From the NCBI GenBank assembly GCA_014218215.1, contig CP043652.1, forward strand, positions 4,402,001 to 4,466,000: DNA of 64,000 nt, in the 5' to 3' direction. Each line of letters opens with the position of its first letter. Within the stretch, counting starts at the first letter, position 1. Of the stretch, positions 1 through 64,000 are shown piece after piece. Below the pieces are notes generated by a model. The model saw nothing but the letters and a program-made list of their open reading frames with translations, was not told the DNA's origin and ran no database searches. This stretch comes from Geodermatophilaceae bacterium NBWT11. GTDB lineage: Bacteria; Actinomycetota; Actinomycetes; Mycobacteriales; Geodermatophilaceae. Both the position numbers and the translations under genes were made by a program.

Positions 1-663
1 GACGCCGGTGCCGCGGGTGTCGATCCGCTGCGCCGGGGTGTGCTCGGCGATGCGGACCCCGAGGGACTCCGCCGCGGCGGCCAGGCCCCAGGCCAGCCGG
101 GCCGGGTCGACCAGCACCGAGCCCTCCCGGTCCCAGCGGCCGGCCAGGTAGGTCGGGGAGTCCACCAGGGCGCGGACCGCTGTGGCGTCGAGGAAGCCCT
201 CGGTGTCCGGGTCGAACCCGGCGACCTCGTGTTGCCGGGTGGCCACGGCCAGCGTGCCGGTGGCCGCCCAGCCGCAGTCGATGCCGTAGCGGGCCACCGT
301 CTCGGCCATGGCGGCCAGGTTCTCCCGTCCCAGCCGATCGAGCTGGTCGTACTCGGCCGGCCACCGGGTCCGCCCGTTGGCCTCGCCGTGGGTCAGGCTC
401 GCCTCGCAGAAGCCGCCGTTGCGCCCGGTCGCCTGTTCGGCGAGCCGGTCGGCCTCCAGCACCAGGACCGAGCGCCCGGGGTCCCTCTCGACGGCCCGCA
501 GCGCCGTCCAGAGCCCGACGAAGCCACCTCCAACGACCACCAGGTCGACCTCGGTGTCCGCGGTCAGCGCCGGACGCGGGGCGGGGCGCTCCGGGACGTC
601 CAGCCACACCGACTGCAGTGCCGCGCCGTCCAGCAGCTCGTCCGTGGACGCGGGGTCAGGCAC
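1..663 (-). CDS. FAD-dependent amine/amino-acid oxidoreductase (DAO family), 3' end outside window
   Basis: The N-terminal 221 residues are visible and the rest lies beyond position 1. A dinucleotide-binding motif, VVVGGGFVGLWTAL, starts near residue 43, followed by an acidic strand end (LVLEAD) and the ATGRNGGFCEA segment typical of DAO-family flavoenzymes of the glycine oxidase / gamma-glutamylputrescine oxidase kind. The GTG start at 663 has a strong AGGAGG site upstream and overlaps the end of the preceding ABC ATPase gene by 8 bases, so it is the last visible gene of a peptide-type importer operon. A role in oxidising the imported amine or amino acid is inference. Confidence 0.8.
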   Translation of the reverse strand, partial: MPDPASTDELLDGAALQSVWLDVPERPAPRPALTADTEVDLVVVGGGFVGLWTALRAVERDPGRSVLVLEADRLAEQATGRNGGFCEASLTHGEANGRTRWPAEYDQLDRLGRENLAAMAETVARYGIDCGWAATGTLAVATRQHEVAGFDPDTEGFLDATAVRALVDSPTYLAGRWDREGSVLVDPARLAWGLAAAAESLGVRIAEHTPAQRIDTRGTGV

Positions 664-1480
664 GGTCGGTCACCTCCTCGTGAGCCGGCGACCTGTTCGC
701 CGCGGCGACCGCGGCCGGGTCCCAGCCCGGTGTCGGCACCGAGGCCAGCAGGAGCCGGGTGTACGGGTGCGCCGGGGAGCCCAGCACCTGCTCGGTGTCG
801 CCCTGCTCGACGACCCTGCCGTGCCGCATGACCAGCACGGTCTCGGTGGCGTACCGGACGACGGCCAGGTCGTGGCTGACGAAGACGTAGGAGACCCCGG
901 TGTCCCGGCGGATCTCCTCCAGCAGGGTCAGCACCTGCGCCTGGATGGAGACGTCCAGCGCGGCGACCGCCTCGTCCAGGACCAGCACGCGGGGCTCGAT
1001 GCCCAGGGCGCGGGCGATCGCGGCCCGCTGCCGCTGCCCACCGGACAGGTCCCGGGGCAGCGCGGCGGCGTTGCGGGTGCTCAGCCCGACCTGGTCGCAG
1101 AGCCGGGCGACCATGTCCCCGACCCGCACCCGGTCGCCGTCCCCGTGCAGCCGGAGCGGCTCGGCGATCGACTCCGCGACGGTCAGCCGCGGGTCGAACG
1201 ACAGGTACGGGTCCTGGAAGATCATCTGGATGCTGCGGGCCCGACGGCGGCGATCCCGCCGGGTGGGCACGGTGACGTCCTCGCCGTCCAGCAGCACCTG
1301 CCCGGCGGTCGCCCGCTCCAGGCCGACCAGGATCCGCGCGGTCGTCGTCTTGCCCGAGCCGGACTCCCCCACGATCCCCAGGGACCCACCGCGCTCGAGC
1401 ACGAAGTCCACGTCGTCGACGGCGACCGCCGCGCCGTAGCTCTTGCGCAGCCCCGTCACCTGCAGCACCGGTCCGCTCAT
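656..1480 (-). CDS. Oligopeptide-type ABC transporter ATP-binding protein (OppF/DppF class)
   Basis: This 274-residue ATPase energises the importer encoded upstream. It has Walker A GESGSGKTT (near residue 40), a Q-loop in IFQDPYLSFDPR, the signature LSGGQRQR, Walker B VLVLDEAVAALD and the H-loop VFVSHD. The C-terminal HPYTRLLLASVP segment is typical of the OppF/DppF subfamily. The ATG at 1480 overlaps the stop of the preceding ATPase by one base (TGATG), indicating translational coupling. In Walker B the usual Pro after DE is Ala; this variant also occurs in the second ATPase domain of the fusion protein at 23100-26006. The substrate is not determinable from this subunit. Confidence 0.9.
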   Translation of the reverse strand: MSGPVLQVTGLRKSYGAAVAVDDVDFVLERGGSLGIVGESGSGKTTTARILVGLERATAGQVLLDGEDVTVPTRRDRRRRARSIQMIFQDPYLSFDPRLTVAESIAEPLRLHGDGDRVRVGDMVARLCDQVGLSTRNAAALPRDLSGGQRQRAAIARALGIEPRVLVLDEAVAALDVSIQAQVLTLLEEIRRDTGVSYVFVSHDLAVVRYATETVLVMRHGRVVEQGDTEQVLGSPAHPYTRLLLASVPTPGWDPAAVAAANRSPAHEEVTDRA

Positions 1481-2463
1481 CACCAGGCCTCCCGTCCCGG
1501 CCGCAGGCAGGCCACGTCGGACCCGCCGTGTCGACGCACCGCAGGCACCGCGTCCGCGCAGGCGTCCACGGCCGCGGCACAGCGGTCCCGGAACGAGCAC
1601 CCCGACGGGGTCTCGGCCAGCGCCAACGGCCGCCCGGGGACTGCTCGTAGGGCCGTCCGGGGACCGTGCAGCCCGGGGTGTGCGTCCAGCAGTGCCGCCG
1701 TGTACGGGTGCGCCGGGGACCGGAAGAGGTCCTCGCCGGCGGCGACCTCCACCACGCGACCGGCGTACATCACCACCACCCGGTCGCACACCGCGGCGGC
1801 CAGGGTCAGGTCGTGGGTCACGAAGACCATGCCCATGCCCGCCTCCGCCTGCATCGAGGTGAGCAGGGAGACCACCTCCGCCTGCGTCGTCACGTCCAGC
1901 GCCGTCGTCGGCTCGTCGGCCAGCAGCAACCGGGGGTTCGTCGACAGCGCCCCGGCGATCACCACCCGCTGCAGCATCCCGCCGGAGAACTCCCCGGGGT
2001 GCCGACGCATGGCCCGGGCCGGCTCCCGGATCCCCACCCGTTCCAGCAGCTCGACCGCCCGGGCCGCCGCCTGACGACGGTCCACCCCACCGGCGCGCAG
2101 ACCCTCGACCAGGTGCGCGCCGATGGTGCGCGAGCCGTTGACCGAGGCCCGAGGGTCCTGGAAGACCATCGCCGCGGTGTGCCGGCGCAGCTCCCGGAGC
2201 TGCCCCCGACCGGCGCCCAGGACGTCGAGCCCGTCGACGGTGACCCGCCCACCGGTCTGCGCCCGGCGCGGGGTGAGGCCCAGCGCCGTCCGGATGGTGA
2301 GCGACTTGCCCGACCCGGACTCCCCCACCAGGCCGACGGTCTCCCCGGGCCGGACCACCAGGCCGACGTCGGCCAGCAGCGGCACCGGACCGTCGGGACC
2401 GGGGACGGACAGGGACAGACCCTCGATCTCCAGCACCGGGTCGGCGGTCCCGGCCGGGCTCAT
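1480..2463 (-). CDS. Oligopeptide-type ABC transporter ATP-binding protein (OppD/DppD class)
   Basis: This 327-residue ATPase partners with the OppF-type subunit encoded just downstream. It shows Walker A GESGSGKS (near residue 49), a Q-loop in MVFQDPRASVN, signature FSGGMLQR, Walker B LLLADEPTTALD and H-loop FVTHD. The C-terminal region has Cys residues in the pattern GCSFRDRC...C...C of the OppD/DppD-type C-terminal domain, which binds an iron-sulfur cluster in some homologs. The start overlaps the permease stop by four bases (ATGA). Confidence 0.9.
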   Translation of the reverse strand: MSPAGTADPVLEIEGLSLSVPGPDGPVPLLADVGLVVRPGETVGLVGESGSGKSLTIRTALGLTPRRAQTGGRVTVDGLDVLGAGRGQLRELRRHTAAMVFQDPRASVNGSRTIGAHLVEGLRAGGVDRRQAAARAVELLERVGIREPARAMRRHPGEFSGGMLQRVVIAGALSTNPRLLLADEPTTALDVTTQAEVVSLLTSMQAEAGMGMVFVTHDLTLAAAVCDRVVVMYAGRVVEVAAGEDLFRSPAHPYTAALLDAHPGLHGPRTALRAVPGRPLALAETPSGCSFRDRCAAAVDACADAVPAVRRHGGSDVACLRPGREAW

Positions 2464-3329
2464 GCCCGGCCCCGGTCGGTACGCCCGACGGAGCTGCCGA
2501 GGTGCTCACCGAGCAGGTTGACCGCGATCACCGTCAGCAGGACGGTGATGCCCGGGACGATCGCGCTGGCCGGCAGGCCCTGCAGGATCGCCGGTTGGGC
2601 CTGGGCGATCATCGAGCCCCAGTCCGACTGCGGCGGCCGGACGCCCAGCCCCAGGAACGACAGCGTGGCCAGGTCGATCAGCGCGTACCCGAAGGCCAGC
2701 GCGGCCTGCGCGGTCAGCGCCGGGGCGAGGTTGGGCAGCAGGTGCCGCAGGGTGACCCAGGTGGTGCTGAAGCCCATGACGGCGTAGCTCTCCACGTAGG
2801 CCCGCGAACCCTCCTGGACGGCGAGGCTGCGGACCACCCGACCGACGAAGGGCGTGTAGGCGATCGACAGCGCGATCATCGGAGCCACCAGGCCGGGCCC
2901 GAACACCGCGACGGCGAGCATCGCCAGGAGCAGGCTGGGGAAGGCGAAGGCGATGTCCATCCCGCGGGACAGCAGCAGGTCCGCCCACCGCGGGCCCCGG
3001 GCCGCGGTCAGACCCACGGCGACCCCCAGCACGGTGGACGTCAGCACCACCCCGAGCGGGGCCAGCAGCGAGAGCCGGGCGCCGAACAACAGCCGGGACA
3101 GCACGTCCCGGCCGGTGGAGTCGGTGCCGAGCAGGTGCCCCGCCGTGCCGGGCGGCAGCAGCGAGTCGACCAGGCTGGTGGCGTCCGGGCGGTAGGGGGC
3201 CAGCAGGGGTGCTGCGGCGGCCGCCACCACCACGACGGCGAGGAGCACCGAGGCGAGCACGACGGTGAGCGGCCGGTGCCGGTTCCACCGCACCCGCCGG
3301 GCCCGCAGTGCGGGGACGGTCAGGGTCAC
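2460..3329 (-). CDS. Oligopeptide-type ABC permease (DppC/OppC class)
   Basis: A 289-residue inner-membrane permease with an N-terminal transmembrane helix (about residues 17-40) and the OppC-type LLGTDSTGRDVLSRLL segment, followed by five further hydrophobic helices. The EAA loop that contacts the ATPases is in the MGFSTTWVTLRHLLPN region, and SFLGLGVRPPQSDWG is characteristic of the family. The GTG at 3329 was chosen because it overlaps the upstream permease stop as GTGA; an in-frame extension further upstream would only read across that gene. It forms the heterodimeric channel with the product of 3326-4291. Confidence 0.9.
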   Translation of the reverse strand: MTLTVPALRARRVRWNRHRPLTVVLASVLLAVVVVAAAAAPLLAPYRPDATSLVDSLLPPGTAGHLLGTDSTGRDVLSRLLFGARLSLLAPLGVVLTSTVLGVAVGLTAARGPRWADLLLSRGMDIAFAFPSLLLAMLAVAVFGPGLVAPMIALSIAYTPFVGRVVRSLAVQEGSRAYVESYAVMGFSTTWVTLRHLLPNLAPALTAQAALAFGYALIDLATLSFLGLGVRPPQSDWGSMIAQAQPAILQGLPASAIVPGITVLLTVIAVNLLGEHLGSSVGRTDRGRA

Positions 3330-4291
3330 CGGGACACCGCCCGGCGCAGCTGTGGGTCCAGCACGGGCAGCAGCAGGTCGACGGCCGTGCTGATCACGAC
3401 GAAGACGACCACGGCGATCAGCGACACGGCCTGCACGACCGGGAAGTCCTGCCGGGACACCGAGCTCACCAGGAAGGCCCCGATCCCGTTGATGCCAAAC
3501 GCGGTCTCCACGACCGCTGTCCCGACGAACAGGCTGGCCAGCAGCAGGCCGACGACGGTGAGCACGGGTCCCAGGGAGTTGCGGACGACGTGCCGGCGGA
3601 GCACGGCCCCCTCCCCCACCCCGCGGCTGCGGGCCACCTCGACGTGCTCCCGGCGGAGCTGGTCGGCGAACGCGGCCTGACCGACCCGGGCCAGCACCCC
3701 GAACGCCGCGACCGCCATGGCCACCGCAGGCAGCGTCAGGTGCCAGAGCCGGTCGAGGAACCCGCTGCCCGCGCCGGTCACCGGGAACCAACCGAGACCG
3801 ACCGAGAAGACCGCCAGCAGCACGATCACCGCCACGAACGGCGGGGTGGCCGCGGCGCCGCTGGTGAGCACCGTGGCCAGGGTCGCCGTCCGCCGGCCGG
3901 CCACCGCGGAGACCAACGCGACGCCCAGTCCCAGGACGACGGTGACCACCGCGGCGTACCCGATCAGCGCCAGGGAGACCGGGAGCCGGCTGGCCAGCAG
4001 GGTGTTGACGCTGTCCTGGTAGACCGAGGACGTGCCCAGGTCGAACCGGACGACGTGCCCGACCCACTCCAGGTAGCCGGGCACGAACCCGCGGTCCAGG
4101 CCATAGGTCTCGCGCAGCACGTCCAGCTGGCTCTCGGTGAGCCGCTTACCCCCGGTGAGGGTGGCCAGCGGGTCCCCCGGGACCAGCTGCAGCGCTCCGT
4201 AGACCACCACCGAGGCCACGACCACCGTCACCGCGGCCCCGGCCAACCGGCCCAGCACCCATCTCGTCGTCCCAGCACGCATCGTCGTCAC
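3326..4291 (-). CDS. Oligopeptide-type ABC permease (DppB/OppB class)
   Basis: A 321-residue inner-membrane permease. The N-terminal helix is followed by the family hallmark LVPGDPLATLTGG and the YGLDRGFVPGYLEWV segment, then the GDLGTS-like RFDLGTSS motif. About six transmembrane helices and an EAA loop (VARSRGVGEGAVLRRHVVRN) are visible. A second Met at residue 4 could be the true start. It follows the binding-protein gene by 24 bases and overlaps the next permease by four, so the five transporter genes form one operon. Confidence 0.9.
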   Translation of the reverse strand: MTTMRAGTTRWVLGRLAGAAVTVVVASVVVYGALQLVPGDPLATLTGGKRLTESQLDVLRETYGLDRGFVPGYLEWVGHVVRFDLGTSSVYQDSVNTLLASRLPVSLALIGYAAVVTVVLGLGVALVSAVAGRRTATLATVLTSGAAATPPFVAVIVLLAVFSVGLGWFPVTGAGSGFLDRLWHLTLPAVAMAVAAFGVLARVGQAAFADQLRREHVEVARSRGVGEGAVLRRHVVRNSLGPVLTVVGLLLASLFVGTAVVETAFGINGIGAFLVSSVSRQDFPVVQAVSLIAVVVFVVISTAVDLLLPVLDPQLRRAVSR

Positions 4292-4315
4292 CCCCCTCGC
4301 GGTCGGGCGCCGGAC

Positions 4316-5965
4316 TCAGACGCCGCCGAGCTGGGTGAGCCAGGGCGTGTAGAAGTAGCTCTGCCGCGGGACCAGCCCCGTCAGGTCGCTGCCGTGGTAG
4401 ACCGAGGTGTCGGGCTGCACGACCGGCATGACCACCCCGGCGTCCATGATGATCGCCTGCGCCTGGGTGACCAGGTCGGCGCGGGCGTCGTCGTCCGTGG
4501 TGGTCTGCGCCTGGGCGATCAGCGCGTCGTAGTCGGCGTTGCTCCAGCCACCGAAGTTGTAGAAGGAGCCGGTGGCGAAGAACTGGTAGTAGGTGAGCGG
4601 TTCCGGGGTGTCCAGGTACCCGGTGCTCAGCAGGGCGTCGACGTCCTGCCGGGACTCCGGCGACGTGAAGAAGGCCCCGAACTCCGGCGCCGACAACGGC
4701 TGGAGCTGCACGTCCATGCCCGCCTGGTTGGCGGCGTCGGCGATGGCCGTGGCCGACCGGGTGTCCTCGTCGGAGGCCGACAGGTAGGCCAGGGTGATCG
4801 GCTGGGTGGCCGCGTCGTCCTCGCCGGTGATCTCGGCGACCCGGTCGAGGTCCTGCGCGGGCTCCGGGAGGGCGTCGTAGGCGTCCTGGAACGTGTCGGT
4901 CGCGTAGCCGTAGGCCGACGGCGGCACCAGCGCGCGCAGCGGTTCGGCCGTGCCGCGGTAGACCGACTCGCCGATCCCCTGGTAGTCGACGGCGTCGCGC
5001 AGCGCCTCCCTGGCCCCCGCGTCGCCCAGCGGCCCGGTGAGGTCGGTGACGCTGATGAACGAGGTCTGGAGGCTCTCCCCGAAGAGGAGGTTCCCGGACT
5101 CCGACAGCTGGTCGTAGGCGGAGGTGGGGATGATCCACTGGCCGTCGGTCTCGCCGCTGCGCAGCGAGGCGATCTGGGCCGAGGGGTCGGTGACGAAGGT
5201 GAAGGTCGCCTGCTCGACCAGCGGGGTGACGTCGGTGTTCCACCAGTCCGGGTTGCGGGTGAGCACGATGTCCTGCCCCTGGGTCCAGCTGCTCACCTCG
5301 TAGGGACCGCTGCACATCAGTCCCCCGGCCGCGGTGCCGAAGGCGGGTCCGGCCTGCTCGGCGAACGCCTGCTCGACGACCACGAAGGCCGGCAGCGCGA
5401 ACACGCCCTCCACCAGCGGGTCGGGCTGGCGCAGCGTCAGCGTCACCGTCTCGGGCGAGGTCACCGCGACCGAGTCGAGGTTGACCGCCCAGGCCGCCCA
5501 CGGGGATGCGTTGGCCGGGTCGAGCACCCGCTGGATGCTGTAGACGACGTCCTGCGCCGTGACCGGTGCACCGTCCCAGAAGGTCACGCCCTGACGCAGG
5601 TTGAACACGTAGGTGAGGTCGTCGGGGTGGTCGACGGACTCTGCGAGCGCAGGCTGCAGGCCGTAGTCCGCGTCGTAGGTGAACAGGCCCTCGCAGGCGT
5701 TCCCGACGACGGTGCTGATGTTCTCCAGCGCGGACTGGGCCGGGTCCAGCGTCGGCGGCTCGCCGGTGGCCAGGTTCCAGGTCACCTCGGCGACGTCGGC
5801 GGTCGGAGCCGGGACGTCGGTGGTGATCTGCGCATCGAAGGCACTGCCACCCCCGCCCGAGGACGGCGAGGAGCACGCGGCGAGCGTCGCTATGGTCGCC
5901 ACGGCGGCGACCGTCAGCCCCCGTCGTCGGGGCGCTGGTCGGGTGGTCGGGACGGTCGACTTCAT
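4316..5965 (-). CDS. Oligopeptide-type extracellular solute-binding lipoprotein (SBP family 5)
   Basis: This 549-residue substrate receptor of the importer would be tethered to the outer face of the membrane. The ATG at 5965 gives a classical lipoprotein signal: basic residues, a short hydrophobic stretch and lipobox LAAC followed by a Ser/Gly-rich linker. An alternative ATG at 5980 adds five residues. TWNLATGEPPTLDPA begins the SBP_bac_5 domain, and LRQGVTFWDGAPVTAQDV is its usual conserved block. It is the first gene of the minus-strand operon 5965 to <1. Ligand class cannot be called; the amidase divergent from it and the oxidase at the operon end suggest an amide- or amine-containing compound. 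Confidence 0.9.
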   Translation of the reverse strand: MKSTVPTTRPAPRRRGLTVAAVATIATLAACSSPSSGGGGSAFDAQITTDVPAPTADVAEVTWNLATGEPPTLDPAQSALENISTVVGNACEGLFTYDADYGLQPALAESVDHPDDLTYVFNLRQGVTFWDGAPVTAQDVVYSIQRVLDPANASPWAAWAVNLDSVAVTSPETVTLTLRQPDPLVEGVFALPAFVVVEQAFAEQAGPAFGTAAGGLMCSGPYEVSSWTQGQDIVLTRNPDWWNTDVTPLVEQATFTFVTDPSAQIASLRSGETDGQWIIPTSAYDQLSESGNLLFGESLQTSFISVTDLTGPLGDAGAREALRDAVDYQGIGESVYRGTAEPLRALVPPSAYGYATDTFQDAYDALPEPAQDLDRVAEITGEDDAATQPITLAYLSASDEDTRSATAIADAANQAGMDVQLQPLSAPEFGAFFTSPESRQDVDALLSTGYLDTPEPLTYYQFFATGSFYNFGGWSNADYDALIAQAQTTTDDDARADLVTQAQAIIMDAGVVMPVVQPDTSVYHGSDLTGLVPRQSYFYTPWLTQLGGV

Positions 5966-6162
5966 CGGGTCTCCGCTCATCGGGAGGCGGACCACCGGCG
6001 GCCCACGTTCTGAGCTCATCCAAGGAGCGACCGGTCGGATCGCCCGGCTGCAGACCGTCGGAAGTGTCGTCGTCCCCGTGACAGATCGCCAGGGCCCCGC
6101 CGTGCCCGGCTCCCGTGGGATGGACCGGCCGGACCGCCGCCGTACGCCCGAGGAGACACCCC

Positions 6163-7602
6163 ATGGACCAGCCCCGTCAGGAGACGCCCGGTGAGACCCC
6201 ACTGTGGCAGTGGTCGGCCGCGGCCCTCGCCCGTGGCATCGCCGACCGCACCATCACCTCCCGGGCTGCGGTGACCAGCTGTCTCGAGCGGATCGACCAG
6301 GTGAACCCCACGCTCAACGCCCTCGTCGAGGTGTCGGGGGAGGAGGCTCTGCGGTCGGCGGACCTGGCCGACCAGATGGTCGAGCACGGCCGGTGGCTGG
6401 GGCCGCTGCACGGCGTGCCCGTGTCGATCAAGGACAACACCGACGAGGTCGGCCACCCCAACACCGGGGGCGTGGTCGCGCACGCCGGCCACGTGGCCAC
6501 CAGCGACGCGGCCAGCACCGCAGCGCTCCGCCGGGCCGGCGCTGTGCTCGTCGGGCGCAGCAACGTCCCGGCGTTCTCCTTCCGCTGGGTCACCGACAAC
6601 GAGCTGCACGGCCGGACCCTCAACCCGTGGGACGCCGGCCGGACACCGGGCGGTTCCAGCGGCGGCGCAGCGTCCGCCGTGGCCAGCGGGATGGTCCCGG
6701 TCGCGCACGGCAACGACATCGGTGGCTCGATCCGCTACCCGTCCTTCGCCTGCGGGCTGACCGGACTGCGGCCGACGACGGGACGGCTGGCGTCCTCGGG
6801 CGTCGAGGGCACCGACTTCCCGCTCTCGGCCACGCTCTTCTCCGTCGAGGGCCCTCTGGCCCGCTGCAACGAGGACCTGCGGCTGGCGTACGAGGCGCTG
6901 CTGGGTGCCGACGTACGGGACTCCTTCCAGGCTCCCGGTGCGACCCCGCCGCACTCCCGACGGCCACGGCGGGTCGGCCTGGTCCGCACCGTCGGGGTCA
7001 GCGACCCGACCCCGGCCGTCGACCAGGCCCTCGACGTCGCCGCCGACGCGCTCCGCGACTGCGGGTTCACCGTGGAGGACGTCGACGTCCCGCTGCTGGC
7101 CGAGGCCTACCGGCTCTGGTACCTGCTGGCCATCGAGGAGATCCGGCTGATCCGGCCGACGATGGACGCCCTCGGTGGGGCCGGCCTGCGGACGGCGATG
7201 GACGGCGTCTACGCCGTCGCCGCCGACTGGTGGGGAGCCGCCCCGTCCACCGAGGACTACGTGATGGGCTACGCCCGCCGTAGCTCGCTGATCGCCCGGC
7301 TGGCCGCGGTGATGGAGGACATGCCGTTCCTCGTCACGCCGGTGTCCACCGAGCAGGCCTTCCCCCAGGACGCCGACCTCACCGGCCACGACGAGTCCCG
7401 CCGGCAGGCGGCCGCACAGTGGTCGCAGATGGCCGTCCCGCTGCTCGGCTTCCCGGCGCTCGCGGTGCCCACGGGCACGGCCGACGGGCTGCCCGTGGGC
7501 GTGCAGGTGCTCGGCCGGCGCTTCGACGAGGCCGGGCTGCTCGACGTCGGTGCGGTCCTCGAGGCCCGGTTGGGGACGCTGACGCCGATCGACGCCCGCT
7601 GA
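6163..7602 (+). CDS. Amidase signature-family hydrolase
   Basis: A 479-residue amidase. The Ser-cisSer-Lys catalytic triad is visible: Lys in VSIKDNTDE, the cis-Ser in GGSSGGAASAV and the nucleophile Ser in GNDIGGSIRYPS. It hydrolyses a carboxamide bond; the substrate is unknown and the family ranges from indoleacetamide to aryl amides and GatA. No GatC/GatB neighbour exists, so a tRNA-dependent role is unlikely. The ATG at 6163 is preceded by AGGAGA and is preferred over an upstream in-frame ATG at 6115. It is divergent from the peptide-type importer, sharing a 197-base control region, and probably processes what that importer brings in (inference). Confidence 0.9.
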   Translation: MDQPRQETPGETPLWQWSAAALARGIADRTITSRAAVTSCLERIDQVNPTLNALVEVSGEEALRSADLADQMVEHGRWLGPLHGVPVSIKDNTDEVGHPNTGGVVAHAGHVATSDAASTAALRRAGAVLVGRSNVPAFSFRWVTDNELHGRTLNPWDAGRTPGGSSGGAASAVASGMVPVAHGNDIGGSIRYPSFACGLTGLRPTTGRLASSGVEGTDFPLSATLFSVEGPLARCNEDLRLAYEALLGADVRDSFQAPGATPPHSRRPRRVGLVRTVGVSDPTPAVDQALDVAADALRDCGFTVEDVDVPLLAEAYRLWYLLAIEEIRLIRPTMDALGGAGLRTAMDGVYAVAADWWGAAPSTEDYVMGYARRSSLIARLAAVMEDMPFLVTPVSTEQAFPQDADLTGHDESRRQAAAQWSQMAVPLLGFPALAVPTGTADGLPVGVQVLGRRFDEAGLLDVGAVLEARLGTLTPIDAR

Positions 7603-7617
7603 CGGGTCAGCCCCGGG

Positions 7618-7885
7618 TCACCCCGGGGCGGACCGCACGTCTCGGTCGTGTGCGGGGACGAACAGGACCAGCAGCGGGGCCCGGTGGTTCAGGCCGGTGT
7701 GCAGCCGGGTGCGGCCCGACTGGTGAGCCGCCCAGCTCCAGGTCTCCACGCCCTACCACTGGCCTGGGGTCGAACACGACTGCACGACCAGCCGCAGCGT
7801 CTCGCCCGAGCGGAACGTCGTCCCCGACGGCATGAGCGGGATCTGGACCTCGGTGACCTCGGCCACCGGCAGCGGCTGGTGGCCA
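7618..7885 (-). pseudogene. Remnant of a CocE/NonD-type (X-Pro dipeptidyl-peptidase C-terminal) hydrolase
   Basis: One minus-strand frame reads VAEVTEVQIPLMPSG and FRSGETLRLVVQS, then, after an in-frame TAG at 7753-7755, HQSGRTRLHTGLNHRAPL and LLVLFVPA. These match the jelly-roll C-terminal domain of CocE/NonD hydrolases, including the closing segment that normally reads like 'HVIHTGG..S.LLVPVIP'. The N-terminal catalytic part is absent: upstream of about 7885 the frame loses all resemblance. It is therefore a truncated relic with a nonsense codon. The family call rests on recognising the domain pattern by eye. Confidence 0.45.
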
Positions 7886-7889
7886 CCGC

Positions 7890-8077
7890 AAGCCTCCGCC
7901 GACGCGCAGAGCGGGATCCAGGCCCTGTCCAGCGCCCTCGGGGTGAGCACTGAGGACCTGATGGCCCGGTCGACCGACGGCACCGGGATCCAGGACCTCC
8001 TCGACAGCAACCCCGAGGTCGCCGCCCAGCTGTCCTCGAACCAGCAGGAGGGCGCCCTGGTCGTCGGCTACGCCTGA
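7890..8077 (+). pseudogene. Possible 3' remnant of an unidentified gene
   Basis: The plus strand encodes a clean 60-residue stretch ending at TGA 8075-8077 (ADAQSGIQALSSALGVSTED, then LMARSTDGTGIQDLLDS and a VVGYA end). Its composition is protein-like, with a repeat-like LGVSTEDL segment, whereas upstream of about 7890 the same frame is antisense to the hydrolase remnant. No start codon with a ribosome site is visible. It could be the tail of a small actinobacterial protein fused to unrelated DNA by a deletion. It overlaps the VanZ-like gene end by ten bases. Confidence 0.3.
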
Positions 8078-8532
8078 CCGGAGAACCCCGCACCACCCCG
8101 GGGCCGTGCTCGCAGCAGCGCCGCTGCGACCAGCACGGGCAACGCGCCCAGGGTGTTGAGCCCGACGTCGACGAGCGAGACGACCCGGCCCAGGGGCAGC
8201 AGGTACTGCAGGGTCTCGATCCCGGCGGCCAGGACCAGGCACGCCGGCAGCAACGCGGCGGGGCGGCGCAGCACCGGCCACCGGGCGGCGGCCAGCGCAG
8301 CGGTCGGGACGAGCAGCACCAGGTTGCCCAGGAGTTGCAGGCGGGTCGTGGCGTCGTCCAGACCCGACAGGTACCAGGCAAGCTCGGTGGCCGGGTCCGC
8401 CCAGGTCCATCCCCAACCGGCGGGGACCAGCGTGATCAGGGCCACGGCCAGCAGGGTCGCCGCCACACCGCACGTCAGCGCGGTTCGTGGCCGCGCACGG
8501 CGGAGGAACGGCGCGATCTGGGTCGACGTCAT
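8068..8532 (-). CDS. VanZ-like family membrane protein
   Basis: A 154-residue protein with about four transmembrane helices. The family blocks are clear: GNLVLLVPTAALAA, then the AAGIETLQYLLPLGR segment with the buried Glu, and SLVDVGLNTLGA. Members have been linked to glycopeptide tolerance or phosphoprenyl/cell-wall stress, but most actinobacterial copies have no assigned function, so a resistance role should not be assumed. The ATG at 8532 overlaps the stop of a 41-residue ORF by four bases. Confidence 0.8.
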   Translation of the reverse strand: MTSTQIAPFLRRARPRTALTCGVAATLLAVALITLVPAGWGWTWADPATELAWYLSGLDDATTRLQLLGNLVLLVPTAALAAARWPVLRRPAALLPACLVLAAGIETLQYLLPLGRVVSLVDVGLNTLGALPVLVAAALLRARPRGGAGFSGQA

Positions 8533-8654
8533 GCCCGGGCCACCGTGGTGCCCACCTGGTGGAGCACCTGCCGGTCGGTCAGGCCGGACGTCCGGGCCAG
8601 TTCGGTGAGCAGCATGGTGCTCACGACGGCGGCCCGGCGGGTCTTTGTGGTCAT
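8529..8654 (-). CDS. Small 41-residue protein translationally coupled to the VanZ-like gene
   Basis: An ATG at 8654 follows a GGAGGA ribosome site and opens a 41-residue ORF beginning MTTKTRRAAVVSTMLLTELA and ending in TTVARA. Its stop overlaps the VanZ-like start as ATGA. The middle (LTELARTSGLTDRQVLHQVG) would form an amphipathic helix pair reminiscent of a helix-turn-helix start, but is too short to call. Good ribosome site plus stop/start overlap are the evidence that it is translated; function is unknown, possibly only coupling. Confidence 0.5.
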   Translation of the reverse strand: MTTKTRRAAVVSTMLLTELARTSGLTDRQVLHQVGTTVARA

Positions 8655-8719
8655 CGGGTCCTCCGGGGTGGTCGTCGTTCCCCCGGCTCGTGCCGCGTGC
8701 CCGGCTCGGCGGGTCGGGT

Positions 8720-9499
8720 TCAGAGCGCCGGCCCGCCGTCCACGGTCGTGGTCGACCCGTCAGACCCGACGACCAGGGCGGATCGTCCCCGCCGGGTGGC
8801 CAGCCAGGAGGCTGCATCGGTGCCCAGGGCGTAGGCGGCGGTGGCGTCGATGTCCGCGGCGGTCAGCGAGTCGCCCCAGACGGTCACCTGGGCGGTACCG
8901 GTGGGCGCGCGCCCGGTGCGGGCGTCGACCAGGTGAGCGGCGCGGTGGGCGGTGCCGGAGGTGGCGACGGCGCCGGTGGCCACCGGCAGGACAGCCAGCA
9001 CCCGTCCGGGGTCGGCCGGGTGCTCGATGCCGATCCGCCACGGCGGGCCGGCGGGGTCCAGGGTCCGGCAGGTCAGGTCGCCGCCGGCGGACAGGCAGAA
9101 GTCGGTCTCGGGCAGCTGGGCCAGCCAGGCCGCGGCGCGCTCGGTGGCCCAGCCCTTGACCACCCCGCTCGGGTCCAGCCGGCGCGTCCCGTCGGTACCG
9201 GGCAGCCAGGCGCTGAACGCCCCGTCGGAGTCGCGCTCGGCGGCCGCGGCCAGGGCGAGGACCTCGGCGACCTCGGGTGGGCAGTCCTCGACGGTGATCT
9301 CGCCGCGCCCGAGTCGGCTGACCGCGGAGTCGGCCCGGTAGGTGCTGAAGACCCGGTCGACGTCGCGCAGCTCGGTCATGACCTCGGCCCAGGCGTCCCG
9401 GGCGGCCCGATCGGTGGTGTGCCGGCCCCGCAGCGCCAGGCTGATCGGCATGCCCATGACGTGCTCGACGTACCGGACGGGCGCCACCACCGCGGTCAC
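8720..9499 (-). CDS. apbE: FAD:protein FMN transferase (ApbE family)
   Basis: This 259-residue enzyme uses FAD to attach FMN covalently to a Thr/Ser of target proteins, typically in an S-G-A-T context. Family features seen are MGMPISLALRG at the start, VFSTYRADSAVSRLGRG, the flavin-binding SGVVKGWATERAAAWL block, SAGGDLTCRT, and GTAHRAAHLVDARTGRAPTG with the metal-binding A-D region after it (SLTAADIDATAAYALG). The GTG start overlaps the stop of the FMN-binding protein gene (GTGA), which carries exactly the acceptor motif this enzyme modifies. No signal peptide is evident, unlike many Gram-negative ApbE proteins. Confidence 0.9.
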   Translation of the reverse strand: MTAVVAPVRYVEHVMGMPISLALRGRHTTDRAARDAWAEVMTELRDVDRVFSTYRADSAVSRLGRGEITVEDCPPEVAEVLALAAAAERDSDGAFSAWLPGTDGTRRLDPSGVVKGWATERAAAWLAQLPETDFCLSAGGDLTCRTLDPAGPPWRIGIEHPADPGRVLAVLPVATGAVATSGTAHRAAHLVDARTGRAPTGTAQVTVWGDSLTAADIDATAAYALGTDAASWLATRRGRSALVVGSDGSTTTVDGGPAL

Positions 9500-10014
9500 A
9501 GGCCGGCCTGGTCCAGTGCGCTCTGCAGGGACTCCAGGTAGCCGTCGCTGGTGTAGGTGGCGCCGCTGACCATGTCGATGTCGGCGCTCTGCGCGTCCAG
9601 GGTCTCCTGCACCAGCACCGGCAGGGCCCGGCCGTTGATCTGGCGGTCCTTGCCGTCGTTGCTGGGGTACTCGACGACGCTGACGTCGGTGATGGTGCCG
9701 CCGGAGACGGTCAGCTGGACCTGGACCGGGCCGTAGCGGGTGTCGGCGGCGGTTCCGGTCACGGTGGTCGTGGTGGCCGACGTCGTGTCCGGCGCGGGGG
9801 TCGGGGAGGCGGCCGAGGAGGGGGCGGCCGTCGAGGGCGCGGCCGGCGAGGCCGACGTGGAGGGGGTGGCGGCGAGCGAGCCGGTGACGGGGGTGACGGT
9901 GGAGGACTCCGCGGTCGCGGTCGCGGTCGCCTGGGAGGAGGTGGAGGTGTGGTACCCGAAGAGCAGCACCAGCACGGTCAGGGTGCTCATGCACCAGAGC
10001 ACGATCTTCTTCAC
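9496..10014 (-). CDS. Membrane-anchored FMN-binding domain protein (covalent flavin carrier)
   Basis: A 172-residue protein with one N-terminal transmembrane helix (residues 3-21), a long Ala/Thr/Ser/Pro linker suited to crossing the cell wall, and a C-terminal FMN_bind domain. The domain shows TRYGPVQVQLTVSGGTITDV and ends with DMVSGATYTSDGYLES; Thr153 in SGAT is the predicted FMN attachment site. ApbE is the next gene. The GTG at 10014 starts right before the helix and lies 4 bases after the flavocytochrome stop, so it is preferred over the upstream ATG. It should relay electrons on the outer face from the flavocytochrome encoded upstream. Confidence 0.88.
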   Translation of the reverse strand: MKKIVLWCMSTLTVLVLLFGYHTSTSSQATATATAESSTVTPVTGSLAATPSTSASPAAPSTAAPSSAASPTPAPDTTSATTTTVTGTAADTRYGPVQVQLTVSGGTITDVSVVEYPSNDGKDRQINGRALPVLVQETLDAQSADIDMVSGATYTSDGYLESLQSALDQAGL

Positions 10015-10018
10015 AGGG

Positions 10019-11428
10019 TCACCAACCGAAGCTCTCGACGTGGATGCGGTCGGCCGGGACGCCGGCCGCCGTGGCGGTGCGGACGACGTCATCGGCCCAG
10101 GGACCGGGACCGCAGACGTAGACGTCGCGGTCGGCGATGTCGGGCACCCACCAGGTCAGCGCGGTCACGTCGTCGGCATCGCCGACCCCGTGGCCGAGCC
10201 AGGACCCCTGGGCCCGGCGGTGGCCCGGCAGCCAGAACAGCTGCAGGCCGCGGTCGTCGACGAGCTGCTCGAACTCGCGCTGGAACAGCGGGCGGTCCCG
10301 GTAGCGCTGCAGGACGGCGACCTCCCCGGGGGCGTAGGACATCCCCTCGGCCAGGGCCCGCAGCGGGGTGATCCCCACCCCGGCCCCTATGAGGGCGACC
10401 CGGCGGCGGGTGCGGGCCCGCTCGGACAGCCGGCCGTAGGGGCCCTCGACCAGCACCCGGGTGCCCGGCCGCAGGTGGCGCAGGGCGGCGCTGCCGTCGC
10501 CGACCTCGGCGACCGTGATCCGCAGGGTGTGGCCATCGGGCGCGGCGGACAGCGAGTAGGGGTGCGCGCGGGTCCATCCCGCACCGGCCAGGAACCGGAA
10601 GGAGAAGAACTGGCCGGCCTCGGCGACCACCCTGCGTCCCCGGCGGGCGGCCATCGTCACCGACACCACGCCGTCGCCCTCGGCCACGACCGAGGTGACC
10701 CGCAGCGCCGAGCGGGTGCTGCGGACCAGCGGCACGGCCACCCGCCAGACGAGCACCGCCCCGGCCGCCGCGGCCCAGGACGTCCACCAGAAGACGGTGC
10801 GGGCCGGGGAGGCGAGGAAGTCCTGCCCGGTCCACAGCTGGTGCGGCAGGGCCAGCCCGACGCCCAGGTAGGCGTAGAGGTGCAGCAGGTGCCAGGACTC
10901 GTAGCGCAGGCGCCGCCGGGCCGCCCGCACGCTGGTCACCACCACCATGACGAGGCACAGAGTGCCTGCGGCCGCCAGCAGCATGCCCGGGTAGGTCACG
11001 GTGAGGTCCCACAGCTCACCCGGTGCTGCGCTGAGCTCACCGGCGGCGTACCCCCAGGTGATCAGCCCGATGTGGGCGACCATCAGGGTGAAGGAGCTGA
11101 ACCCCACCAGCCGGTGCAGCGCAGCGAGCCGGTCCTGCCCGAACGCGCGCTCGAGCGCCGGTACCCGGGCCATCAGCAGCAGCTGCACGAGCAGCAGGTC
11201 CGAGGCCAGCAGACCGGTCAGCCGGCCGGTGGAGGTCAGTCCGGCGGCCCAGGAGCCCAGCGCCTGGAACCCGCCGCCGGTGGCCCACCAGTAGCTGACC
11301 AGCAGCAGACCGGACCACAGCACGGCCAGCGAGCTCAGGCGGATCGCGGCGTCGCGGCGGGCCCGGCGCCCCGGGTGGGTGTCCGGTGCGGTGGGGACCT
11401 CGAGCGGGCGGGCCGCAACGGCGGTCAC
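10019..11428 (-). CDS. Ferric-reductase-like transmembrane flavocytochrome
   Basis: A 469-residue integral membrane protein. The N-terminal part (about 30-230) has six hydrophobic helices with paired His residues for two haems (LHRLVGFSSF / VAHIGL and SWHLLHLY / LPHQLW). The C-terminal part is an FNR-type domain: HPYSLSAAPDG binds FAD, GAGVGITPLRAL binds NAD(P)H, and the terminus DVYVCGPGPWADDV...VESFGW is typical. It would carry electrons from cytosolic NAD(P)H across the membrane to the FMN protein or to extracellular Fe(III). It is about one-half identical in layout to the paralog at 15355-16716. The GTG start at 11428 is the first sensible one before the first helix. Confidence 0.85.
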   Translation of the reverse strand: MTAVAARPLEVPTAPDTHPGRRARRDAAIRLSSLAVLWSGLLLVSYWWATGGGFQALGSWAAGLTSTGRLTGLLASDLLLVQLLLMARVPALERAFGQDRLAALHRLVGFSSFTLMVAHIGLITWGYAAGELSAAPGELWDLTVTYPGMLLAAAGTLCLVMVVVTSVRAARRRLRYESWHLLHLYAYLGVGLALPHQLWTGQDFLASPARTVFWWTSWAAAAGAVLVWRVAVPLVRSTRSALRVTSVVAEGDGVVSVTMAARRGRRVVAEAGQFFSFRFLAGAGWTRAHPYSLSAAPDGHTLRITVAEVGDGSAALRHLRPGTRVLVEGPYGRLSERARTRRRVALIGAGVGITPLRALAEGMSYAPGEVAVLQRYRDRPLFQREFEQLVDDRGLQLFWLPGHRRAQGSWLGHGVGDADDVTALTWWVPDIADRDVYVCGPGPWADDVVRTATAAGVPADRIHVESFGW

Positions 11429-11510
11429 CGGGCGCCCCCACCGGTGCGGGGACGAGCGCCTGACTGGTGCACTGGCTGCTCCTGCTGGTCCGTGGTGGGG
11501 GGTGAGTCGG

Positions 11511-12002
11511 TCAGGTCGTCGGGGACGCCGTGGCCGGCGCGCTGGTGGCGGGGGACGACGTGGTCGGGCTCGTGGTCGACGGGCTCGTCGTGGACGAGCT
11601 GGTGCTGCCATCCCCGTCCTGGTCCCCGTCCTGGTCGCGGTCACCGCGGACGCCGTGGTCTCCGTCGCCGGGACCACCGCGGTCTCCCCCGCGGTCGTCG
11701 ACCTGGGCGGTGCCTCGCCCGTCGCCGCCGCCGGCCTCGTGACCCACGGCGAAGCCGGCGCCGCCCCCGACGAACAGCAGCGCGACCGCGGCCAGCGCGG
11801 CGAGCAGGCCGCGGCCGCGGCGGGTGGTGGGTCGCCGGGTCAACGCGCGGCGCAGGCGGTCACGGCGCCCGGCGGCGGGGCCGGGGGCGTCGGCCGGCGA
11901 GGCGGCCCACTGGCCCTCGCCAGCGGCAAGCTGGGCGTCGACGGGCACGGTGGCGCCGACGGGCGGCTGCTGGGCGGGGATGTCGTCGCGGTCGGTGGGC
12001 AC
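11511..12002 (-). CDS. Membrane-anchored protein with Asp/Gly/Arg-rich segment and Ser/Thr tail
   Basis: A 163-residue protein of unknown family. A charged N-terminus is followed by a basic stretch, one transmembrane helix (about 71-90, LLAALAAVALLFVGGGAGFA), a low-complexity Gly/Asp/Arg region with several His, and a C-terminal tail almost entirely Ser/Thr/Pro/Ala. The topology suggests an extracellular, possibly metal-binding or glycosylated, tail. The GTG at 12002 follows an AGGAG site six bases upstream and was chosen over an in-frame ATG at 12068. It is the first gene of the flavocytochrome/FMN/ApbE operon and lies directly downstream of inverted-repeat site A. Confidence 0.6.
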   Translation of the reverse strand: MPTDRDDIPAQQPPVGATVPVDAQLAAGEGQWAASPADAPGPAAGRRDRLRRALTRRPTTRRGRGLLAALAAVALLFVGGGAGFAVGHEAGGGDGRGTAQVDDRGGDRGGPGDGDHGVRGDRDQDGDQDGDGSTSSSTTSPSTTSPTTSSPATSAPATASPTT

Positions 12003-12076
12003 GCAGGTCTCCTGGGATCCGGGGGGCGGGTACGGCTCAAGCCTGGCCGCCCGCCCGCCTCCCGGCATCGTCCCGG

Positions 12077-12108
12077 CGCAGGCTCCTCACCTGCTGCGGC
12101 TGCAGTAG
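12077..12108 (-). promoter_or_regulatory. Regulon site A: inverted repeat plus promoter block
   Basis: Read on the minus strand this is CTACTGC-N4-GCAGCAG, then seven bases, then GCCTGCG. The dyad has 7-base arms around a 4-base spacer. The same arrangement occurs at 14872-14904 and 16865-16898, each oriented toward the adjacent operon. Here it precedes the 11511-12002 gene by about 75 bases. The GCCTRC block sits where a -10 element would be expected if the dyad covers -35. Confidence 0.6.
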
Positions 12109-12131
12109 CCGACGCCGCGCGCAGGCGGTGA

Positions 12132-12149
12132 CTCCTGCGCCAGCAGGCC
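12132..12149 (-). promoter_or_regulatory. Degenerate second copy of the inverted repeat (site A')
   Basis: CTCCTGC-N4-GCAGGCC (plus-strand reading) keeps the 7-4-7 geometry and matches the core CTGC/GCAG, 41 bases upstream of site A. The B/C pair shows a similar 39-base offset, which supports tandem binding on one helical face; alone it would not be called. Confidence 0.3.
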
Positions 12150-12185
12150 CCTCCCGCCGGCCTGGTCCGCTGCGGGAACCGGGCT

Positions 12186-12875
12186 CTACGGGGCGCCGGT
12201 GTCCCCGACGCGGACCAGGCCGCTCTGGTAGGCCAGCACGACCAGCTGGGCGCGGTCCCGGACGTCGAGCTTGCTCATCGCCCGGTTCAGGTGGGTCTTG
12301 ACCGTGAGCGGGGACAGGAACTGCTGGGCGGCGATCTCGTCGTTGCTGAGGCCGAGCGCGGCCTGGGCGACCATCTCCCGCTCGCGGTCCGTCAGCGCCG
12401 CCAGCGACGCCGGCGCCGCACCGGGGCGGGGTGCGGCGGTGTCGGGGGCGGCGAGGAACCGGGCGATGAGGCTGCGGGTGGCCCGCGGGGACAGCAGTGC
12501 GTCCCCGCCGGCGACCACCCGGACGGCCTCGAGCAGCTCCTCGGGTTCCACGCTCTTGCCCAGGAACCCGCTGGCGCCGGCGCGCAGGGCGTCCAGCACG
12601 ATCTCGTCGGCCTCGAAGGTGGTCAACACGACCACGCGGACGTCGACCAGGTCGGGGTCGGCGGTGATCTGACGGGTCGCCGACAGACCGTCCGTGCCGG
12701 GCATGCGGACGTCCATGAGCACGACGTCGGGCCGCAAGGAGCGGGCGAGGTCGACCGCGGTCGCGCCGTCGCCGGCCTCCCCGACCACCACGAGGTCCTC
12801 GGCGCTGCCGATGAGCGCGGCGAACCCGGACCGGATGAGCACCTGGTCGTCAGCCAGCAGCACGCGGATGGTCAC
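12186..12875 (-). CDS. NarL/LuxR-type response regulator
   Basis: A 229-residue two-domain regulator. The receiver domain contains the acidic pocket (LLADDQ), the phospho-acceptor Asp near residue 54 in DVVLMDVRMPGTDG, the Thr of VVVLTTFEADE and the Lys in FLGKSVEP. The C-terminal LuxR helix-turn-helix (LTDREREMVAQAALG, then VKTHLNRAMSKLDV) binds DNA. It overlaps the histidine kinase gene by four bases. Proteins of this class commonly bind short dyads, and it is the natural candidate for the CTACYGC-N4-GCAGYAG sites nearby (inference). Confidence 0.92.
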   Translation of the reverse strand: MTIRVLLADDQVLIRSGFAALIGSAEDLVVVGEAGDGATAVDLARSLRPDVVLMDVRMPGTDGLSATRQITADPDLVDVRVVVLTTFEADEIVLDALRAGASGFLGKSVEPEELLEAVRVVAGGDALLSPRATRSLIARFLAAPDTAAPRPGAAPASLAALTDREREMVAQAALGLSNDEIAAQQFLSPLTVKTHLNRAMSKLDVRDRAQLVVLAYQSGLVRVGDTGAP

Positions 12876-14134
12876 ACCGTGCCCCGCGGGACCGTGGCTC
12901 GCACCCGCCAGCCACCAGCGCCGTCAGGCCCGGCGGCCAGCCCACCGCCGACGGCGTCGACCCGCTCCCGCATGCCGATGAGGCCGTGCCCGCCGCCGAC
13001 CGGAGCCGGGCGGGGGGAGAAGGTGTTCACGACGTCGATGGTGACCTCCCTCGCCCCGTGGTCGACGAGCAGGGTGGCCTGCCCGTCGCCGTACTTCACC
13101 GCGTTGGTCAAGGCCTCCTGCACGACGCGGTAGGCGGTGAGGTCGGCGACCGGGAGCAGGTCGGCCGACTCACCAGTGACCCGCCAGTCCAGGGCGAGCC
13201 CGGCCGAGCGCATGTCGTCGACCAGGGCCGGGAGCCTGGCCAGTCCGGGGGCGGGGGCGGCCGGTCCGTCGCCGCCGTCCGTGCGCAGCAGTCCGACGAC
13301 GGAGGTCAGCTCGGTCAGCACGCTCTTGCTCGCCTCTCGCACCAGGGTCAAGGCGTGCTCGGCCTGCTGCGGGTCGCGGTGCATCAGGTGCTTGGCGACG
13401 CCGGCCTGCACGTTCACCACCGCGATGTGGTGGGCGACGACGTCGTGCAGCTCGCGGGCGATCCGCAGCCGCTCGTCGGTGACCCGGCGCTGCGCCTCCT
13501 CCTCCCGGGTGCTCTCGGCCTGCGCGGCCCGGGCCCGCGCCGCCGCCAATGCCGACCGCTGCCCGCGCAGCGCCACGCCGGCGGCCGCGGCCGCCCCACC
13601 CAGGGCCAGCACGGTCAGGGCCGGGGAGTCCCCGCGCTCGTCCAGGAACACCCCCTGCGCGGCGGCCAGGGCCAGGACGTAACCGAACCCGGCGACGACG
13701 ACGGTGAGCACGGTGGTCCGCAGGGTCGCCAACCACCCCAGGGTGAACAGTGCGACCAGCAGCGGGGCCGACACCAGGGGGTCGGCGCCACCCATCAGCA
13801 CCGCACCCACCACCGCTCCGGCCGAAACAACGGCCACCGGGACCGGGTAGGCACGGCGGGCCAGCAGCACCGCCGAGGCGAGCACGAGCAGCACCACCGC
13901 ACCGGCCGAGAGGGAGCTCCCGGCTCCCCCCACGGCGTCCAGGCCGTCCAGCCCGGTCAGGCCTCCCCCGCCGCGGCCGCGGTCCCGGCCGCCGGTCAAC
14001 CCGCCCAGGGCCACGGCCAGCGCCAGCGCGGCCAGCACGGCGTCGGCGACGCGGGGGTGCTGGGCCGCCCACCGGTTCGCCCGGGTCAGCAGGGGCCACA
14101 TGGTGGACCGTTGTACCGCAGCAGCCGAGGTCAC
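12872..14134 (-). CDS. NarL-family sensor histidine kinase (HisKA_3)
   Basis: A 420-residue kinase with four to five N-terminal transmembrane helices and no recognisable extracytoplasmic sensor domain, suggesting it senses something in or at the membrane. The H-box is in RIARELHDVVAHHIAVVNVQ (phospho-His near residue 239), and the ATPase part shows YRVVQEALTNAVKYG and GGGHGLIGMRERVDAVGG. Two starts are possible: GTG 14134, which overlaps the DedA stop as GTGA and is preferred, or ATG 14101. Its partner regulator follows immediately. Confidence 0.88.
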   Translation of the reverse strand: MTSAAAVQRSTMWPLLTRANRWAAQHPRVADAVLAALALAVALGGLTGGRDRGRGGGGLTGLDGLDAVGGAGSSLSAGAVVLLVLASAVLLARRAYPVPVAVVSAGAVVGAVLMGGADPLVSAPLLVALFTLGWLATLRTTVLTVVVAGFGYVLALAAAQGVFLDERGDSPALTVLALGGAAAAAGVALRGQRSALAAARARAAQAESTREEEAQRRVTDERLRIARELHDVVAHHIAVVNVQAGVAKHLMHRDPQQAEHALTLVREASKSVLTELTSVVGLLRTDGGDGPAAPAPGLARLPALVDDMRSAGLALDWRVTGESADLLPVADLTAYRVVQEALTNAVKYGDGQATLLVDHGAREVTIDVVNTFSPRPAPVGGGHGLIGMRERVDAVGGGLAAGPDGAGGWRVRATVPRGTV

Positions 14135-14745
14135 CCGAACACTGCGCGGACCCGGGACTGCCGGGCCAGCACGGCGACCAGCCCGAACGCTGCGGCCAGC
14201 AGGACCGCCGGGCGCGCGTCGGCGACGGCAGCCAACACGGTCTCCCCGTACCTGCCGAGGGTGGCTCCGGCGCCGATCCAGGCCGCGTTCCACAGAGCCG
14301 AACCCACCGCGGTCAGCGCCAGGAACCGCGCCGTCGGCATGCCCAACGAACCGGCGGGCAGGTTGACCAGCACCCGCACGCCGGGTACCAGCCGGCCGAG
14401 CAGGACCACCCAGGCTCCCCGGCGGTCGAACCAGCTCTCCAGGTGGTCCCAGCGGCGCGCATCCAGGCCGATGAGCCGGGACACCTGCTGGACCCGCGTG
14501 CGGCCTCCTGCCCGGCCGACCAGGAAGACGACCCAGGCCCCCAGGGTCGACCCGAGCGTCGCGGCGAGGACAGCACCCGGGTAGGACAGCTGCCCCGCTG
14601 CCACCTGGCTGCCGACCAGGGGCAGCACGACCTCCGAGGGGACGGGAAGCACGGCTTCCACGGCCATGACGAGGGCCAGCCCGGCATCCCCGGCAGCGTC
14701 CACGAGTCCGGTCGCCGCGTCGGCGACGGTGCTCAGCGCGCTCAT
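14131..14745 (-). CDS. DedA/SNARE-associated family membrane protein
   Basis: A 204-residue membrane protein with five hydrophobic stretches. DedA features include the acidic Glu in VEAVLPVPSEVVLPLVG, GAWVVFLVGRAGGR, FDRRGAWVVLLGRLVPGVR with the conserved Gly-Arg, and LPAGSLGMP. Family members act as proton-linked lipid-carrier or undecaprenyl-phosphate flippases; which applies here is not visible. It is the first gene of an operon with the two-component system, and its upstream region contains regulon sites B and C. Confidence 0.85.
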   Translation of the reverse strand: MSALSTVADAATGLVDAAGDAGLALVMAVEAVLPVPSEVVLPLVGSQVAAGQLSYPGAVLAATLGSTLGAWVVFLVGRAGGRTRVQQVSRLIGLDARRWDHLESWFDRRGAWVVLLGRLVPGVRVLVNLPAGSLGMPTARFLALTAVGSALWNAAWIGAGATLGRYGETVLAAVADARPAVLLAAAFGLVAVLARQSRVRAVFG

Positions 14746-14832
14746 CGGTGGTCTTCTGCCGGTGTCCAGGTCATGCCGATGAGCCTGCTGGGGTTCGTGG
14801 TCCTTGTCGTCGTCCCAGCGCAGTCACACCGC

Positions 14833-14850
14833 CTACCGCGGCAGCAGTAG
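14833..14850 (+). promoter_or_regulatory. Regulon site B (inverted repeat)
   Basis: CTACCGC-N4-GCAGTAG, one mismatch between arms. It lies 88 bases upstream of the DedA/kinase/regulator operon and 39 bases upstream of site C, between two divergent operons, so it could serve both. Confidence 0.55.
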
Positions 14851-14871
14851 GTCGTCCCCGGCCAGGCCGGA

Positions 14872-14904
14872 CTACCGCGTCGGCAGCAGGTCGGCGAGCC
14901 TGCC
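14872..14904 (+). promoter_or_regulatory. Regulon site C plus promoter block
   Basis: CTACCGC-N4-GCAGCAG followed after eight bases by GCCTGCC. It is oriented toward the 14949-16716 operon, with a predicted leader of about 40 bases before the first start codon. Confidence 0.5.
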
Positions 14905-14948
14905 GCTGGACGACGCACGGGTCCCCACCGCCGGGCACCGTCGTCGTC

Positions 14949-15107
14949 ATGAACCCGACCGCCGGACGACTGGCCCCCCTGGCGCCCGACCTCCCGACCT
15001 CCTCGGCCTGGCTGGCCGGGCTGGCCGGGTACCTGCTGGTGCATCTGCGCCGCCCCCACGACCGGTGCCGGACCGGGACCCCCGGGCAGGGAGGACGGTC
15101 GGCATGA
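14949..15107 (+). CDS. Small 52-residue membrane-spanning protein
   Basis: This ORF starts at ATG 14949 and ends by an ATGA overlap with the next gene. Residues 20-35 (SAWLAGLAGYLLVHLRR) form one short hydrophobic segment with a basic end, and the C-terminus is Arg/Gly-rich. No clear ribosome site is seen. The position directly after site C and the stop/start overlap with the next ORF argue that it is real; no family was recognised. Confidence 0.4.
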   Translation: MNPTAGRLAPLAPDLPTSSAWLAGLAGYLLVHLRRPHDRCRTGTPGQGGRSA

Positions 15108-15358
15108 CCGCCCACCACGCGGTGGCCCGCCCGCTGACCTGGGTCACCGGGATGCTGCTGACCACTGCCACAGCCCTGGGGCTGTGGTTCGGCGTCGGCG
15201 CACCTGACGTCTCCCCCGTCGCCGCTCCCGCCGTGCAGGCCGCCCAAGCCGCCCAGGCCGACGCCGGCCAGCAGGCCACCGGCGGGGACGCCCCGCGCGG
15301 CGCCGGACCGCAGGGCGGCGGAGCCGGCCAGGGTGGGCGAGGGGGTGGTCGTCGATGA
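15104..15358 (+). CDS. Small 84-residue single-pass protein with Gly/Gln/Ala-rich tail
   Basis: One transmembrane segment (about residues 10-30, TWVTGMLLTTATALGLWFG) is followed by an Ala/Gln-rich and then Gly/Arg-rich low-complexity tail ending in GGRGGGRR. It overlaps both neighbours by four bases (ATGA on each side), so it is embedded in the operon of the second flavocytochrome, in the same relative place as the FMN carrier in the sister operon, but has no FMN_bind domain. Function unknown; a structural or assembly partner is possible. Confidence 0.55.
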   Translation: MTAHHAVARPLTWVTGMLLTTATALGLWFGVGAPDVSPVAAPAVQAAQAAQADAGQQATGGDAPRGAGPQGGGAGQGGRGGGRR

Positions 15359-16716
15359 CGACCGACCTGGTGCCGGGGGCGGGGACGACACGCCGGCCGC
15401 CGAGCGCATCGCCGCGCCGGCGGACGGTGGTCGACCGCGCCACCGCGCTGACCGTCGCGGGCACCGGCGCGCTCGCCGTCGCCACCTGGCCCGTCGCTCT
15501 GGCCACGCTCGGCCCCGAGGTGTCCGGGCTGGGCGTCGTCGCCCACGTCAGCGGGATGCTCGCCGGGTTCGGGGTCCTGGTCCTCCTGCTGCTGATGGCC
15601 CGCACCCCCGCCCTGGAACTGGGCGTCGGCGCCGACGTGCTGGCCCGATGGCACGGACTCCTCGGTCGCGCGGTCATCGTCCTGGTCGGCGTGCACGGCA
15701 TCGCTGCCACAGCGGCCTGGGCTGAGGCCACGGACACCGGACCACTCACCGCTGTGGCCACGGTCCTGGCCATGCCGTGGCTCCCCGCCGCCACGATCGG
15801 CACCCTCCTGATGGTCGTCGCAGGGATCGCGTCGGCCCGGGCGGCGCGACGACGCATCCGGCACGAGACCTGGCACGCCCTACACCTGCTGATGTACGTG
15901 GCCGTCGCGCTGTCGTTCGGGCACATGCTCGCCGGCCCCGACCTGGCCGGCTACCCGGTGCTCCAGGTGGGCTGGGCATTGGCCTACACGCACGTGTTCG
16001 CCCTCGTGCTCCGCTACCGGGTCATCGCCCCGATCCAGCAGGCCACCCGGCACCGGCTGCGGGTGGCCGAGGTGCGGCCCGAAGGCCCCGACGTGGTCAG
16101 CATCCACGTCACCGGTCGGCACCTGCACGAGCTGGCGGCGGAATCCGGGCAGTTCTTCCGCTGGCGGTTCCTCACCCGCGACCACTGGCGCAACGCACAC
16201 CCGTTCTCGTTGTCCGCACCACCCACGTCCACCTCCCTGCGGCTCACGGTCAAGGCGCTCGGCGACGGCACCCACCAACTGCAGCAGCTGCCGGTCGGCA
16301 CCCGCATCGCGGCAGAGGGCCCCTACGGTGCTGTCACCGCCGCCCGCCGGACGCACCGCAACGTGCTGCTGATCGCCGGCGGTGTCGGCATCACCCCGAT
16401 GCGGGCCCTGTTCGAGTCGCTGCCCGTCGCCCCGGGTGAGGACCTGCTGCTGCTGTATCGGGCCCGCGACATGGCCGGGGTGCTCTTCGCCGACGAGCTC
16501 CAGGCCATCGCCGCCCGCCGAGGGGTGCGGCTGGGCTACGTCCTCACCGGCGACCCGTGGCTCAGCGATCCCCGCGCGCTGCTGCACGCCGTGCCCGACC
16601 TCGCCCACCGTGACGTGTACATGTGCGGCTCGCTGAGCTTCACCGCTGCCGTCCGTACCTGCCTGCGGGACGCCGGACTGCCGCCCGGGCAGCTGCACGA
16701 GGAACGATTCGCCTGA
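15355..16716 (+). CDS. Second ferric-reductase-like transmembrane flavocytochrome
   Basis: A 453-residue paralog of the protein at 10019-11428. About six helices carry His pairs (RWHGLLGRAV / GVHGIA and ETWHALHLLMYV / FGHML) for two haems. The FNR-type part contains HPFSLSAPPTS (FAD), GGVGITPMRALFE (NAD(P)H) and DVYMCGSLSFTAAV...EERFA at the end. It should move electrons from NAD(P)H to the cell exterior. It ends its own short operon; the next gene begins 257 bases later behind site D. Confidence 0.85.
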   Translation: MTTDLVPGAGTTRRPPSASPRRRTVVDRATALTVAGTGALAVATWPVALATLGPEVSGLGVVAHVSGMLAGFGVLVLLLLMARTPALELGVGADVLARWHGLLGRAVIVLVGVHGIAATAAWAEATDTGPLTAVATVLAMPWLPAATIGTLLMVVAGIASARAARRRIRHETWHALHLLMYVAVALSFGHMLAGPDLAGYPVLQVGWALAYTHVFALVLRYRVIAPIQQATRHRLRVAEVRPEGPDVVSIHVTGRHLHELAAESGQFFRWRFLTRDHWRNAHPFSLSAPPTSTSLRLTVKALGDGTHQLQQLPVGTRIAAEGPYGAVTAARRTHRNVLLIAGGVGITPMRALFESLPVAPGEDLLLLYRARDMAGVLFADELQAIAARRGVRLGYVLTGDPWLSDPRALLHAVPDLAHRDVYMCGSLSFTAAVRTCLRDAGLPPGQLHEERFA

Positions 16717-16864
16717 GGCGGATCGAGCAACCGGGAGCACCCCGCCGGGCCACCGTGGGGTCGCCCACCAGGCGCGGTCCGAGCTGGCTGTGGCCCCCGC
16801 CCCGCTGCCTGATCCGACAGGCGGACCACGACGCCAGGGCGACGGCGCTGGCCCGAGGTGTCCT

Positions 16865-16898
16865 CTACTGCCCCTGCAGTAGCCAGGGAGCCTACGCA
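16865..16898 (+). promoter_or_regulatory. Regulon site D: perfect inverted repeat plus promoter block
   Basis: CTACTGC-N4-GCAGTAG is a perfect dyad. Seven bases later comes GCCTACGCA; TACGCA at 16893-16898 is a plausible -10. The predicted leader to the lipoprotein gene at 16974 is about 70 bases, close to that of site A. The rest of the 16717-16973 gap shows no gene. Confidence 0.6.
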
Positions 16899-16973
16899 CG
16901 GACGATGACAGCGCGTCACGCGGCGGACACCCTGGAGTGCACGTTCCCCCACGATGACGAGGTCCTCCAGCAG

Positions 16974-18146
16974 ATGCGCAAGTACACCCTGATGGCCGGC
17001 GGCGCCCTCGTCGCGACAGCGATGACCGTCACCGCCTGCTCCAGTGACTCGTCGACCTCCACGAGCACCGACAGTTCCAGTGCATCCGGCAACCCCGGGG
17101 GGCCTGGTGGCGGCGGTCCCGGCGGGGGCGGCGGTGGGGTCGGCCAGACCTTCACCGCCGTCGACCTGGACTCCGACGGGGTCAGCGCCGGCGGCGCCAA
17201 CACCGCTGCAGTCGTCCCCGTCGTGCAGGCGTTCCTGGCCACCCTGGACGCCGACGACGCCGACACCGTCAGCTACGACTTCGACGACACCCAGGCCCGC
17301 ACCACCTGGTCCAACTACCCGCAGACCGCCGTTCCCCGGGAGGGGATCAAGCTCAGCGACCTGAGCGAGGACCAGCAGCAGGCAGCTCTGGCCATCCTGA
17401 CGACCGCGCTGAGCACCGACGGCGCCACCCAGGACGAGGACATCCGGACCGCCGACGACTACCTGATGAGCCTGGGCGGACAGGGCGCCGACGGATTCGG
17501 GTCCCTGGTGGACTACTCCATCGCCGTCTACGGCACCCCGTCGACCACCGCGCCCTTCACCGTCCAGTTCGGCGGGCACCACCTGGCCCGCAACCTGACC
17601 TACAACGGCGACGCCATCAGCCAGACCCCGCAGTTCGTGGGCACCGAACCGACCACGTTCACCGTCGACGGCACGGCCTACGAGCCGCTGCAGGCCGAGT
17701 CGACCGCCCTGTTCGCCCTCTTCGACGGCCTCACCGACGACCAGCGCACCGGCGCCGAGATCACCTCGGGGACCTTCGACGACCTCGTCATGGGCCCCGG
17801 CGTCGACAACGGGCAGTTCCCCGAGACCGAGGGCCTCGCGGTCTCCGAGCTCGACGAGTCCCAGCAGCAGCTGGTCATCGACGCCCTGCAGGCCTACGTC
17901 GGAGACCTGAGCACCGAGGCGGCGACCGCGACCATGGCGCAGTACACCGCCGAGCTGGACCAGACGACCATCGGGTGGTCGAACAACACCGGCCCGACCG
18001 ACGAGAACAGCTACCTGCGCATCGACGGTCCCAGCGTGTGGATCGAGTTCGTCAACACCCGCAGCCAGTCCACCCCCGACATCCACTTCCACTCCGTCTA
18101 CCGCGACAAGAACAACGACTACGGCAGCTCGAACGTCAGCGGATGA
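16974..18146 (+). CDS. DUF3500-like secreted lipoprotein
   Basis: A 390-residue protein with a lipoprotein signal ending in lipobox VTAC near residue 20, then a Ser/Thr and Gly/Pro linker (about 25-55) and one large domain. The domain has VPVVQAFLATLDADD, TTWSNYPQTAVPREGI, the His-rich FGGHHLARNLTYNG and, near the C-terminus, DIHFHSVYRDKNNDYG. These match my recollection of the DUF3500 family, whose biochemical role is not established. The clustered His residues could bind a metal (inference). The next gene, a HupE-like protein, overlaps by four bases. Confidence 0.75.
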   Translation: MRKYTLMAGGALVATAMTVTACSSDSSTSTSTDSSSASGNPGGPGGGGPGGGGGGVGQTFTAVDLDSDGVSAGGANTAAVVPVVQAFLATLDADDADTVSYDFDDTQARTTWSNYPQTAVPREGIKLSDLSEDQQQAALAILTTALSTDGATQDEDIRTADDYLMSLGGQGADGFGSLVDYSIAVYGTPSTTAPFTVQFGGHHLARNLTYNGDAISQTPQFVGTEPTTFTVDGTAYEPLQAESTALFALFDGLTDDQRTGAEITSGTFDDLVMGPGVDNGQFPETEGLAVSELDESQQQLVIDALQAYVGDLSTEAATATMAQYTAELDQTTIGWSNNTGPTDENSYLRIDGPSVWIEFVNTRSQSTPDIHFHSVYRDKNNDYGSSNVSG

Positions 18147-19501
18147 CGACGACGCGATCAGTCCCCCGGGCCGTCGTCCTCGCCGCCCTGGTCGTGCTGC
18201 TCGCGCTGTGGGGGCTGGGCGGGGCCGGCTCGGCGTCCGCCCACCCTCTGAGCACGACGGCGGTCCTGCTCGACGTCGGTGACACGACCGTCACCGGCCA
18301 GCTCCAGCTGCCCGTGGACCGCCTGGCCATCGCGCTGGAGGACCCGGACCTGACCCCGGCCGCAGCCGTGGCGCCGGCCGAGCTGGCGACGCTGCGCGAC
18401 TACGTCGCCGACCACACCGCCGCCAGGGGAGCCGACGGCACGGCCTGGTCGGTGGACGTCACCGGCGGCCGGATCGCGGCCGTCGACGGCGTGGACCACC
18501 TGGTCCTCGACCTCACCCTCACTCCCCCGGTGGGCGAGACCGCCCCGACCGGGCTCTTCACGTTCAGCTACGACGCCATCGTCGAGCACCTGCTGTCCCA
18601 CCAGATCCTGGTCTCCGCCCGCCCCGCCGGTGCGACGGACTACAGCACGGTGGGCCTGATCAACTGGCAGGACCACGACCTGGCCGTCGACGGCTTCGCC
18701 CCGGCCGATCCGGCCCCGGCCGGTGTGGCGGCCGGCTTCGCCACCGCCGTCCACCTCGGGATCGAGCACATCTCCGGGGGTGCCGACCACCTGCTGTTCC
18801 TGATCACCCTGCTTCTCCCCGCGCCGCTGATGGCCGCGCGCGGCAGGTGGGTCCGGCGACCGGGACTCCGGCGCAGCAGCTGGCGCGTCCTGCACGTGGT
18901 GACCGCCTTCGCGGTGGGTCACTCGATCACCCTCGCCCTGGCCGCCCTCGGCTACGTGCACGTGGACAGCCGGGTCGTGGAGTCCCTGATCGCCGTCAGC
19001 ATCCTGGCCTCCGCCGTGCACGCGATGAAGCCGCTGGTCCCCGGTGGGGAAGCAGCCATCGCGGCCGGGTTCGGCCTCGTGCACGGGCTGGCCTTCGCCG
19101 CGGTCATCGACGACCTGGGCCTGGACCGCGGGTCCCTCGTGGTCCAGCTGCTGGGCTTCAACCTGGGCATCGAGCTCACCCAGCTGATCGTCGTCGCCCT
19201 CGTGATGCCCTCGCTGCTGCTGCTCAGCCGGACCCGTCTCTACCCCGCCGTCCGGCTGACCGGCGCAGCCATCTCGGCGGCGCTGGCTCTGGGCTGGCTG
19301 GCCGAGCGCACCGGATTGCTCTCCTCAAACGTCCTTGACGGCATGGGCGAGCTGCCCGTCGCGCGGGGCCTCGCCATCGCCGGCGGGCTGGCCGCCCTGG
19401 CGGTCGTTGCCTTCACGGTGCGCCGGTGGCGGGTCACCGACGCCCCCGTGGCGACCGCCCGGCGGACCGGTTCGACGAGGACTCTCGTGCGCACCCCCTG
19501 A
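18143..19501 (+). CDS. HupE/UreJ-2 family membrane protein
   Basis: This 452-residue protein has a signal peptide (cut near residue 32, after SASA), an extracytoplasmic region of about 160 residues, and a C-terminal membrane part of six to seven helices. The family hallmark HLGIEHISGGADHLLFL is present, with VGHSITLALAALG and GLVHGLAFAAV. HupE/UreJ relatives are connected with nickel or other metal acquisition, though HupE_UreJ_2 members are mostly uncharacterised. Co-translation with the DUF3500-like lipoprotein suggests they form one complex. The ATG overlaps the preceding stop. Confidence 0.8.
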   Translation: MTTTRSVPRAVVLAALVVLLALWGLGGAGSASAHPLSTTAVLLDVGDTTVTGQLQLPVDRLAIALEDPDLTPAAAVAPAELATLRDYVADHTAARGADGTAWSVDVTGGRIAAVDGVDHLVLDLTLTPPVGETAPTGLFTFSYDAIVEHLLSHQILVSARPAGATDYSTVGLINWQDHDLAVDGFAPADPAPAGVAAGFATAVHLGIEHISGGADHLLFLITLLLPAPLMAARGRWVRRPGLRRSSWRVLHVVTAFAVGHSITLALAALGYVHVDSRVVESLIAVSILASAVHAMKPLVPGGEAAIAAGFGLVHGLAFAAVIDDLGLDRGSLVVQLLGFNLGIELTQLIVVALVMPSLLLLSRTRLYPAVRLTGAAISAALALGWLAERTGLLSSNVLDGMGELPVARGLAIAGGLAALAVVAFTVRRWRVTDAPVATARRTGSTRTLVRTP

Positions 19502-19533
19502 CGCCGCCCGCGCGACTCCGAGCTGGGAGGACG

Positions 19534-19680
19534 TCAGGCCAGCGCTCGGACCAGCTGGTCGGCGACGGCATGCATCCCGTCGGCGTTGGGGTGCAGAGAA
19601 CCCGCCGTCGTCGCCAGGTCCGCCCGGAACCCCGACACCCACGGCTGGTCGATCCAGGGGCGTGGTCGGTGCCGGCCCGA
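19534..19680 (-). pseudogene. C-terminal remnant of an SGNH/GDSL-type hydrolase
   Basis: A minus-strand frame ending at 19534 reads RPRPWIDQPWVSGFRADL and SLHPNADGMHAVADQLVRAL, resembling the end of SGNH/GDSL esterases, where the catalytic His lies in an HPxxxG motif. Upstream of about 19680 the similarity stops and no Ser block is present. It is therefore a fragment. The rest of the 19502-19805 interval holds no other recognisable gene. Confidence 0.4.
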
Positions 19681-19805
19681 GCTCCTCATCACCACCTGGG
19701 CCGTGGCGGTAGCCCGCTTCCGGCCCGTCCGCGACGGCAGCGTCACCACGCCCACCCCGATCGAGGCCGACATCGTGCTCCCTCGGCTCGACGGGAGAGG
19801 TCGAC

Positions 19806-20624
19806 TCAGTCGGAACTCGTTGACGCCGTCGTTGCCAAGATCGTGCGCACAACGGCCTCAGGGTCGTCGAAGACCGGCATGTGGGCAGTTCCCGGCAGGA
19901 CGACCAGCTGTGATCCGCGGGCCAGCTCGTGGGTCGGTCGACCGAACTCCTCCAATGGCACCGCGCCGTCTTGGTCCCCCCAGGCGATGACGGTCGGCAC
20001 GCTGCCGACGTCGAAGCGCTGCAGCTCGTGGCCGTCGAGAAGCCATGGGACGAGGTGACGACCGACGTCGGCGAACGCACCGTCGGCCATCAGGGTCTCG
20101 AACTCGGTGCGTGTCATCCGGTCACCGTGGACCACGCCGCCGGAGAGCATCTTGCCGCGAAGCCACGGCGATCGTGCGCCCAGAGCGATCAGCGCCGGCG
20201 ACAGTCCAGGGATTCGCCCGAGCCGGGCCGCAGCCATGGTCCGCTCATGGAATGCGGTGAACGACGCCCGCGTACCGCCGGCGGGTCCACAGAAGTTCAC
20301 CGCGGATCGCGCCCGCCCTCGTCGCACCAGCTCGAGGGCGATGATGCCGCCGAGGGAGTTGCCGGCAATGTGGGCCGTGTCCAGGCCCGCCTCGTCGAGG
20401 TACCGCTCCACGGAGTCGACGAACAGGTCGACTCCAGCCGGGCCGGCCAAGGGTGGTCCGCCTCGGTGGCCGGGGAGGGTCGGCGCGAGGACGTCGTGGT
20501 GCGGGGTCAGGAGGTCCAGCACCGGCCGCCACACCTGCCAGCTGGTCTCCGCCCCGTGGATGAGGACGAGCGGTTCTCCGGCGCCGGCCCGGTAGGAGGC
20601 GGCAGCCGCGACGACTCCGGTCAC
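19806..20624 (-). CDS. Alpha/beta hydrolase
   Basis: A 272-residue alpha/beta-fold hydrolase. The oxyanion region is in LVLIHGAETSWQVW, the nucleophile elbow is GNSLGG, the acid is in AWGDQDGAVP and the His is in VLPGTAHMPVF. The GTG start at 20624 overlaps the upstream esterase stop (GTGA), making it the last gene of a minus-strand operon containing a LacI-controlled importer and two more esterases. Substrate unknown; carboxylester or C-C bond hydrolysis are the usual options. Confidence 0.8.
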   Translation of the reverse strand: MTGVVAAAASYRAGAGEPLVLIHGAETSWQVWRPVLDLLTPHHDVLAPTLPGHRGGPPLAGPAGVDLFVDSVERYLDEAGLDTAHIAGNSLGGIIALELVRRGRARSAVNFCGPAGGTRASFTAFHERTMAAARLGRIPGLSPALIALGARSPWLRGKMLSGGVVHGDRMTRTEFETLMADGAFADVGRHLVPWLLDGHELQRFDVGSVPTVIAWGDQDGAVPLEEFGRPTHELARGSQLVVLPGTAHMPVFDDPEAVVRTILATTASTSSD

Positions 20625-21985
20625 GATGCCGGTCCAGCGGTGAAGTGCACGTCGGCGGTGTGGACGGTGGTGACAGCACCGACCTGGTGTGCCTGCGTAC
20701 GGTTCGCGGGGCCGAGGTCCACCTCGAACGTGATGCGGCCCGCCGGGTCGGGCTGCACCTGGGTGGTGACGCCCTCGACGGTGACCGACACCGTGGCGAT
20801 GCCGGCGAAGTAGGAGGCAGTGGTCACGGTTGTCGCACCGCTTCCGGCCATGCTCAGCCCCCCGCGGCCGGCGCCGGTGAGGTCGAGGAACTCCAGCTCG
20901 CGGTCCGCGTCGGCCTCGATGGTCCAGCCCCACACGTCGATGACGGGGTCGATGGAGCGGTGGTCGAACTGCGTCGGTGCCGGGCCCGGGCGGGCGAAGA
21001 CCGCGGCGATCTGCGGGAGGGCCTGGCGGATCTCGTGCTGGAACAGCGTGACCCCGTGGCATCCCCAGGGGAGGTCGACCCACCGGTGGGCGATGCCGCG
21101 GTCGAGCAGCAACTGGTGCAGGCTGACACTCGTGGGTCGGATGACCACGCCCTCCAGGACACACCCGGCGGAGGCCTCGGCCAGCGTTTCGCCGTGGGTC
21201 GGGTCGTAGAGGCCGTTGCCGGTGAACAGCTGGAGGTCGACACCGCGCAGGTTGCCGACGAGGTCGGCTGGGTTGCTCCCGCGCCAGCGGACCTCCTGGG
21301 TGAGCCGGTCGCCGAAGATCGACCCCGGGGGCTGGCCCTGCAGCGCGGGCATGGCGGTGATGGCGGCGACGGATGCGGGCAGGTTGCTGTCGACGCCGCC
21401 GGACAGGCTCGCGGCGGCCGCGAACAGGTCGGGGTGGCGGGCGGCATAGGCCATGACACCGAAGCCGCCCATGGACTCCCCCATCACGGCCCGGTGGGCT
21501 CGGTCGGCCTCGGTGCGGAACGTGGCATCGATGAGGGGCACGAGCTGGTCGATGACGAAGGTCTCGTAGTCGTGCGGACCGGTGGCCTGGCTGAACCAGT
21601 CGCTCCAGAAGCCCACGTCGCCGCGGGGGGACACCACGATCGAGCCGAACCCGGTGGTCAGGGCCTCGCCGTCGTAGGAGTCGCGGAACGTCGTCTCGTC
21701 GTGGTCGGCCCCGTGCAGGTAGTAGGTGACCGGCCAACGGCGCTGCGGGTCGGCGTCGTAGCCGACGGGCAGGGTCACCTCGACCGGGGCGGGTGCGGTG
21801 AAGGCATCGGTCGCGATGGTGAGCCGAAGGGTCCGCGGGGTCAGCTGGGTGCGTTCCAGGACGCGCACCGGCGACGATGCGGTCGTCGGGTCCGCCTCCG
21901 CCCGGGCGGTGCCCGCGGGGCCCGAGACGGCGAGGCCGGAGGCCAGCAAGAGGGCTGCGGCCAGGGCGCCGATCCCCGCTCTCAT
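20621..21985 (-). CDS. Secreted esterase of the esterase D / antigen 85-like family
   Basis: A 454-residue protein with a Sec-type signal peptide (residues 1-29, cut after ARA). The catalytic domain shows PVTYYLHGADHDE (oxyanion), the nucleophile elbow in VMGESMGGFGVMAYAARHP, and a catalytic His in WGCHGVTLFQHE. The C-terminal ~110 residues are an added beta-rich module (LEFLDLTGAGRGG onward) of unknown role. The ATG at 21985 overlaps the next upstream gene's stop. It is exported, unlike its two cytosolic companion hydrolases, so it could act on the substrate before import. Confidence 0.8.
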   Translation of the reverse strand: MRAGIGALAAALLLASGLAVSGPAGTARAEADPTTASSPVRVLERTQLTPRTLRLTIATDAFTAPAPVEVTLPVGYDADPQRRWPVTYYLHGADHDETTFRDSYDGEALTTGFGSIVVSPRGDVGFWSDWFSQATGPHDYETFVIDQLVPLIDATFRTEADRAHRAVMGESMGGFGVMAYAARHPDLFAAAASLSGGVDSNLPASVAAITAMPALQGQPPGSIFGDRLTQEVRWRGSNPADLVGNLRGVDLQLFTGNGLYDPTHGETLAEASAGCVLEGVVIRPTSVSLHQLLLDRGIAHRWVDLPWGCHGVTLFQHEIRQALPQIAAVFARPGPAPTQFDHRSIDPVIDVWGWTIEADADRELEFLDLTGAGRGGLSMAGSGATTVTTASYFAGIATVSVTVEGVTTQVQPDPAGRITFEVDLGPANRTQAHQVGAVTTVHTADVHFTAGPAS

Positions 21986-23103
21986 GCCTGGCTCCGGCGC
22001 GGTGCGGTGGCGGCGAGGATCCGGCGGCCGTGGCTGATGACGTCGTTGACCCAGGCTTCGGAGACCGCGGGGGTGGCGACGCCGTGGGTCATCTCGTAGG
22101 TCAGCAGCGTGCACTCGATCCCGCCGGCGGCCAGGGTCTCGGCGTGCAGCACCCCGTCATCGCGCAGTGAGTCCCGAGTGCCGATGACGACGATCGTCGG
22201 CGGTAGTCCGGTGACGTCGGTGGCCAGCGCGGGAGACACCTCGGGGTCCTCGACCGGGGTGCCGGGGGCCAGGTACAGGTCACGCAGGAGGTCACCGGCC
22301 AGGGCGTCCGGGTCGGCCTGGATCGAGGCTGACGTGAGGCGGAGGTCCAGGACCGGGACCTGGAGGACCGCCAGGCACAGAGCACGGTCGGTGGCCCGGA
22401 GCCGATGGGCCAAGGCCGCGGCCAGGTTGCCGCCGGAGGAGATGCCGTACACCCCGAGCCGGTGGGGGTCCACGCCGAGCCGGGCGGCGTTCGCCGTCAT
22501 CCAGTCGATCGCGGCCTCGGCGTCGTCCAAGCCGGTCGGGAACCGGTGCTCGGGGGCCAGTCGGTAGTCGAAGTTGACCACGACCACGTCGAGCTCGGCC
22601 GCCAGGCGGCGGCACAGAATGTCACCGATGGAGAAGGCGGTGGCACCGCCGCCCATCCACCAGCCGCCCCCGTGCAGCAGCAGCAACCCGGGGCGGTCGG
22701 TGTCCCCCGCTGGTCGGTAGACCTTGGCGGCCTGCACGCCCTCGCCTTCGACCGGGACGACCACCGAGGTGACCTCGACGTCGGCCGCAGCCGGGTCGGT
22801 GCTGGGGGCCACCGGTGGCACCAGTGCGGAGAAGCTGACCGCCATGGCGTCGTGGTGGGCGCGGTGGGCGGCGACTTCGGCCGCCCACTGCTCACTCGAC
22901 TGGCCCGGTCCCGGGGCGACCGGCGGCCACGCGACGGTGGGATCCAGGGCCCGGGACGCCCGGGCCAGGACCGCAGCCAGCTCCGGCGGCAGGGCCGGGG
23001 TGCTGATCGGGTCGACAGCCGGGTCGTCGTTGACGGCCGAGCAGAGCTGACTGGTCACTGCGGGTCCTCCTGGGGAGTCGAGGTGGTCGGGTTGGCTGGT
23101 CAT
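21982..23103 (-). CDS. Alpha/beta hydrolase of the hormone-sensitive-lipase (HSL) family
   Basis: A 373-residue hydrolase with the HSL hallmark HGGGWWMGGG, nucleophile elbow GISSGGN, acid Asp in IGTRDSLRDDG and His in MTHGVATP. DYRLAPEHRFP is the usual conserved block. No signal peptide is seen, so it acts in the cytosol, probably on short acyl esters. The ATG at 23103 overlaps the stop of the transporter fusion gene. A Met-poor 75-residue N-terminal extension precedes the fold. Confidence 0.85.
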   Translation of the reverse strand: MTSQPDHLDSPGGPAVTSQLCSAVNDDPAVDPISTPALPPELAAVLARASRALDPTVAWPPVAPGPGQSSEQWAAEVAAHRAHHDAMAVSFSALVPPVAPSTDPAAADVEVTSVVVPVEGEGVQAAKVYRPAGDTDRPGLLLLHGGGWWMGGGATAFSIGDILCRRLAAELDVVVVNFDYRLAPEHRFPTGLDDAEAAIDWMTANAARLGVDPHRLGVYGISSGGNLAAALAHRLRATDRALCLAVLQVPVLDLRLTSASIQADPDALAGDLLRDLYLAPGTPVEDPEVSPALATDVTGLPPTIVVIGTRDSLRDDGVLHAETLAAGGIECTLLTYEMTHGVATPAVSEAWVNDVISHGRRILAATAPRRSQA

Positions 23104-26006
23104 CGGTCGGCGGCGGGGATGGTGGCGCCGACGCGCAGGGCCTGGCGCAGTTCGCGTCGTCGGGCCTGGACGGCCGGGTCCGGGGTGGGGGCGCTGGCCA
23201 TGAGCGTGCGCGTGTAGGGGTCGGTCGAATGGCCGTACACCTGCTCGGCCGGGCCGACCTCGCGCAGTTCCCCGTGTCGGAGGACAGCGATGTCGTCGGC
23301 CATGTGTCGGACCACCTCGAGGTCGTGGCTGACGAACAGGTAGCTCAGGCCGAGGTCGGTCTGCAGCTGTTGCAGCAGGTTGAGCACCTGTGCCTGGACG
23401 GACAGGTCCAGGGCGCTGACCGCTTCATCGCAGACGATGAGCCGGGGCTGTACGGCGAGCGCGCGGGCGATCGCGATGCGCTGGCGTTGTCCGCCGGAGA
23501 ACTGGGCGGGGTAGCGGTCGGCTGCCTCGGGTGGCAGTCCCACCTGGGTGAGCAGTTCGGCGGTGCGGGTGCGGGTGGCCGCCGGGGACAGGCCCAGGTT
23601 GAGCCGCAGCGGCTCCTCCAGGGTCTGCCGGACGGTGCGGACCGGGTTCAGGCTGTTGAAGGGGTCTTGGAAGACGACCTGCACCTGCCGGGTGAGGGCC
23701 CGGCGGTCCCGCGTGTTCAGCCGGGTGATGTCCCGCCCGTCGAAGCGGATGGTGCCGGCGGTGACGGGCACCAGCCCGAGGACGGCGGCCCCGATGGTGG
23801 ACTTGCCGGCCCCGGACTCCCCTACCAGGCCCAGCGTCCGGCCGGCGTCCAGCTGGAGGGAGACGTCCTGGACTGCCACGTGCGCCGAGCGGCCGGTCCC
23901 GTATCGGACCGTGAGTCCCTCGATCTCCAGCAGGGACGCCGTGTCACGAGCCCGGCCGTCCTGCCCGGGACGCGTGTGCCCGGCCGGCACGGCGACGGAC
24001 TGTCTGGCTGCCAGCTCGGGGATCCGCAGACAGCGGGCGCTGCGGGTCGGGCCGAGCTCCACCAGCGGCACCGCAGCCTCGGCGCACTCGGACGTGGCGA
24101 GGGCGCACCGCTCCTGGAAGTGGCAGCCCGCCGGCCAGTCGGCCGGGGCGGGCACCGACCCGGCGATCGCCGGCAGCTGCGAGCCTGCCGGGACGCGGGC
24201 GGGGTTGGACTGCAGCAGGGCCGCCGAGTAGGGCATCCGCGGGGCGGCCAACAGGTCGGCGACGGGGGCGGCTTCCACGACCTCGCCGGCGTACATCACC
24301 ACTGCCCGATCGCAGATGTCTGCCAGCACACCGAAGTCGTGGGTCACCAGCACCACGGCCAGCTCCCGGGAGCGGCGCAGGGAGTCCAGCAGGTCGAGGA
24401 TCTCGGCCTGGACGGTGACGTCCAGGGCCGTCGTGGGCTCGTCGGCGATGAGCAGCTCCGGGTCCCCGGCCAGGGCGGCGGCGATCCCGATCCGTTGGGC
24501 CATGCCGCCGGAGAGCTCGTGCGGGTGCTTGCGGGCCACAGCTGCGGGGTCGGGCAGCTTGACCGACTCCAACAGCTCGAGGACCCGCGTGCGGGCCTGT
24601 CGCCGCGATGCCCCGGTGTGCCGGCGGACGACCTCGGTGAGCTGCTGGCCCACGGTGAAGGCGGGGTCCAGGCTGGCGATGGGTTCCTGGGAGATGAAGG
24701 CCATCCCCCGCCCTCTCAGGTCCCTGCGGCGCCGGGCCGACATCCCCACCAGCTCCTCGCCGGCGAAGGTGATCGTCCCCGCTGAGACCGACAGGCCCTC
24801 CCGCAGCAGGCCGAGCACGGCCATGCTGGTCACCGACTTGCCGCAGCCGGACTCCCCGACGAGGCCGACGATCTCACCGGCCCGGACGTCGAAGGACACG
24901 TCCTGCACGACCCGCACCGGACCCAGCGGGCCGGGCGTGGCGACCGAGAGGCCGCGCACGCTGAGCAACGCCGCCGGGTCCGGGGGGATCAGGGGGGTCG
25001 CCCAGGCGTCCGTCGGCTGCGTCACCCCGGACGGGTGTGGGCGGTCGGCACCGCGACCGGACCGTCGGGCGGCGGTGAGGTCGCGTGCAGCGTCACCGAG
25101 CAGGCCCAGGGCCAGCACCGTGAGGATGATGACTGCGCCGGTGGGCACGAGCAGCCAGGGCTGGGTGTTGATGGCCTGGGAGGCGTTGGCGACCAGGTTG
25201 CCCCAGGACGGGGCCGGTGGCGGGGTGCCGAACCCGAGGAAGCCCAGGGCGGTCTCCACCAGGATGGCGCTGCCGGCGAACAGCGACGTCTGCACGGTGA
25301 TGGGTCCGGCGAGCCGCGGGAGTACGTGCCTGCGGAGGATCTGGGCCTCGGTCAGACCCGAGGTGCGCGCGGCGCGTACGTACAGCTCCTGCTTGATGGC
25401 CATGGTGCTGCTGCGCAGCACCCGGATCAGGCCGCCGCTGGCCAGCACCCCCAGCGTGGTCATGGCGATGACCACGCTGTTGCCGAACACGGCCAGCATG
25501 ACCAGTAGCAGGATGATCCCGGGGATGGCGAAGAGCAGCTCCGAGGCCAGGACGACGATCCGGTCCACGACACCACCGAAGTAGCCGGCCAGGACCCCGG
25601 CGGGGATGGCGACAACGAGGAAGACGGCGACTGCGAGCAGCACACCAGCCAGCGTGGGTCGCCCTCCGACCAGCAGTCGGGCGAGCAGGTCGCGCCCCAG
25701 CCCGTCGGTGCCCAACCAGTGCTGGCCGGTGGGGCCCGACAGCACGCTGGTGAGGTCCTGGTCCATCGGGCCGTAGGGCAGCAGCGCCGGCCCGGCGGTC
25801 ACGGCCACCACCACGAGGCCCAGCCAGCTCAAGGCCACCGCGGCCACGGGCTGGTCGCGGAGTCCGCCGGACACCCGTGCCCGCCGGGTGCCGGTGCCTG
25901 CCGGCGTCAGCGGGGCCGCCGTGGCGGGCAGCAGCTCCCCGGGAGGCGGCCCCGGGGTGGCTCTGGCCGGTGCGGGGGTGGTGGTGGGGGTGCGGGGCTG
26001 GCTCAT
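23100..26006 (-). CDS. Fused oligopeptide-type ABC permease plus two ATPase domains (DppC-DppD-DppF)
   Basis: This 968-residue protein combines three subunits. Residues ~1-330 are an OppC-type permease (HWLGTDGLGRDLLARLL, EAA loop TSGLTEAQILRRHVLPRL, LGFLGFGTPPPAPSWG). Residues ~347-650 are an OppD-type ATPase (GESGCGKS, ELSGGMAQR, LIADEPTTALD, and the Cys-bearing CHFQERC tail). Residues ~690-968 are an OppF-type ATPase (GESGAGKS, FSGGQRQR, LIVCDEAVSALD). Pairwise permease/ATPase or ATPase/ATPase fusions are known; all three in one chain is less usual. ATG 26006 overlaps the other permease's stop. No frameshift is needed to read the whole. Confidence 0.9.
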   Translation of the reverse strand: MSQPRTPTTTPAPARATPGPPPGELLPATAAPLTPAGTGTRRARVSGGLRDQPVAAVALSWLGLVVVAVTAGPALLPYGPMDQDLTSVLSGPTGQHWLGTDGLGRDLLARLLVGGRPTLAGVLLAVAVFLVVAIPAGVLAGYFGGVVDRIVVLASELLFAIPGIILLLVMLAVFGNSVVIAMTTLGVLASGGLIRVLRSSTMAIKQELYVRAARTSGLTEAQILRRHVLPRLAGPITVQTSLFAGSAILVETALGFLGFGTPPPAPSWGNLVANASQAINTQPWLLVPTGAVIILTVLALGLLGDAARDLTAARRSGRGADRPHPSGVTQPTDAWATPLIPPDPAALLSVRGLSVATPGPLGPVRVVQDVSFDVRAGEIVGLVGESGCGKSVTSMAVLGLLREGLSVSAGTITFAGEELVGMSARRRRDLRGRGMAFISQEPIASLDPAFTVGQQLTEVVRRHTGASRRQARTRVLELLESVKLPDPAAVARKHPHELSGGMAQRIGIAAALAGDPELLIADEPTTALDVTVQAEILDLLDSLRRSRELAVVLVTHDFGVLADICDRAVVMYAGEVVEAAPVADLLAAPRMPYSAALLQSNPARVPAGSQLPAIAGSVPAPADWPAGCHFQERCALATSECAEAAVPLVELGPTRSARCLRIPELAARQSVAVPAGHTRPGQDGRARDTASLLEIEGLTVRYGTGRSAHVAVQDVSLQLDAGRTLGLVGESGAGKSTIGAAVLGLVPVTAGTIRFDGRDITRLNTRDRRALTRQVQVVFQDPFNSLNPVRTVRQTLEEPLRLNLGLSPAATRTRTAELLTQVGLPPEAADRYPAQFSGGQRQRIAIARALAVQPRLIVCDEAVSALDLSVQAQVLNLLQQLQTDLGLSYLFVSHDLEVVRHMADDIAVLRHGELREVGPAEQVYGHSTDPYTRTLMASAPTPDPAVQARRRELRQALRVGATIPAADR

Positions 26007-26953
26007 GCGGCGACCTTCGGGTTGATCCAGGCGTTGACCAGGTCGACGAGCAGGTTCACTGCCACGACCACGACGGCGAAGAGCACGGTGACGCCCTGGA
26101 TCACCGGGAGGTCGTGGCGCAGGGTGCTGGTCACCGCAAGCCCTCCGAGTCCGGGCAAGCTGAACACCGATTCGACGAGCACGGTGCCCCCGAGCAGGCC
26201 GATCAGCAGCACGCCGAGCACCGTGACCACGGGGACGCCGGCGTTGCGCAGAGCGTGCTTGATCTGCACGGTCCACTCCGAGGCGCCGTGGGAGCGCAGC
26301 ACCAGCACGTAGTCCTTGCCGAGCTCCTCCCGCATGGCGTCCCGGGTCTGCTTGGCCACGATGGCGGTGCCCGCCAGGGCCAGGGTGACGATCGGCAGCA
26401 CGATGGACAGCGCCCAGGCGACCGGGTCGACGGCCGGGGAGGTGTAGCCCACCACCGGGACCAGTCTCAGTCCCACTGCGAAGACCGCCGAGAGCACCAG
26501 ACCCAGCCAGAACGGCGGGATGGCCGACCCGACGAGGGAGGCGACGTCGACCACCCGGGCCAGCACTCCGCTGCTGCGGGAGCTGATCACGCCGAGGGCG
26601 ACCCCGAGCAGGCCGGCAACCAGCACCCCTCCGGTGATGAGGGTGAGGGTGACCCCCAGCCGCTGGGCGATGAGTCCGGTGACCGGTTCACCGGAGAACA
26701 GCGAGGCGCCCAGGTCTCCGTGCAGCGCGTCGGACAGCCATGCGCCGTACCGGGTCAACAGCGGCGCGTCCAGGCCCATCTGCAGGCGGAGGGCCTCGTA
26801 CTGCTCCTGGGTGGCCGACTGACCCAGGATGGTCCGGGCAGGGTCTCCGGGGGTGAGGGAGACCAGGACGAAGGTCAGGGCGGAGACCAGGAGGACCAGC
26901 AGGGTCGACCGGACCAGCCACCGCCCCAGCAGCCTGGGCACGAACGTCGTCAT
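26003..26953 (-). CDS. Oligopeptide-type ABC permease (DppB class)
   Basis: A 316-residue permease with the N-terminal helix, VSLTPGDPARTILG, LQMGLDAPLLTRYGAWL and GDLGASLFSGEPV hallmarks, about six helices, and an EAA loop in VLRSHGASEWTVQIKHALRN. The ATG at 26953 sits just before the first helix; an upstream in-frame extension reads antisense-like sequence and is rejected. It pairs with the permease domain of the downstream fusion protein. Confidence 0.9.
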   Translation of the reverse strand: MTTFVPRLLGRWLVRSTLLVLLVSALTFVLVSLTPGDPARTILGQSATQEQYEALRLQMGLDAPLLTRYGAWLSDALHGDLGASLFSGEPVTGLIAQRLGVTLTLITGGVLVAGLLGVALGVISSRSSGVLARVVDVASLVGSAIPPFWLGLVLSAVFAVGLRLVPVVGYTSPAVDPVAWALSIVLPIVTLALAGTAIVAKQTRDAMREELGKDYVLVLRSHGASEWTVQIKHALRNAGVPVVTVLGVLLIGLLGGTVLVESVFSLPGLGGLAVTSTLRHDLPVIQGVTVLFAVVVVAVNLLVDLVNAWINPKVAA

Positions 26954-26960
26954 CACTGGC

Positions 26961-28562
26961 TCAGCACTGGGTGCTGAACAGGTTGACCGGGTCCAGCAGG
27001 CGGTTCTGCTCGTTGACGGCCAGTCCACCGGTGGTGGCCGAGCCGTAGTAGTAGACCGGGGTGAAGGTCACCGGGGCGAACCAGGCAAGCTCCTGGACCC
27101 GCGCCACGATCTGCTGGTTCAGCGCTGCACGGTCAGCCTCCTCAGCCGCTGCTGCCTGGGTGTAGAGCGTCGCGAGCTCGGCGTCCTCGGTCCGGAACGG
27201 GTTGAACGGCCCGGTCGGGGCGATGGCGAGGGTGGCGCTGATGTGCACCGGCGGGGAACCCAGTCCTACGGCGGCCGCGGGGTAGGCGGCTGAGAAGAGG
27301 TCCGTCACGTAAGAGTTGGGCTCTTCCTGCACCAGGTTCAGCTCGATGCCGACCTGCTCCAGCTGCCCGGCCAGTGCCTGCCCAGCGGTACCGATGTTCG
27401 CGAAGTCGGTGGACAGCACGTCCAGGGTGAAGCCATCGGGGTAGCCGGCCTCGGTGAGCAGCTCGCGTGCCCGGTCGGGGTCGTAGGCGTAGAAGTCCGC
27501 GGTGTCCTCGTTGTAGTCCTCGCTACCGGGCAGCGCGATCTCCGAGGTGGGGACGCCGTCGCCGGCGTAGAGCGCCTCGGTCACGGTCTCCCGGTCGATC
27601 GCGAAGTTGATCGCCTGGCGCACCCGCTGGTCGGCCAGCGGGGCCGACAACGACCCGGCACGGTCGAACAGGCCCAGGCCCTGCCACACGGTGGGCTGCG
27701 CGGCGACCTGCAGGCCGGCCCCGCGTGCGGCGGAGGCGGTGGTGAAGTCACCGATGGCAGCGTCGAGCTCGCCGGTCTGCAGGGCGCTGAGCAGGCTGTT
27801 GGGGTTGGCGACGACTCGGATCGTCATCTCTCGGTAGTGGACAGCCGAGGGGTCGTAGTAGTCGGGGTTTGCGGTGTAGACGTAGGTGTCACCCGCGACG
27901 GTGCGTGAGGTGTCCAGGACGTACTGCCCGGCTCCGGCAGTCGAGGTGCCCAGCGCTGCCGGGTCCTGCAGCGCGATCGGGCTGATCACCATGCCGATGA
28001 CCCAGTCCTGGGAGAGCAACTCCTCCAGGATCGGGTTGGGTGCGGCCAGGTTCATGGTGAGCTGCAGTGGGCTCTCGACGGTGAACGTCGTGCCGGCCAA
28101 CAGCGCCGAGGAGGACCCACCCGCCTGCTGGAGGTAGGTGAAGTGCTCCACCACACCCTCAGCGGTCAGCTCACCCCCGTCGGGGAACGTGACCCCTTCG
28201 CGCAGTTGGATCTGGAACTGGGTGTTCCCCTCCCCCACGTAGCCCCACTCGACGGCCAGGCCAGGCACGTACTCACCCTGCGGGTCGCGGCGGATCAGCG
28301 GCTCGTAGGCAGGCTGGATGTACAGCGAGGCGCTCTGGTCGATCGTGCCCGGGTCCAGCGTGGAGGGACCCGCACCGTTGCCGAAGGTCAGGGAGTCTGC
28401 GACCCCGCACGGCGTGGCCGAGGCGTTCGGCGTCCCCTGCTCCTGACCGCCACCGGCCCCACCACTGCATCCGGCGACCAGTGCCGCCACGGCGGTGGCG
28501 GCGACGGCCGTGGCCGTCGTTCGCCCACGGTTCTTCAGCGAGCTGGTACGGCGGTTCGTCAT
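26961..28562 (-). CDS. Oligopeptide-type solute-binding lipoprotein (SBP family 5)
   Basis: A 533-residue receptor with a lipoprotein signal (twin basic start, lipobox LVAGC near residue 32) and a Gly-rich linker. LTFGNGAGPSTLDPGTID begins the SBP_bac_5 domain, and IQLREGVTFPDGGELTAEGV is its usual central block. ATG 28562 was chosen because it places the signal peptide correctly; the in-frame upstream ATG adds 34 residues that destroy it. First gene of the LacI-divergent operon 28562-19806. Co-encoded esterases hint at an esterified oligosaccharide or acylated ligand. Confidence 0.9.
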   Translation of the reverse strand: MTNRRTSSLKNRGRTTATAVAATAVAALVAGCSGGAGGGQEQGTPNASATPCGVADSLTFGNGAGPSTLDPGTIDQSASLYIQPAYEPLIRRDPQGEYVPGLAVEWGYVGEGNTQFQIQLREGVTFPDGGELTAEGVVEHFTYLQQAGGSSSALLAGTTFTVESPLQLTMNLAAPNPILEELLSQDWVIGMVISPIALQDPAALGTSTAGAGQYVLDTSRTVAGDTYVYTANPDYYDPSAVHYREMTIRVVANPNSLLSALQTGELDAAIGDFTTASAARGAGLQVAAQPTVWQGLGLFDRAGSLSAPLADQRVRQAINFAIDRETVTEALYAGDGVPTSEIALPGSEDYNEDTADFYAYDPDRARELLTEAGYPDGFTLDVLSTDFANIGTAGQALAGQLEQVGIELNLVQEEPNSYVTDLFSAAYPAAAVGLGSPPVHISATLAIAPTGPFNPFRTEDAELATLYTQAAAAEEADRAALNQQIVARVQELAWFAPVTFTPVYYYGSATTGGLAVNEQNRLLDPVNLFSTQC

Positions 28563-28667
28563 CGCGGGACTCCGGTTCTCCGGTGGGTGCGCACCCCGAC
28601 GTCGTCGGCGGTCAGCGCTGGTGTCGACGGGAACGTACGGTGGCGCGCACCACATGTAAAGCATTTC

Positions 28668-28685
28668 GGTAAAAGCACTTCTACC
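28668..28685. promoter_or_regulatory. Candidate LacI-family operator
   Basis: GGTAAAAGCACTTCTACC is an 18-base imperfect dyad (arms GGTANAAG/CTTNTACC, central CA) in the only AT-rich patch between the divergent importer operon and the lacI-like gene. A further half-site-like TGTAAAGC lies at 28655-28662. LacI regulators typically bind dyads of this size with a central CG or similar step. Confidence 0.5.
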
Positions 28686-28763
28686 ACGCAGAAAGAAGGC
28701 AGGATGGACTAGCCCCCGGAGCGAGGGCCGACGGATCGACGCGAGGACGAAGGTGAGCTGGGC

Positions 28764-29801
28764 ATGGGACGCAGCAACGTCACGATCTACGACGTGGCCA
28801 GCACGGCCGGCGTCAGCATCTCGACGGTCTCCAACGCCCTCAACCGACCCGACCGGGTCCGCGAGGACACCCGACGGCGCGTGCTCGAGGCCGCCGAGTC
28901 CCTGGGGTTCACCCCCAAGTCCGAGGCGGTCAACCAGGCCCGACGCGGGGTCGGCCGCATCGGGGTCATCGCCCCCTTCGTCGCCTACCAGTCCTACATG
29001 CGGCGCCTGTCCGGCGTGCTCGAGGTCATGAACAAGGCCAACCTGGAGGTCTGCCTCTACGACGAGGAGTCAGCGGCCTCCCGCACGTCCCTGCTGCTGT
29101 CCCGCCTCCCGCTGGGCAGCCGACTCGACGGACTCATCGTCATGGGCATCCCTCTCGACGACGAGGCAGCTGAACGCCTGCTGGCTGCGTCGTTCCCCAC
29201 AGTCCTCGTCGACTCCGAGGACCCGGGCTTCAGCTGCATCAACAGCGACAACGCCCTCAGCGGTCGGCTGCTCGCCCGACACCTCCTCGCCGCCGGACAC
29301 ACCCAGATCGGCTATGTGAACGAGGAACACCAGTTCGCAGCGCGGCCCCAGCAGGGGGTCCAACGGTTTCAGGCCTTCGCAGCCGAACTCGCCACAGCTG
29401 GCCACCCGCTCCCCCCACACCGCGTCGTAGAGACCCGGCACTCCCCCGACGACGCACGTGTGGCCGCCACCCGTCTCCTCACCGATCGAGACGTGACAGC
29501 CGTGGCCGCCCACGACGACGTCCTCGCCGTCGGCGTCCTGCACGCAGCAGCCGCGCACGGTCTTCGCGTCCCAGCAGATCTCGCGGTCACCGGTTGCGAC
29601 GATGGTGACGTCGCAGCCGCTGTGGGCCTCACGACGGTCGCGCAGCCCTTCGAGGACTCCGGCCGACTGGCCGCCACGACGCTCCTGGAGCTCATGCACG
29701 GCGACCACCCCATCCGCAAGACCGTCCTCGGGCAGGAACTGGTGGTCCGATCCTCGACGGACGACACGAAGCAGACGACCGGGCCACCAGAGGCGAGCTG
29801 A
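28764..29801 (+). CDS. LacI-family transcriptional regulator
   Basis: A 345-residue regulator. The N-terminal helix-turn-helix (TIYDVASTAGVSISTVSNAL) and hinge (RRRVLEAAESLGFTPK) are classical LacI, followed by a periplasmic-binding-like sensor domain (GRIGVIAPF..., HDDVLAVGVLHAA, TTVAQPFEDSGRLA). It is divergent from the fused importer/esterase operon and most likely represses it until the imported ligand or a derivative binds. LacI regulators more often sense sugars than peptides, which fits a glycan-related ligand for this importer (inference). Confidence 0.92.
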   Translation: MGRSNVTIYDVASTAGVSISTVSNALNRPDRVREDTRRRVLEAAESLGFTPKSEAVNQARRGVGRIGVIAPFVAYQSYMRRLSGVLEVMNKANLEVCLYDEESAASRTSLLLSRLPLGSRLDGLIVMGIPLDDEAAERLLAASFPTVLVDSEDPGFSCINSDNALSGRLLARHLLAAGHTQIGYVNEEHQFAARPQQGVQRFQAFAAELATAGHPLPPHRVVETRHSPDDARVAATRLLTDRDVTAVAAHDDVLAVGVLHAAAAHGLRVPADLAVTGCDDGDVAAAVGLTTVAQPFEDSGRLAATTLLELMHGDHPIRKTVLGQELVVRSSTDDTKQTTGPPEAS

Positions 29802-30225
29802 CCCGCCACCCGCCGGGCCGCGCACCTCGTTCCCAGTCCGCACCAGGAACGTCCGTACCCGTCTGTGCACTGCCAGGACCACGGGCCTCGATGCTCCGCT
29901 GGAGGTCTCGGACTGGCTCACGAGCCGTGGTCCGTCGATCCGTCCACGTGGGTTCGTGGTCACCACTGCCGATGACTGAGACGTTTCCTGGGCGCCCTCA
30001 CAGAAGGTCGACTGGAACTGACCGTGTTCATCGACATCGCCGCCTACCCCGTCGCGCTCTCGGGAACGGAAGCCCCAGCGCCGACGGACTCCTGCCACGC
30101 GGTGCGACTTCGGCGCGTCGAGTCGGGGGTGGAAGCCGTGCGCATGTCGGTGCTGTGACCGACGGCATCAACGTCATCCTGACGGGAACCTCAGGGGCTG
30201 CGGGTGAGGTGAGCAAGATGAGCCG
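29802..30225. other. Intergenic stretch with no recognisable gene
   Basis: These 424 bases separate the lacI-like gene from an alpha/beta hydrolase gene. All frames were inspected; none gives protein-like sequence beyond short shadows. Only a GAGGTGAG ribosome site near 30206 for the downstream GTG start stands out. A 24-residue ORF (30155-30229) overlaps that start as GTGA but lacks a ribosome site. Confidence 0.5.
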
Positions 30226-31122
30226 GTGACCAGCGCAGCCGGCCGTCTCCTGCCCCTCCTGCTGCGGGTGCTGCGCTTCAAGCGCACGTTCGCCACTCGG
30301 GAGGGAATGCTCGACCGACTCCGGGAGGTGGCAGTCCGGCCCCAACGATTCGGGCCGCCTGCCCGCCTCCCCGGTGACGTCCGCGTCTCCGTGAGCAGAG
30401 TCGACGGCTGGCCCGTCTACGTCGTCGAGCCCCGGGCAACCGCGTCGGGGCAGCACGTCGTGTACGTCCACGGTGGATCCTGGGCCTTCGAGATCAGCCC
30501 GTTCCACTGGCGGCTGATCGCCGTCGTCGTGCGGGACAGCGGTGCCACGGTGACAGTGCCGATCTACCCGCTGACCCCGACCGGGACCGCGGCCACGGTG
30601 GTGCCGGTGGTCGCCGACCTGGTGTCGGACCTGGTCGACCAGCACGGTGCCGACCACGTCACCGTCATGGGTGACTCGGCCGGGGGGCAGGTCGCGCTGT
30701 CCACGGCGTTGCTGCTGCGTGACCGCGGCGTGCCGCCGCTGCGGCGCACGGTCCTCATCTCCCCTGCGCTGGACCTGTCGCTGTCCAACCCCGAGATCGA
30801 CCGGGTGGAACCCACCGACCCCTGGCTGGCCAGACCGGGCATCCGGGTGTCCATCGACCTGTGGCGCGACAGCCTCGACCTGGACGACCCCCGGGTCAGC
30901 CCGCTGGCCGGCGACCCCGCCGGACTGGGACCGATCACGGTCTTCGGGGGCTCCCGGGACATCACCCACCCCGACATCCGCCTGCTCGTCGATCGGGCCC
31001 GAGCCGCCGGGGTCGACGTGGACGACCAGGACGGCCCCGGCATGGTGCACGTCTGGCCGCTGCTGCCCATCCCCGAAGGGCGCACCGCCCGAGCCCACAT
31101 CGTCGACCTGCTGCGCGGCTGA
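30226..31122 (+). CDS. Alpha/beta hydrolase (HSL-like)
   Basis: A 298-residue hydrolase. The oxyanion block is VVYVHGGSWAFE (HGGS rather than HGGG), the nucleophile elbow is MGDSAGGQ, the acid is in GGSRDITHPD and the His is in GPGMVHVWPLLP. It resembles the HSL group of carboxylesterases. It stands alone, with its own ribosome site, between the lacI-like gene and the beta-oxidation operon, and is followed by a hairpin at 31123-31145. Substrate unknown. Confidence 0.8.
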   Translation: MTSAAGRLLPLLLRVLRFKRTFATREGMLDRLREVAVRPQRFGPPARLPGDVRVSVSRVDGWPVYVVEPRATASGQHVVYVHGGSWAFEISPFHWRLIAVVVRDSGATVTVPIYPLTPTGTAATVVPVVADLVSDLVDQHGADHVTVMGDSAGGQVALSTALLLRDRGVPPLRRTVLISPALDLSLSNPEIDRVEPTDPWLARPGIRVSIDLWRDSLDLDDPRVSPLAGDPAGLGPITVFGGSRDITHPDIRLLVDRARAAGVDVDDQDGPGMVHVWPLLPIPEGRTARAHIVDLLRG

Positions 31123-31145
31123 GCCCTCCAGGGGTCGGGGAGGGC
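31123..31145 (+). terminator. Hairpin after the alpha/beta hydrolase gene
   Basis: GCCCTCC and GGAGGGC form a 7-base-pair stem around a nine-base loop, starting right after the TGA. There is no U-run, as is usual for actinobacterial terminators. Confidence 0.45.
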
Positions 31146-31301
31146 GACACCGATCGATGCCGGGCCACCGAGCGATCGGCCCGGCGAATGCCTGCACATG
31201 GGCAAGAGTCATTTCCCCCGGGCCAGCACGATCCGCAGACTCCTCGACGGCAGCGGCGCCGGTCGACGGGATGCGGCGCGCGGATCCCCCGGGAGGGCCC
31301 A

Positions 31302-32420
31302 GTGGCTGTGTCCCCACCTCCGTCGCGGCAGGCGTCGGACGTCCTGTCCGGTCTGCTGCGCGACGCGGCACTCCTGGTCGACCGCGGGACGGCATCGGCT
31401 GCGGACGTCGACACCGCGATGCGACTGGGCGCGGGCCACCCGGCCGGCCCGTTCGAGGTCATGGCCGCTCTCGGTCCGGGAGACCTCGACCGGCTGGGTC
31501 TCCGGGTGCCCGCCGAGCCCGCGCCGACCGGCGCGGCACCGGTGGCGGGGCTGACGTGGGACGGCCCGGTGGGCGTCGTCGGCACCGGGCACATGGCCGG
31601 CGGCATCGTCGAGGCCGTCGCGCGCAGCGGTCGGCCGGTGCGCGTGCTCGCCCGCAGCGACGAGTCGGGTGGACGACTCCGCAGCACGCTCACGGCGAGC
31701 CTCGACCGCGCGGTGTCCCGCGGGAGGCTCGACGGAGCAGGCAGGACCGACGTGCTCGACCGCGTCTCCGTCGCGACCGACACGGCGTCGCTCGACGGGA
31801 CCGACGTCGTGGTCGAGGCGGTCGCCGAGTCCCTCGACGTCAAGGCCGAGGTCATCTCCCGCCTCGACGCGGCCCTGGCCCCGTCGCTGCCGCTGGCGAC
31901 CAACACGTCGTCCTTCCGCGTCGGCGACCTGACTCCCGCGGCGCCCTCCGGGCGACCGGTGATCGCACTGCACTTCTTCAACCCGGCCCAGGTCATGAAG
32001 CTCGTCGAGGTCGTCGTGCCGGCAGAGCTCGACGGATCTGCCGAGCTGCGGGCCACGGCCACCGCCTGGGCCCGTGCCCTCGGCAAGACCCCGATCGGCT
32101 GCGCGGACGCCAGGGGGTTCGTGGTGAACCGGTTGCTCATCCCCTTCCTCAACGACGCGGTCCGGCTGCACGAGACCGGCATCCCGGTCGAGGAGGTCGA
32201 CGAGGTGCTGACCAGCGGCGCAGGGCACCCGATGGGGCCGCTGGCGCTCATCGACCTGATCGGCGTGGACGTCACCGTCGCGGCGCTGGAGTCGATGGCC
32301 GTGGTCGACGACGACCCCCGGATCCCTCCCGCCCGGACCCTCCGCGACCTGCTCGCCACCGGCCGGCTCGGCCGCAAGACCGGCGCCGGCTTCCACACCT
32401 ACGGAGAGAGGCACGCATGA
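31302..32420 (+). CDS. 3-hydroxyacyl-CoA dehydrogenase with an extra N-terminal HCDH-C domain
   Basis: This 372-residue protein oxidises a 3-hydroxyacyl-CoA with NAD. Residues ~80-260 are the Rossmann domain (VGVVGTGHMAGGIVEAV, NTSSFRVGDLT, ALHFFNPAQVMKLVEVV with the catalytic His), and ~265-372 the C-terminal helical domain (GFVVNRLLIPFLNDAVRL, GAGHPMGPLALIDLIG). Residues ~10-60 resemble a partial second copy of that C-terminal domain (RLGAGHPAGPFEVMAAL), placed in front. GTG 31302 has a GGGAGGG site upstream. It opens an operon with a SnoaL-like protein, an enoyl-CoA hydratase and a hydrolase. Confidence 0.85.
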   Translation: MAVSPPPSRQASDVLSGLLRDAALLVDRGTASAADVDTAMRLGAGHPAGPFEVMAALGPGDLDRLGLRVPAEPAPTGAAPVAGLTWDGPVGVVGTGHMAGGIVEAVARSGRPVRVLARSDESGGRLRSTLTASLDRAVSRGRLDGAGRTDVLDRVSVATDTASLDGTDVVVEAVAESLDVKAEVISRLDAALAPSLPLATNTSSFRVGDLTPAAPSGRPVIALHFFNPAQVMKLVEVVVPAELDGSAELRATATAWARALGKTPIGCADARGFVVNRLLIPFLNDAVRLHETGIPVEEVDEVLTSGAGHPMGPLALIDLIGVDVTVAALESMAVVDDDPRIPPARTLRDLLATGRLGRKTGAGFHTYGERHA

Positions 32421-32935
32421 CCCCCCTGCCCGACCCACGAACCGCGACCGACCCGACCGTCGCCTGGACCGCGCTGGTCAGCCGCTACTACGAGGGCTGC
32501 AGCGCCGGCGACGTCGACCTCATGATCACGACCCTGCACCCCGACGTCGTCCACTGGTTCCTCGCGCCCAACACCGGGTCCGCAGCCGTCACCGGGGCCG
32601 AGCACCTGGCCCGGTACTGGCGGAAGGTGACCGGCATCCTGCAGGCGCGCTGGGTGGTCGACAGCATCTGCGCGACGCCGGAGCAGGCCGTCATCGAGTG
32701 GAGCATGTGGTGGCTGCCGCAGGGTGCCACCGAGCGGGTGGCCACCCGGGGGGCCGAGTGGTTCACCTGCGCCGACGGGCTGATCCACGAGATCCGCAGC
32801 TACTACCAGATGCACCCGGCGACCACCGAGCTCGACGGGTTCCCCTACGCCGCGCGGGGCTACTCCGTCCCGGGCAGCGAGCACAGCACCATCCACCCCG
32901 GTGCCGACTCCTACGGCCCGGGGGTGGCCGCGTGA
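32417..32935 (+). CDS. SnoaL-like / NTF2-fold protein
   Basis: A 172-residue single-domain protein. VSRYYEGCSAGDVDLMITTL, LHPDVVHWFLAPN and the end ADGLIHEIRSYYQM are typical of NTF2-like enzymes, which include isomerases, cyclases, dehydratases and non-catalytic binding proteins. Its position between two beta-oxidation genes, overlapping both by four bases, suggests it acts on a CoA or carboxylate intermediate of the same pathway. Catalytic type cannot be read from the sequence. Confidence 0.75.
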   Translation: MTPLPDPRTATDPTVAWTALVSRYYEGCSAGDVDLMITTLHPDVVHWFLAPNTGSAAVTGAEHLARYWRKVTGILQARWVVDSICATPEQAVIEWSMWWLPQGATERVATRGAEWFTCADGLIHEIRSYYQMHPATTELDGFPYAARGYSVPGSEHSTIHPGADSYGPGVAA

Positions 32936-33696
32936 GCGCCGTCCAGGTGACCCGGCACGGCGCGGTCGCCACCGTCACGCTGGACCGACCGGACAGGCTG
33001 AATGCCCTCGACAGGTCGACCCGCTGGGAGCTGATCGGGGCCCTGCGCGAGGTCGCTGCCGACGACGCCGTCCGGGCGGTCGTCCTGACCGGCACCGGGC
33101 GCGCGTTCTGCGTCGGCCAGGACCTCGCGGCGGTGGAGGAGCTCGAGCACGCCGACGAGACCGTGGCCGGTTCCTACAACCCGATCGCCCAGACCATCAC
33201 GGCCATGCCCAAGCCGGTGGTCGCCGCCGTGAACGGAGCCGCCGTCGGTGCGGGCTTGGGCCTCGTCCTGGCCTGCGACCTCCGCCTGGCGGCCGAGGAG
33301 GCGTCCTTCTCGTGCGCGTTCGGCAAGGTGGGCCTGGTGCCGGACACCGGCGTGTCCTGGCACCTCGTCCGCGAACTCGGGTACGCCCGCGCGTTCGCCC
33401 TCGCCACGTTGGGGCGCACGTTCTCCGCCGAGCAGGCCAAGGAGTACGGGCTGGTGAACCGCGTGCTCCCCGCCGACCAGCTCGCCGCCACCGCCCGCGA
33501 GCTGGCGGAGCTGCTGGCGGCAGGTCCGGCCCGCGCGTTCGCGCTGACCAAGCAGCAGTTCCGCGCGGTCGGCGACGTGACGTTCGAAGGCATGCTCGCG
33601 ATGGAGGCACGCCACCAGGGCGAGGCTGCCGCCCACCCCGACCACGCGGAGGGGCGGACGGCGTTCGCCGAGAAGCGCCCGCCGGCCTGGGGGTGA
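32932..33696 (+). CDS. Enoyl-CoA hydratase/isomerase (crotonase family)
   Basis: A 254-residue crotonase. VTLDRPDRLNALD and TGTGRAFCVGQDL (oxyanion) and AAVNGAAVGAGLGLVLACD are standard, and FGKVGLVPDTGVSWHL is close to the PaaG-like isomerase/hydratase pattern, with Asp in place of the catalytic Glu of hydratases. Hydration or double-bond shift of an unsaturated acyl-CoA is therefore the likely reaction. GTG start overlaps the preceding stop. Confidence 0.88.
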   Translation: MSAVQVTRHGAVATVTLDRPDRLNALDRSTRWELIGALREVAADDAVRAVVLTGTGRAFCVGQDLAAVEELEHADETVAGSYNPIAQTITAMPKPVVAAVNGAAVGAGLGLVLACDLRLAAEEASFSCAFGKVGLVPDTGVSWHLVRELGYARAFALATLGRTFSAEQAKEYGLVNRVLPADQLAATARELAELLAAGPARAFALTKQQFRAVGDVTFEGMLAMEARHQGEAAAHPDHAEGRTAFAEKRPPAWG

Positions 33697-34388
33697 CGAG
33701 CCCCCCGGGTGCGCTGCTCGTCCACGGCCTCTGGCACGGCGCCTGGTGCTGGGACGACGTGCGCGCTGCGCTGGCCGACCGCGGCGTCGACAGCGCGGCG
33801 GTGGAACTGCCGCTCGGGGACCTCGACGGCGACGTCCGCGCCACCCGGGACGCACTGGAGGCCTTCGGCAGACCGGCGGTCCTGGTCGGGCACTCCTACG
33901 GCGGCGCCGTGGTCACCGCCGCCGGGGTGCACCCGCTGGTGCGCGAGCTCGTCTACCTCGCAGCCCACCAGCTGGACGTCGGTGAGTCGGTGAGCCGGCC
34001 GGGGACGATCGGCGAGCTGCCCGACACCCGGCTGGGCGAGGCGCTGCGCGTCGTCGGCGACGAGGTGGAGCTCGACGCCGACCTGGGGGTTCAGCTGCTG
34101 TACGGGGACGCCCTCCCCGAGGTCGCCGCCTCGTGCGCAGCGCGGTTGCGGCCGGCGGGGCGCCTGGTCTTCCGCGGTGCACCCGAGCAGGTCGCCTGGC
34201 GCACCGTGCCGTCGACCTACGTGGTCTGCGCGGGCGACCAGGTCGTGCACCCCGACCGGCAACGGGCGATGGCCCGGCGCGCCACCCGCACCCTGGAGTG
34301 GTCCTGTGGGCACAGCCCGGCCGCGACCCGCCCGGCGGCGGTGGCCCAGCTGATCGCGGACCGGGTCCGGGCGATCACGACGGGCTGA
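33693..34388 (+). CDS. Alpha/beta hydrolase of the methylesterase/EstC type
   Basis: A compact 231-residue hydrolase. LLVHGLWHGAWCWDD, nucleophile elbow VGHSYGGAVV, acid in VVCAGDQVVHPD and the His in CGHSPAATRP match the group that contains plant methylesterases, hydroxynitrile lyases and the bacterial pyrethroid esterase EstC. It could hydrolyse a methyl or aryl ester, or a ring-cleavage product. Overlaps the crotonase gene by four bases; last gene of the operon starting at 31302, 33 bases from the convergent LysR gene. Confidence 0.8.
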   Translation: MTSPPGALLVHGLWHGAWCWDDVRAALADRGVDSAAVELPLGDLDGDVRATRDALEAFGRPAVLVGHSYGGAVVTAAGVHPLVRELVYLAAHQLDVGESVSRPGTIGELPDTRLGEALRVVGDEVELDADLGVQLLYGDALPEVAASCAARLRPAGRLVFRGAPEQVAWRTVPSTYVVCAGDQVVHPDRQRAMARRATRTLEWSCGHSPAATRPAAVAQLIADRVRAITTG

Positions 34389-34421
34389 CCGGGCCAGTCA
34401 CAGGCATGCCCCGGCGCCGGT

Positions 34422-35381
34422 TCACGCAGGAGGGGCCGCTGCCCCCCGGGCCTGGTCCTCCGCACCCGGAAACACCTCTGCCGCCACGATGAGCAACTGC
34501 TCTCGCAGCCACACGTGGCCCGGGTCACGGTCTCGGCGGGCGTGCCAGAACGCCGACTGCTCCAGCGGCTGCAACTCCATCTCCGGTTCCAGCAGCCGGA
34601 TGTCTGCTGCCCCGGCCACCCGCAGCGCCAGCCGCTCAGGCAGCACGGCCACCAGCTCGGTGCCGGCCAGCATGAACGGCAGCGGCACGAAGCCGCCCGC
34701 CGTGGCGCCGACCCGACGTGTGCAGCCGGCAGCGTCCAGCTCCTCCTCGACGATGGACCGCCGGCCCTCGATCACGTACTCCAGGTAGGGCGAGCCGGCC
34801 AGCAGGTCCGCGGTGAGTCGATCACCCGCGTGCGGGTGCTGGCTCCACACCGCGCCGACGAAGCGGTCGGTGATGAGCGGTATCCGCGAGCAGTCAGGCA
34901 GGGAGCGCTCCGCGACGATGCGGTCGGGCAGGATCGCCAGGTCGATCTCGTCCCGCTGCAGCGCGTCGAGGTAGCGCGCACCGACCGGGGCGGCATCCAG
35001 CCGCAGGCCCGTGGCGAGGCCGCTGAGGCGTGCGAGCAGCGGCCGCAGCAGCGTGACCCCGATGTAGTCGCTCCCGACGACAGAGAACCGACGGGTGTCC
35101 GCCGTCGGGTCGAACGTCGGCGGGCGGACGATCGACTGCTCGATGGTCGCCAGCACCTCGCGGACCGGCACGATCAACGACTCGGCCCGCGGCGTCAGCT
35201 CCAGGTGCCGCCCCTTCTTGACGAGCAGCTCGTCGCCCAGGACCCGGCGCAACCGGGCCAGCGCGGTGCTGGCCGCCGGCTGCGACATGTACAGGCTCTC
35301 GGCCGCCCGGGTCACGTTCTGCTCCCGCAGCAACGCATCGAGGACGACCAGGAGGTTCAGGTCGACCTGGCCCAGCTTCAC
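34422..35381 (-). CDS. LysR-family regulator (LysR1)
   Basis: A 319-residue regulator with winged helix-turn-helix at residues 5-65 (NLLVVLDALLREQNVTRAAE, MSQPAASTALARLRR) and an effector-binding domain close to the NodD/PcpR-like subgroup that responds to aromatic ligands. It is divergent from the 35505-40710 operon. The shared 123-base region contains the CACGATCGTG palindrome and the element also found before 40823, so it probably activates both operons. Confidence 0.9.
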   Translation of the reverse strand: MKLGQVDLNLLVVLDALLREQNVTRAAESLYMSQPAASTALARLRRVLGDELLVKKGRHLELTPRAESLIVPVREVLATIEQSIVRPPTFDPTADTRRFSVVGSDYIGVTLLRPLLARLSGLATGLRLDAAPVGARYLDALQRDEIDLAILPDRIVAERSLPDCSRIPLITDRFVGAVWSQHPHAGDRLTADLLAGSPYLEYVIEGRRSIVEEELDAAGCTRRVGATAGGFVPLPFMLAGTELVAVLPERLALRVAGAADIRLLEPEMELQPLEQSAFWHARRDRDPGHVWLREQLLIVAAEVFPGAEDQARGAAAPPA

Positions 35382-35415
35382 GGGTTCCTCCTGGCGGGTT
35401 CGTCGTGACGGCCAT

Positions 35416-35481
35416 CACGATCGTGGATCGCAGCCAACCATGCTGTGCATTTCCGGACGTCCGGCCACCTCCCTAGCGTCG
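35416..35481 (+). promoter_or_regulatory. Promoter/activator region P1 of the hydroxyacid-kinase-enolase operon
   Basis: Contains the 10-base palindrome CACGATCGTG (35416-35425), a GTGGATC block (35423-35429) that begins a T-N11-A, GCATTTCCG at 35447-35455 and CTAGCGTCG at 35473-35481, where TAGCGT is the likely -10. GTGGATC, GCATTTCCG and CTAGCGTCG recur with identical spacing at 40728-40786. A GAGGAGG ribosome site precedes the ATG at 35505. Confidence 0.6.
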
Positions 35482-35504
35482 TGGGCACTCGACGAGGAGG
35501 TGCG

Positions 35505-36506
35505 ATGGACGACGTCCGCACGACGGTGCTGGTCACCGAGGTTGCCTGGCCCACGACGGATGCCGAGCGCGCCGTGCTCGCGGCGGCCGGTGCCGACCTG
35601 GTGCTCGCACCCAGCGACGATCCCGCCGAGCTGGTGCGGCTCGCCGCCGACGCCGACGCGATCCTCACCTGCTTCGCGACGGTCTCGGCCCAGGTGCTGG
35701 ACGCCGCCCCGCGGTGTCGCACGGTCGCCAGGTACGGCGTGGGCGTGGACAACATCGACGTCGCGCACGCGACCGCGCTTGGCATGGTCGTCAGCAACGT
35801 CCCGGTGTACTGCGTCGACGAGGTCGCGGACTCCGCACTGCTGGGCATCCTGGCCCTGGCCCGGCGCCTGCTTCCCCTCACCCGGGACGTCGCGGCGGGG
35901 CGCTGGGGCAGCGATGTCCCGGGGTCCGGGACACGGCTGCGCGGGAAGGTGCTGGGTCTGGTCGGTCTGGGCACGATCGGCTCGGCCCTCGCCGAGCGCG
36001 CCCGGGTCCTCGGCCTCGACGTCATCGCCTACGACCTCTCCGGTCGTCCCGCCCCCGGCGTGCGCGTCGTGGACACCCTCGACGCGCTGCTCGCCGAGGC
36101 CGACGCGGTCTCCCTCCACGTGCCGCTCACCGCCGGGACCCACCACCTCATCGGCCCCGCGCAGCTGGCGGCGATGAAGCCCACCTCCTGGCTGGTCAAC
36201 ACCGCCCGCGGCGGCCTGGTCGACACCGAAGCGCTGCTGGCCGCCCTGGACGCCGGCGAGATCGCCGGCGCGGCCCTCGACGTCACCGACCCCGAACCGC
36301 TGCCGGCCGACCACCCCCTCCGCACCCGCGACGACGTCGTGCTCACCCCGCACACGGCGTTCTCCTCCGACGGGTCCCTGGTGGAGCTGGCGACCAGGGC
36401 CGCCACGAACGTCGTGGACGTGCTGCAGGGCCGGGTCCCGGCGACCGTGGTCAACCGCGACGTGCTCACCAGCCCCGCCCTGCGAGCTCCGCTGGAACCC
36501 CGATGA
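35505..36506 (+). CDS. D-isomer-specific 2-hydroxyacid dehydrogenase
   Basis: A 333-residue NAD(P)-dependent reductase/dehydrogenase of 2-hydroxy/2-keto acids. The Rossmann motif is GLVGLGTIGSALAERA, and the catalytic Arg, Glu and His are in NTARGGLVD, DPEPLPADHPL and LTPHTAFSSDGS. RYGVGVDNIDV precedes the nucleotide domain. Family members reduce hydroxypyruvate, glyoxylate, 3-phosphohydroxypyruvate and others; the exact keto acid is open. It heads an operon with a kinase and an enolase paralog, an arrangement that suggests reduction, phosphorylation and dehydration of one C3-type or longer 2-hydroxyacid (inference). Confidence 0.88.
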   Translation: MDDVRTTVLVTEVAWPTTDAERAVLAAAGADLVLAPSDDPAELVRLAADADAILTCFATVSAQVLDAAPRCRTVARYGVGVDNIDVAHATALGMVVSNVPVYCVDEVADSALLGILALARRLLPLTRDVAAGRWGSDVPGSGTRLRGKVLGLVGLGTIGSALAERARVLGLDVIAYDLSGRPAPGVRVVDTLDALLAEADAVSLHVPLTAGTHHLIGPAQLAAMKPTSWLVNTARGGLVDTEALLAALDAGEIAGAALDVTDPEPLPADHPLRTRDDVVLTPHTAFSSDGSLVELATRAATNVVDVLQGRVPATVVNRDVLTSPALRAPLEPR

Positions 36507-37492
36507 CCACCGCGGCGCCCGACACCGACGCCCTGGCCGCCCACCTGGTGGCGCGCGGGCTGACCCCCTCCGCGGCCGGCGTGCAGGTGTCGCCGCTGGC
36601 GGGCGGGGTGTCCAACGACGTCGTGGCCGTGCGCGCACCAGGGCTGGACGCGGTGGTCAAGAGGGCCCTGGGCAGGCTGCGGGTGGCCGAGGAGTGGCTG
36701 GCAGACCCGGCCCGCATCGACACCGAGGGTCGCGCGCTGGCCCTGGCCGGCAGACTCGCACCGGGTTCGGCGCCGGAGGTCTACGACCTCGACGACGGCT
36801 ACCTGGTCATCGAGCGCGCACCCGACAGCTGGGGCACCTGGAAGGACCAGCTCCTGGCCGGGGAGGTCGACGTCGCCGTCGCCGCACGGCTGGGCCACCT
36901 GCTCGGCACCTGGCAGCGCGCAACCGTGTCCGACACCCAGGTGCACCGCGACTTCGCCGACGTCCTGGCGTTCGGCCAGCTGCGGGTCGACCCCTTCCAC
37001 CGGACCGTCGCCGCGCGCCACCCGGACCTGGCCGGGGTGATCGACCGGACCGTGGACGTCATGGCCGCGGCCCGCACGTGCCTGGTGCACGGCGACTACA
37101 CACCGAAGAACGTCCTGGTCGAACCAGGCGGGACCGGCCTGTGGGTGATCGACTGGGAGGTCGCCCACATCGGCGACCCGACGTTCGACCCGGCGTGGAC
37201 CCTCGGCCACCTGCTGCTCAAGACCGTCCACCGGCCGGCTGCGGCCGAGGGCTACGCCGCGGCCGGGCGCGCGTTCCTGGCCGCGCTCACCGACGAGCTC
37301 GACGGCGACCTGGCGCTGGACGGGGAGCAGCTGGTCCGCCAGACCGGGTGCCTCCTGCTGGCCCGCGTCGACGGCAAGAGCCCGGCCGACTACCTCGACG
37401 ACGAGGCCCGGCACCGCACCCGCGAGCTGGCCCGCCGACTGCTCACCCACCCCCCCACCACGGTCACCGACGCCTGGGAGCTGCTCGCATGA
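36503..37492 (+). CDS. APH-fold small-molecule kinase
   Basis: A 329-residue phosphotransferase of the aminoglycoside-phosphotransferase/choline-kinase fold. The catalytic loop is LVHGDYTPKNVLV (Asp base, Asn metal ligand) and the metal Asp is in WVIDWEVAHIGDPTFDPAW; an N-terminal Lys (AVVKRALG) would bind ATP phosphates. The context is catabolic, not resistance: it overlaps the 2-hydroxyacid dehydrogenase and the enolase paralog by four bases each. LvaA of the levulinate pathway is a precedent for this fold phosphorylating a hydroxyacyl group. Confidence 0.8.
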   Translation: MTTAAPDTDALAAHLVARGLTPSAAGVQVSPLAGGVSNDVVAVRAPGLDAVVKRALGRLRVAEEWLADPARIDTEGRALALAGRLAPGSAPEVYDLDDGYLVIERAPDSWGTWKDQLLAGEVDVAVAARLGHLLGTWQRATVSDTQVHRDFADVLAFGQLRVDPFHRTVAARHPDLAGVIDRTVDVMAAARTCLVHGDYTPKNVLVEPGGTGLWVIDWEVAHIGDPTFDPAWTLGHLLLKTVHRPAAAEGYAAAGRAFLAALTDELDGDLALDGEQLVRQTGCLLLARVDGKSPADYLDDEARHRTRELARRLLTHPPTTVTDAWELLA

Positions 37493-38781
37493 GCGACACG
37501 ACCATCACCGGACTGCTCGCCTGGGAGGCCCTGGACTCCCGGGGCAAGCCCACCGTGGGGTGCGAGGTGACGCTCGACGGGGGCGCCACCGGACGCGCCA
37601 CGGTCCCCTCGGGCGCCTCGACCGGGCGGCACGAGGCCCGGGAGCTGCGCGACGGGGAGGCCCGCTACGGCGGCGCCGGCGTCCGGCGGGCCGTGGCGGG
37701 GGTGACCGGGGAGATCGCCGACGCCGTGCGAGGTCTCGACGCGACCGACCAGGCCGGCGTGGACCGGGTGATGCGCGAGGTCGACGGGACCGCCGACCTC
37801 GGCCGGCTCGGCGCCAACGCCGTGCTCGCGGTGTCGATCGCCACCGCCCTCGCCGCAGCGAGCGCGCGGCGCCTCCCCCTGCACGCGGCGGTGGCCGACG
37901 ACGGCGCTGCTCCCCTGCTGCCGCTGCCGATGGTCAACATCATCTCGGGTGGCGCGCACTCGGGTCGCTCCATCGACGTGCAGGACTTCCTCGCCGTGCC
38001 GGTGGGGGCGACCTCCTTCGCCGACGCGATCGAGTGGGCAGCCCGGGTGCGGGCCGGCGCCGCGGACGAGCTCGTCTCCCGTGGCCTGCCCGTCGCCCTC
38101 GTCGCCGACGAGGGCGGTCTCGGCCCCCTGCTGCCGACGAACCGGTCGGCCCTGGACGTGCTGGTCGCCGGCATCGAGCGCGCCGGCCTGCGCCCCGGGG
38201 AGGACGTCGGCATCGCGATCGACGTCGCCGCCACCCAGTTCCTCCGGGCCGACGGTCGCTACGTCCTGGCCGCCGAGGACCGCCACCTGTCCTCCGCGGA
38301 GCTCGTGGCGGAGCTCGCGGACTGGTGCTCCGCGTACCCCGTGGTGTCCCTGGAGGACGCCCTCGGCGAGGACGACTGGGCAGGGTGGCGACTGGGCACC
38401 CAGCGCTTGACCGGCCGGCAGCTCCTGGGCGACGACCTCTTCGTCACCAACCCCGAGCGGCTGCAGCGCGGCATCGACGAGGGCGTGGCCAACGCCGTCC
38501 TCGTCAAGCCGAACCAGATCGGCACGCTGGACACCGCCCGCTCGGTCGTCCGTCGGGCCCACGCCGCCGGGTACGCGACGGTGCTGTCCGCCCGGTCGGG
38601 CGAGACCGAGGACGACTGGCTGGCCGACCTCGCCGTCGGCTGGCGGACCGGCCAGATCAAGGTCGGCTCCACGACCCGCTCCGAGCGCACCGCCAAGTGG
38701 AACCGGCTCCTGCGGCTGGAGGCCGAGCTCGGCGACCACGCCGAGTACGCCGGGCGCGCCGCGCTCACCCACAGCTCCTGA
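37489..38781 (+). CDS. Enolase-superfamily paralog with altered active site
   Basis: A 430-residue protein alignable by eye to enolase over its whole length. Conserved are the SGASTG loop, metal ligands Asp245 (DVAATQF), Glu289 (SLED) and Asp316 (LGDDLF), Glu208 (DEGG), Lys340 (VLVKPNQIGT), Lys391 (GQIKVGS) and Arg369-Ser370. Two residues differ from true enolase: the Glu of the QEF motif is Asp166 (VQDF), and the His of SHRSGETED is Ala368 (SARSGETED). Both lie where the leaving hydroxyl sits. It probably performs an enolase-like elimination on a modified 2-phospho-acid. Glycolytic duty is unlikely given the catabolic operon. Confidence 0.85.
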   Translation: MSDTTITGLLAWEALDSRGKPTVGCEVTLDGGATGRATVPSGASTGRHEARELRDGEARYGGAGVRRAVAGVTGEIADAVRGLDATDQAGVDRVMREVDGTADLGRLGANAVLAVSIATALAAASARRLPLHAAVADDGAAPLLPLPMVNIISGGAHSGRSIDVQDFLAVPVGATSFADAIEWAARVRAGAADELVSRGLPVALVADEGGLGPLLPTNRSALDVLVAGIERAGLRPGEDVGIAIDVAATQFLRADGRYVLAAEDRHLSSAELVAELADWCSAYPVVSLEDALGEDDWAGWRLGTQRLTGRQLLGDDLFVTNPERLQRGIDEGVANAVLVKPNQIGTLDTARSVVRRAHAAGYATVLSARSGETEDDWLADLAVGWRTGQIKVGSTTRSERTAKWNRLLRLEAELGDHAEYAGRAALTHSS

Positions 38782-38797
38782 CCTGGAAGAGGACGAC

Positions 38798-39772
38798 ATG
38801 ACGCGATCAGTCGACGGGCACGCCCTGGGCCGTTTCGACGACGGCTCCGGCCCCTTCACCGGGCTGGTGGTCGGCGACCGGGTGCTCCGGCTGCTGGACG
38901 ACGGCCTCGTGCGGGGCCCCGCCACCTACCAGGCCCTGCTCGGCGAGTGGTCCGCCGTCGCACCGCGGTTGCGCGAGCTCGCCGCGGAGCTGACCGCCGC
39001 CGACGGCCTGGCCCTCGCCGACCTCGCGGTGCTGGCGCCGGTGGAGCCGAGGCAGGTGTTCCAGGCCGGGGCCAACTACCGCTCGCACGTCGCCCAGATC
39101 ATCGTGTCCAGCGCGGGACCGGACGACCCGCGGTCGGCCGACGAGCTGCGCCGGCACGCCGACGAGGTGATGGACGAGACCGCGCGCAGCGGCAGCCCCT
39201 TCGTCTTCGTCACCTTGCCCAGCGCCATCTGCGGACCGGACGACGACGTGCTGCTGCCGCCGGGGTCCGCGCAGGTCGACTGGGAGGCCGAGCTGGCGGT
39301 CGTCATCGGCACCCGGACGCACAAGGTGCCCCGGGAACGCGCGATGGAGCACGTGGCCGGCTACACGGTCTGCAACGACGTGAGCGCCCGCGACCTGCAG
39401 TTCCCGCCCCAGCACAAGGCCCTGGGCGGGGACTGGCTGCGGGCCAAGAGCCGGCCGACGTTCCTGCCGACCGGACCCTTCCTCGTCCCGGCCGACCAGG
39501 TGGCCGACCACCGGCAGCTGCGCATCACCTTCGACCTCAACGGCGAGCGCAAGCAGGACGACGTCCCGGCGAACATGCTCTTCGACGTCCCCGGGCTGAT
39601 CGCCTCGGTGTCCGCGGCCGCCGTCCTCCTCCCCGGGGACCTCCTGCTCACCGGGAGCCCGGCCGGCAACGGCGGGCACTGGAAGCGGTGGTTGCGACCC
39701 GACGACGTGATGGAGACGGCCATCGAGGGGCTGGGCGCGCAGCACAACCGGTGCGTGGCCGAAGAGGGATGA
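38798..39772 (+). CDS. Fumarylacetoacetate hydrolase (FAH) family enzyme 1
   Basis: A 324-residue enzyme with the FAH metal-binding signature: Glu-x-Glu in VDWEAELAVVIG and the Asp of GYTVCNDVSARDLQ. The family covers acylpyruvate hydrolases, 2-hydroxyhepta-dienedioate isomerases and oxaloacetate decarboxylases, all common after aromatic ring opening. A GGAAGAGGA ribosome site lies in the 16-base gap after the enolase paralog. An insertion between residues ~105 and 140 (charged, RSADELRRHADEVMDE) is longer than in short-chain members. Confidence 0.85.
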   Translation: MTRSVDGHALGRFDDGSGPFTGLVVGDRVLRLLDDGLVRGPATYQALLGEWSAVAPRLRELAAELTAADGLALADLAVLAPVEPRQVFQAGANYRSHVAQIIVSSAGPDDPRSADELRRHADEVMDETARSGSPFVFVTLPSAICGPDDDVLLPPGSAQVDWEAELAVVIGTRTHKVPRERAMEHVAGYTVCNDVSARDLQFPPQHKALGGDWLRAKSRPTFLPTGPFLVPADQVADHRQLRITFDLNGERKQDDVPANMLFDVPGLIASVSAAAVLLPGDLLLTGSPAGNGGHWKRWLRPDDVMETAIEGLGAQHNRCVAEEG

Positions 39773-40710
39773 CCCCCGCTCCGGCCGACCGGGGCCGGAC
39801 GGTGACCGTGTCGGCGGTGCGACCGGTCGCCGACCGGCTGGTGGAGGTGCTCCTGGTCGCCGGGGACGGCACCCCGCTGCCACGCTGGACGCCCGGCGCG
39901 CACGTCGACCTGGTGCTGCCCACCGGTCTCACCCGGCCGTACTCGCTGGCCGGCGATCCCGGCGACGGCCGGTCGTGGCGCCTGCTCGTGGCCCGGTCCG
40001 CCGACCAGGACGGGGCGGGCGCCTACGTCCACGACGTGTTGCGTCCGGGGCACGTGCTCCGGGTGCGCGGCCCCCGCCAGCTGTTCGCGGTGGGCGGGGC
40101 GCCTCGCTACCTGTTCGCGTCCGCGGGGGCGGGGATCGCGCCGCTGCTCCCCATGGCCCGGCTGGTCCGCAGTGCGCGCGTCTACCCCTGGTCGCTGGTG
40201 CACGTGGACCGGTCGGGCCCGGGTACCCCGCTGGGCCAGGAGGTGGCCGACCTGGGTCCGGCGGCCCGCACGGTTGCCGACCGCGCGTCGCTGCTGGAGG
40301 TGGTCGCCGCCGCCCAGCCCGGTACCTCCGTGTACGCCTGCGGCAGCAGCCGTCTCGTCCAGGCGGTGGCCGAGGCCGCGGCACCCGGGGTGCAGGTGCA
40401 CGTGCAGCGCTTCGACGCCCCCACCCGGACCACCGGCGCAGACCGGGCCTACGAGGTCGTCCTGGCCCGCCGGGGTGAACGGATGCAGGTGGCCGCCGGC
40501 ACGAACCTGCTCACCACCCTGCACGCGGCGGGTGCCGAGGTCGCGGTCTCCTGCGGCGTCGGGATCTGCGGCGCCTGCGTCGTCGGCATCGTCGAGGGCG
40601 CGGTGGAGCACCGCGACTCGGTGCTGACCGGCCAGGAGCGCGCTGCCGGGCGCCTGATCGTGACCTGCGTGTCGACGGCCGCAGAGGCCCGACTCGTCCT
40701 CGACCTGTGA
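39769..40710 (+). CDS. Oxygenase reductase component (FMN/NADH plus 2Fe-2S, VanB/phthalate reductase type)
   Basis: A 313-residue electron-transfer protein. The flavin domain has RPYSLAGDPGDGRSW, the NADH domain SAGAGIAPLLPM and YACGSSRLVQAV, and the C-terminal ferredoxin domain has Cys ligands in SCGVGICGACVVG and VTCVS. This FMN-NAD-2Fe2S order is that of vanillate and phthalate oxygenase reductases, which feed a Rieske oxygenase; no Rieske protein is encoded in the window. It overlaps the FAH gene by four bases and ends the P1 operon. Confidence 0.88.
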   Translation: MTPAPADRGRTVTVSAVRPVADRLVEVLLVAGDGTPLPRWTPGAHVDLVLPTGLTRPYSLAGDPGDGRSWRLLVARSADQDGAGAYVHDVLRPGHVLRVRGPRQLFAVGGAPRYLFASAGAGIAPLLPMARLVRSARVYPWSLVHVDRSGPGTPLGQEVADLGPAARTVADRASLLEVVAAAQPGTSVYACGSSRLVQAVAEAAAPGVQVHVQRFDAPTRTTGADRAYEVVLARRGERMQVAAGTNLLTTLHAAGAEVAVSCGVGICGACVVGIVEGAVEHRDSVLTGQERAAGRLIVTCVSTAAEARLVLDL

Positions 40711-40727
40711 CCCGGGTCATGCGCCCG

Positions 40728-40786
40728 GTGGATCCGAGGGATAGCAAGCACGCATTTCCGCACCCCTCCGCGCGCTCCTAGCGTCG
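40728..40786 (+). promoter_or_regulatory. Promoter/activator region P2 of the dioxygenase operon
   Basis: GTGGATC (40728-40734), GCATTTCCG (40752-40760) and CTAGCGTCG (40778-40786) repeat the P1 blocks with exactly the same offsets (24 and 26 bases). TGGATC opens a T-N11-A as in P1. TAGCGT at 40779-40784 is the likely -10. Confidence 0.6.
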
Positions 40787-40822
40787 ATCGGGACAGAGCC
40801 GCACGTCACACCGGAGGGCGCC

Positions 40823-41752
40823 ATGAGCAGCCACATCGCCAAGCTCGGATACGTCGGGGTGCAGACCCCCCGCTACGAGGAGTTCCGCACCTGGGGTCCC
40901 GAGGTCCTGGGCTGCATGATCGGTCCCGACGGCGCGGACGGCGCCGTGCGTCTCAAGATCGACGACGCGGACTACCGGCTCTCGTTCCACCCCGGCGACG
41001 AGTACCGCTTCCTGTACGCGGGCTGGGAGGTGCTGAACCACCGCGACCTGGACGCCGCCGTCGCGCGCCTCGAGGACGCCGGTGCCAAGCCCCGCTTCGC
41101 CGACCAGGCGCTCGCCGACCAGCGCGGTGTCGACAAGCTGGTCCAGTTCGAGGACCCGTTCGGGCAGCCCCTCGAGCTGTTCTGCTACCAGGAGTCCAAC
41201 TACTCGTTCTGGCACCCGCCGCGTCCGCACGCCGGCTTCGTCACCAAGGAGCAGGGACTCGGCCACGTCGTCTTCGCGGTGCCCGACGCCCGCAAGGCGG
41301 TCGACTTCTACATCGACGCCATGGGCTTCATCCCCAGCGAGATCCTGAAGATGAACGCGCCGCTCGGCGAGATGTGGTTCCTCCGGGTGAACCCCCGCCA
41401 CCACAGCGTCGCCTTCCTCGAGGTGCCCAACTCGGTCGGCCTGCACCACGTCTACCTCGAGTCGGTCGACATCGACGACGTCGGCTACTCCTACTACGAC
41501 GTGCTGGGCGGCGACGCCAACCCCGACCTGCAGATGGCCTTCGGCCGGCACATCGGGGACCAGGTCATCTCCTACTACATCCACACCGCCGGCGGCTTCA
41601 TGATCGAGTACGGCTGGGGCGGCCTCGCCATCGACGACATGAGCAAGCGCTCGCCCAACAACCTCAACTTCCGCAACGGCAAGCGGCAGGAGATGTGGGG
41701 CCACAAGTTCCGCTTCCAGCCCAACGAGGCCGTCCACCCCTACGAGGCCTGA
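40823..41752 (+). CDS. VOC-fold extradiol ring-cleavage dioxygenase
   Basis: A 309-residue protein with two vicinal-oxygen-chelate domains, the type I extradiol dioxygenase layout. The C-terminal domain has the Fe(II) ligands His in LGHVVFAV, His in LHHVYLES and Glu in MIEYGWGG. AFGRHIGDQVISYYIHTAGG contains the usual active-site His/Tyr region. It would open a catecholic ring next to its two hydroxyls (meta cleavage). It is the first gene after P2, followed by two flavin monooxygenases that could make its diol substrate. Confidence 0.88.
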   Translation: MSSHIAKLGYVGVQTPRYEEFRTWGPEVLGCMIGPDGADGAVRLKIDDADYRLSFHPGDEYRFLYAGWEVLNHRDLDAAVARLEDAGAKPRFADQALADQRGVDKLVQFEDPFGQPLELFCYQESNYSFWHPPRPHAGFVTKEQGLGHVVFAVPDARKAVDFYIDAMGFIPSEILKMNAPLGEMWFLRVNPRHHSVAFLEVPNSVGLHHVYLESVDIDDVGYSYYDVLGGDANPDLQMAFGRHIGDQVISYYIHTAGGFMIEYGWGGLAIDDMSKRSPNNLNFRNGKRQEMWGHKFRFQPNEAVHPYEA

Positions 41753-41781
41753 CCGGCCACGACGGAGCTGAGGGACACACC

Positions 41782-42912
41782 ATGCCTGCAGTGAGCAACG
41801 TCCTGGTCGTCGGCAGCGGTGCCGCCGGGGCCACCACCAGCATCCTGCTGTCCGACGCCGGGGTCGCCGTCGACCTCGTGGAGATCAAGCCCGAGGTGAG
41901 TGCCCTCGGTTCCGGGATCACGCTGCAGGGCAACGCGCTCCGGGTCCTCCGCCAGCTCGGCGTCCTCGAGGAGTGCCTGGAGCACGGGTTCCCGTTCTCC
42001 CAACTGGTCATCCGGGTGCCGGACCCGGCGGCGACGATCGTGGCCCGCGTGGACGACATCCCCTTCGGGGGCGCTGACCTGCCCTCGACCATGGGCATGT
42101 ACCGACCCGAGCTGGCCCGGATCCTCATGGACCGCGCGGAGCGCGCCGGCGTGAAGACGCGGTACTCCACGACGATCGAGTCCCTCACGCAGGACGAGGA
42201 CGGCGTCGACGTCACCTTCTCCGACGGCTCGTCGGGTCGGTACGACGTCGTCATCGGCGCCGACGGGCTGCGGTCCTGGACACGACGCATGCTCGAGATC
42301 CCCTTGGAGACCCATTCGGTCGGCATGGGTGCCTTCCGGATGTTCGGACCGAAACCCGCCGACATCACCGAGTTCCACGCGATCTTCGGCGGTCCCTCCT
42401 ACATGGCGCTGGTCTGCCCCACCTCGGACACGACGGCCTACTGGTCCCTCGTCGAGACGGCGCGGGACCGGACCACGCAGACCCCCGAGGAACGGCTGGC
42501 CGACTTCATCGAGCTCAGCCGGCCCTACCACGGGCCCTGGGACGAGGTCCGGGCGTCCTTCGTCGACCCGGCGGACCTGAACTACACCTGGTTCGAGCAC
42601 CACCTGCTCGACGCACCGTGGAACCGCGGTCGCGTGGTGCTGATCGGTGACGCGGTGCACACCTGTCCGCCCACCATCGCCCAGGGCGCGGCCATGGGGT
42701 TCGAGGACGCCGTCGTCCTGGCCGAGCTGCTGACCACCCGCTCCCGGGTCGACGACGACCTCTGGTCGGCCTTCACCGCCCGCCGCTTCGACCGGGTGCG
42801 GACCGTCGTCGAGGCCTCCATGGAGATGGCTCAGTGGAACCTCGACCACGTCCAGGGAGACGTCCCCGGGGTGACCCGCCGCGTCGCCGCCGCGGTCAGC
42901 ACCCCCGCATGA
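41782..42912 (+). CDS. FAD-dependent aromatic hydroxylase 1
   Basis: A 376-residue group A flavoprotein monooxygenase. It shows the FAD motif VLVVGSGAAGATTSILL, the middle DG motif (VVIGADGLRSWTRR) and the second FAD motif VVLIGDAVHTCPPTIAQGAA. It would hydroxylate an aromatic ring with NAD(P)H and O2. A GAGGGAC site precedes ATG 41782, 29 bases after the dioxygenase stop. It is distinctly different in sequence from the second monooxygenase, so the two probably act at separate steps. Confidence 0.88.
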   Translation: MPAVSNVLVVGSGAAGATTSILLSDAGVAVDLVEIKPEVSALGSGITLQGNALRVLRQLGVLEECLEHGFPFSQLVIRVPDPAATIVARVDDIPFGGADLPSTMGMYRPELARILMDRAERAGVKTRYSTTIESLTQDEDGVDVTFSDGSSGRYDVVIGADGLRSWTRRMLEIPLETHSVGMGAFRMFGPKPADITEFHAIFGGPSYMALVCPTSDTTAYWSLVETARDRTTQTPEERLADFIELSRPYHGPWDEVRASFVDPADLNYTWFEHHLLDAPWNRGRVVLIGDAVHTCPPTIAQGAAMGFEDAVVLAELLTTRSRVDDDLWSAFTARRFDRVRTVVEASMEMAQWNLDHVQGDVPGVTRRVAAAVSTPA

Positions 42913-42971
42913 CCACCGAAGGAGAGACGACGATGTCCTGAGCAACTCCAGGCCCGCGCGGCCGGGTCGCC

Positions 42972-44144
42972 GTGCTCGGAGGCGGGCCGGCCGGCATGGC
43001 CACCGCCCTCTCCGTGCACCAGGCCGGCCACGACGTGGTCGTCTTCGAGCGCTACCCGGAAGCCCGACCCGCCGGCAACGTGCTCAACCTGTGGCCACCG
43101 CCGCTCAAGGCCCTGCGTCTGCTGGGCGTGGACACCCACGACCTCGGAGCGCCGTGCCAGACGGAGTTCCGCAGCAGCACCGGCAAGGTGCGGGCCGTCG
43201 TGAGGTCGTCGCCCGAGTTGGAGCAGGAGTACGGCCGTGGGGGAGGCTTCATCGGTCTGCTCCGACCCGAGCTCTACGAGCGCATGCTCGCTGCACTCCC
43301 CCCGGGCGTGCTGCGCACCAACCAGGTGGTCGAGCGGATCGAGCAAGACGACCGGGCGGTGACCCTCCACTTCGCCGACGGGACGACCCACGAGGCGGAC
43401 GTGCTGATCGGCGCCGACGGGATCCACTCGCTGGTCAGGACGGCGCTGTGGGGTGAGACCCCGATCCGGGAGCACCGGCTGCACGCCATCGCGGGATTCA
43501 CCTTCGCCGACGACATCGGCGGGGAGACGGGCATGTGCGTCATCAGCCACGACCGCCAGGTGCAGGGGAGCTGGACCTCGATCCGCAACAAGGGCCGGGA
43601 CGGCTACCAGTGGTGGGTGCTGGAGGCCACCGACCCCGAAGCTCCCGCGCCCCCGGACCTGCTCGCCCGGGCCGCGGAGCTCGGCCGCAGGTTCCCGGCA
43701 CCGCTCCCCCAGCTCATCGCCCGCACCGCGCCCCAGGACGTGCAGCGCTGGGTGCTCCGCGACCGCGGCTACCTCGACCAGTGGTCGAAGGGGCGGATCA
43801 CGCTGGCCGGCGACGCGGCCCACGCCACGTCACCCTATGCGGCCTACGGGGCAGGCATGTCCATCGAGGACGGGTACTTCGTCGGCCGAGCGCTGCGCGG
43901 GGTCGACCTGACCGACCTCGCGGCGGTTCGACGGACCCTCCAGGCCTACGAGGACCCCCGCAAGCCGCACGTGAACTTCCAGGTCAAGATGGCCTGGGAG
44001 AACGGCCAGCGGTTCCACCATGCACCCAGGCTCGTACGCCCCATCCGGGACTTCGTGTTCGACCACACGCCCTTCCTGCAGAAGATCGTCGGTGACACGA
44101 ACCCGAAGGAGATCAACACCCAGCTCGCCCTCATCACGGACTGA
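42972..44144 (+). CDS. FAD-dependent aromatic hydroxylase 2, with a TGA near its natural start
   Basis: A flavoprotein monooxygenase with GADGIHSLVRTALWG and ITLAGDAAHATSPYAAYGAG motifs. The only start with a good ribosome site (GGAGAG) is ATG 42933, but its third codon is TGA (42939-42941); the same frame then runs on without interruption through RVAVLGGGPAGMATALSVH. The next possible start, GTG 42972, begins inside the first FAD-binding strand (L-GGGPAG), removing most of that strand. The gene is thus either inactivated by a nonsense mutation, translated weakly from GTG, or affected by a sequence error. Remaining length is 390 residues. Confidence 0.75.
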   Translation: MLGGGPAGMATALSVHQAGHDVVVFERYPEARPAGNVLNLWPPPLKALRLLGVDTHDLGAPCQTEFRSSTGKVRAVVRSSPELEQEYGRGGGFIGLLRPELYERMLAALPPGVLRTNQVVERIEQDDRAVTLHFADGTTHEADVLIGADGIHSLVRTALWGETPIREHRLHAIAGFTFADDIGGETGMCVISHDRQVQGSWTSIRNKGRDGYQWWVLEATDPEAPAPPDLLARAAELGRRFPAPLPQLIARTAPQDVQRWVLRDRGYLDQWSKGRITLAGDAAHATSPYAAYGAGMSIEDGYFVGRALRGVDLTDLAAVRRTLQAYEDPRKPHVNFQVKMAWENGQRFHHAPRLVRPIRDFVFDHTPFLQKIVGDTNPKEINTQLALITD

Positions 44145-44166
44145 CCGACGCGCCGATCTCGTCGGA

Positions 44167-44199
44167 GGTCCCGCCGGCCGATCACCGGTCGGCGGGACC
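44167..44199. terminator. Bidirectional hairpin between convergent operons
   Basis: A 14-base-pair stem (GGTCCCGCCGGCCG pairing with CGGTCGGCGGGACC, one G-U) with a five-base loop lies between the monooxygenase operon and the convergent CoA-transferase operon, overlapping the latter's stop codon. Confidence 0.65.
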
Positions 44200-44856
44200 A
44201 CCCACCGGGATCTGCTGCAGATCATCAGCCACCTGCAGCGGTGCACCGGTCGCTGCCTGCACCTGCTCGACGGTGGTGCCCGGTGCCACTTCGCGCAGCA
44301 CCAGACCGGTCGGTCCGACGTCGAGGACCGCCAGGTCCGTGACGACGCGGTGGACCACCCCGGCACCGGTCAAGGGCAGGCTGCAGCGCTGGACGAGCTT
44401 GGGTTCACCCCGCCTGGTGAGGTGCTCCATGGCGACCACGACCCGGCGGGCACCGTGCACCAGGTCCATCGCACCCCCCATGCCCTTGAGCGCCTGACCC
44501 GGGACGGTCCAGCTGGCGAGGTCCCCGCCCGCCGATACCTGCATGGCCCCGAGGACGGCGACGTCGAGGTGACCTCCGCGGATCATCGCGAACGACACCG
44601 AGGAGTCGAAGAACGCCGCCCCGGGCAGCACCGTCACGGTCTGCTTCCCCGCGTCGATGAGATCGGGGTCCTCGTCCCCGGGCACGGGGAAGCCGCCGAC
44701 ACCGAGGACCCCGTTCTCGCTGTGGAAGACGACGTCGACCCCCGGCGGCAGGAAGCCCGGCACCAGGGTGGGCAGCCCGATGCCGAGGTTGACGTAGCCG
44801 CCGTCGGGCAGCTCCAGCGCCACCCGGGCGGCCACCTGCTGCCGGGTCAGCGTCAC
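44182..44856 (-). CDS. 3-oxoacid CoA-transferase, beta subunit
   Basis: A 224-residue subunit carrying the catalytic Glu in [11 protein letters not shown], preceded by [36 protein letters not shown] is also typical. With the alpha subunit it moves CoA from succinyl- or acetyl-CoA to a 3-oxoacid such as 3-oxoadipate. The GTG start at 44856 overlaps the alpha-subunit stop (GTGA) and is preferred to the ORF opening five codons earlier. Last gene of the six-gene minus-strand operon from 49396. Confidence 0.9.
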
Positions 44857-45635
44857 CGGTCCACTCCCCACTCGTCGGGTCGGCCCTGCACGGTCAACCG
44901 GTCGATCCGCTTGGTGGTCCCGGCCGGGACCACCACGACCCGTTGAACGAAGACGCCGGGCAGGTGGACGTCGTCGGGGCCGATGTCACCCACCTCGACC
45001 AGCTCCTCCACCTCGGCGATCGTGACCCGGCCGGCCATGGCCGCGAGCGGGTTGAAGTTGCGGGCCGCCGCGTGGAAGACCAGGTTGCCGGCGCGGTCGC
45101 CCCGGGCGGCGTGCACCAGCGCGACGTCCGTGCGGGTGGCGTGCTCGAGCACGTGCGGGACGCCGTCGAAGACCTCGACCCGGCGGGGTGGGCTGGCCAC
45201 CGCGACGGAGCCGTCGGGGGCGTACCGCCAGGGCAGTCCGCCCTCGGAGATCGGGGTGGCCACCCCGGCCCGGGTGAAGAAGGCGGCGATCCCCGACCCG
45301 CCGGCTCGCAGCCGCTCGGCCAGCGTGCCCTGGGGCACGAGCTCGAGCTCGACCTCCCCGGCCTGCCACCTCGCGGCCAGCACGGCGTTGTCGCCGACGT
45401 AGGAGGCGGTCACCCGGCGCAACCGCCCGGCGGCCAGCAGCGTGCCCAGCCCGTGGGCGGCGGTGCCGCAGTTGTTGCTCACCACCGACAGGTCGGTGGT
45501 GCCGGCCTCCAGGAGGGCCTGGATGAGGGTCGTGGGCAGTCCGCACGTGCCGAAGCCGCCGACGGCCAGGCTCGCCCCGTCCGGGATGTCGGCCACCGCG
45601 GACGCGGCGTCGGGCAGGACCTTGTCGACCGCCAC
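44853..45635 (-). CDS. 3-oxoacid CoA-transferase, alpha subunit
   Basis: A 260-residue subunit with the CoA-binding [17 protein letters not shown] motif and [35 protein letters not shown] is a conserved block in this family. It forms a heterotetramer with the beta subunit encoded next. Starts at GTG 45635, one base after the SDR stop. The pair supports a beta-ketoadipate-like or other 3-oxoacid end to the pathway. Confidence 0.9.
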
Positions 45636-45636
45636 G

Positions 45637-46422
45637 TCAGGTGCCCACCCGTTCGGTGAGCCGGCGGACCCCGGTCAACCAACGCTCTGGATCGGTCGCC
45701 TTCTGCACCCAGTAGTCGCCGACCTCGGGGTGCGGGAGGACGAGGAACCGGTCCTCGGCGAGCCCGTCGACCACCGACTGCGCGACGTCCTCCGGGGTGA
45801 GCACCGACCCCGAGGCCGCGACGACGGCCGCCGCGGCACTGCCCCCCTCCAGGGGGTCCAGCAGCAGCGGGGTGGCCACCCCGAGGGGGCAGACCACGCT
45901 GACGCCGATGCCCCGGCCGCCGTAGGTGACGGCCAGCCACTCGGCGAACGCCACCGCGCCGTGCTTGGTCACGGTGTAGGGCGCATCGCCCGGGGTGGTC
46001 AGCAAGCCGGCGGCCGAGGCCACGGAGAGCAGGTGCCCGCTGCCGCGCGCCAGCATGGACGGGAGCACCGCGCGTGCGGCGTGCACGTGGGCGAGCACGT
46101 TGACGGCGAAGACCTGCTCCCAGACCTCGGTGGGGGTCTCGACGCCGCCGCCGGAGAAGACCCCCGCGTTGGAGCAGAACAGGTCGACCCGGCCGTGCTC
46201 GGCCAGCGTCCGCTCGACGAGGGCGGCGACCGCGCCCTCGTCGGTCACGTCGGTCGTGTCCGCCGTCCCGCCGATCTCCTCGGCCACCCGCCGGGCGGCG
46301 GCGCCGTCCCGGTCGCTGACCACCACCTCTGCGGCGCCCTCGGCGGCGAACCGGCGTGCCAGCGCCGCACCGATCCCGCTGCCCGCCCCGGTGACCACCG
46401 CGACGGCGTCCTGCAGACGCAC
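45637..46422 (-). CDS. Short-chain dehydrogenase/reductase (SDR) 1
   Basis: A 261-residue classical SDR: VTGAGSGIGAALARRF binds NAD(P), Asp in VVSDRDG suggests NAD preference, NAGVF is the central motif, and the catalytic Ser and YxxxK are present (SVASAAG, APYTVTKHGAVAF). GTG 46422 is the only start consistent with the FAH-family stop at 46424. It likely oxidises or reduces an alcohol/ketone intermediate of the ring-fission pathway. Confidence 0.85.
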   Translation of the reverse strand: MRLQDAVAVVTGAGSGIGAALARRFAAEGAAEVVVSDRDGAAARRVAEEIGGTADTTDVTDEGAVAALVERTLAEHGRVDLFCSNAGVFSGGGVETPTEVWEQVFAVNVLAHVHAARAVLPSMLARGSGHLLSVASAAGLLTTPGDAPYTVTKHGAVAFAEWLAVTYGGRGIGVSVVCPLGVATPLLLDPLEGGSAAAAVVAASGSVLTPEDVAQSVVDGLAEDRFLVLPHPEVGDYWVQKATDPERWLTGVRRLTERVGT

Positions 46423-46423
46423 C

Positions 46424-47377
46424 TCAGCCCGCCCGGTGGAGACGTCGACGCCCGCGCGGCACCGGCTGCGGCTCGGGCCCGGCGACGACCCGGTTCTCGA
46501 TGGCGCCCAGCTCCTCGACCTCGATCCGGACGACGTCGCCGGCGCGGAGCCAGTCCGGTGCGGTGTCGGGGTCGCTGCGCTTGAGCTCGGCCAGGCACCC
46601 GGTGCCGCAGGTGCCCGACCCCAGCACGTCCCCGGGCCGGACGACCGTGCCGAGGGAGGCATGGGCGACGAGCTCGGCGAAGGACCAGGCCATGTTCGAG
46701 GTGGTGTCCCCGCCGACCCGCTCGCCGTTGAGCCGCACCTCGGTCCGCAGCGCCAGCCGACCGTCCACCACCCGGTCGGCGAGCTCGTCCGCCGTGACCA
46801 GCCACGGCCCCAGGGTGATCGCTGCGTCCTTGGACTTCGACGGGCCCATCGGGAAGCGGAACTCGTGCACCTGCAGGTCACGCGCGGACCAGTCGTTGAA
46901 CAGCGTGTAGCCCACGATGTGGTCGGCGGCCTGCTCCGGGGTCAGGTCCGAGCCGGCGACGCCGACGACCGCGGCCACCTCGAGCTCGTAGTCGTACTGC
47001 GTGACCGACGGCGGCAGCCGGACGTCGGCGTGGGGTGCCAGGACCGAGGCCGGGTTGGCGAAGTAGAACAGCGGCATCTCGTACCACTCGTCGGGCGGTG
47101 GGGCGCCGGTGAGCTCGGCCAGGTGGGCCTCGTAGGTGAGGAAGTCCCGCACGCTCGGCGGGTCCAGCAGGGCGCCGAAGGAGGCCTGGGCCACCTCGAC
47201 GGCGTCGGCCGAGCGCGCTGCCCGGGTCGCCGCGTCGGCCAGCGCGGCCGGCCCACCCCGCACCACGTCGAGCAGGGTCGGCCCCGCCTCGAGCAGTCGC
47301 ACCAGCCCGTCGGTCATCGACCCGTCCAGGACCCCGACCCGCGGTCCCCCGGCGCTGGTCAGCGTGGTCAGCCGCAC
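46424..47377 (-). CDS. Fumarylacetoacetate hydrolase (FAH) family enzyme 2
   Basis: A 317-residue enzyme with Glu-x-Glu in YDYELEVAAVVG and Asp in GYTLFNDWSARDLQVHE, plus PSKSKDAAITLGPWLVT and the C-terminal PGDVLGSGTCGTGC in the region where FAH enzymes usually read GTPxG. It is diverged from FAH enzyme 1 and lies in the opposite operon, so two different hydrolysis or isomerisation steps are implied. GTG 47377 follows the cyclase stop region by a few bases. Confidence 0.85.
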   Translation of the reverse strand: MRLTTLTSAGGPRVGVLDGSMTDGLVRLLEAGPTLLDVVRGGPAALADAATRAARSADAVEVAQASFGALLDPPSVRDFLTYEAHLAELTGAPPPDEWYEMPLFYFANPASVLAPHADVRLPPSVTQYDYELEVAAVVGVAGSDLTPEQAADHIVGYTLFNDWSARDLQVHEFRFPMGPSKSKDAAITLGPWLVTADELADRVVDGRLALRTEVRLNGERVGGDTTSNMAWSFAELVAHASLGTVVRPGDVLGSGTCGTGCLAELKRSDPDTAPDWLRAGDVVRIEVEELGAIENRVVAGPEPQPVPRGRRRLHRAG

Positions 47378-47378
47378 G

Positions 47379-48377
47379 TCACTTCACCGCCACCGGGTTG
47401 ACCGGCGAGCCGACGGCACCGGTGAAGGGCAGCGGCTGGGCGGCCAGCAGGAACTCGTAGACCCCGTCGGCGGCGCAGTCCGCAGCCAGGGCGTCGAGGT
47501 CCCACATCTCCCCCAGCAGCAGCCCGATGTGCGGGAGGGCGACCTGGTGCAGCGGCTGCATGGCCTCGGGCCACTCGTTGGGCCGGACCTCGACGCCCCA
47601 GGTGTCGGTGGCGATGGCGGCGATCTGGCTGCCGTGCAGCCAGCCCGCGGTCTGGAACGACAGGCCCGGCGCCGGCCCGCCGGCGTAGGCGCCCCACCCC
47701 TCCCCCGCCGCCAGCCGCCGGCGGACCCGGGTCAGCTGGCCGGTGCGGACGAGCACGATGTCGCCCCGGCGGACGGTGGCGGACTCCCCCTGCCGGCGGG
47801 CCGTCTCGTCGAGGTCGGCGCTGGTGATCGGGCAGCCGTCGGGGAGTTCGCCGTCCTCGCCCAGGGCCCGGCCCACGTCGAGCAGCACCCCGCGGCCGAC
47901 CACCGGGGCGGCCAGCCGCTCGATGCCGGTGGCGACGTCGCCCTCGCTCGTCACGACCTCGCGGCCCAGCCGGCCGTTCCAGCCGATCCCGTGGTCGAAG
48001 ACGTGACCGAGACCGTCCCACTGGGTGGAGCACTGCAGCGGCATGAAGACCGCGTCGTCAGCGACGGAGAGCCCGTGCGGGAGCCCCATCTGCTCGGGGG
48101 TGTCCATCCCCGTGCTCATCATGGTGTGCACCGGGTTGACGCGGCGCTTCCACCCGAACTGGGGGCCGTTCTCGTCGAAGGGCAGCGACAGGCTGAACGA
48201 CGCACCGCGCCGTACGAGTGCGGCGGCCGCTGCCCGGATCGACTCGTCGAGGTGGTTGACGGTGCCGATGCCGTCCTCGGCCCCCCACCGGTCCCAGTTG
48301 CTGAAGAGCTTCGCCGAGCCGGCGATCGCCGCCTCGGGGTCGGTGCCGAACTCGGTGGTGATGTCGTAGCCGTTCAC
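47379..48377 (-). CDS. Cyclase-family metal hydrolase (kynurenine formamidase-like)
   Basis: A 332-residue member of the cyclase family. The metal-binding block appears as CSTQWDGLGHVFDHG (the HxGTHxDxPxH region in its larger-subfamily form), with DIVLVRTGQLTR and LLGEMWDLDALAADC further on. Members hydrolyse N-formylkynurenine, isatin or cyclic amides/lactones. GTG 48377 overlaps the amidohydrolase stop (GTGA). Placed beside FAH and SDR genes it may open a lactone or hydrolyse an amide made from the aromatic substrate (inference). Confidence 0.8.
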   Translation of the reverse strand: MNGYDITTEFGTDPEAAIAGSAKLFSNWDRWGAEDGIGTVNHLDESIRAAAAALVRRGASFSLSLPFDENGPQFGWKRRVNPVHTMMSTGMDTPEQMGLPHGLSVADDAVFMPLQCSTQWDGLGHVFDHGIGWNGRLGREVVTSEGDVATGIERLAAPVVGRGVLLDVGRALGEDGELPDGCPITSADLDETARRQGESATVRRGDIVLVRTGQLTRVRRRLAAGEGWGAYAGGPAPGLSFQTAGWLHGSQIAAIATDTWGVEVRPNEWPEAMQPLHQVALPHIGLLLGEMWDLDALAADCAADGVYEFLLAAQPLPFTGAVGSPVNPVAVK

Positions 48378-49396
48378 GAGGTCAGTCCCAGCAGTCGGGC
48401 AGCGTTGGCGCCGCGGATGGCATCGGTGGTGGAGGCGTCGAACCCGGCGGCCTCGAGGCGGTCGACGGGGTCCTCGACCCCCATGTCGAACGGGTAGTCG
48501 CTGCCGAGGGTGACCTGGCCGGGCCCCATGACCGCGACCAGGTGACGGAGCTGCTCGGGGGTGTAGACCAGCGAGTCGACCCAGGTCCGGCGCAGCAGCG
48601 CGGAGGGTGCCTCGGTGGTCGTGTGCGCATCGGCGCGGGCCGCCCAGGCGTGGTCGGCGCGCACGATCGACGATGCCAGGTACCCACCGCCGTGGGCCGA
48701 CCAGACGCGCAGCCCGGGATGCCGTTCCAGCAGCCCGGAGAAGACCACCCGGGACAGCGCGAGGGCGGTCTCGGTCGGGTTGCCCACGCTGTTGAAGAGG
48801 TAGTAGTCGTCCAGCCGCGCTCCGAGGGTGCAGCCCCAGGGGTGGATGAGGACGGCCGTGCCGAGCTCGTCGGCGGTCGCCCAGAAGTCGGCCAGCGACG
48901 GGTCGTCCAGCTCCCGGCCGGGTCCAGCGGACGTCGAGATCTGGACACCGCGCACCCCGTGGTCGGCGACCGCCGCCCGCAGCTGGTCCACGGCCAGGTC
49001 GGGGTGTTGCAGGGACACCGTGCCGATGGGCAGCAGCCGCTCCGGCGCCCGGGCGCAGAACGCGGCCACCTCGGCGTTGCTCGCCGCTGTGTAGCGGGCC
49101 GCCAGCTCCCGGTCCGCCCACAGGTGCGGGACCGGGGACGCGCTGACCGCCTGCACGTCGACCCGGGCAGCATCCATCGCGGCCAGCCGCAGGTCCAGGT
49201 CCACCAGCTTCGGGCCGATCTCGGCGATCTGCCGCAGGTTCAGCTGGAGGGACGCCGAGCCCAGGGACTCGGCGTCGACCTGACGCTGCCGGGTCAGCCC
49301 GGGGCCCTCCAGCAAGGCGTCGGCAGCAGGGACGGCCAGGTGGGCGTGGACGTCGATGACGGGGGTCCGTGACGGAGCTGACACGTCGCCCAGCAT
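48374..49396 (-). CDS. Amidohydrolase-2 family enzyme (ACMSD/resorcylate decarboxylase-like)
   Basis: A 340-residue TIM-barrel metalloenzyme: metal ligands in VIDVHAHLAVP, the His of LIHPWGCTLG, HGGG and Asp in TLGSDYPFDMG. The family includes ACMSD, gamma-resorcylate decarboxylase, and LigJ-like hydratases of ring-cleavage pathways. Nonoxidative decarboxylation or hydration of a ring-fission acid is therefore likely. First gene of the 49396-44182 operon; a LysR-type box lies 46 bases upstream. Confidence 0.82.
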   Translation of the reverse strand: MLGDVSAPSRTPVIDVHAHLAVPAADALLEGPGLTRQRQVDAESLGSASLQLNLRQIAEIGPKLVDLDLRLAAMDAARVDVQAVSASPVPHLWADRELAARYTAASNAEVAAFCARAPERLLPIGTVSLQHPDLAVDQLRAAVADHGVRGVQISTSAGPGRELDDPSLADFWATADELGTAVLIHPWGCTLGARLDDYYLFNSVGNPTETALALSRVVFSGLLERHPGLRVWSAHGGGYLASSIVRADHAWAARADAHTTTEAPSALLRRTWVDSLVYTPEQLRHLVAVMGPGQVTLGSDYPFDMGVEDPVDRLEAAGFDASTTDAIRGANAARLLGLTS

Positions 49397-49441
49397 CGAT
49401 CGACGGGCGCCGGAACGGAACTACTCATCCGGTATGCCCGA

Positions 49442-49460
49442 CATTCACGGGACGGATGGC
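49442..49460 (-). promoter_or_regulatory. LysR-type box upstream of the amidohydrolase operon
   Basis: CATTCACGGGACGGATGGC (plus strand) matches 16 of 19 bases of the site at 50381-50399 and contains a T-N11-A. It overlaps the 3' end of the LysR2 gene. On the minus strand it ends 18 bases before TAGTTC, a possible -10 for the amidohydrolase operon. Confidence 0.5.
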
Positions 49461-50365
49461 ACGCGGATCTCCGGGGTAGCTCGGTCCGCGAGCAGCAGAC
49501 GCCGCAGCCACCGGTGCGCCGGGTCCCGATGGGCCGAGCGGTGCCAGTAGAGGCACTCCACGAGCGGTTCGACGAGGAACGGCACCGGGAGCACCTTCAG
49601 CCTGTAGCCCGGGCCGAGGCGGACCGCCAGACCGGCCGGCAGGAACCCGATCCGGTCGGTGCCCTCCACCAGCGCAGGTACCACCGAGAACGACTCGGCG
49701 TTGACCGAGCCGGTGGCGGCGATCCCGCGGACGGTGAGGAGCCGCTCGATGTGCGCCCCCGAACCGAGGTCGTGGAACAGCCCCACCAGCGAGCGGCCGA
49801 CCAGGTCGGCCTCGGTCACCGTGGTCAGCGGGTCCTCCTCGCGCACGACCGCCACCCACGGCTCGGCGGAGAGTCCCTCGCTGGGGTAGCCGGTCAGGAA
49901 TGCCTGCGGCGCCAGGAGCAGGTCCACCCGCCGCATCACGCTCTCGCTGTCCCGCACGAAGCCGTGGTCGATCTGGACCAGGTCGACCGTCACCCCCGGG
50001 GCGACGGTGCCCAGGTCGCGCAGCCGGGCACCGACCAGCGTCATCCCGTAATCGCTGGCCGCGATCCGGAAGGTCTGGACCGCGGTGCCGGGGTCGAAGG
50101 ACGCCTGGATCCGCAGGGCGCGCTCCACCATCGTCAGCGCGGGCTCGACGGCGTGCTGCAGCTCCCTCGCCGTCGGCGTGAGGACCAGGCCGCGCCCCTC
50201 CCGGACCAGGAGCTCGTCGCCGAACTGCCGGCGGAGCCGGGCGAGGGCATTGCTCATCGCCGGCTGGCTCAGCCCGACGGTCTGCGCGGCGCGCGTCACG
50301 TTGCGCTCCTGCAGCAGGGCACGCAGCGAGACGAGCAGGTTGAGGTCGGCCCCGGCGAGGTTCAC
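49445..50365 (-). CDS. LysR-family regulator (LysR2)
   Basis: A 306-residue regulator with N-terminal helix-turn-helix (LNLLVSLRALLQERNVTRAA, LSQPAMSNALARLRR) and a NodD-like effector domain. GTG 50365 is preferred over ATG 50383: it gives the standard NLAGADLNLL beginning and has an AAAGG site upstream, whereas the ATG has none. It sits between its two probable targets, the amidohydrolase operon downstream on the same strand and the divergent Liv-type importer. It is related to LysR1 but has its own box. Confidence 0.88.
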   Translation of the reverse strand: MNLAGADLNLLVSLRALLQERNVTRAAQTVGLSQPAMSNALARLRRQFGDELLVREGRGLVLTPTARELQHAVEPALTMVERALRIQASFDPGTAVQTFRIAASDYGMTLVGARLRDLGTVAPGVTVDLVQIDHGFVRDSESVMRRVDLLLAPQAFLTGYPSEGLSAEPWVAVVREEDPLTTVTEADLVGRSLVGLFHDLGSGAHIERLLTVRGIAATGSVNAESFSVVPALVEGTDRIGFLPAGLAVRLGPGYRLKVLPVPFLVEPLVECLYWHRSAHRDPAHRWLRRLLLADRATPEIRVPSVP

Positions 50366-50380
50366 CGGCGCACCTTTTCG

Positions 50381-50399
50381 CATTCACCGAACAGATGGC
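50381..50399. promoter_or_regulatory. LysR-type box between LysR2 and the importer operon
   Basis: CATTCACCGAACAGATGGC, with a T-N11-A, just upstream of the preferred LysR2 start and 43 bases before the importer -10. Its match to 49442-49460 suggests one regulator controls both. Confidence 0.5.
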
Positions 50400-50442
50400 C
50401 ATCATCAGGAGGAACCATTTCTGTGTGACGTGGCATACGCCC

Positions 50443-50448
50443 TAGCTT
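50443..50448 (+). promoter_or_regulatory. Predicted -10 of a leaderless importer transcript
   Basis: TAGCTT in the context CCTAGCTT resembles the CCTAGCGT of P1 and P2. The GTG start at 50456 lies seven bases after it, where transcription should begin, and no ribosome site precedes that GTG. Confidence 0.4.
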
Positions 50449-50455
50449 GCCCGCT

Positions 50456-51277
50456 GTGACCCAGGCCATCGTCGAGGACGACTCCGTGCCCGACCCACCG
50501 CTCGGCCGTCCCCCCGCCCTGCGGGCCCGCGGGGTCGGTCTCTCCTTCGCCGGGCTCCGTGCGCTGGACGGGGTGGACTTCGAGCTGCCGGCAGGCGGGA
50601 CGTCCGCCGTGATCGGCCCCAACGGCGCGGGCAAGACCACGCTGTTCAACTGCGTCAGCGGGCTCTACCGCTACGAGGGCGAGCTCAGCCTGTACGGCGA
50701 GGATCTCGGCCGGTCGCGCCCGCACCGCCGCGCCCAGCGGGGTGTCGCCCGGACGTTCCAGACCCCGGCGCTCCTGGACGCGGAATCGGCGCTGCACAAC
50801 GTCGCCCTCGGCGCCGTGGCCCACAGCCGCGTGGGCGTCTGGGACTCGATCCTGGTGACACCCCGCCGGCGGCGGGAGGAGGCGGCCACCCTCGACGAGG
50901 CCTACGAACTGCTGGGCCGGCTCGGCATGTCCGCGGCGGCCGGCCGGCCGGTCGCCGGCCTCCCGCACGGCGACCGACGCCGGGTGGAGGTGGCCCGGGC
51001 GCTGATGGGCGCACCCCGACTGCTGCTGCTCGACGAGCCGGCTGCCGGTCTCGGCGCCGAGGAGTCCCGGGACCTGCTGCAGGAGGTCGAGGCCCACGTC
51101 GGCGGGGAGGGCACCGTGCTGCTGGTCGAGCACGACGTCGCCCTCGTCATGTCGGTGGCCCGACGGGTGGTGGTGCTCGAGTCGGGACGGGTGCTCACCG
51201 TCGGCACGCCGGACGAGGTCCGGGGCGACCCCCGCGTCGTCGAGGCCTACCTGGGCGCGTCCGAGGACCCGGCGTGA
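50456..51277 (+). CDS. Branched-chain-amino-acid-type ABC ATPase (LivG class)
   Basis: A 273-residue ATPase: Walker A GPNGAGKTT, ARTFQTPALLD Q-loop, signature region LPHGDRRRVEVARAL in its LivG form, Walker B LLLLDEPAAGL and H-loop LVEHDVALVM. GTG 50456 is preferred to an in-frame TTG 50447 that would overlap the promoter. It heads the five-gene importer operon 50456-55294. The substrate could be an aromatic acid, since HAAT-type importers next to aromatic genes often carry such compounds. Confidence 0.9.
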   Translation: MTQAIVEDDSVPDPPLGRPPALRARGVGLSFAGLRALDGVDFELPAGGTSAVIGPNGAGKTTLFNCVSGLYRYEGELSLYGEDLGRSRPHRRAQRGVARTFQTPALLDAESALHNVALGAVAHSRVGVWDSILVTPRRRREEAATLDEAYELLGRLGMSAAAGRPVAGLPHGDRRRVEVARALMGAPRLLLLDEPAAGLGAEESRDLLQEVEAHVGGEGTVLLVEHDVALVMSVARRVVVLESGRVLTVGTPDEVRGDPRVVEAYLGASEDPA

Positions 51278-52023
51278 ACGCCCTGCTCGAGGTGACGGGG
51301 CTGACCGCTGCCTACGGACGGGTCCCCGTGCTGCACGGTCTGGACCTCACCGTCGGCGAGGACGAGATCGTCGCCGTCCTCGGGGCGAACGGCGCAGGGA
51401 AGACCACCCTGCTGCGGGCCCTCTCCGGCGCGGTCCGCGCCCGGGGCGGGATCACCTTCGCCGGCGTCGACCTGACCCGGCTCCCGGCCCACCGGGTCGC
51501 CCGCGCCGGCATCGGGCACGTCCCGCAGGGCCGGGGCACGTTCACCGGGCTGACCGTGGAGGAGAACATCCGCCTGGGGTCGCTGTCCCGACCGCGCGCC
51601 GCCCGTGGCGCCGCCGCGGACGACCTCGCCCGCATCTACGAGACCTTCCCGGTGCTGGCCGACATGCGTCGGCGACCGGCCGGGGCCCTGTCCGGTGGCC
51701 AGCAGCAGATGCTGGCGCTGGGCCGTGCCCTGCTGGCCCGCCCCCGGCTGCTGCTGATCGACGAGCCGTCCCTGGGGCTGGCGCCGCTGACCTCCGCCGA
51801 CGTGTTCGCGGTGCTGGCCCGGTTGCGCGAATAGTGGTCGCTGTCGGTGCTGCTCGCCGAGCAGAACGCCCGCGCGTCGCTGCGCGTGGCCGACCGCGGC
51901 ATCGTGCTCGCCCGCGGCCGGGTGGTGGCTGCTGCCCCGGCCGCGGAGCTCGCCGCCGACCCCAGCCTGCACGCCGCCTACCTGGGCACCGCAGCCGACG
52001 ACCCGGAAGGGGTCCACCCGTGA
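51274..52023 (+). pseudogene. Branched-chain-amino-acid-type ABC ATPase (LivF class), interrupted by TAG
   Basis: The reading frame of 250 codons encodes a complete LivF-like ATPase (GANGAGKTT, LSGGQQQML, LLLIDEPSLGLAP, LSVLLAEQNARASL, final AAYLG) but codon 187 is TAG (51832-51834). The frame continues intact on the other side (WSLSVLLAEQN), so a single C-to-T change from CAG would explain it. The 186-residue truncated product has Walker A, signature and Walker B but lacks the EQN switch region and C-terminus, and is probably non-functional. The start overlaps livG-like and the natural stop overlaps the permease start. Confidence 0.85.
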
Positions 52024-52901
52024 CCGAGTTCCTCCAGCAGACCGCATCCGGTCTGACCACCGGCCTGGTCTACGCCGCCCTCGCCCTCGCCGTCGCCCTG
52101 GTCTTCCAGGGCACCGGCACCCTCAACTTCGCGCAGGGCGAGTTCGCCACCCTCGCGGCGTTCGTCGCCTTCGCGCTGAGCACGGCAGGGCTGTCCTGGT
52201 GGCTCGTGGTGCCGCTCGTCGTCGTCGCCGCCTTCGTGTTCGGCGCCGGCGTCGAGCGCGTGCTGGTCCGACCGGTCGAGAAGAGCGGCCCATTGGCCCT
52301 CCTCACCGTGACCGCCGCACTGCTGCTGGGCACCAACGCCGTGGTGGCCCTCGTCTGGGGCACCGACGTGCGCTCCGCCCCGTCCCCGTTCGGCGACGGG
52401 GCCCTGCAGCTCGGCCCGCTGACCTTCACGGCCCAGGCCCTGGGTGGCGGTGCGCTCGTGCTGGTGGCCATGGTGACCTGCGGGCTGGTCTTCCGGTTCA
52501 CCCCGCTGGGGCTCCGGCTGCGAGCCGTGGCGGACAACCCCGAGTCGGCCAAGCTGCTCGGCATCTCGACCGGGCTGATGCTGGCCGTGGGTTGGGGCAT
52601 CGCCGCCTCGGTCGGGGCGGTGGCCGGGCTCGTCGCCGCCCCCACGCTCGGGCTCTCCCCCGAGCTCATGACCAACGCACTGCTGCTCGCCCTGGCCGCA
52701 ACCACCCTCGGCGGGTTCTCCAGCCGGCTGGGTGCTGTCGTGGGCGGGCTGCTCGTGGGCCTGCTCTCCAACTGGGCGAGCAGGTACGTCCCCGGCATCG
52801 GAGGAGACCTCCAACTCGTGGTCCCGTTCGCAGTGATCTTCCTCGTCCTGCTCGTCCGCCCCCAGGGTCTCCTCGGCCGTGCGACGACGGTGCGCGCCTG
52901 A
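52020..52901 (+). CDS. Branched-chain-amino-acid-type ABC permease (LivH class)
   Basis: A 293-residue permease with about eight transmembrane helices. LNFAQGEFATLAAFVAFAL is the LivH hallmark, along with RFTPLGLRLRAVADNPESAKLLGI and the C-terminal LVLLVRPQGLLG. GTG 52020 overlaps the LivF natural stop as GTGA, so its translation would ordinarily be coupled to LivF; the premature stop 189 bases earlier might lower its expression. Confidence 0.9.
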   Translation: MTEFLQQTASGLTTGLVYAALALAVALVFQGTGTLNFAQGEFATLAAFVAFALSTAGLSWWLVVPLVVVAAFVFGAGVERVLVRPVEKSGPLALLTVTAALLLGTNAVVALVWGTDVRSAPSPFGDGALQLGPLTFTAQALGGGALVLVAMVTCGLVFRFTPLGLRLRAVADNPESAKLLGISTGLMLAVGWGIAASVGAVAGLVAAPTLGLSPELMTNALLLALAATTLGGFSSRLGAVVGGLLVGLLSNWASRYVPGIGGDLQLVVPFAVIFLVLLVRPQGLLGRATTVRA

Positions 52902-53977
52902 TGGCCGCCGTCGTCTCCGAGCCGCGCGGGGAGCACACCGACCGCGTGGACGTGGTCGCCACCGTCGGTCCCCGGCCCCGACCGGTGCCGCTGCTGCGCC
53001 GTCCGGTGACCTGGGCGTGGACGGCGTTGCTCGTCGTCGGCCTGGTCGTGCCCTTCCAGGTCAGCGACTACGACCTGTTCAAGGCCTCCCGGGTGCTGAC
53101 CATCGCCATCGCCGTCGCCGGCCTCAACCTGCTCATCGGGAGAGCCGGCCAGATCAGCGCCGGCCACGGAGCCCTCTACGGTCTCGGCGCCTACACCGCG
53201 ATGATCGCCGTCCGTGAGCTGGGGTGGTCCTGGCCCCTCGCCGTCGTGGCCGCGGTCGTGGTCTCCGGGGCGGTCGGGTGGCTCATCGGCCTCCCCGCAC
53301 TCCGGGTCCGCGGGCTGAACCTGGGGCTGCTGACCATCGCCATCGCCGCCATCTTCCCGTTGCTGCTGGCCCGGTTCTCCGACCTCACCGGCGGGACGAT
53401 CGGCCTGCAGCTGGCCGGCTCGCCGATCACCCCGCCGGCGGCCACCGGCCTCTCCGACGAGCAGTTCCAGTTCCTGCTGCTGGTCGTGGTGCTCGCCGTC
53501 GTGCTGGTGCTGCTGCGCAACCTGAGCACCGGTCCCTTCGGCCGGTCCATCGACGCACTCCGGGTGAACCCGCTGATGGCCAGGTCCGAGGGCGTGGACG
53601 TCAACCGCCTCACGCTGACGGTGTTCGGTGTCAGCTCGGCGGTGGCGGGGCTCGGCGGCGCCCTCGGCGGGCTGGTCCTGGCCTCGACGGTGCCCGACAG
53701 CTACTCGCTGTTCTTCTCCCTGGCCCTGCTGTCCGCGTGCGTGGTGGGCGGGTCCCGGACCTGGGCCGGCGCGCTCCTGGGCGCCGCGTTCATCGTCTAC
53801 CTGCCCGACCTGATCAGCCAGCAGATCGGCTCCACCACCGGGGGTCAGTGGTCCCAGCTGGCCTACGCCGCAGCCCTCCTGCTGACGCTGTTCTTCCTGC
53901 CCGCAGGGGTGGCCGGCGGGATCGGGCGGCTCTTCGGCCGCCTGGCCGGCGGTGTCCAGCGCCGTCGACGCCCCTGA
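52901..53977 (+). CDS. Branched-chain-amino-acid-type ABC permease (LivM class)
   Basis: A 358-residue permease with nine to ten helices, the LivM pattern GRAGQISAGHGALYGLGAYT and the cytoplasmic loop TGPFGRSIDALRVNPLMARS. GGSRTWAGALLGAAFIVYLP is typical near the end. ATG 52901 overlaps the LivH stop by one base. It forms the membrane channel with LivH. Confidence 0.9.
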   Translation: MAAVVSEPRGEHTDRVDVVATVGPRPRPVPLLRRPVTWAWTALLVVGLVVPFQVSDYDLFKASRVLTIAIAVAGLNLLIGRAGQISAGHGALYGLGAYTAMIAVRELGWSWPLAVVAAVVVSGAVGWLIGLPALRVRGLNLGLLTIAIAAIFPLLLARFSDLTGGTIGLQLAGSPITPPAATGLSDEQFQFLLLVVVLAVVLVLLRNLSTGPFGRSIDALRVNPLMARSEGVDVNRLTLTVFGVSSAVAGLGGALGGLVLASTVPDSYSLFFSLALLSACVVGGSRTWAGALLGAAFIVYLPDLISQQIGSTTGGQWSQLAYAAALLLTLFFLPAGVAGGIGRLFGRLAGGVQRRRRP

Positions 53978-54061
53978 TCCGTACCACCCCACACCGGGGC
54001 CGGCGACCGCCGTCCCTCCCGTCGCGCACTGCACCGTTGCAGTGGAGAGCGAGGTACCCCC

Positions 54062-55294
54062 ATGCCCACCATCCCCGTCACCCGGCGCGCCTGGCCCCGG
54101 CGAGCAGTCGTCGCCCTGGCCGCAGGCAGCCTCCTGCTGACCGCCGCATGCAGCGGCCGCGGCGACGACTCGGCCGACGCCGGCGGGGCCGACTCGGACG
54201 CCCCCATCGTGATCGGCCTGAGCTTCCCGCTCAGCGGGCCACTGGCCGGCGCTGCCGCCGTGGCCGACGGGGCGGTCGCCTACTTCGAGCACGTCAACGC
54301 CGACGGCGGCGTCGACGGACGGCAGATCGACTACCAGCTCCTCGACGACGGGTACGACCCGGCCCGGCAGGCCGACAACGCGCGGCAGCTGGTGGACCAG
54401 GACGGAGCCGACGTCGTCCTCACCTTCGGCGGGATCTCCAGTGCCACCGCGCCGTACTTGAACGGCGCCGAGGTCGCCCAGGTCGCCTTCGGGACCCAGG
54501 AGGCCCTGTCCGACACCGATGCCACGCCGTTCACCCGCGCCTGGTTCCCGGACGGCCGCTGGGAGGGCCAGGTCGTCGCCCAGGACATCCAGGCCGACAA
54601 CCCCGACGCGGTCGTGGGCGTGCTGGGCGTCAGCAACGACCTGACCACCAGCCAGGTGGACGGGCTGACCGACGGCGGGGTCACCCCCGACCAGGTGCTC
54701 ACCGTCGCCCCCGGGGTGGTGGACCTGACCAGTCAGCTCAACCAGCTGCGCGCCGCAGGTGTGGACACCCTGCTCCTCGCCACGGTGGGTCCGGCCCAGT
54801 CGGCGACCTTGCGCACGATGGCCGACATCGGCTACCGGCCCACCACCTACCTCTACAGCGCAGCGGCGGACTTCGCGACCACGATCGGTCCGGCCGGTGC
54901 GGACACCGTGACCGGCGCCCGCACCGCGCAGTACTTCAAGGACCCGGCCGACCCGCGGTGGGCGGACGACGAGGGCGTGCAGGCCTTCCGGGCCGACGTC
55001 GCCGAGTACGGCGACGAGGCCAACGTCGACTCCTACCTCGCCATGGAGGGGTACGGCGCCGCAGCGGCGACGGTCGCAGCGCTCGAGGGTTCCGACGGCG
55101 AGGGCGGCGCGGCCTTCACCGCCGCGTGGGACGCGGTCGACGGGTTGGACAACCCGGCGCTGCTGCCGGACGTCCAGCTGTCCGCCGGTCCCGGCGACCG
55201 TCTGGTCCACGTCTACCGGATGCTCGAGTTCGACGGCACGAGCTGGCAGGACGCCGGCGAGCCGGTCGACGCCGACGACCTCGAGCAGGGCTGA
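54062..55294 (+). CDS. Branched-chain-amino-acid-type substrate-binding lipoprotein (Peripla_BP_6)
   Basis: A 410-residue receptor with basic N-terminus, hydrophobic stretch and lipobox TAAC near residue 30, then an Asp/Gly linker. IVIGLSFPLSGPLAGAAAVADG opens the two-lobe domain, LTFGGISSATAPYLNGAEVA is the ligand-cleft region. It follows LivM after 84 bases and is last in the operon, ahead of a very strong hairpin. The ligand is not readable; an aromatic acid is the contextual guess. Confidence 0.88.
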   Translation: MPTIPVTRRAWPRRAVVALAAGSLLLTAACSGRGDDSADAGGADSDAPIVIGLSFPLSGPLAGAAAVADGAVAYFEHVNADGGVDGRQIDYQLLDDGYDPARQADNARQLVDQDGADVVLTFGGISSATAPYLNGAEVAQVAFGTQEALSDTDATPFTRAWFPDGRWEGQVVAQDIQADNPDAVVGVLGVSNDLTTSQVDGLTDGGVTPDQVLTVAPGVVDLTSQLNQLRAAGVDTLLLATVGPAQSATLRTMADIGYRPTTYLYSAAADFATTIGPAGADTVTGARTAQYFKDPADPRWADDEGVQAFRADVAEYGDEANVDSYLAMEGYGAAAATVAALEGSDGEGGAAFTAAWDAVDGLDNPALLPDVQLSAGPGDRLVHVYRMLEFDGTSWQDAGEPVDADDLEQG

Positions 55295-55307
55295 GCACGA
55301 CCCACGA

Positions 55308-55343
55308 GGGCTCCCCGCCCGGCTCCGGCCGGGCGGGGAGCCC
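55308..55343. terminator. Strong bidirectional hairpin
   Basis: A perfect 16-base-pair stem, GGGCTCCCCGCCCGGC and its complement, around a TCCG loop. It separates the importer operon from the convergent esterase gene. No U-run follows. Confidence 0.8.
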
Positions 55344-55365
55344 CTCGAGGGTCAGGCCGTGAGGG

Positions 55366-56298
55366 TCAGACCCGGCGGTGGGCGGTGACGAACGTCCGGA
55401 CGGCGGCGTTCAGGTCGGCGTCCTCGGGGGACGAGCCGCCGAACCCACCGTGCGGCATGGCCTCGAACACGTGCAGCTCGGTGGGGACGCCGGCCGCCAG
55501 CAGTGCACGGTGGAAGCGCACCGTGTTGGACAGGAAGAGGTCCCGGGTGCCCGACTGGAGGAACGTGGGCGGGAAGCCGGTGAGGTCGGCGAACAACGGC
55601 GACAGGTAGGGGTGCGCGAGGTCGTGCCCGTCGGCGTACATCACGTTCACCTCGGCCAGGCTGGCCAGGACGTTGTCCACGCCGTCCAGCACGGCGAAGG
55701 TGTCCCCGGACTCGGTCAGGTCGACCTCCGGGGTGGTCAACACGGCTGCCGCCGGCATGGGCAGACCCTCGTCCTTGGCCCGGACCAGCAGTGCGGCCGC
55801 GATGTTCGCCCCGGCGGAACCGCCGCTGATGAACAGGTCGGCGGGGTCGCGGACCTCCAGCATCGCCCGGTAGACCGCCACCGCGTCGTCCAGACCGGCC
55901 GGGTACGGGTGCTGCGGAGGCATCCGGTAGTCCAGCGCCCAGGTCGTCATCCCCACGGTGAGCGCCTGGACCGCGCCAGTGAGCGCACAGGCACGCCCAC
56001 CGCCGGACATGAGACCGCCGCCGTGGACGTTCAGCATCAACGGCCCGGAGTCCCCTTCCGGCAGACCCTCCGGCTGCAGCACGTAGACGCGGGCCCCTCC
56101 TACCTCGGTCTCGGTCTCGGCGACCGGCAACGGGTGGCCGGCGAACATCGACACGATGTAGCCCTCGATGCCCGCGGCGAACGCCGCCCAGCCCTCGAGG
56201 TCCCCCGGGTCGGGGAAGGCGGACGCCGGCCGCGGGTTGGCCAGGAAGGCCTGGGCCTGCTCGCTGAGGTGGGCAGGCACGGGAACGGGGGTGGTCAT
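55366..56298 (-). CDS. Alpha/beta hydrolase of the HSL family
   Basis: A 310-residue cytosolic hydrolase: LNVHGGGLMSGGGR oxyanion block, nucleophile elbow ISGGSAGANI, acid in QSGTRDLFLSN, His in EAMPHGGFGG. LDYRMPPQHPYPAGLDDAV replaces the usual DYRLAPEHP block. It stands alone, convergent with the Liv-type importer operon. A role in de-esterifying the aromatic substrate is possible but rests only on location. Confidence 0.85.
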   Translation of the reverse strand: MTTPVPVPAHLSEQAQAFLANPRPASAFPDPGDLEGWAAFAAGIEGYIVSMFAGHPLPVAETETEVGGARVYVLQPEGLPEGDSGPLMLNVHGGGLMSGGGRACALTGAVQALTVGMTTWALDYRMPPQHPYPAGLDDAVAVYRAMLEVRDPADLFISGGSAGANIAAALLVRAKDEGLPMPAAAVLTTPEVDLTESGDTFAVLDGVDNVLASLAEVNVMYADGHDLAHPYLSPLFADLTGFPPTFLQSGTRDLFLSNTVRFHRALLAAGVPTELHVFEAMPHGGFGGSSPEDADLNAAVRTFVTAHRRV

Positions 56299-56374
56299 GA
56301 CGCCTCCGAGGGTGAGTCGACAGATGGTGGACGGACGGTGGATCGCAGTTCCCCTCCTCCCCGGTTGCGCCGGG

Positions 56375-56920
56375 TCAGTGGGTGAGGACCAACTTGAGGA
56401 CGATGGCCAGCAGGGCTACCAGTGCCGCGACCACCCCGATCGAGAGCGCCCGGCCGAGCGCGACGTCGGCCTGCAGCCGGCGGTAGACCAGACCCACGCC
56501 GGCCACGCGGACGAGCCCGACGCCGGCGGCGACAGCCTGCCCCGCGACCTCGGGCAGCCAGCCCAACGCCGTCCCCAGCAGCACGGTCGCCGGCAGCACC
56601 CCCGAGCTCACGATCGGGACGGCGTCGCGCAGCACCTGTCGCGTCCGCGTCTGGTCACCGCCGCCGAACAGCACCCCGACGGAGTGCGCCAGCACGTGCG
56701 CCACGTACGTGGACAGCACCGTGCCGACCACCAGGACGACTGCGGTCCCCGAGTCGACGGCCAGCGGGGAGGCCCCGACCACGGCGGCCAGCACCAGGAC
56801 GTTCCCGTAGACGTAGGCCGCGACCCGGCTCTCGGCCCGGTGCGGGTCGACGTCGTCGCGGCGCTTCGTCAACAGGCGCAGCACCGCCGCCTCGTCCAGG
56901 TGTCCGCCCGCGGCGCTCAC
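56375..56920 (-). CDS. Unidentified membrane protein with four to five helices
   Basis: A 181-residue protein with a charged N-terminal 35 residues (LLTKRRDDVDPHRAESR) and four or five hydrophobic segments; one contains His residues in VAHVLAHSVGVLFG. No family was recognised with confidence. GTG 56920 overlaps the stop of the membrane hydrolase upstream (GTGA), so the two are co-translated. Confidence 0.65.
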   Translation of the reverse strand: MSAAGGHLDEAAVLRLLTKRRDDVDPHRAESRVAAYVYGNVLVLAAVVGASPLAVDSGTAVVLVVGTVLSTYVAHVLAHSVGVLFGGGDQTRTRQVLRDAVPIVSSGVLPATVLLGTALGWLPEVAGQAVAAGVGLVRVAGVGLVYRRLQADVALGRALSIGVVAALVALLAIVLKLVLTH

Positions 56921-58623
56921 CCCACGACCTCACGGGCGCGAGCGGTGTCTGCCTCGGTCCACCCGTCCGGCGGGGCGATCAGCAGCCAGGCGTCGAGCAT
57001 CAGGTTCCCGTAGTTGTGCCCGTAGCCGTCGGGTGGCGACTGGGCGTTGGTCATGTCCACGGTCACCTGCCAGAACGTGACCACCGGGTACCAACTCATG
57101 GCTGGTGACACACCGTCGCCCCGCGGCTCGACCAGCCAGTCGGGCCGGGAGAACAACAGGTCGGGTGCCCACCAGACGATGGGGTCGGACGGGTGCATGA
57201 GGTAGACGACCCGGGGTTCCAGCCACGGGCTCGCCGGCTGCGCCAGGTCATCCGCATCCGACCCGAACCGAACGGCGAGACCGCTCGCGTAGACGGGTTC
57301 CACCTCGGGCTCGCCCGGGTCGCGACGGTCCACGAACGCCGACCACAGCTCGTTGCTGTTGGGCGGCCCGACCCACAGCACCCCGTCCGCTCGCTCCCGG
57401 ATGTCGGCCAGCCCGTCGAAGGCGGCCTCCGACCCGGCCGAGCCCAGGCTCTCCCCGTAGACCAGCAACTGCGGCCGTCCACCCTCGGGGATCTCCTGCA
57501 CCCGGTCGTAGACCGCGTCGAACAAGGTGCGCCCCGCCGCGGCAGCCCGGGAGCGGTCGACGATGAAGGACAGCCAGCTCGGCAGGTAGGAGTACTGCGT
57601 GGCCACGGTCGCGGTGTCCCCGCCGTAGACCAGCTCCAGCGCCTCCGGGGAGGCGCTGTTGACCCAGCCCGTACCGGTCGTCGTCACCACCGCGAGCACC
57701 TCGCGGTCGAACGCGCCGGTGCGCTCCAGTTCGTCGACAGCCAGGTCGGCCCGCGCCTCGGGTGAGTCGGCGGATTCGAGACCGACGTAGGCGCGGATGG
57801 GGACGGCCACGTCGTCCTCCGTGATGCCGGCGGCCTCGGCGATCCGTGCGCGCGCGGGACCACCGGTGACGAACGCCTGCCCCTCCGAGCCCAGCGAGTC
57901 CCACGGGGCCAGGGACCCAGGTGACCCGGAGCGCTCGGACGCCTGCGGGCGGGTCACCCCGTCCGGGGTCTGGTCGTTGGTCACGGAGAAGCTGGCATCG
58001 GCTGCCGACAACGCCCATCGCAGCACCACGCCTTCGAGGACACCTGCGACCAGCAGCGCCGCCAGGACGGCACCGGCCACCTGGGCCGCGAACCGGGGCA
58101 CGCGGACCCTGCCGTGGAGGAACCCGCGGATGGCTCGCGCGATCCACCGGATGCCGCGCCCGGCGAGCACGAGGACGGCCGCGACGACGACGATCATCGG
58201 AGCTGCTCGGAGCCACCCCGCTGCCGAGTCGGCGGGCATCCCGATCAGCTCGCGGACCTCCCCCTGCCAGTCGGAGGCGATGGTCAGCACGACCAGCAGG
58301 GACACCGGCACGACGACCAGCAACGCCGCCCACCCGATCCGGTGGAGAACGCGTGGGACCGTGGCGTACACCCGGTCGGCAGCACGTCGGTACGGGCCCC
58401 AGTGCCGGAGGGCCCAGAGCACGAGACAGCTGAGCCCGTAGCCGATCGCGGCGGAGATGCCGCTCACCAGCCCCTGGAAGAACCAGGTGCGCGGCAACAG
58501 GGACGGCGTCATGGCCATGAGCGCGAACGCAGTCCCCACGATGAGGGCGACCGGGTCGACCCACCACCACGGCCGCCGCGCACCAGTCAGTTCGACCGTG
58601 CCACTGGTGCCTGCCACCGTCAC
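56917..58623 (-). CDS. Membrane-anchored alpha/beta hydrolase (Abhydrolase_9 type)
   Basis: A 568-residue protein: five transmembrane helices in the first ~215 residues, then a large soluble hydrolase domain. The nucleophile elbow is LVYGESLGSAGSEAAF, and conserved blocks include IRAYVGLESADSPEARADLA, SYLPSWLSFIVD, VVYLMHPSDPIVWW and DGYGHNYG. These match the actinobacterial Abhydrolase_9 family, whose substrate is unknown; lipid or cell-envelope esters are plausible. GTG 58623, with GGGGAG eight bases upstream, is favoured over an ORF opening at 58662. Confidence 0.75.
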   Translation of the reverse strand: MTVAGTSGTVELTGARRPWWWVDPVALIVGTAFALMAMTPSLLPRTWFFQGLVSGISAAIGYGLSCLVLWALRHWGPYRRAADRVYATVPRVLHRIGWAALLVVVPVSLLVVLTIASDWQGEVRELIGMPADSAAGWLRAAPMIVVVAAVLVLAGRGIRWIARAIRGFLHGRVRVPRFAAQVAGAVLAALLVAGVLEGVVLRWALSAADASFSVTNDQTPDGVTRPQASERSGSPGSLAPWDSLGSEGQAFVTGGPARARIAEAAGITEDDVAVPIRAYVGLESADSPEARADLAVDELERTGAFDREVLAVVTTTGTGWVNSASPEALELVYGGDTATVATQYSYLPSWLSFIVDRSRAAAAGRTLFDAVYDRVQEIPEGGRPQLLVYGESLGSAGSEAAFDGLADIRERADGVLWVGPPNSNELWSAFVDRRDPGEPEVEPVYASGLAVRFGSDADDLAQPASPWLEPRVVYLMHPSDPIVWWAPDLLFSRPDWLVEPRGDGVSPAMSWYPVVTFWQVTVDMTNAQSPPDGYGHNYGNLMLDAWLLIAPPDGWTEADTARAREVVG

Positions 58624-58675
58624 GTGGCCGTCTCCCCGACCTGGGCGTGGGGTCCACCGCACGAGTGGCTGGGGT

Positions 58676-60361
58676 TCATCGTCGCAGGTCGGGGAAGTCG
58701 GTGTCGCTGTACTCCGTGGACCCGCCGTCGCCGGCCTCCTCGCGCCGGCGCAGCTCGACCCGGCGGATCTTGCCGCTGATGGTCTTGGGCAGCTCGTAGA
58801 ACTCGATCTTGCGGACCCGCAGGAACGGGGCCAGGTTCGCCCGGGCGTGGGCCAGGATGGACCGGGCGGTCTCCGCGGTGGGCTCGTGGCCGGCGGCCAG
58901 GGCGATGTAGGCCTTGGGGACGGCGGCGCGCACCGGGTCCGGGGCGGGGACGACGGCGGCCTCGGCGACGGCGGGGTGCTCGATGAGCACGCTCTCCAGC
59001 TCGAACGGGCTGATCTTGTAGTCGCTGGCCTTGAAGACGTCGTCGGTGCGCCCGACGTAGGTGATGTAGCCCTCGGCGTCCTGGGTCGCGACGTCCCCGG
59101 TGTGGTAGTACCCGCCGGCCATGGCGTCGGCGTTGCGCTGCGGGTCGCCGGCGTACCCGGTCATCAGCGGCAGCGGGTGGGCCGACAGGTCCAGGCAGAT
59201 CTCGCCCTCGTCACCGACCTCGCCGGTGACCGGGTCGACCAGCACCACCGGGCAGCCCGGCAGTGGCCGGCCCATCGAGCCGGGCTTGACCGGGGAGCCG
59301 GGGGTGTTGCCGACCACGGCGGTCATCTCGGTCTGCCCGAACCCGTCGCGCAGGGTCAGTCCCCAGGCCTTCTCCACCTGGGAGATCACCTCGGGGTTGA
59401 GCGGTTCACCGGCCGCGATGACCTCGCGCAGGGAGCCCGGGCCGCCGGAGAGGTCGGCCTGGATCAGCATCCGCCACACCGTCGGCGGGGCGCAGAACGT
59501 GGTGATCCCGGCCGAGCGGATCCGCTCCAGCAGTGCCGGGGCGTCGAAGCGGGCGTAGTTGTAGAGGTAGATCGTGGCGCCGGTGATCCACGGGGCGAAG
59601 AAGCAGGACCAGGCGTGCTTGGCCCAGCCCGGCGAGCTGATGTTCAGGTGGACGTCGCCGGGCTGCAGGCCCAGCCAGTACACCGTCGACAGGTGCCCGA
59701 GGGGGTAGCTGACCTGGGTGTGCTCGACCAGCTTGGGGCGCGAGGTGGTGCCGGAGGTGAAGTACAGCAGCAGCGGGTCGCCGGGGGCGGTGCCCGGGTG
59801 CTCCACGGGGGCGTCGTCGGCGTCGGCCGCGTCGGCGTAGGACAGCCAGCCCTCGACCGGGCCGCCCACGGCGATGCGGGTGTACTCCCCGGGCACGTCG
59901 GCGAACTTGCCCGTGTCGGCGGCGTTGGCGACGACGTGGGCCGCGCCGCCGCGCTCGATCCGGTCGACCAGGTCGGTCGGGCCCAGCGCGGTGGTGGTCG
60001 GCATGATGACCGCGCCGAGCTTCATCACCGCCAGCATCGACTCCCACAGCTGCACCTGGTTGCCCAGCATCAGCACCACCCGGTCACCGCGGCCGATGCC
60101 GACCGAGGCGAACCAGCGGGCCACCTGGTCCGAGCGCCGCACCATCTCGGCGAAGGTGTACTTCGCCTCGGTGCCGTCGGCCTCGGCGATCCACAGCGCG
60201 GTGCCCTGGTCGTCGCGGGCGTAGGCGTCGAACCAGTCGTGCGCCCAGTTGAACCGCTCGCCCAGGTCGGGCCAGCTGAACTCCGCGACGGCGCGCGCGT
60301 GCTCACCCCGCAGCGCCAGCAGCTGGTCCCGGGCGGCGCGGTAGGCCTCGGTCGCGGACAT
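58676..60361 (-). CDS. AMP-forming acyl-CoA synthetase (MACS-like)
   Basis: A 561-residue adenylate-forming ligase. The phosphate loop is LYFTSGTTSRPKLVEH, the A5-type motif is GFGQTEMTAVVG, adenine/hinge motifs are YHTGDVATQDAEGYITYVGR, and the catalytic Lys is in PKTISGKIRR. ISSPGWAKHAWSCFFAPW is characteristic of medium-chain and aryl-CoA ligases. It would activate a carboxylic acid, possibly an aromatic or short acid from the neighbouring pathway, to its CoA thioester. ATG 60361 follows AGGAGGA. The 149-base gap to the SDR stop shows no gene. Confidence 0.9.
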   Translation of the reverse strand: MSATEAYRAARDQLLALRGEHARAVAEFSWPDLGERFNWAHDWFDAYARDDQGTALWIAEADGTEAKYTFAEMVRRSDQVARWFASVGIGRGDRVVLMLGNQVQLWESMLAVMKLGAVIMPTTTALGPTDLVDRIERGGAAHVVANAADTGKFADVPGEYTRIAVGGPVEGWLSYADAADADDAPVEHPGTAPGDPLLLYFTSGTTSRPKLVEHTQVSYPLGHLSTVYWLGLQPGDVHLNISSPGWAKHAWSCFFAPWITGATIYLYNYARFDAPALLERIRSAGITTFCAPPTVWRMLIQADLSGGPGSLREVIAAGEPLNPEVISQVEKAWGLTLRDGFGQTEMTAVVGNTPGSPVKPGSMGRPLPGCPVVLVDPVTGEVGDEGEICLDLSAHPLPLMTGYAGDPQRNADAMAGGYYHTGDVATQDAEGYITYVGRTDDVFKASDYKISPFELESVLIEHPAVAEAAVVPAPDPVRAAVPKAYIALAAGHEPTAETARSILAHARANLAPFLRVRKIEFYELPKTISGKIRRVELRRREEAGDGGSTEYSDTDFPDLRR

Positions 60362-60510
60362 CGGTGGGTTCCTCCTGGGGGTGGACGGAGCTCGATGGTC
60401 AGGTGCGGATCGGTGCGCCGCCACCCCCAGACGTGTCACGACACAAGGGGACGTGGAAGGACGCCCGCCGACCGGTCCTGGCCACCGGGTCCGGCGGCCA
60501 GGACGCGACG

Positions 60511-61425
60511 TCAGGACGGAGTGCCGGTCCCGGACATCAACCCGGGGACGACGGCGTCGAGCTCGTCGAGGGTCCACAGCGCCCGCGGGTCGCCGTCCTT
60601 GACGATGGACGCACCGTCGGCGACCTCGGTCCAGCGGGTGACCTCCGACCCACGGACGCCGAACACCTGGCCGGTCACGTCCGCGGCGGCGTCGGTGCAC
60701 AACCAGCTGATCATCGGGGCGATGCGGTCGGCCGGCGGGAGGTAGAAGCTGCCGAACTCGTCCTCCGGCACACCCTGGGCGCGCAACGACTCGTCCATCT
60801 GGTCCTTGTAGAGGTCGAACGTGCGGGTGGCCGCACCGGGTGCGTAGCAGTTGAACGTGACGCCGGACCCCCGGTACTGGGCGGCCATGTCGCGGGACAT
60901 GCCGATCCCGCCGCCGAGCACGGCCGCACCCAGCGGGTTGGCCTGGGTGCCGCGCGCGATCTCGGACGTCGCGAAGAGCACCCGGCCCCAGCCGCGCTCG
61001 AGCATGGCCGGCACCGCGGCTCGAGAGAGCCAGAACTTCTGCCCCAGGTACAGGTCGTTGAGCATGCGCCAGGAGGCGTCGTCGGCCGTGATACCGGCCA
61101 GCGAGCCCTTGACGAGCGCACCGGCGTTGGCGATGACGATGTCGCAGGCACCGAACGCGTCGACGGCCGTGCCGACGGCGTTGACGCACCCCTCGGGCTC
61201 GGCGATGGAGTCGTAGTTGGCGACGGCCTTGCCGCCGGCGGCGACGATGTCGGCGACCGTGCGGTCGGCGGCCTCGGAGCTGCGGCCCTCGCCACCGACG
61301 TCGGTCCCCAGGTCGTTCACCACGACTGCGGCACCCTCAGCGGCCAGCACCAGCGCGATCTCCCGGCCGATGCCGTTGCCGCTGCCGGTCACCAGCGCGG
61401 TACGTCCTTCGAGGCGGTTTCCCAT
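60511..61425 (-). CDS. SDR-fold protein lacking the catalytic Tyr/Lys (SDR2)
   Basis: A 304-residue protein with the SDR cofactor motif VTGSGNGIGREIALVL, NAGALVKG and the helical region LNDLYLGQKFWLSRA. Where classical SDRs have the catalytic YxxxK it reads QANPLGAAVLGGG, with no Tyr or Lys, although the Ser of FATSEIA remains. It resembles MFE-2/HSD17B4-type SDRs (NDLGTDVGGEG block). It may be a non-classical reductase or a pseudo-enzyme. ATG 61425 is preceded by GAGAGGACGAGAC. Confidence 0.8.
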   Translation of the reverse strand: MGNRLEGRTALVTGSGNGIGREIALVLAAEGAAVVVNDLGTDVGGEGRSSEAADRTVADIVAAGGKAVANYDSIAEPEGCVNAVGTAVDAFGACDIVIANAGALVKGSLAGITADDASWRMLNDLYLGQKFWLSRAAVPAMLERGWGRVLFATSEIARGTQANPLGAAVLGGGIGMSRDMAAQYRGSGVTFNCYAPGAATRTFDLYKDQMDESLRAQGVPEDEFGSFYLPPADRIAPMISWLCTDAAADVTGQVFGVRGSEVTRWTEVADGASIVKDGDPRALWTLDELDAVVPGLMSGTGTPS

Positions 61426-61491
61426 GTCTCGTCCTCTCGTCTCGCACCCTGGCCGGCAGGACGTGGTCGTCCGGTCCGGCGCGCGGTGCTG

Positions 61492-61514
61492 CATTTTTCC
61501 CCGTACGTGAGAAA
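61492..61514. promoter_or_regulatory. AT-rich imperfect dyad upstream of SDR2
   Basis: An unusually AT-rich patch centred on CGTACG, with ATTTTTCC on one side and GAGAAAT on the other, 67-89 bases upstream of the SDR2 start. It could be an operator or promoter; the arms do not match perfectly. Confidence 0.3.
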
Positions 61515-62060
61515 TTACCCTGCTTCGGTGCTCCCGGCAACGGTCGACCCGGTCATGGCCCGCCGCAGGACCACGAAGCGCACGAGTCCGGTGCCGGCGG
61601 CGAGGGCCATGCTCACCGCCATGCTCGTCAGGCGGGACGGGTCGACGACGACGAGGTGGAGCACGGCCAACGCGACCGCCGTCACCGTCAGGCCGGCCAG
61701 TGCAGCCGCGATGCCAGCGGTCTGCGCCCGGAACCACCGCACCCGCTGGTCGGCGGTGAACGTGTACCGACGGTGCAGCTCGTTGGCGAGCGCCGCGGAG
61801 AGCAGGCTCCCGATGGCGTTGGCCGTCTGGACCTCGCCGCCGACCTGGGACGAGGCCAGGAAGACCGCGACGAAGACGACGTTCGCCACCCCACCGACGA
61901 CCGCGAACCTCGAGCAGGTGGCCAGGGTGGTGCCCCCGGACCACCACTGCCGGACCGGGCCCGGTGCCGCGCCCGCGGGGCGCGGCACAACCACACCGCC
62001 GCTGTCGTCCACGACCGGGCACACCGCGGTCGCCGTCGGCGACCGCGGTGCGAGGTCCAC
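61515..62060 (-). CDS. GtrA-family membrane protein
   Basis: A 181-residue protein with four transmembrane helices and the GtrA pattern: CSRFAVVGGVANVVFVAVFL, then ANAIGSLLSAALANELHRRYTF with the conserved Asn and RYTF block. GtrA-like proteins help move lipid-linked sugars across the membrane. GTG 62060 lies eight bases after the MFS stop region; a longer in-frame ORF would overlap the MFS gene and is rejected. No glycosyltransferase partner is adjacent. Confidence 0.8.
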   Translation of the reverse strand: MDLAPRSPTATAVCPVVDDSGGVVVPRPAGAAPGPVRQWWSGGTTLATCSRFAVVGGVANVVFVAVFLASSQVGGEVQTANAIGSLLSAALANELHRRYTFTADQRVRWFRAQTAGIAAALAGLTVTAVALAVLHLVVVDPSRLTSMAVSMALAAGTGLVRFVVLRRAMTGSTVAGSTEAG

Positions 62061-62067
62061 GGTGGGC

Positions 62068-63546
62068 TCAGCCCTGGAGGGCGACCGGCTCGGCGGCCGG
62101 CACGTCCCGTGCAGGGTGCTTGATCGAGGGCAGCGCCAGCGCAGCCACGATGGCCAGGGCGGCCACCCCGGCACACACCCAGAACCCGGTCGTGAACACC
62201 TGGTCGCCGGGCAGACCCTGCGCAGTGGTGGACGAGGCGAGGATCCCGGCGATCGCCGCGGTGCCCAGGCTCCCGCCGATCGTGCGCGAGATGGTGTTGA
62301 CGCCGGTGGCCTCGCCCGTCTGCGCGGCGGGCACGCTGGCGATCAGCGCAGTCGCCATGCCGGCGAACGCCAGTCCGATGCCGGCTCCGACCAGGGCCCC
62401 GGATGCGATCACCTGCCAGACCTCGGCGTGGGAGACCGCCGGCAGCACGAACCCTGCAGTGACGAACGTGGCGCCCAGGGTGATAGGGAGCTTGGGCCCG
62501 AAACGGCGGTCCAGGAGTCCGGACAGCGGCCCGAAGACGATCATCATGCCCACGGTGGGCAGCAGGAAGAGCCCGGCCGCGGAGGCGGACTCACCGAATC
62601 CGTAGCCGGTGGCCTCGGGCAGCTGGAGCAGCGTCGGCACCATCAGGAACGTGCCGAACATGGCGAAGCCCAGGATCAGGGCCACCATGTCGGCTGCCCA
62701 CACGCCGCGGATCCGCATCAGCTTCAGGTCGATCAGCGGCTCAGCCGACCGGCTCTCCACCCGGAGGAACGCAACGGCGGCCACGACGCCCAGGACGAGC
62801 AGCCCGATGGTCTTGCCGTCGCTCCAGCCCCACTCCTGCCCCTTGCTCACCGCAAGCAGGATCGACACCAGCGCGACCGCCAGGATGCCGGCGCCCAGGA
62901 AGTCCAACCGACCGGGCGTCCGGACCGGGGACTCCTTCATGCCGAAGACCGCACCGAGCAGCGCGACGACCACGAGCACCAGGGGCAGCCAGAACAGCCA
63001 GTGCCAGGACAGGTGCTCGACGATCGGGCCCGCTCCTACGATCCCGACGCCGGCGCCCACGCCGAAGATCGCGGAGAGGAGCCCGACGACGACGCTGACC
63101 CGCTCACGGGGCAATTCGTCGCGGACGATGGCGATCGACAGCGGGAGGATCGCACCGCCGGCGCCCTGGATCACCCGGGCGATGATCAGGACGGTGAGGT
63201 TCGGTGCCAAGGCAGCGAGCAGCGTGCCGCCGGCCAGCAGCGAGAGCACCCCGATGAGGACCTTCCGCTTGCCGGCGATGTCACCGAGCCGGCTCAGCAC
63301 CGGGGTCAGCACCGAGGCGGCGAGCAGGTAGGCCGTGACCACCCAGCTGACGTCGCTGGTGGACGCGTCGAGCTCGCGAGCCAGCGTCGACAGCGCGGGG
63401 GCCACCAGAGACTGCAGGACGGCGAACGCAAGCCCGCCGAGGGACAGGTAGAGGACGATGAGCCCACCGGAGGACGAGCGCGCCTCATCGGGGGCGGAGG
63501 TCGTGTCCCGGCTCTCGCCGGGGGTCGTGACCGTGCTGTGGGACAT
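62068..63546 (-). CDS. MFS drug:proton antiporter-type exporter (DHA2, EmrB/QacA-like)
   Basis: A 492-residue transporter with about 14 hydrophobic helices. Motif A is in LSRLGDIAGKRKVLIG, motif B in ARVIQGAGGAILPLSIAIVRD, and motif C in GVGAGVGIVGAGPIVEHLSW, which marks an antiporter. It would export a toxic or pathway-derived compound. It is divergent from a TetR gene with two operator-like dyads between them, the standard arrangement for ligand-induced efflux. Confidence 0.92.
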   Translation of the reverse strand: MSHSTVTTPGESRDTTSAPDEARSSSGGLIVLYLSLGGLAFAVLQSLVAPALSTLARELDASTSDVSWVVTAYLLAASVLTPVLSRLGDIAGKRKVLIGVLSLLAGGTLLAALAPNLTVLIIARVIQGAGGAILPLSIAIVRDELPRERVSVVVGLLSAIFGVGAGVGIVGAGPIVEHLSWHWLFWLPLVLVVVALLGAVFGMKESPVRTPGRLDFLGAGILAVALVSILLAVSKGQEWGWSDGKTIGLLVLGVVAAVAFLRVESRSAEPLIDLKLMRIRGVWAADMVALILGFAMFGTFLMVPTLLQLPEATGYGFGESASAAGLFLLPTVGMMIVFGPLSGLLDRRFGPKLPITLGATFVTAGFVLPAVSHAEVWQVIASGALVGAGIGLAFAGMATALIASVPAAQTGEATGVNTISRTIGGSLGTAAIAGILASSTTAQGLPGDQVFTTGFWVCAGVAALAIVAALALPSIKHPARDVPAAEPVALQG

Positions 63547-63560
63547 GGACCCTCGTTAAA

Positions 63561-63622
63561 GTAAACAGACGTTGACTTGGCCTAGTATGAGCCCGTCGGT
63601 GCACAAGTCAACGATCGTTTAC
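63561..63622. promoter_or_regulatory. Paired TetR-type operators between MFS and TetR genes
   Basis: GTAAACAGACGTTGAC (63561-63576) and GTCAACGATCGTTTAC (63607-63622) are each imperfect palindromes of the form GTMAAC-N4-GTTKAC, and are inverted copies of one another; the identity extends through GTTGACTT/AAGTCAAC. On the minus strand TTGACT in the second copy and CATACT 16 bases on form a good MFS promoter. On the plus strand CCTAGTAT at 63581 is a likely -10 for the tetR gene. Confidence 0.7.
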
Positions 63623-63653
63623 GTCACACTCGAGGTCGGACAGGAGCAGGACG

Positions 63654-64000
63654 ATGACCGCACCAGAGACGACCGGGGGGTCGGACCCGGCCACCGCCCG
63701 CCGCCGGGATGCCGCGGGCACCCGGCGTCTGCTCCTCGACGTTGCTCGGCGTCGTTTCGCGACGAACGGCTACACCGCCACCACCGTCCGGGACGTCACC
63801 GACGAGGCGGGCGTGAACGTCGCGCTGGTGAGCCGTTACTTCACCTCCAAGGAGGGGCTCTTCGAGGCCTGCCTGACCAGCACCGTCGCCGAGTTCGGCC
63901 CTCAGGCGAGCGACGCCGGTGCCGCTGACGAGGACCTCGCCGGGGTCCTCGCCGCCCAGCTGGCCGGCCCCGGGGGCCAGGAGCAGTCCTACAAGTTGCT
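63654..64000 (+). CDS. TetR-family regulator, 3' end outside window
   Basis: The first 115 residues are visible. The helix-turn-helix is complete: RRLLLDVARRRFATNGYTAT, TTVRDVTDEAGVNVALVSRYF and TSKEGLFEACL. ATG 63654 follows GGAGCAGGACG. It should repress the divergent MFS gene and probably itself through the paired operators. Confidence 0.9.
   Translation, partial: MTAPETTGGSDPATARRRDAAGTRRLLLDVARRRFATNGYTATTVRDVTDEAGVNVALVSRYFTSKEGLFEACLTSTVAEFGPQASDAGAADEDLAGVLAAQLAGPGGQEQSYKL

Follow-up and report, generated by a model that had tools for sequence, protein, structure and literature searches.

A DUF3500 lipoprotein encoded beside an anglerase-type HupE/UreJ-2 permease: a recurrent gene pair and candidate envelope module for a transition metal

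Described relatives and the locus

HupE and UreJ are accessories of hydrogenase and urease. With the HupE nickel permeases and UreJ (PF04955), the locus described here shares a gene position beside a possible metalloprotein and the motif HX5DH; unlike them, its permease is of the PF13795 type and carries an added exported domain. The closest described systems are the anglerases Ang-1 and Ang-2, in which an exported β-sandwich with an N-terminal histidine is fused to a HupE/UreJ-2 membrane domain (PMC12537917), an architecture that is met again below. Dissociation constants for Cu2+ (73.6 nM for Ang-1 and 62.3 nM for Ang-2) were measured for RbAng-1a and MmAng-2a only, and the authors propose metal capture and argue for uptake (PMC12537917). 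The text of that paper does not name DUF3500. Exported proteins that bind metal or carry a histidine motif are also encoded beside HupE/UreJ genes, namely, nickel-binding DUF4198 proteins (PMC12537917) and CutF-like proteins with a histidine motif (PMC9973294); they resemble the present case in that arrangement but belong to different families, which, as far as they are named there, do not have the DUF3500 fold. For DUF3500 itself, the Aspergillus nidulans protein AN10530, a member of the same Pfam family by description only, was proposed to be a dioxygenase for 1,2,3,5-tetrahydroxybenzene (PMC12388069). A pairing of DUF3500 with HupE was not found in print among open-licence papers, three of which name DUF3500, in passages that do not connect it with HupE, and one of which uses the term anglerase.

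The window, that is, the whole stretch of 64,000 nucleotides analyzed here, corresponds to positions 4402001–4466000 of a single-contig genome of 4.59 Mb. On its forward strand, it encodes a DUF3500 lipoprotein (P0001, 390 aa; 16974–18146; Pfam PF12006 with 258.1 bits against a cut-off of 27.2, residues 75–384) and, directly downstream, a HupE/UreJ-2 permease with an exported N-terminal domain (P0002, 452 aa; 18143–19501; Pfam PF13795 with 150.7 bits against a cut-off of 24.5, residues 203–363). As originally noted, the stop and start codons of the two genes overlap, sharing the four bases ATGA (18143–18146, from the ORF coordinates), and the first protein has a putative lipoprotein export signal: a lipobox-like VTAC (residues 19–22; 17028–17039, forward strand) follows a short hydrophobic leader in the translation, as read by eye, and would provide Cys22 for acylation. 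The N-terminus is the same in Klenkia soli DSM 45843, the nearest named relative for the pair (89% identity of the lipoprotein). NCBIfam gave no match for either the lipoprotein or the permease.

Recurrence of the pair and its limits

Genome contigs were scanned by DUF3500 sequence alone, using four paired DUF3500 proteins from Klenkia genomes as the query (alignment A3). The best 80 of 256 relatives yielded 79 loci, one of which (L053) lies in a genome already present in the query; permeases were located in these loci by a HupE profile search, followed by gene calling and clustering. HupE/UreJ-2 adjoined DUF3500 on the same strand in 60 of the 79 loci from these best 80 relatives, and the permease was not next door in the other 19. 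DUF3500 was directly followed by HupE in 57 pairs, the order was reversed in two, and one gene intervened in one. The 4-base overlap seen in the window was called in 6 of the 60 paired loci, as given by a simple gene caller whose start calls truncated some N-termini. According to the labels in the records, two of which are doubtful (L106, “Cyanobacteriota” for an entry titled Rhodococcus, and L122, “Pseudomonadota”), the pairs were distributed over Bacteroidota (35), Actinomycetota (18), Ignavibacteriota (2), and five other labels with one each. K. soli contains a second, different DUF3500–HupE pair, which is followed by genes for a kinase and a regulator.

Across the two families as a whole, the link was much weaker. 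Among 41 relatives, 4 of 22 DUF3500 matches adjoined HupE. A sample of 396 genomes of the phylum contained 26 with DUF3500 and 9 with HupE, but the genome of the window was the only one to have them side by side. Adjacency was observed at two places in 247 Bacteroidota genomes (DUF3500 in 20, HupE/UreJ-2 in 70); among the listed HupE matches that lie in open frames of at least 300 aa, this amounts to two of seven. Many DUF3500 proteins of Bacteroidota carried an apparent signal peptide, yet HupE was absent next door.

A tree of 132 DUF3500 rows (FastTree, long branches flagged) accounts for this discrepancy. All 72 paired rows fell into one clade of 96 (support 83; 99 for 92 rows once three distant rows were removed), and this clade left out all 15 rows of cytosolic type and all but one of the 22 unpaired Bacteroidota rows. 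The strong link to the permease belongs to one DUF3500 subfamily, which explains why it is weak family-wide. Genomic co-occurrence, put forward with the original prediction as a way of checking it, thus holds for DUF3500 of the paired type but is weak across the whole families. Since 23 rows of the contig scan lie inside the paired clade without a permease, the latter was lost or moved repeatedly.

Distances in the DUF3500 and HupE trees were correlated over 60 pairs (r = 0.82; highest value among 500 permutations, 0.26), although shared ancestry of the host species inflates such a figure. On this point the two pairs of K. soli are of use, because the second is placed away from the first in both trees, near other actinobacterial sequences. 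That the two genes are neighbors through history alone, with no joint action, would agree with the weak family-wide linkage; it is made highly improbable by their occurrence in several phyla in the same order and at short spacing, by the congruent trees, and by the two differently placed pairs within one Klenkia genome.

The permease and its exported partners

The structure model of the permease (pLDDT 87.0) places an extracytoplasmic domain ahead of the membrane part, as had been noted, and the EHI..G.DH motif that had been pointed out is present as EHISGGADH at residues 208–216. The best match of the model was the Cu-bound Ang-1 domain 9gce (Z 12.2, rmsd 2.9, 135 aligned). Model residues 34–187 (18242–18703, forward strand), which form the anglerase-like β-sandwich, aligned on residues 1–158 of the 9gce chain, residue 34 pairing with chain residue 1. 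This residue is a histidine (18242–18244, forward strand); with cleavage after ...SASA, a site read by eye, it would become the N-terminal histidine of the mature protein. His34 was found in 37 of 37 alignment rows reaching the column, the other 17 of the 54 rows being gapped there, mostly owing to truncated start calls. The HX5DH motif (residues 209–216; 18767–18790, forward strand) lies in the first membrane helix of the HupE domain, and H209, D215, H216, H260, and H314 were kept in all 54 aligned permeases. PF13795 was matched by all 54 as well, and PF04955 in addition by six. With a profile score above the curated cut-off, HX5DH in the first membrane helix, a predicted N-terminal histidine, and an Ig-like β-sandwich fused to the HupE/UreJ-2 domain, the protein can, on the strength of sequence and model, be filed as a putative anglerase-type HupE/UreJ-2 permease.

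Its gene neighborhood differs from that of Ang-2, whose own neighbors are metallophosphatases and DUF916 proteins (PMC12537917). Two permeases with such neighbors (loci L050 and L051) branched together with that of L046, apart from the window permease in a FastTree analysis, in which the Ang-2 side is recognized by gene neighbors only. Furthermore, Ang-2 is restricted to Actinomycetota according to the same paper (PMC12537917), whereas the DUF3500-linked group comprises mostly Bacteroidota and Actinomycetota.

The permeases appear to exchange their exported partner. The 41 relatives contained eight HupE_UreJ_2 genes in seven genomes, four of them beside the DUF3500 lipoprotein. In the other four, the divergent neighbor encodes an unrelated lipoprotein of ∼200 residues with conserved histidines (LHRGH...H...H), which was present at full length (E below 1e-70) in exactly those four genomes, six others giving weak partial matches. 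In L122, a small lipoprotein of this type (35% identity) follows DUF3500. Taken with the CutF-like and DUF4198 neighbors known from the literature, this exchange suggests that HupE/UreJ-2 permeases commonly have an exported protein to work with. The DUF3500–permease unit is best read as a variant of the HupE/UreJ-2 systems of anglerase type, in which the dedicated partner is a lipoprotein with an enzyme fold.

The lipoprotein, the neighboring genes, and the proposed module

The AlphaFold model of the lipoprotein (pLDDT 84.5) matched 9x86, a structure of ApmL/Amc20 deposited as “dehydratase ApmL in Amipurimycin biosynthesis” (Z 20.9, rmsd 3.1, 252 of 255 residues aligned, 27% identity); phmmer also connected the two (E 2.6e-23). 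The solved chain is a member of an antibiotic pathway and, unlike the window protein, is without a lipoprotein leader in the matched part. No paper describing 9x86/ApmL was found, nor were its catalytic residues found in print. Besides 9x86, Foldseek and VIA-align yielded no solved fold clearly above background for DUF3500, an absence that excludes nothing. The statement that a firm biochemical role is lacking for both families is thus only half true: one DUF3500 relative is deposited as a dehydratase, and the outer domain of the permease resembles an anglerase.

The histidine-rich stretches that had been pointed out in the lipoprotein (GGHH, residues 200–203, 17571–17582; HFH, residues 371–373) are part of a constellation, GHH/E/HxH/R, whose second half comprises E358, H371-x-H373, and R377 (18045–18104, both halves on the forward strand) and which is common to the lipoprotein and 9x86. 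Of 96 exported DUF3500 rows, 90 retained it in full, and all but one of the six exceptions were fragments or split genes; conservation to this degree, like that of the permease residues, goes beyond chance. Singly, H202 was conserved in 93 and H203 in 92 of the 96 rows (three gaps each), E358 in 94, H371 and H373 in 93 each, and R377 in 95; all six were present in eight of eight cytosolic rows. One full-length protein (L091) lacks H203, H371, and H373 together and has no permease either, a single case. Three other residues differ between the exported and the cytosolic sets, R122 (93/96 vs 2/8), D351 (86/96 vs 0/8), and W356 (88/96 vs 0/8), which points to a specialized role of the exported proteins. 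A type IX secretion tail in 5 of 60 aligned exported DUF3500 proteins is consistent with a location outside the cell. The other DUF3500 gene of the window's genome is without an obvious leader, and its neighbors, named from their sequences, are a FAD monooxygenase and flavin-reductase-like, cupin-like, and FAH-like proteins.

Because the constellation is common to cytosolic relatives in catabolic gene clusters, the DUF3500 site may be purely catalytic. What the models indicate is an enzyme fold; given this fold and conserved histidines that cytosolic relatives have as well, “metal-binding delivery protein” is not established as a label in its own right. DUF3500 might instead be an exported metalloenzyme, dehydratase- or oxygenase-like, whose substrate is a small organic molecule outside the cell and for which the permease supplies, balances, or strips the metal. 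This possibility, which we regard as doubtful but worth serious attention, would agree with the match to ApmL and the fully kept constellation, with the FAD monooxygenase and FAH-type genes beside cytosolic relatives, and with the dioxygenase role proposed for the fungal protein. At one locus (L069), moreover, an exported intradiol-type dioxygenase (a direct Pfam match) is encoded between DUF3500 and HupE, and YceI genes occur near 4 of the 79 loci. A third conserved family built from the L069 protein was discarded, as the iterated profile had drifted into DUF3500 by way of a sorting tail that both have at the C-terminus. In other clades, however, there are exported DUF3500 proteins that have no permease, so that the fold does not need one; HupE elsewhere uses unrelated lipoproteins without the DUF3500 fold; and no metal dependence is known for any DUF3500 protein in the literature consulted. 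It is mainly the exchange of partners that led us to favor a module for capture over the alternative in which the permease is an accessory to an enzyme.

The original prediction had also considered reduction of the metal by co-regulated flavocytochromes. A ferric-reductase-like flavocytochrome gene, FRE2 (15355–16716, forward strand; PF01794, PF08022, and PF00175), ends 257 bases upstream of the pair on the same strand, an 84-residue protein also being encoded upstream. On the reverse strand, a block at 8720–14745 encodes, by Pfam, ApbE, an FMN_bind protein, the ferric-reductase-like FRE1, a small protein, a response regulator, a histidine kinase, and DedA. The block is kept in K. soli, where it adjoins the second DUF3500–HupE pair. 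Flavocytochromes could therefore reduce Fe3+ or Cu2+ and the pair take up the reduced ion, and the pair does have similar genes beside it in L059 (Actinoplanes sp. M2I2) and L125 (a Microbacteriaceae MAG). In tblastn searches of the 79 loci with FRE1 and FRE2, however, these two gave the only clear matches, with weak ones in L077 and L088, and in K. soli FRE2 lies ∼12 kb from the orthologous pair, with ABC-transporter-like genes among those in between. The proposed reduction by co-regulated flavocytochromes is thus not supported and does not belong to the conserved unit; coupling to flavocytochromes is possible locally, and reductive uptake as the function of the pair is improbable.

Genes for two-component systems lay within two genes of the pair in 27 of the 60 paired loci, and the tally of upstream neighbors (100 of 111 proteins used) was headed by Response_reg (20 of the 100), LytTR (18), and His_kinase (11). 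Adjacent two-component systems that read the state of the pair would suit a role in metal export, detoxification, or envelope sensing, and sequence does not give the direction of transport. TonB-dependent receptors in a few paired Bacteroidota loci, in two of them between two DUF3500 genes, fit import, for which the anglerase authors argue as well (PMC12537917); we consider export or sensing distinctly improbable. Neither the upstream tally nor that of downstream neighbors (94 of 106 proteins used) contained a metal-specific gene. Rfam at the gathering threshold gave no match, hence no riboswitch, in 11 paired loci of the 79 and in the window. No sigma-70 promoter or terminator was picked up by a scan, a negative of little weight in a high-GC actinobacterium, and nothing was found in a viral-contig scan.

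Overall, we give about an even chance to the reading that the pair is a two-part envelope module for a transition metal, most likely for its capture and uptake, with the DUF3500 lipoprotein as the dedicated partner. In its favor count the 60 of 79 loci, the tree correlation, the confinement of paired DUF3500 to one clade, His34 with the 9gce match, the published Cu2+ binding, the partner exchange, and the TonB receptors; the constellation shared with cytosolic proteins, the rarity of the link family-wide, the 19 of 79 loci without a permease, and the lack of riboswitches and metal-specific neighbors count against it. Of the original view, in which an external metal-binding protein delivers to a membrane carrier, the external partner and its carrier stand as the best reading, owing to the co-occurrence within the subfamily and to a permease group whose exported domains bind copper in vitro (PMC12537917); DUF3500 as a plain metal-delivery protein is not established. 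In the envisaged module, the N-terminal histidine of the permease would sit on a mobile β-sandwich outside the membrane, and DUF3500 would most likely hold the metal, or act on its organic ligand, at the cell surface. Metal held or freed by DUF3500 would be taken by the anglerase domain, which would hand it to a histidine/aspartate path in the membrane (HX5DH, H260, and H314). It is the measured anglerases that suggest copper as a candidate metal. A more specific version, in our view rather unlikely, has DUF3500 as a “ligand-cracking” enzyme on the surface, which would open or dehydrate the ligand of a metal complex (a polyphenol, a sugar-acid, or a secreted metallophore), the freed metal being caught by the N-terminal histidine of the anglerase. 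If true, a fishing permease would be coupled to enzymatic release outside the cell, a mode of acquiring metal not met in the descriptions found.

With the pair, the orphan family DUF3500 gains a concrete partner and testable chemistry, and the anglerase-type permeases, for which a metal-fishing domain was first described in 2025, gain a dedicated outside component. The partner exchange in Geodermatophilaceae suggests that, as a general rule, each anglerase permease has one exported lipoprotein.

A small lipoprotein family beside HupE/UreJ-2

In all four Geodermatophilaceae loci with HupE/UreJ-2 but no linked DUF3500 gene, the permease has a small lipoprotein as its divergent neighbour (L028, 7237-7827, minus strand; L029, 7368-7949, minus; L030, 9485-10102, plus; L031, 6921-7514, minus). 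A further member was found in locus L122 (7067-7612, plus), directly after DUF3500. The motif LHRGH and two more histidines are conserved in this family, and a Pfam scan of two copies (P0003 and that of L122) returned no match.

Variation among DUF3500 loci

Among the exported, full-length DUF3500 proteins aligned, only that of L091 (5881-7083) lacks the constellation histidines H203, H371, and H373 (P0001 numbering), which are replaced by N, Q, and Q, respectively; its locus is also devoid of HupE. YceI-like genes adjoin DUF3500 in L066 (7014-7739), L067 (7125-7943), L092 (8453-9079), and L115 (8445-9020), occupying the position of the absent HupE in the first two. In two Chryseobacterium genomes (L075, 6001-12035; L089, 3794-9829), two DUF3500 genes flank a TonB receptor, and HupE comes after them. 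In an Ignavibacteria genome (L069), DUF3500 and HupE are separated by an intradiol-type dioxygenase-like protein (7218-8222, plus strand; PF00775, E = 1.1e-11), the start of which resembles a leader.

Flavin-related and putative aromatic-catabolism genes in the window genome

The window block encoding ApbE, FMN_bind, the ferric-reductase-like flavocytochrome FRE1, a response regulator, a kinase, and DedA (8720-14745) resembles a unit for exported-flavin electron transfer. Klenkia soli retains this block, and Actinoplanes sp. M2I2 (L059) retains part of it. The second DUF3500 gene of this genome (G000:C1:3292277-3293263; L004, 8224-9339) has no obvious leader. Its surroundings look like an aromatic-catabolism cluster, and such clusters with a FAH-type gene are found in many Geodermatophilaceae.
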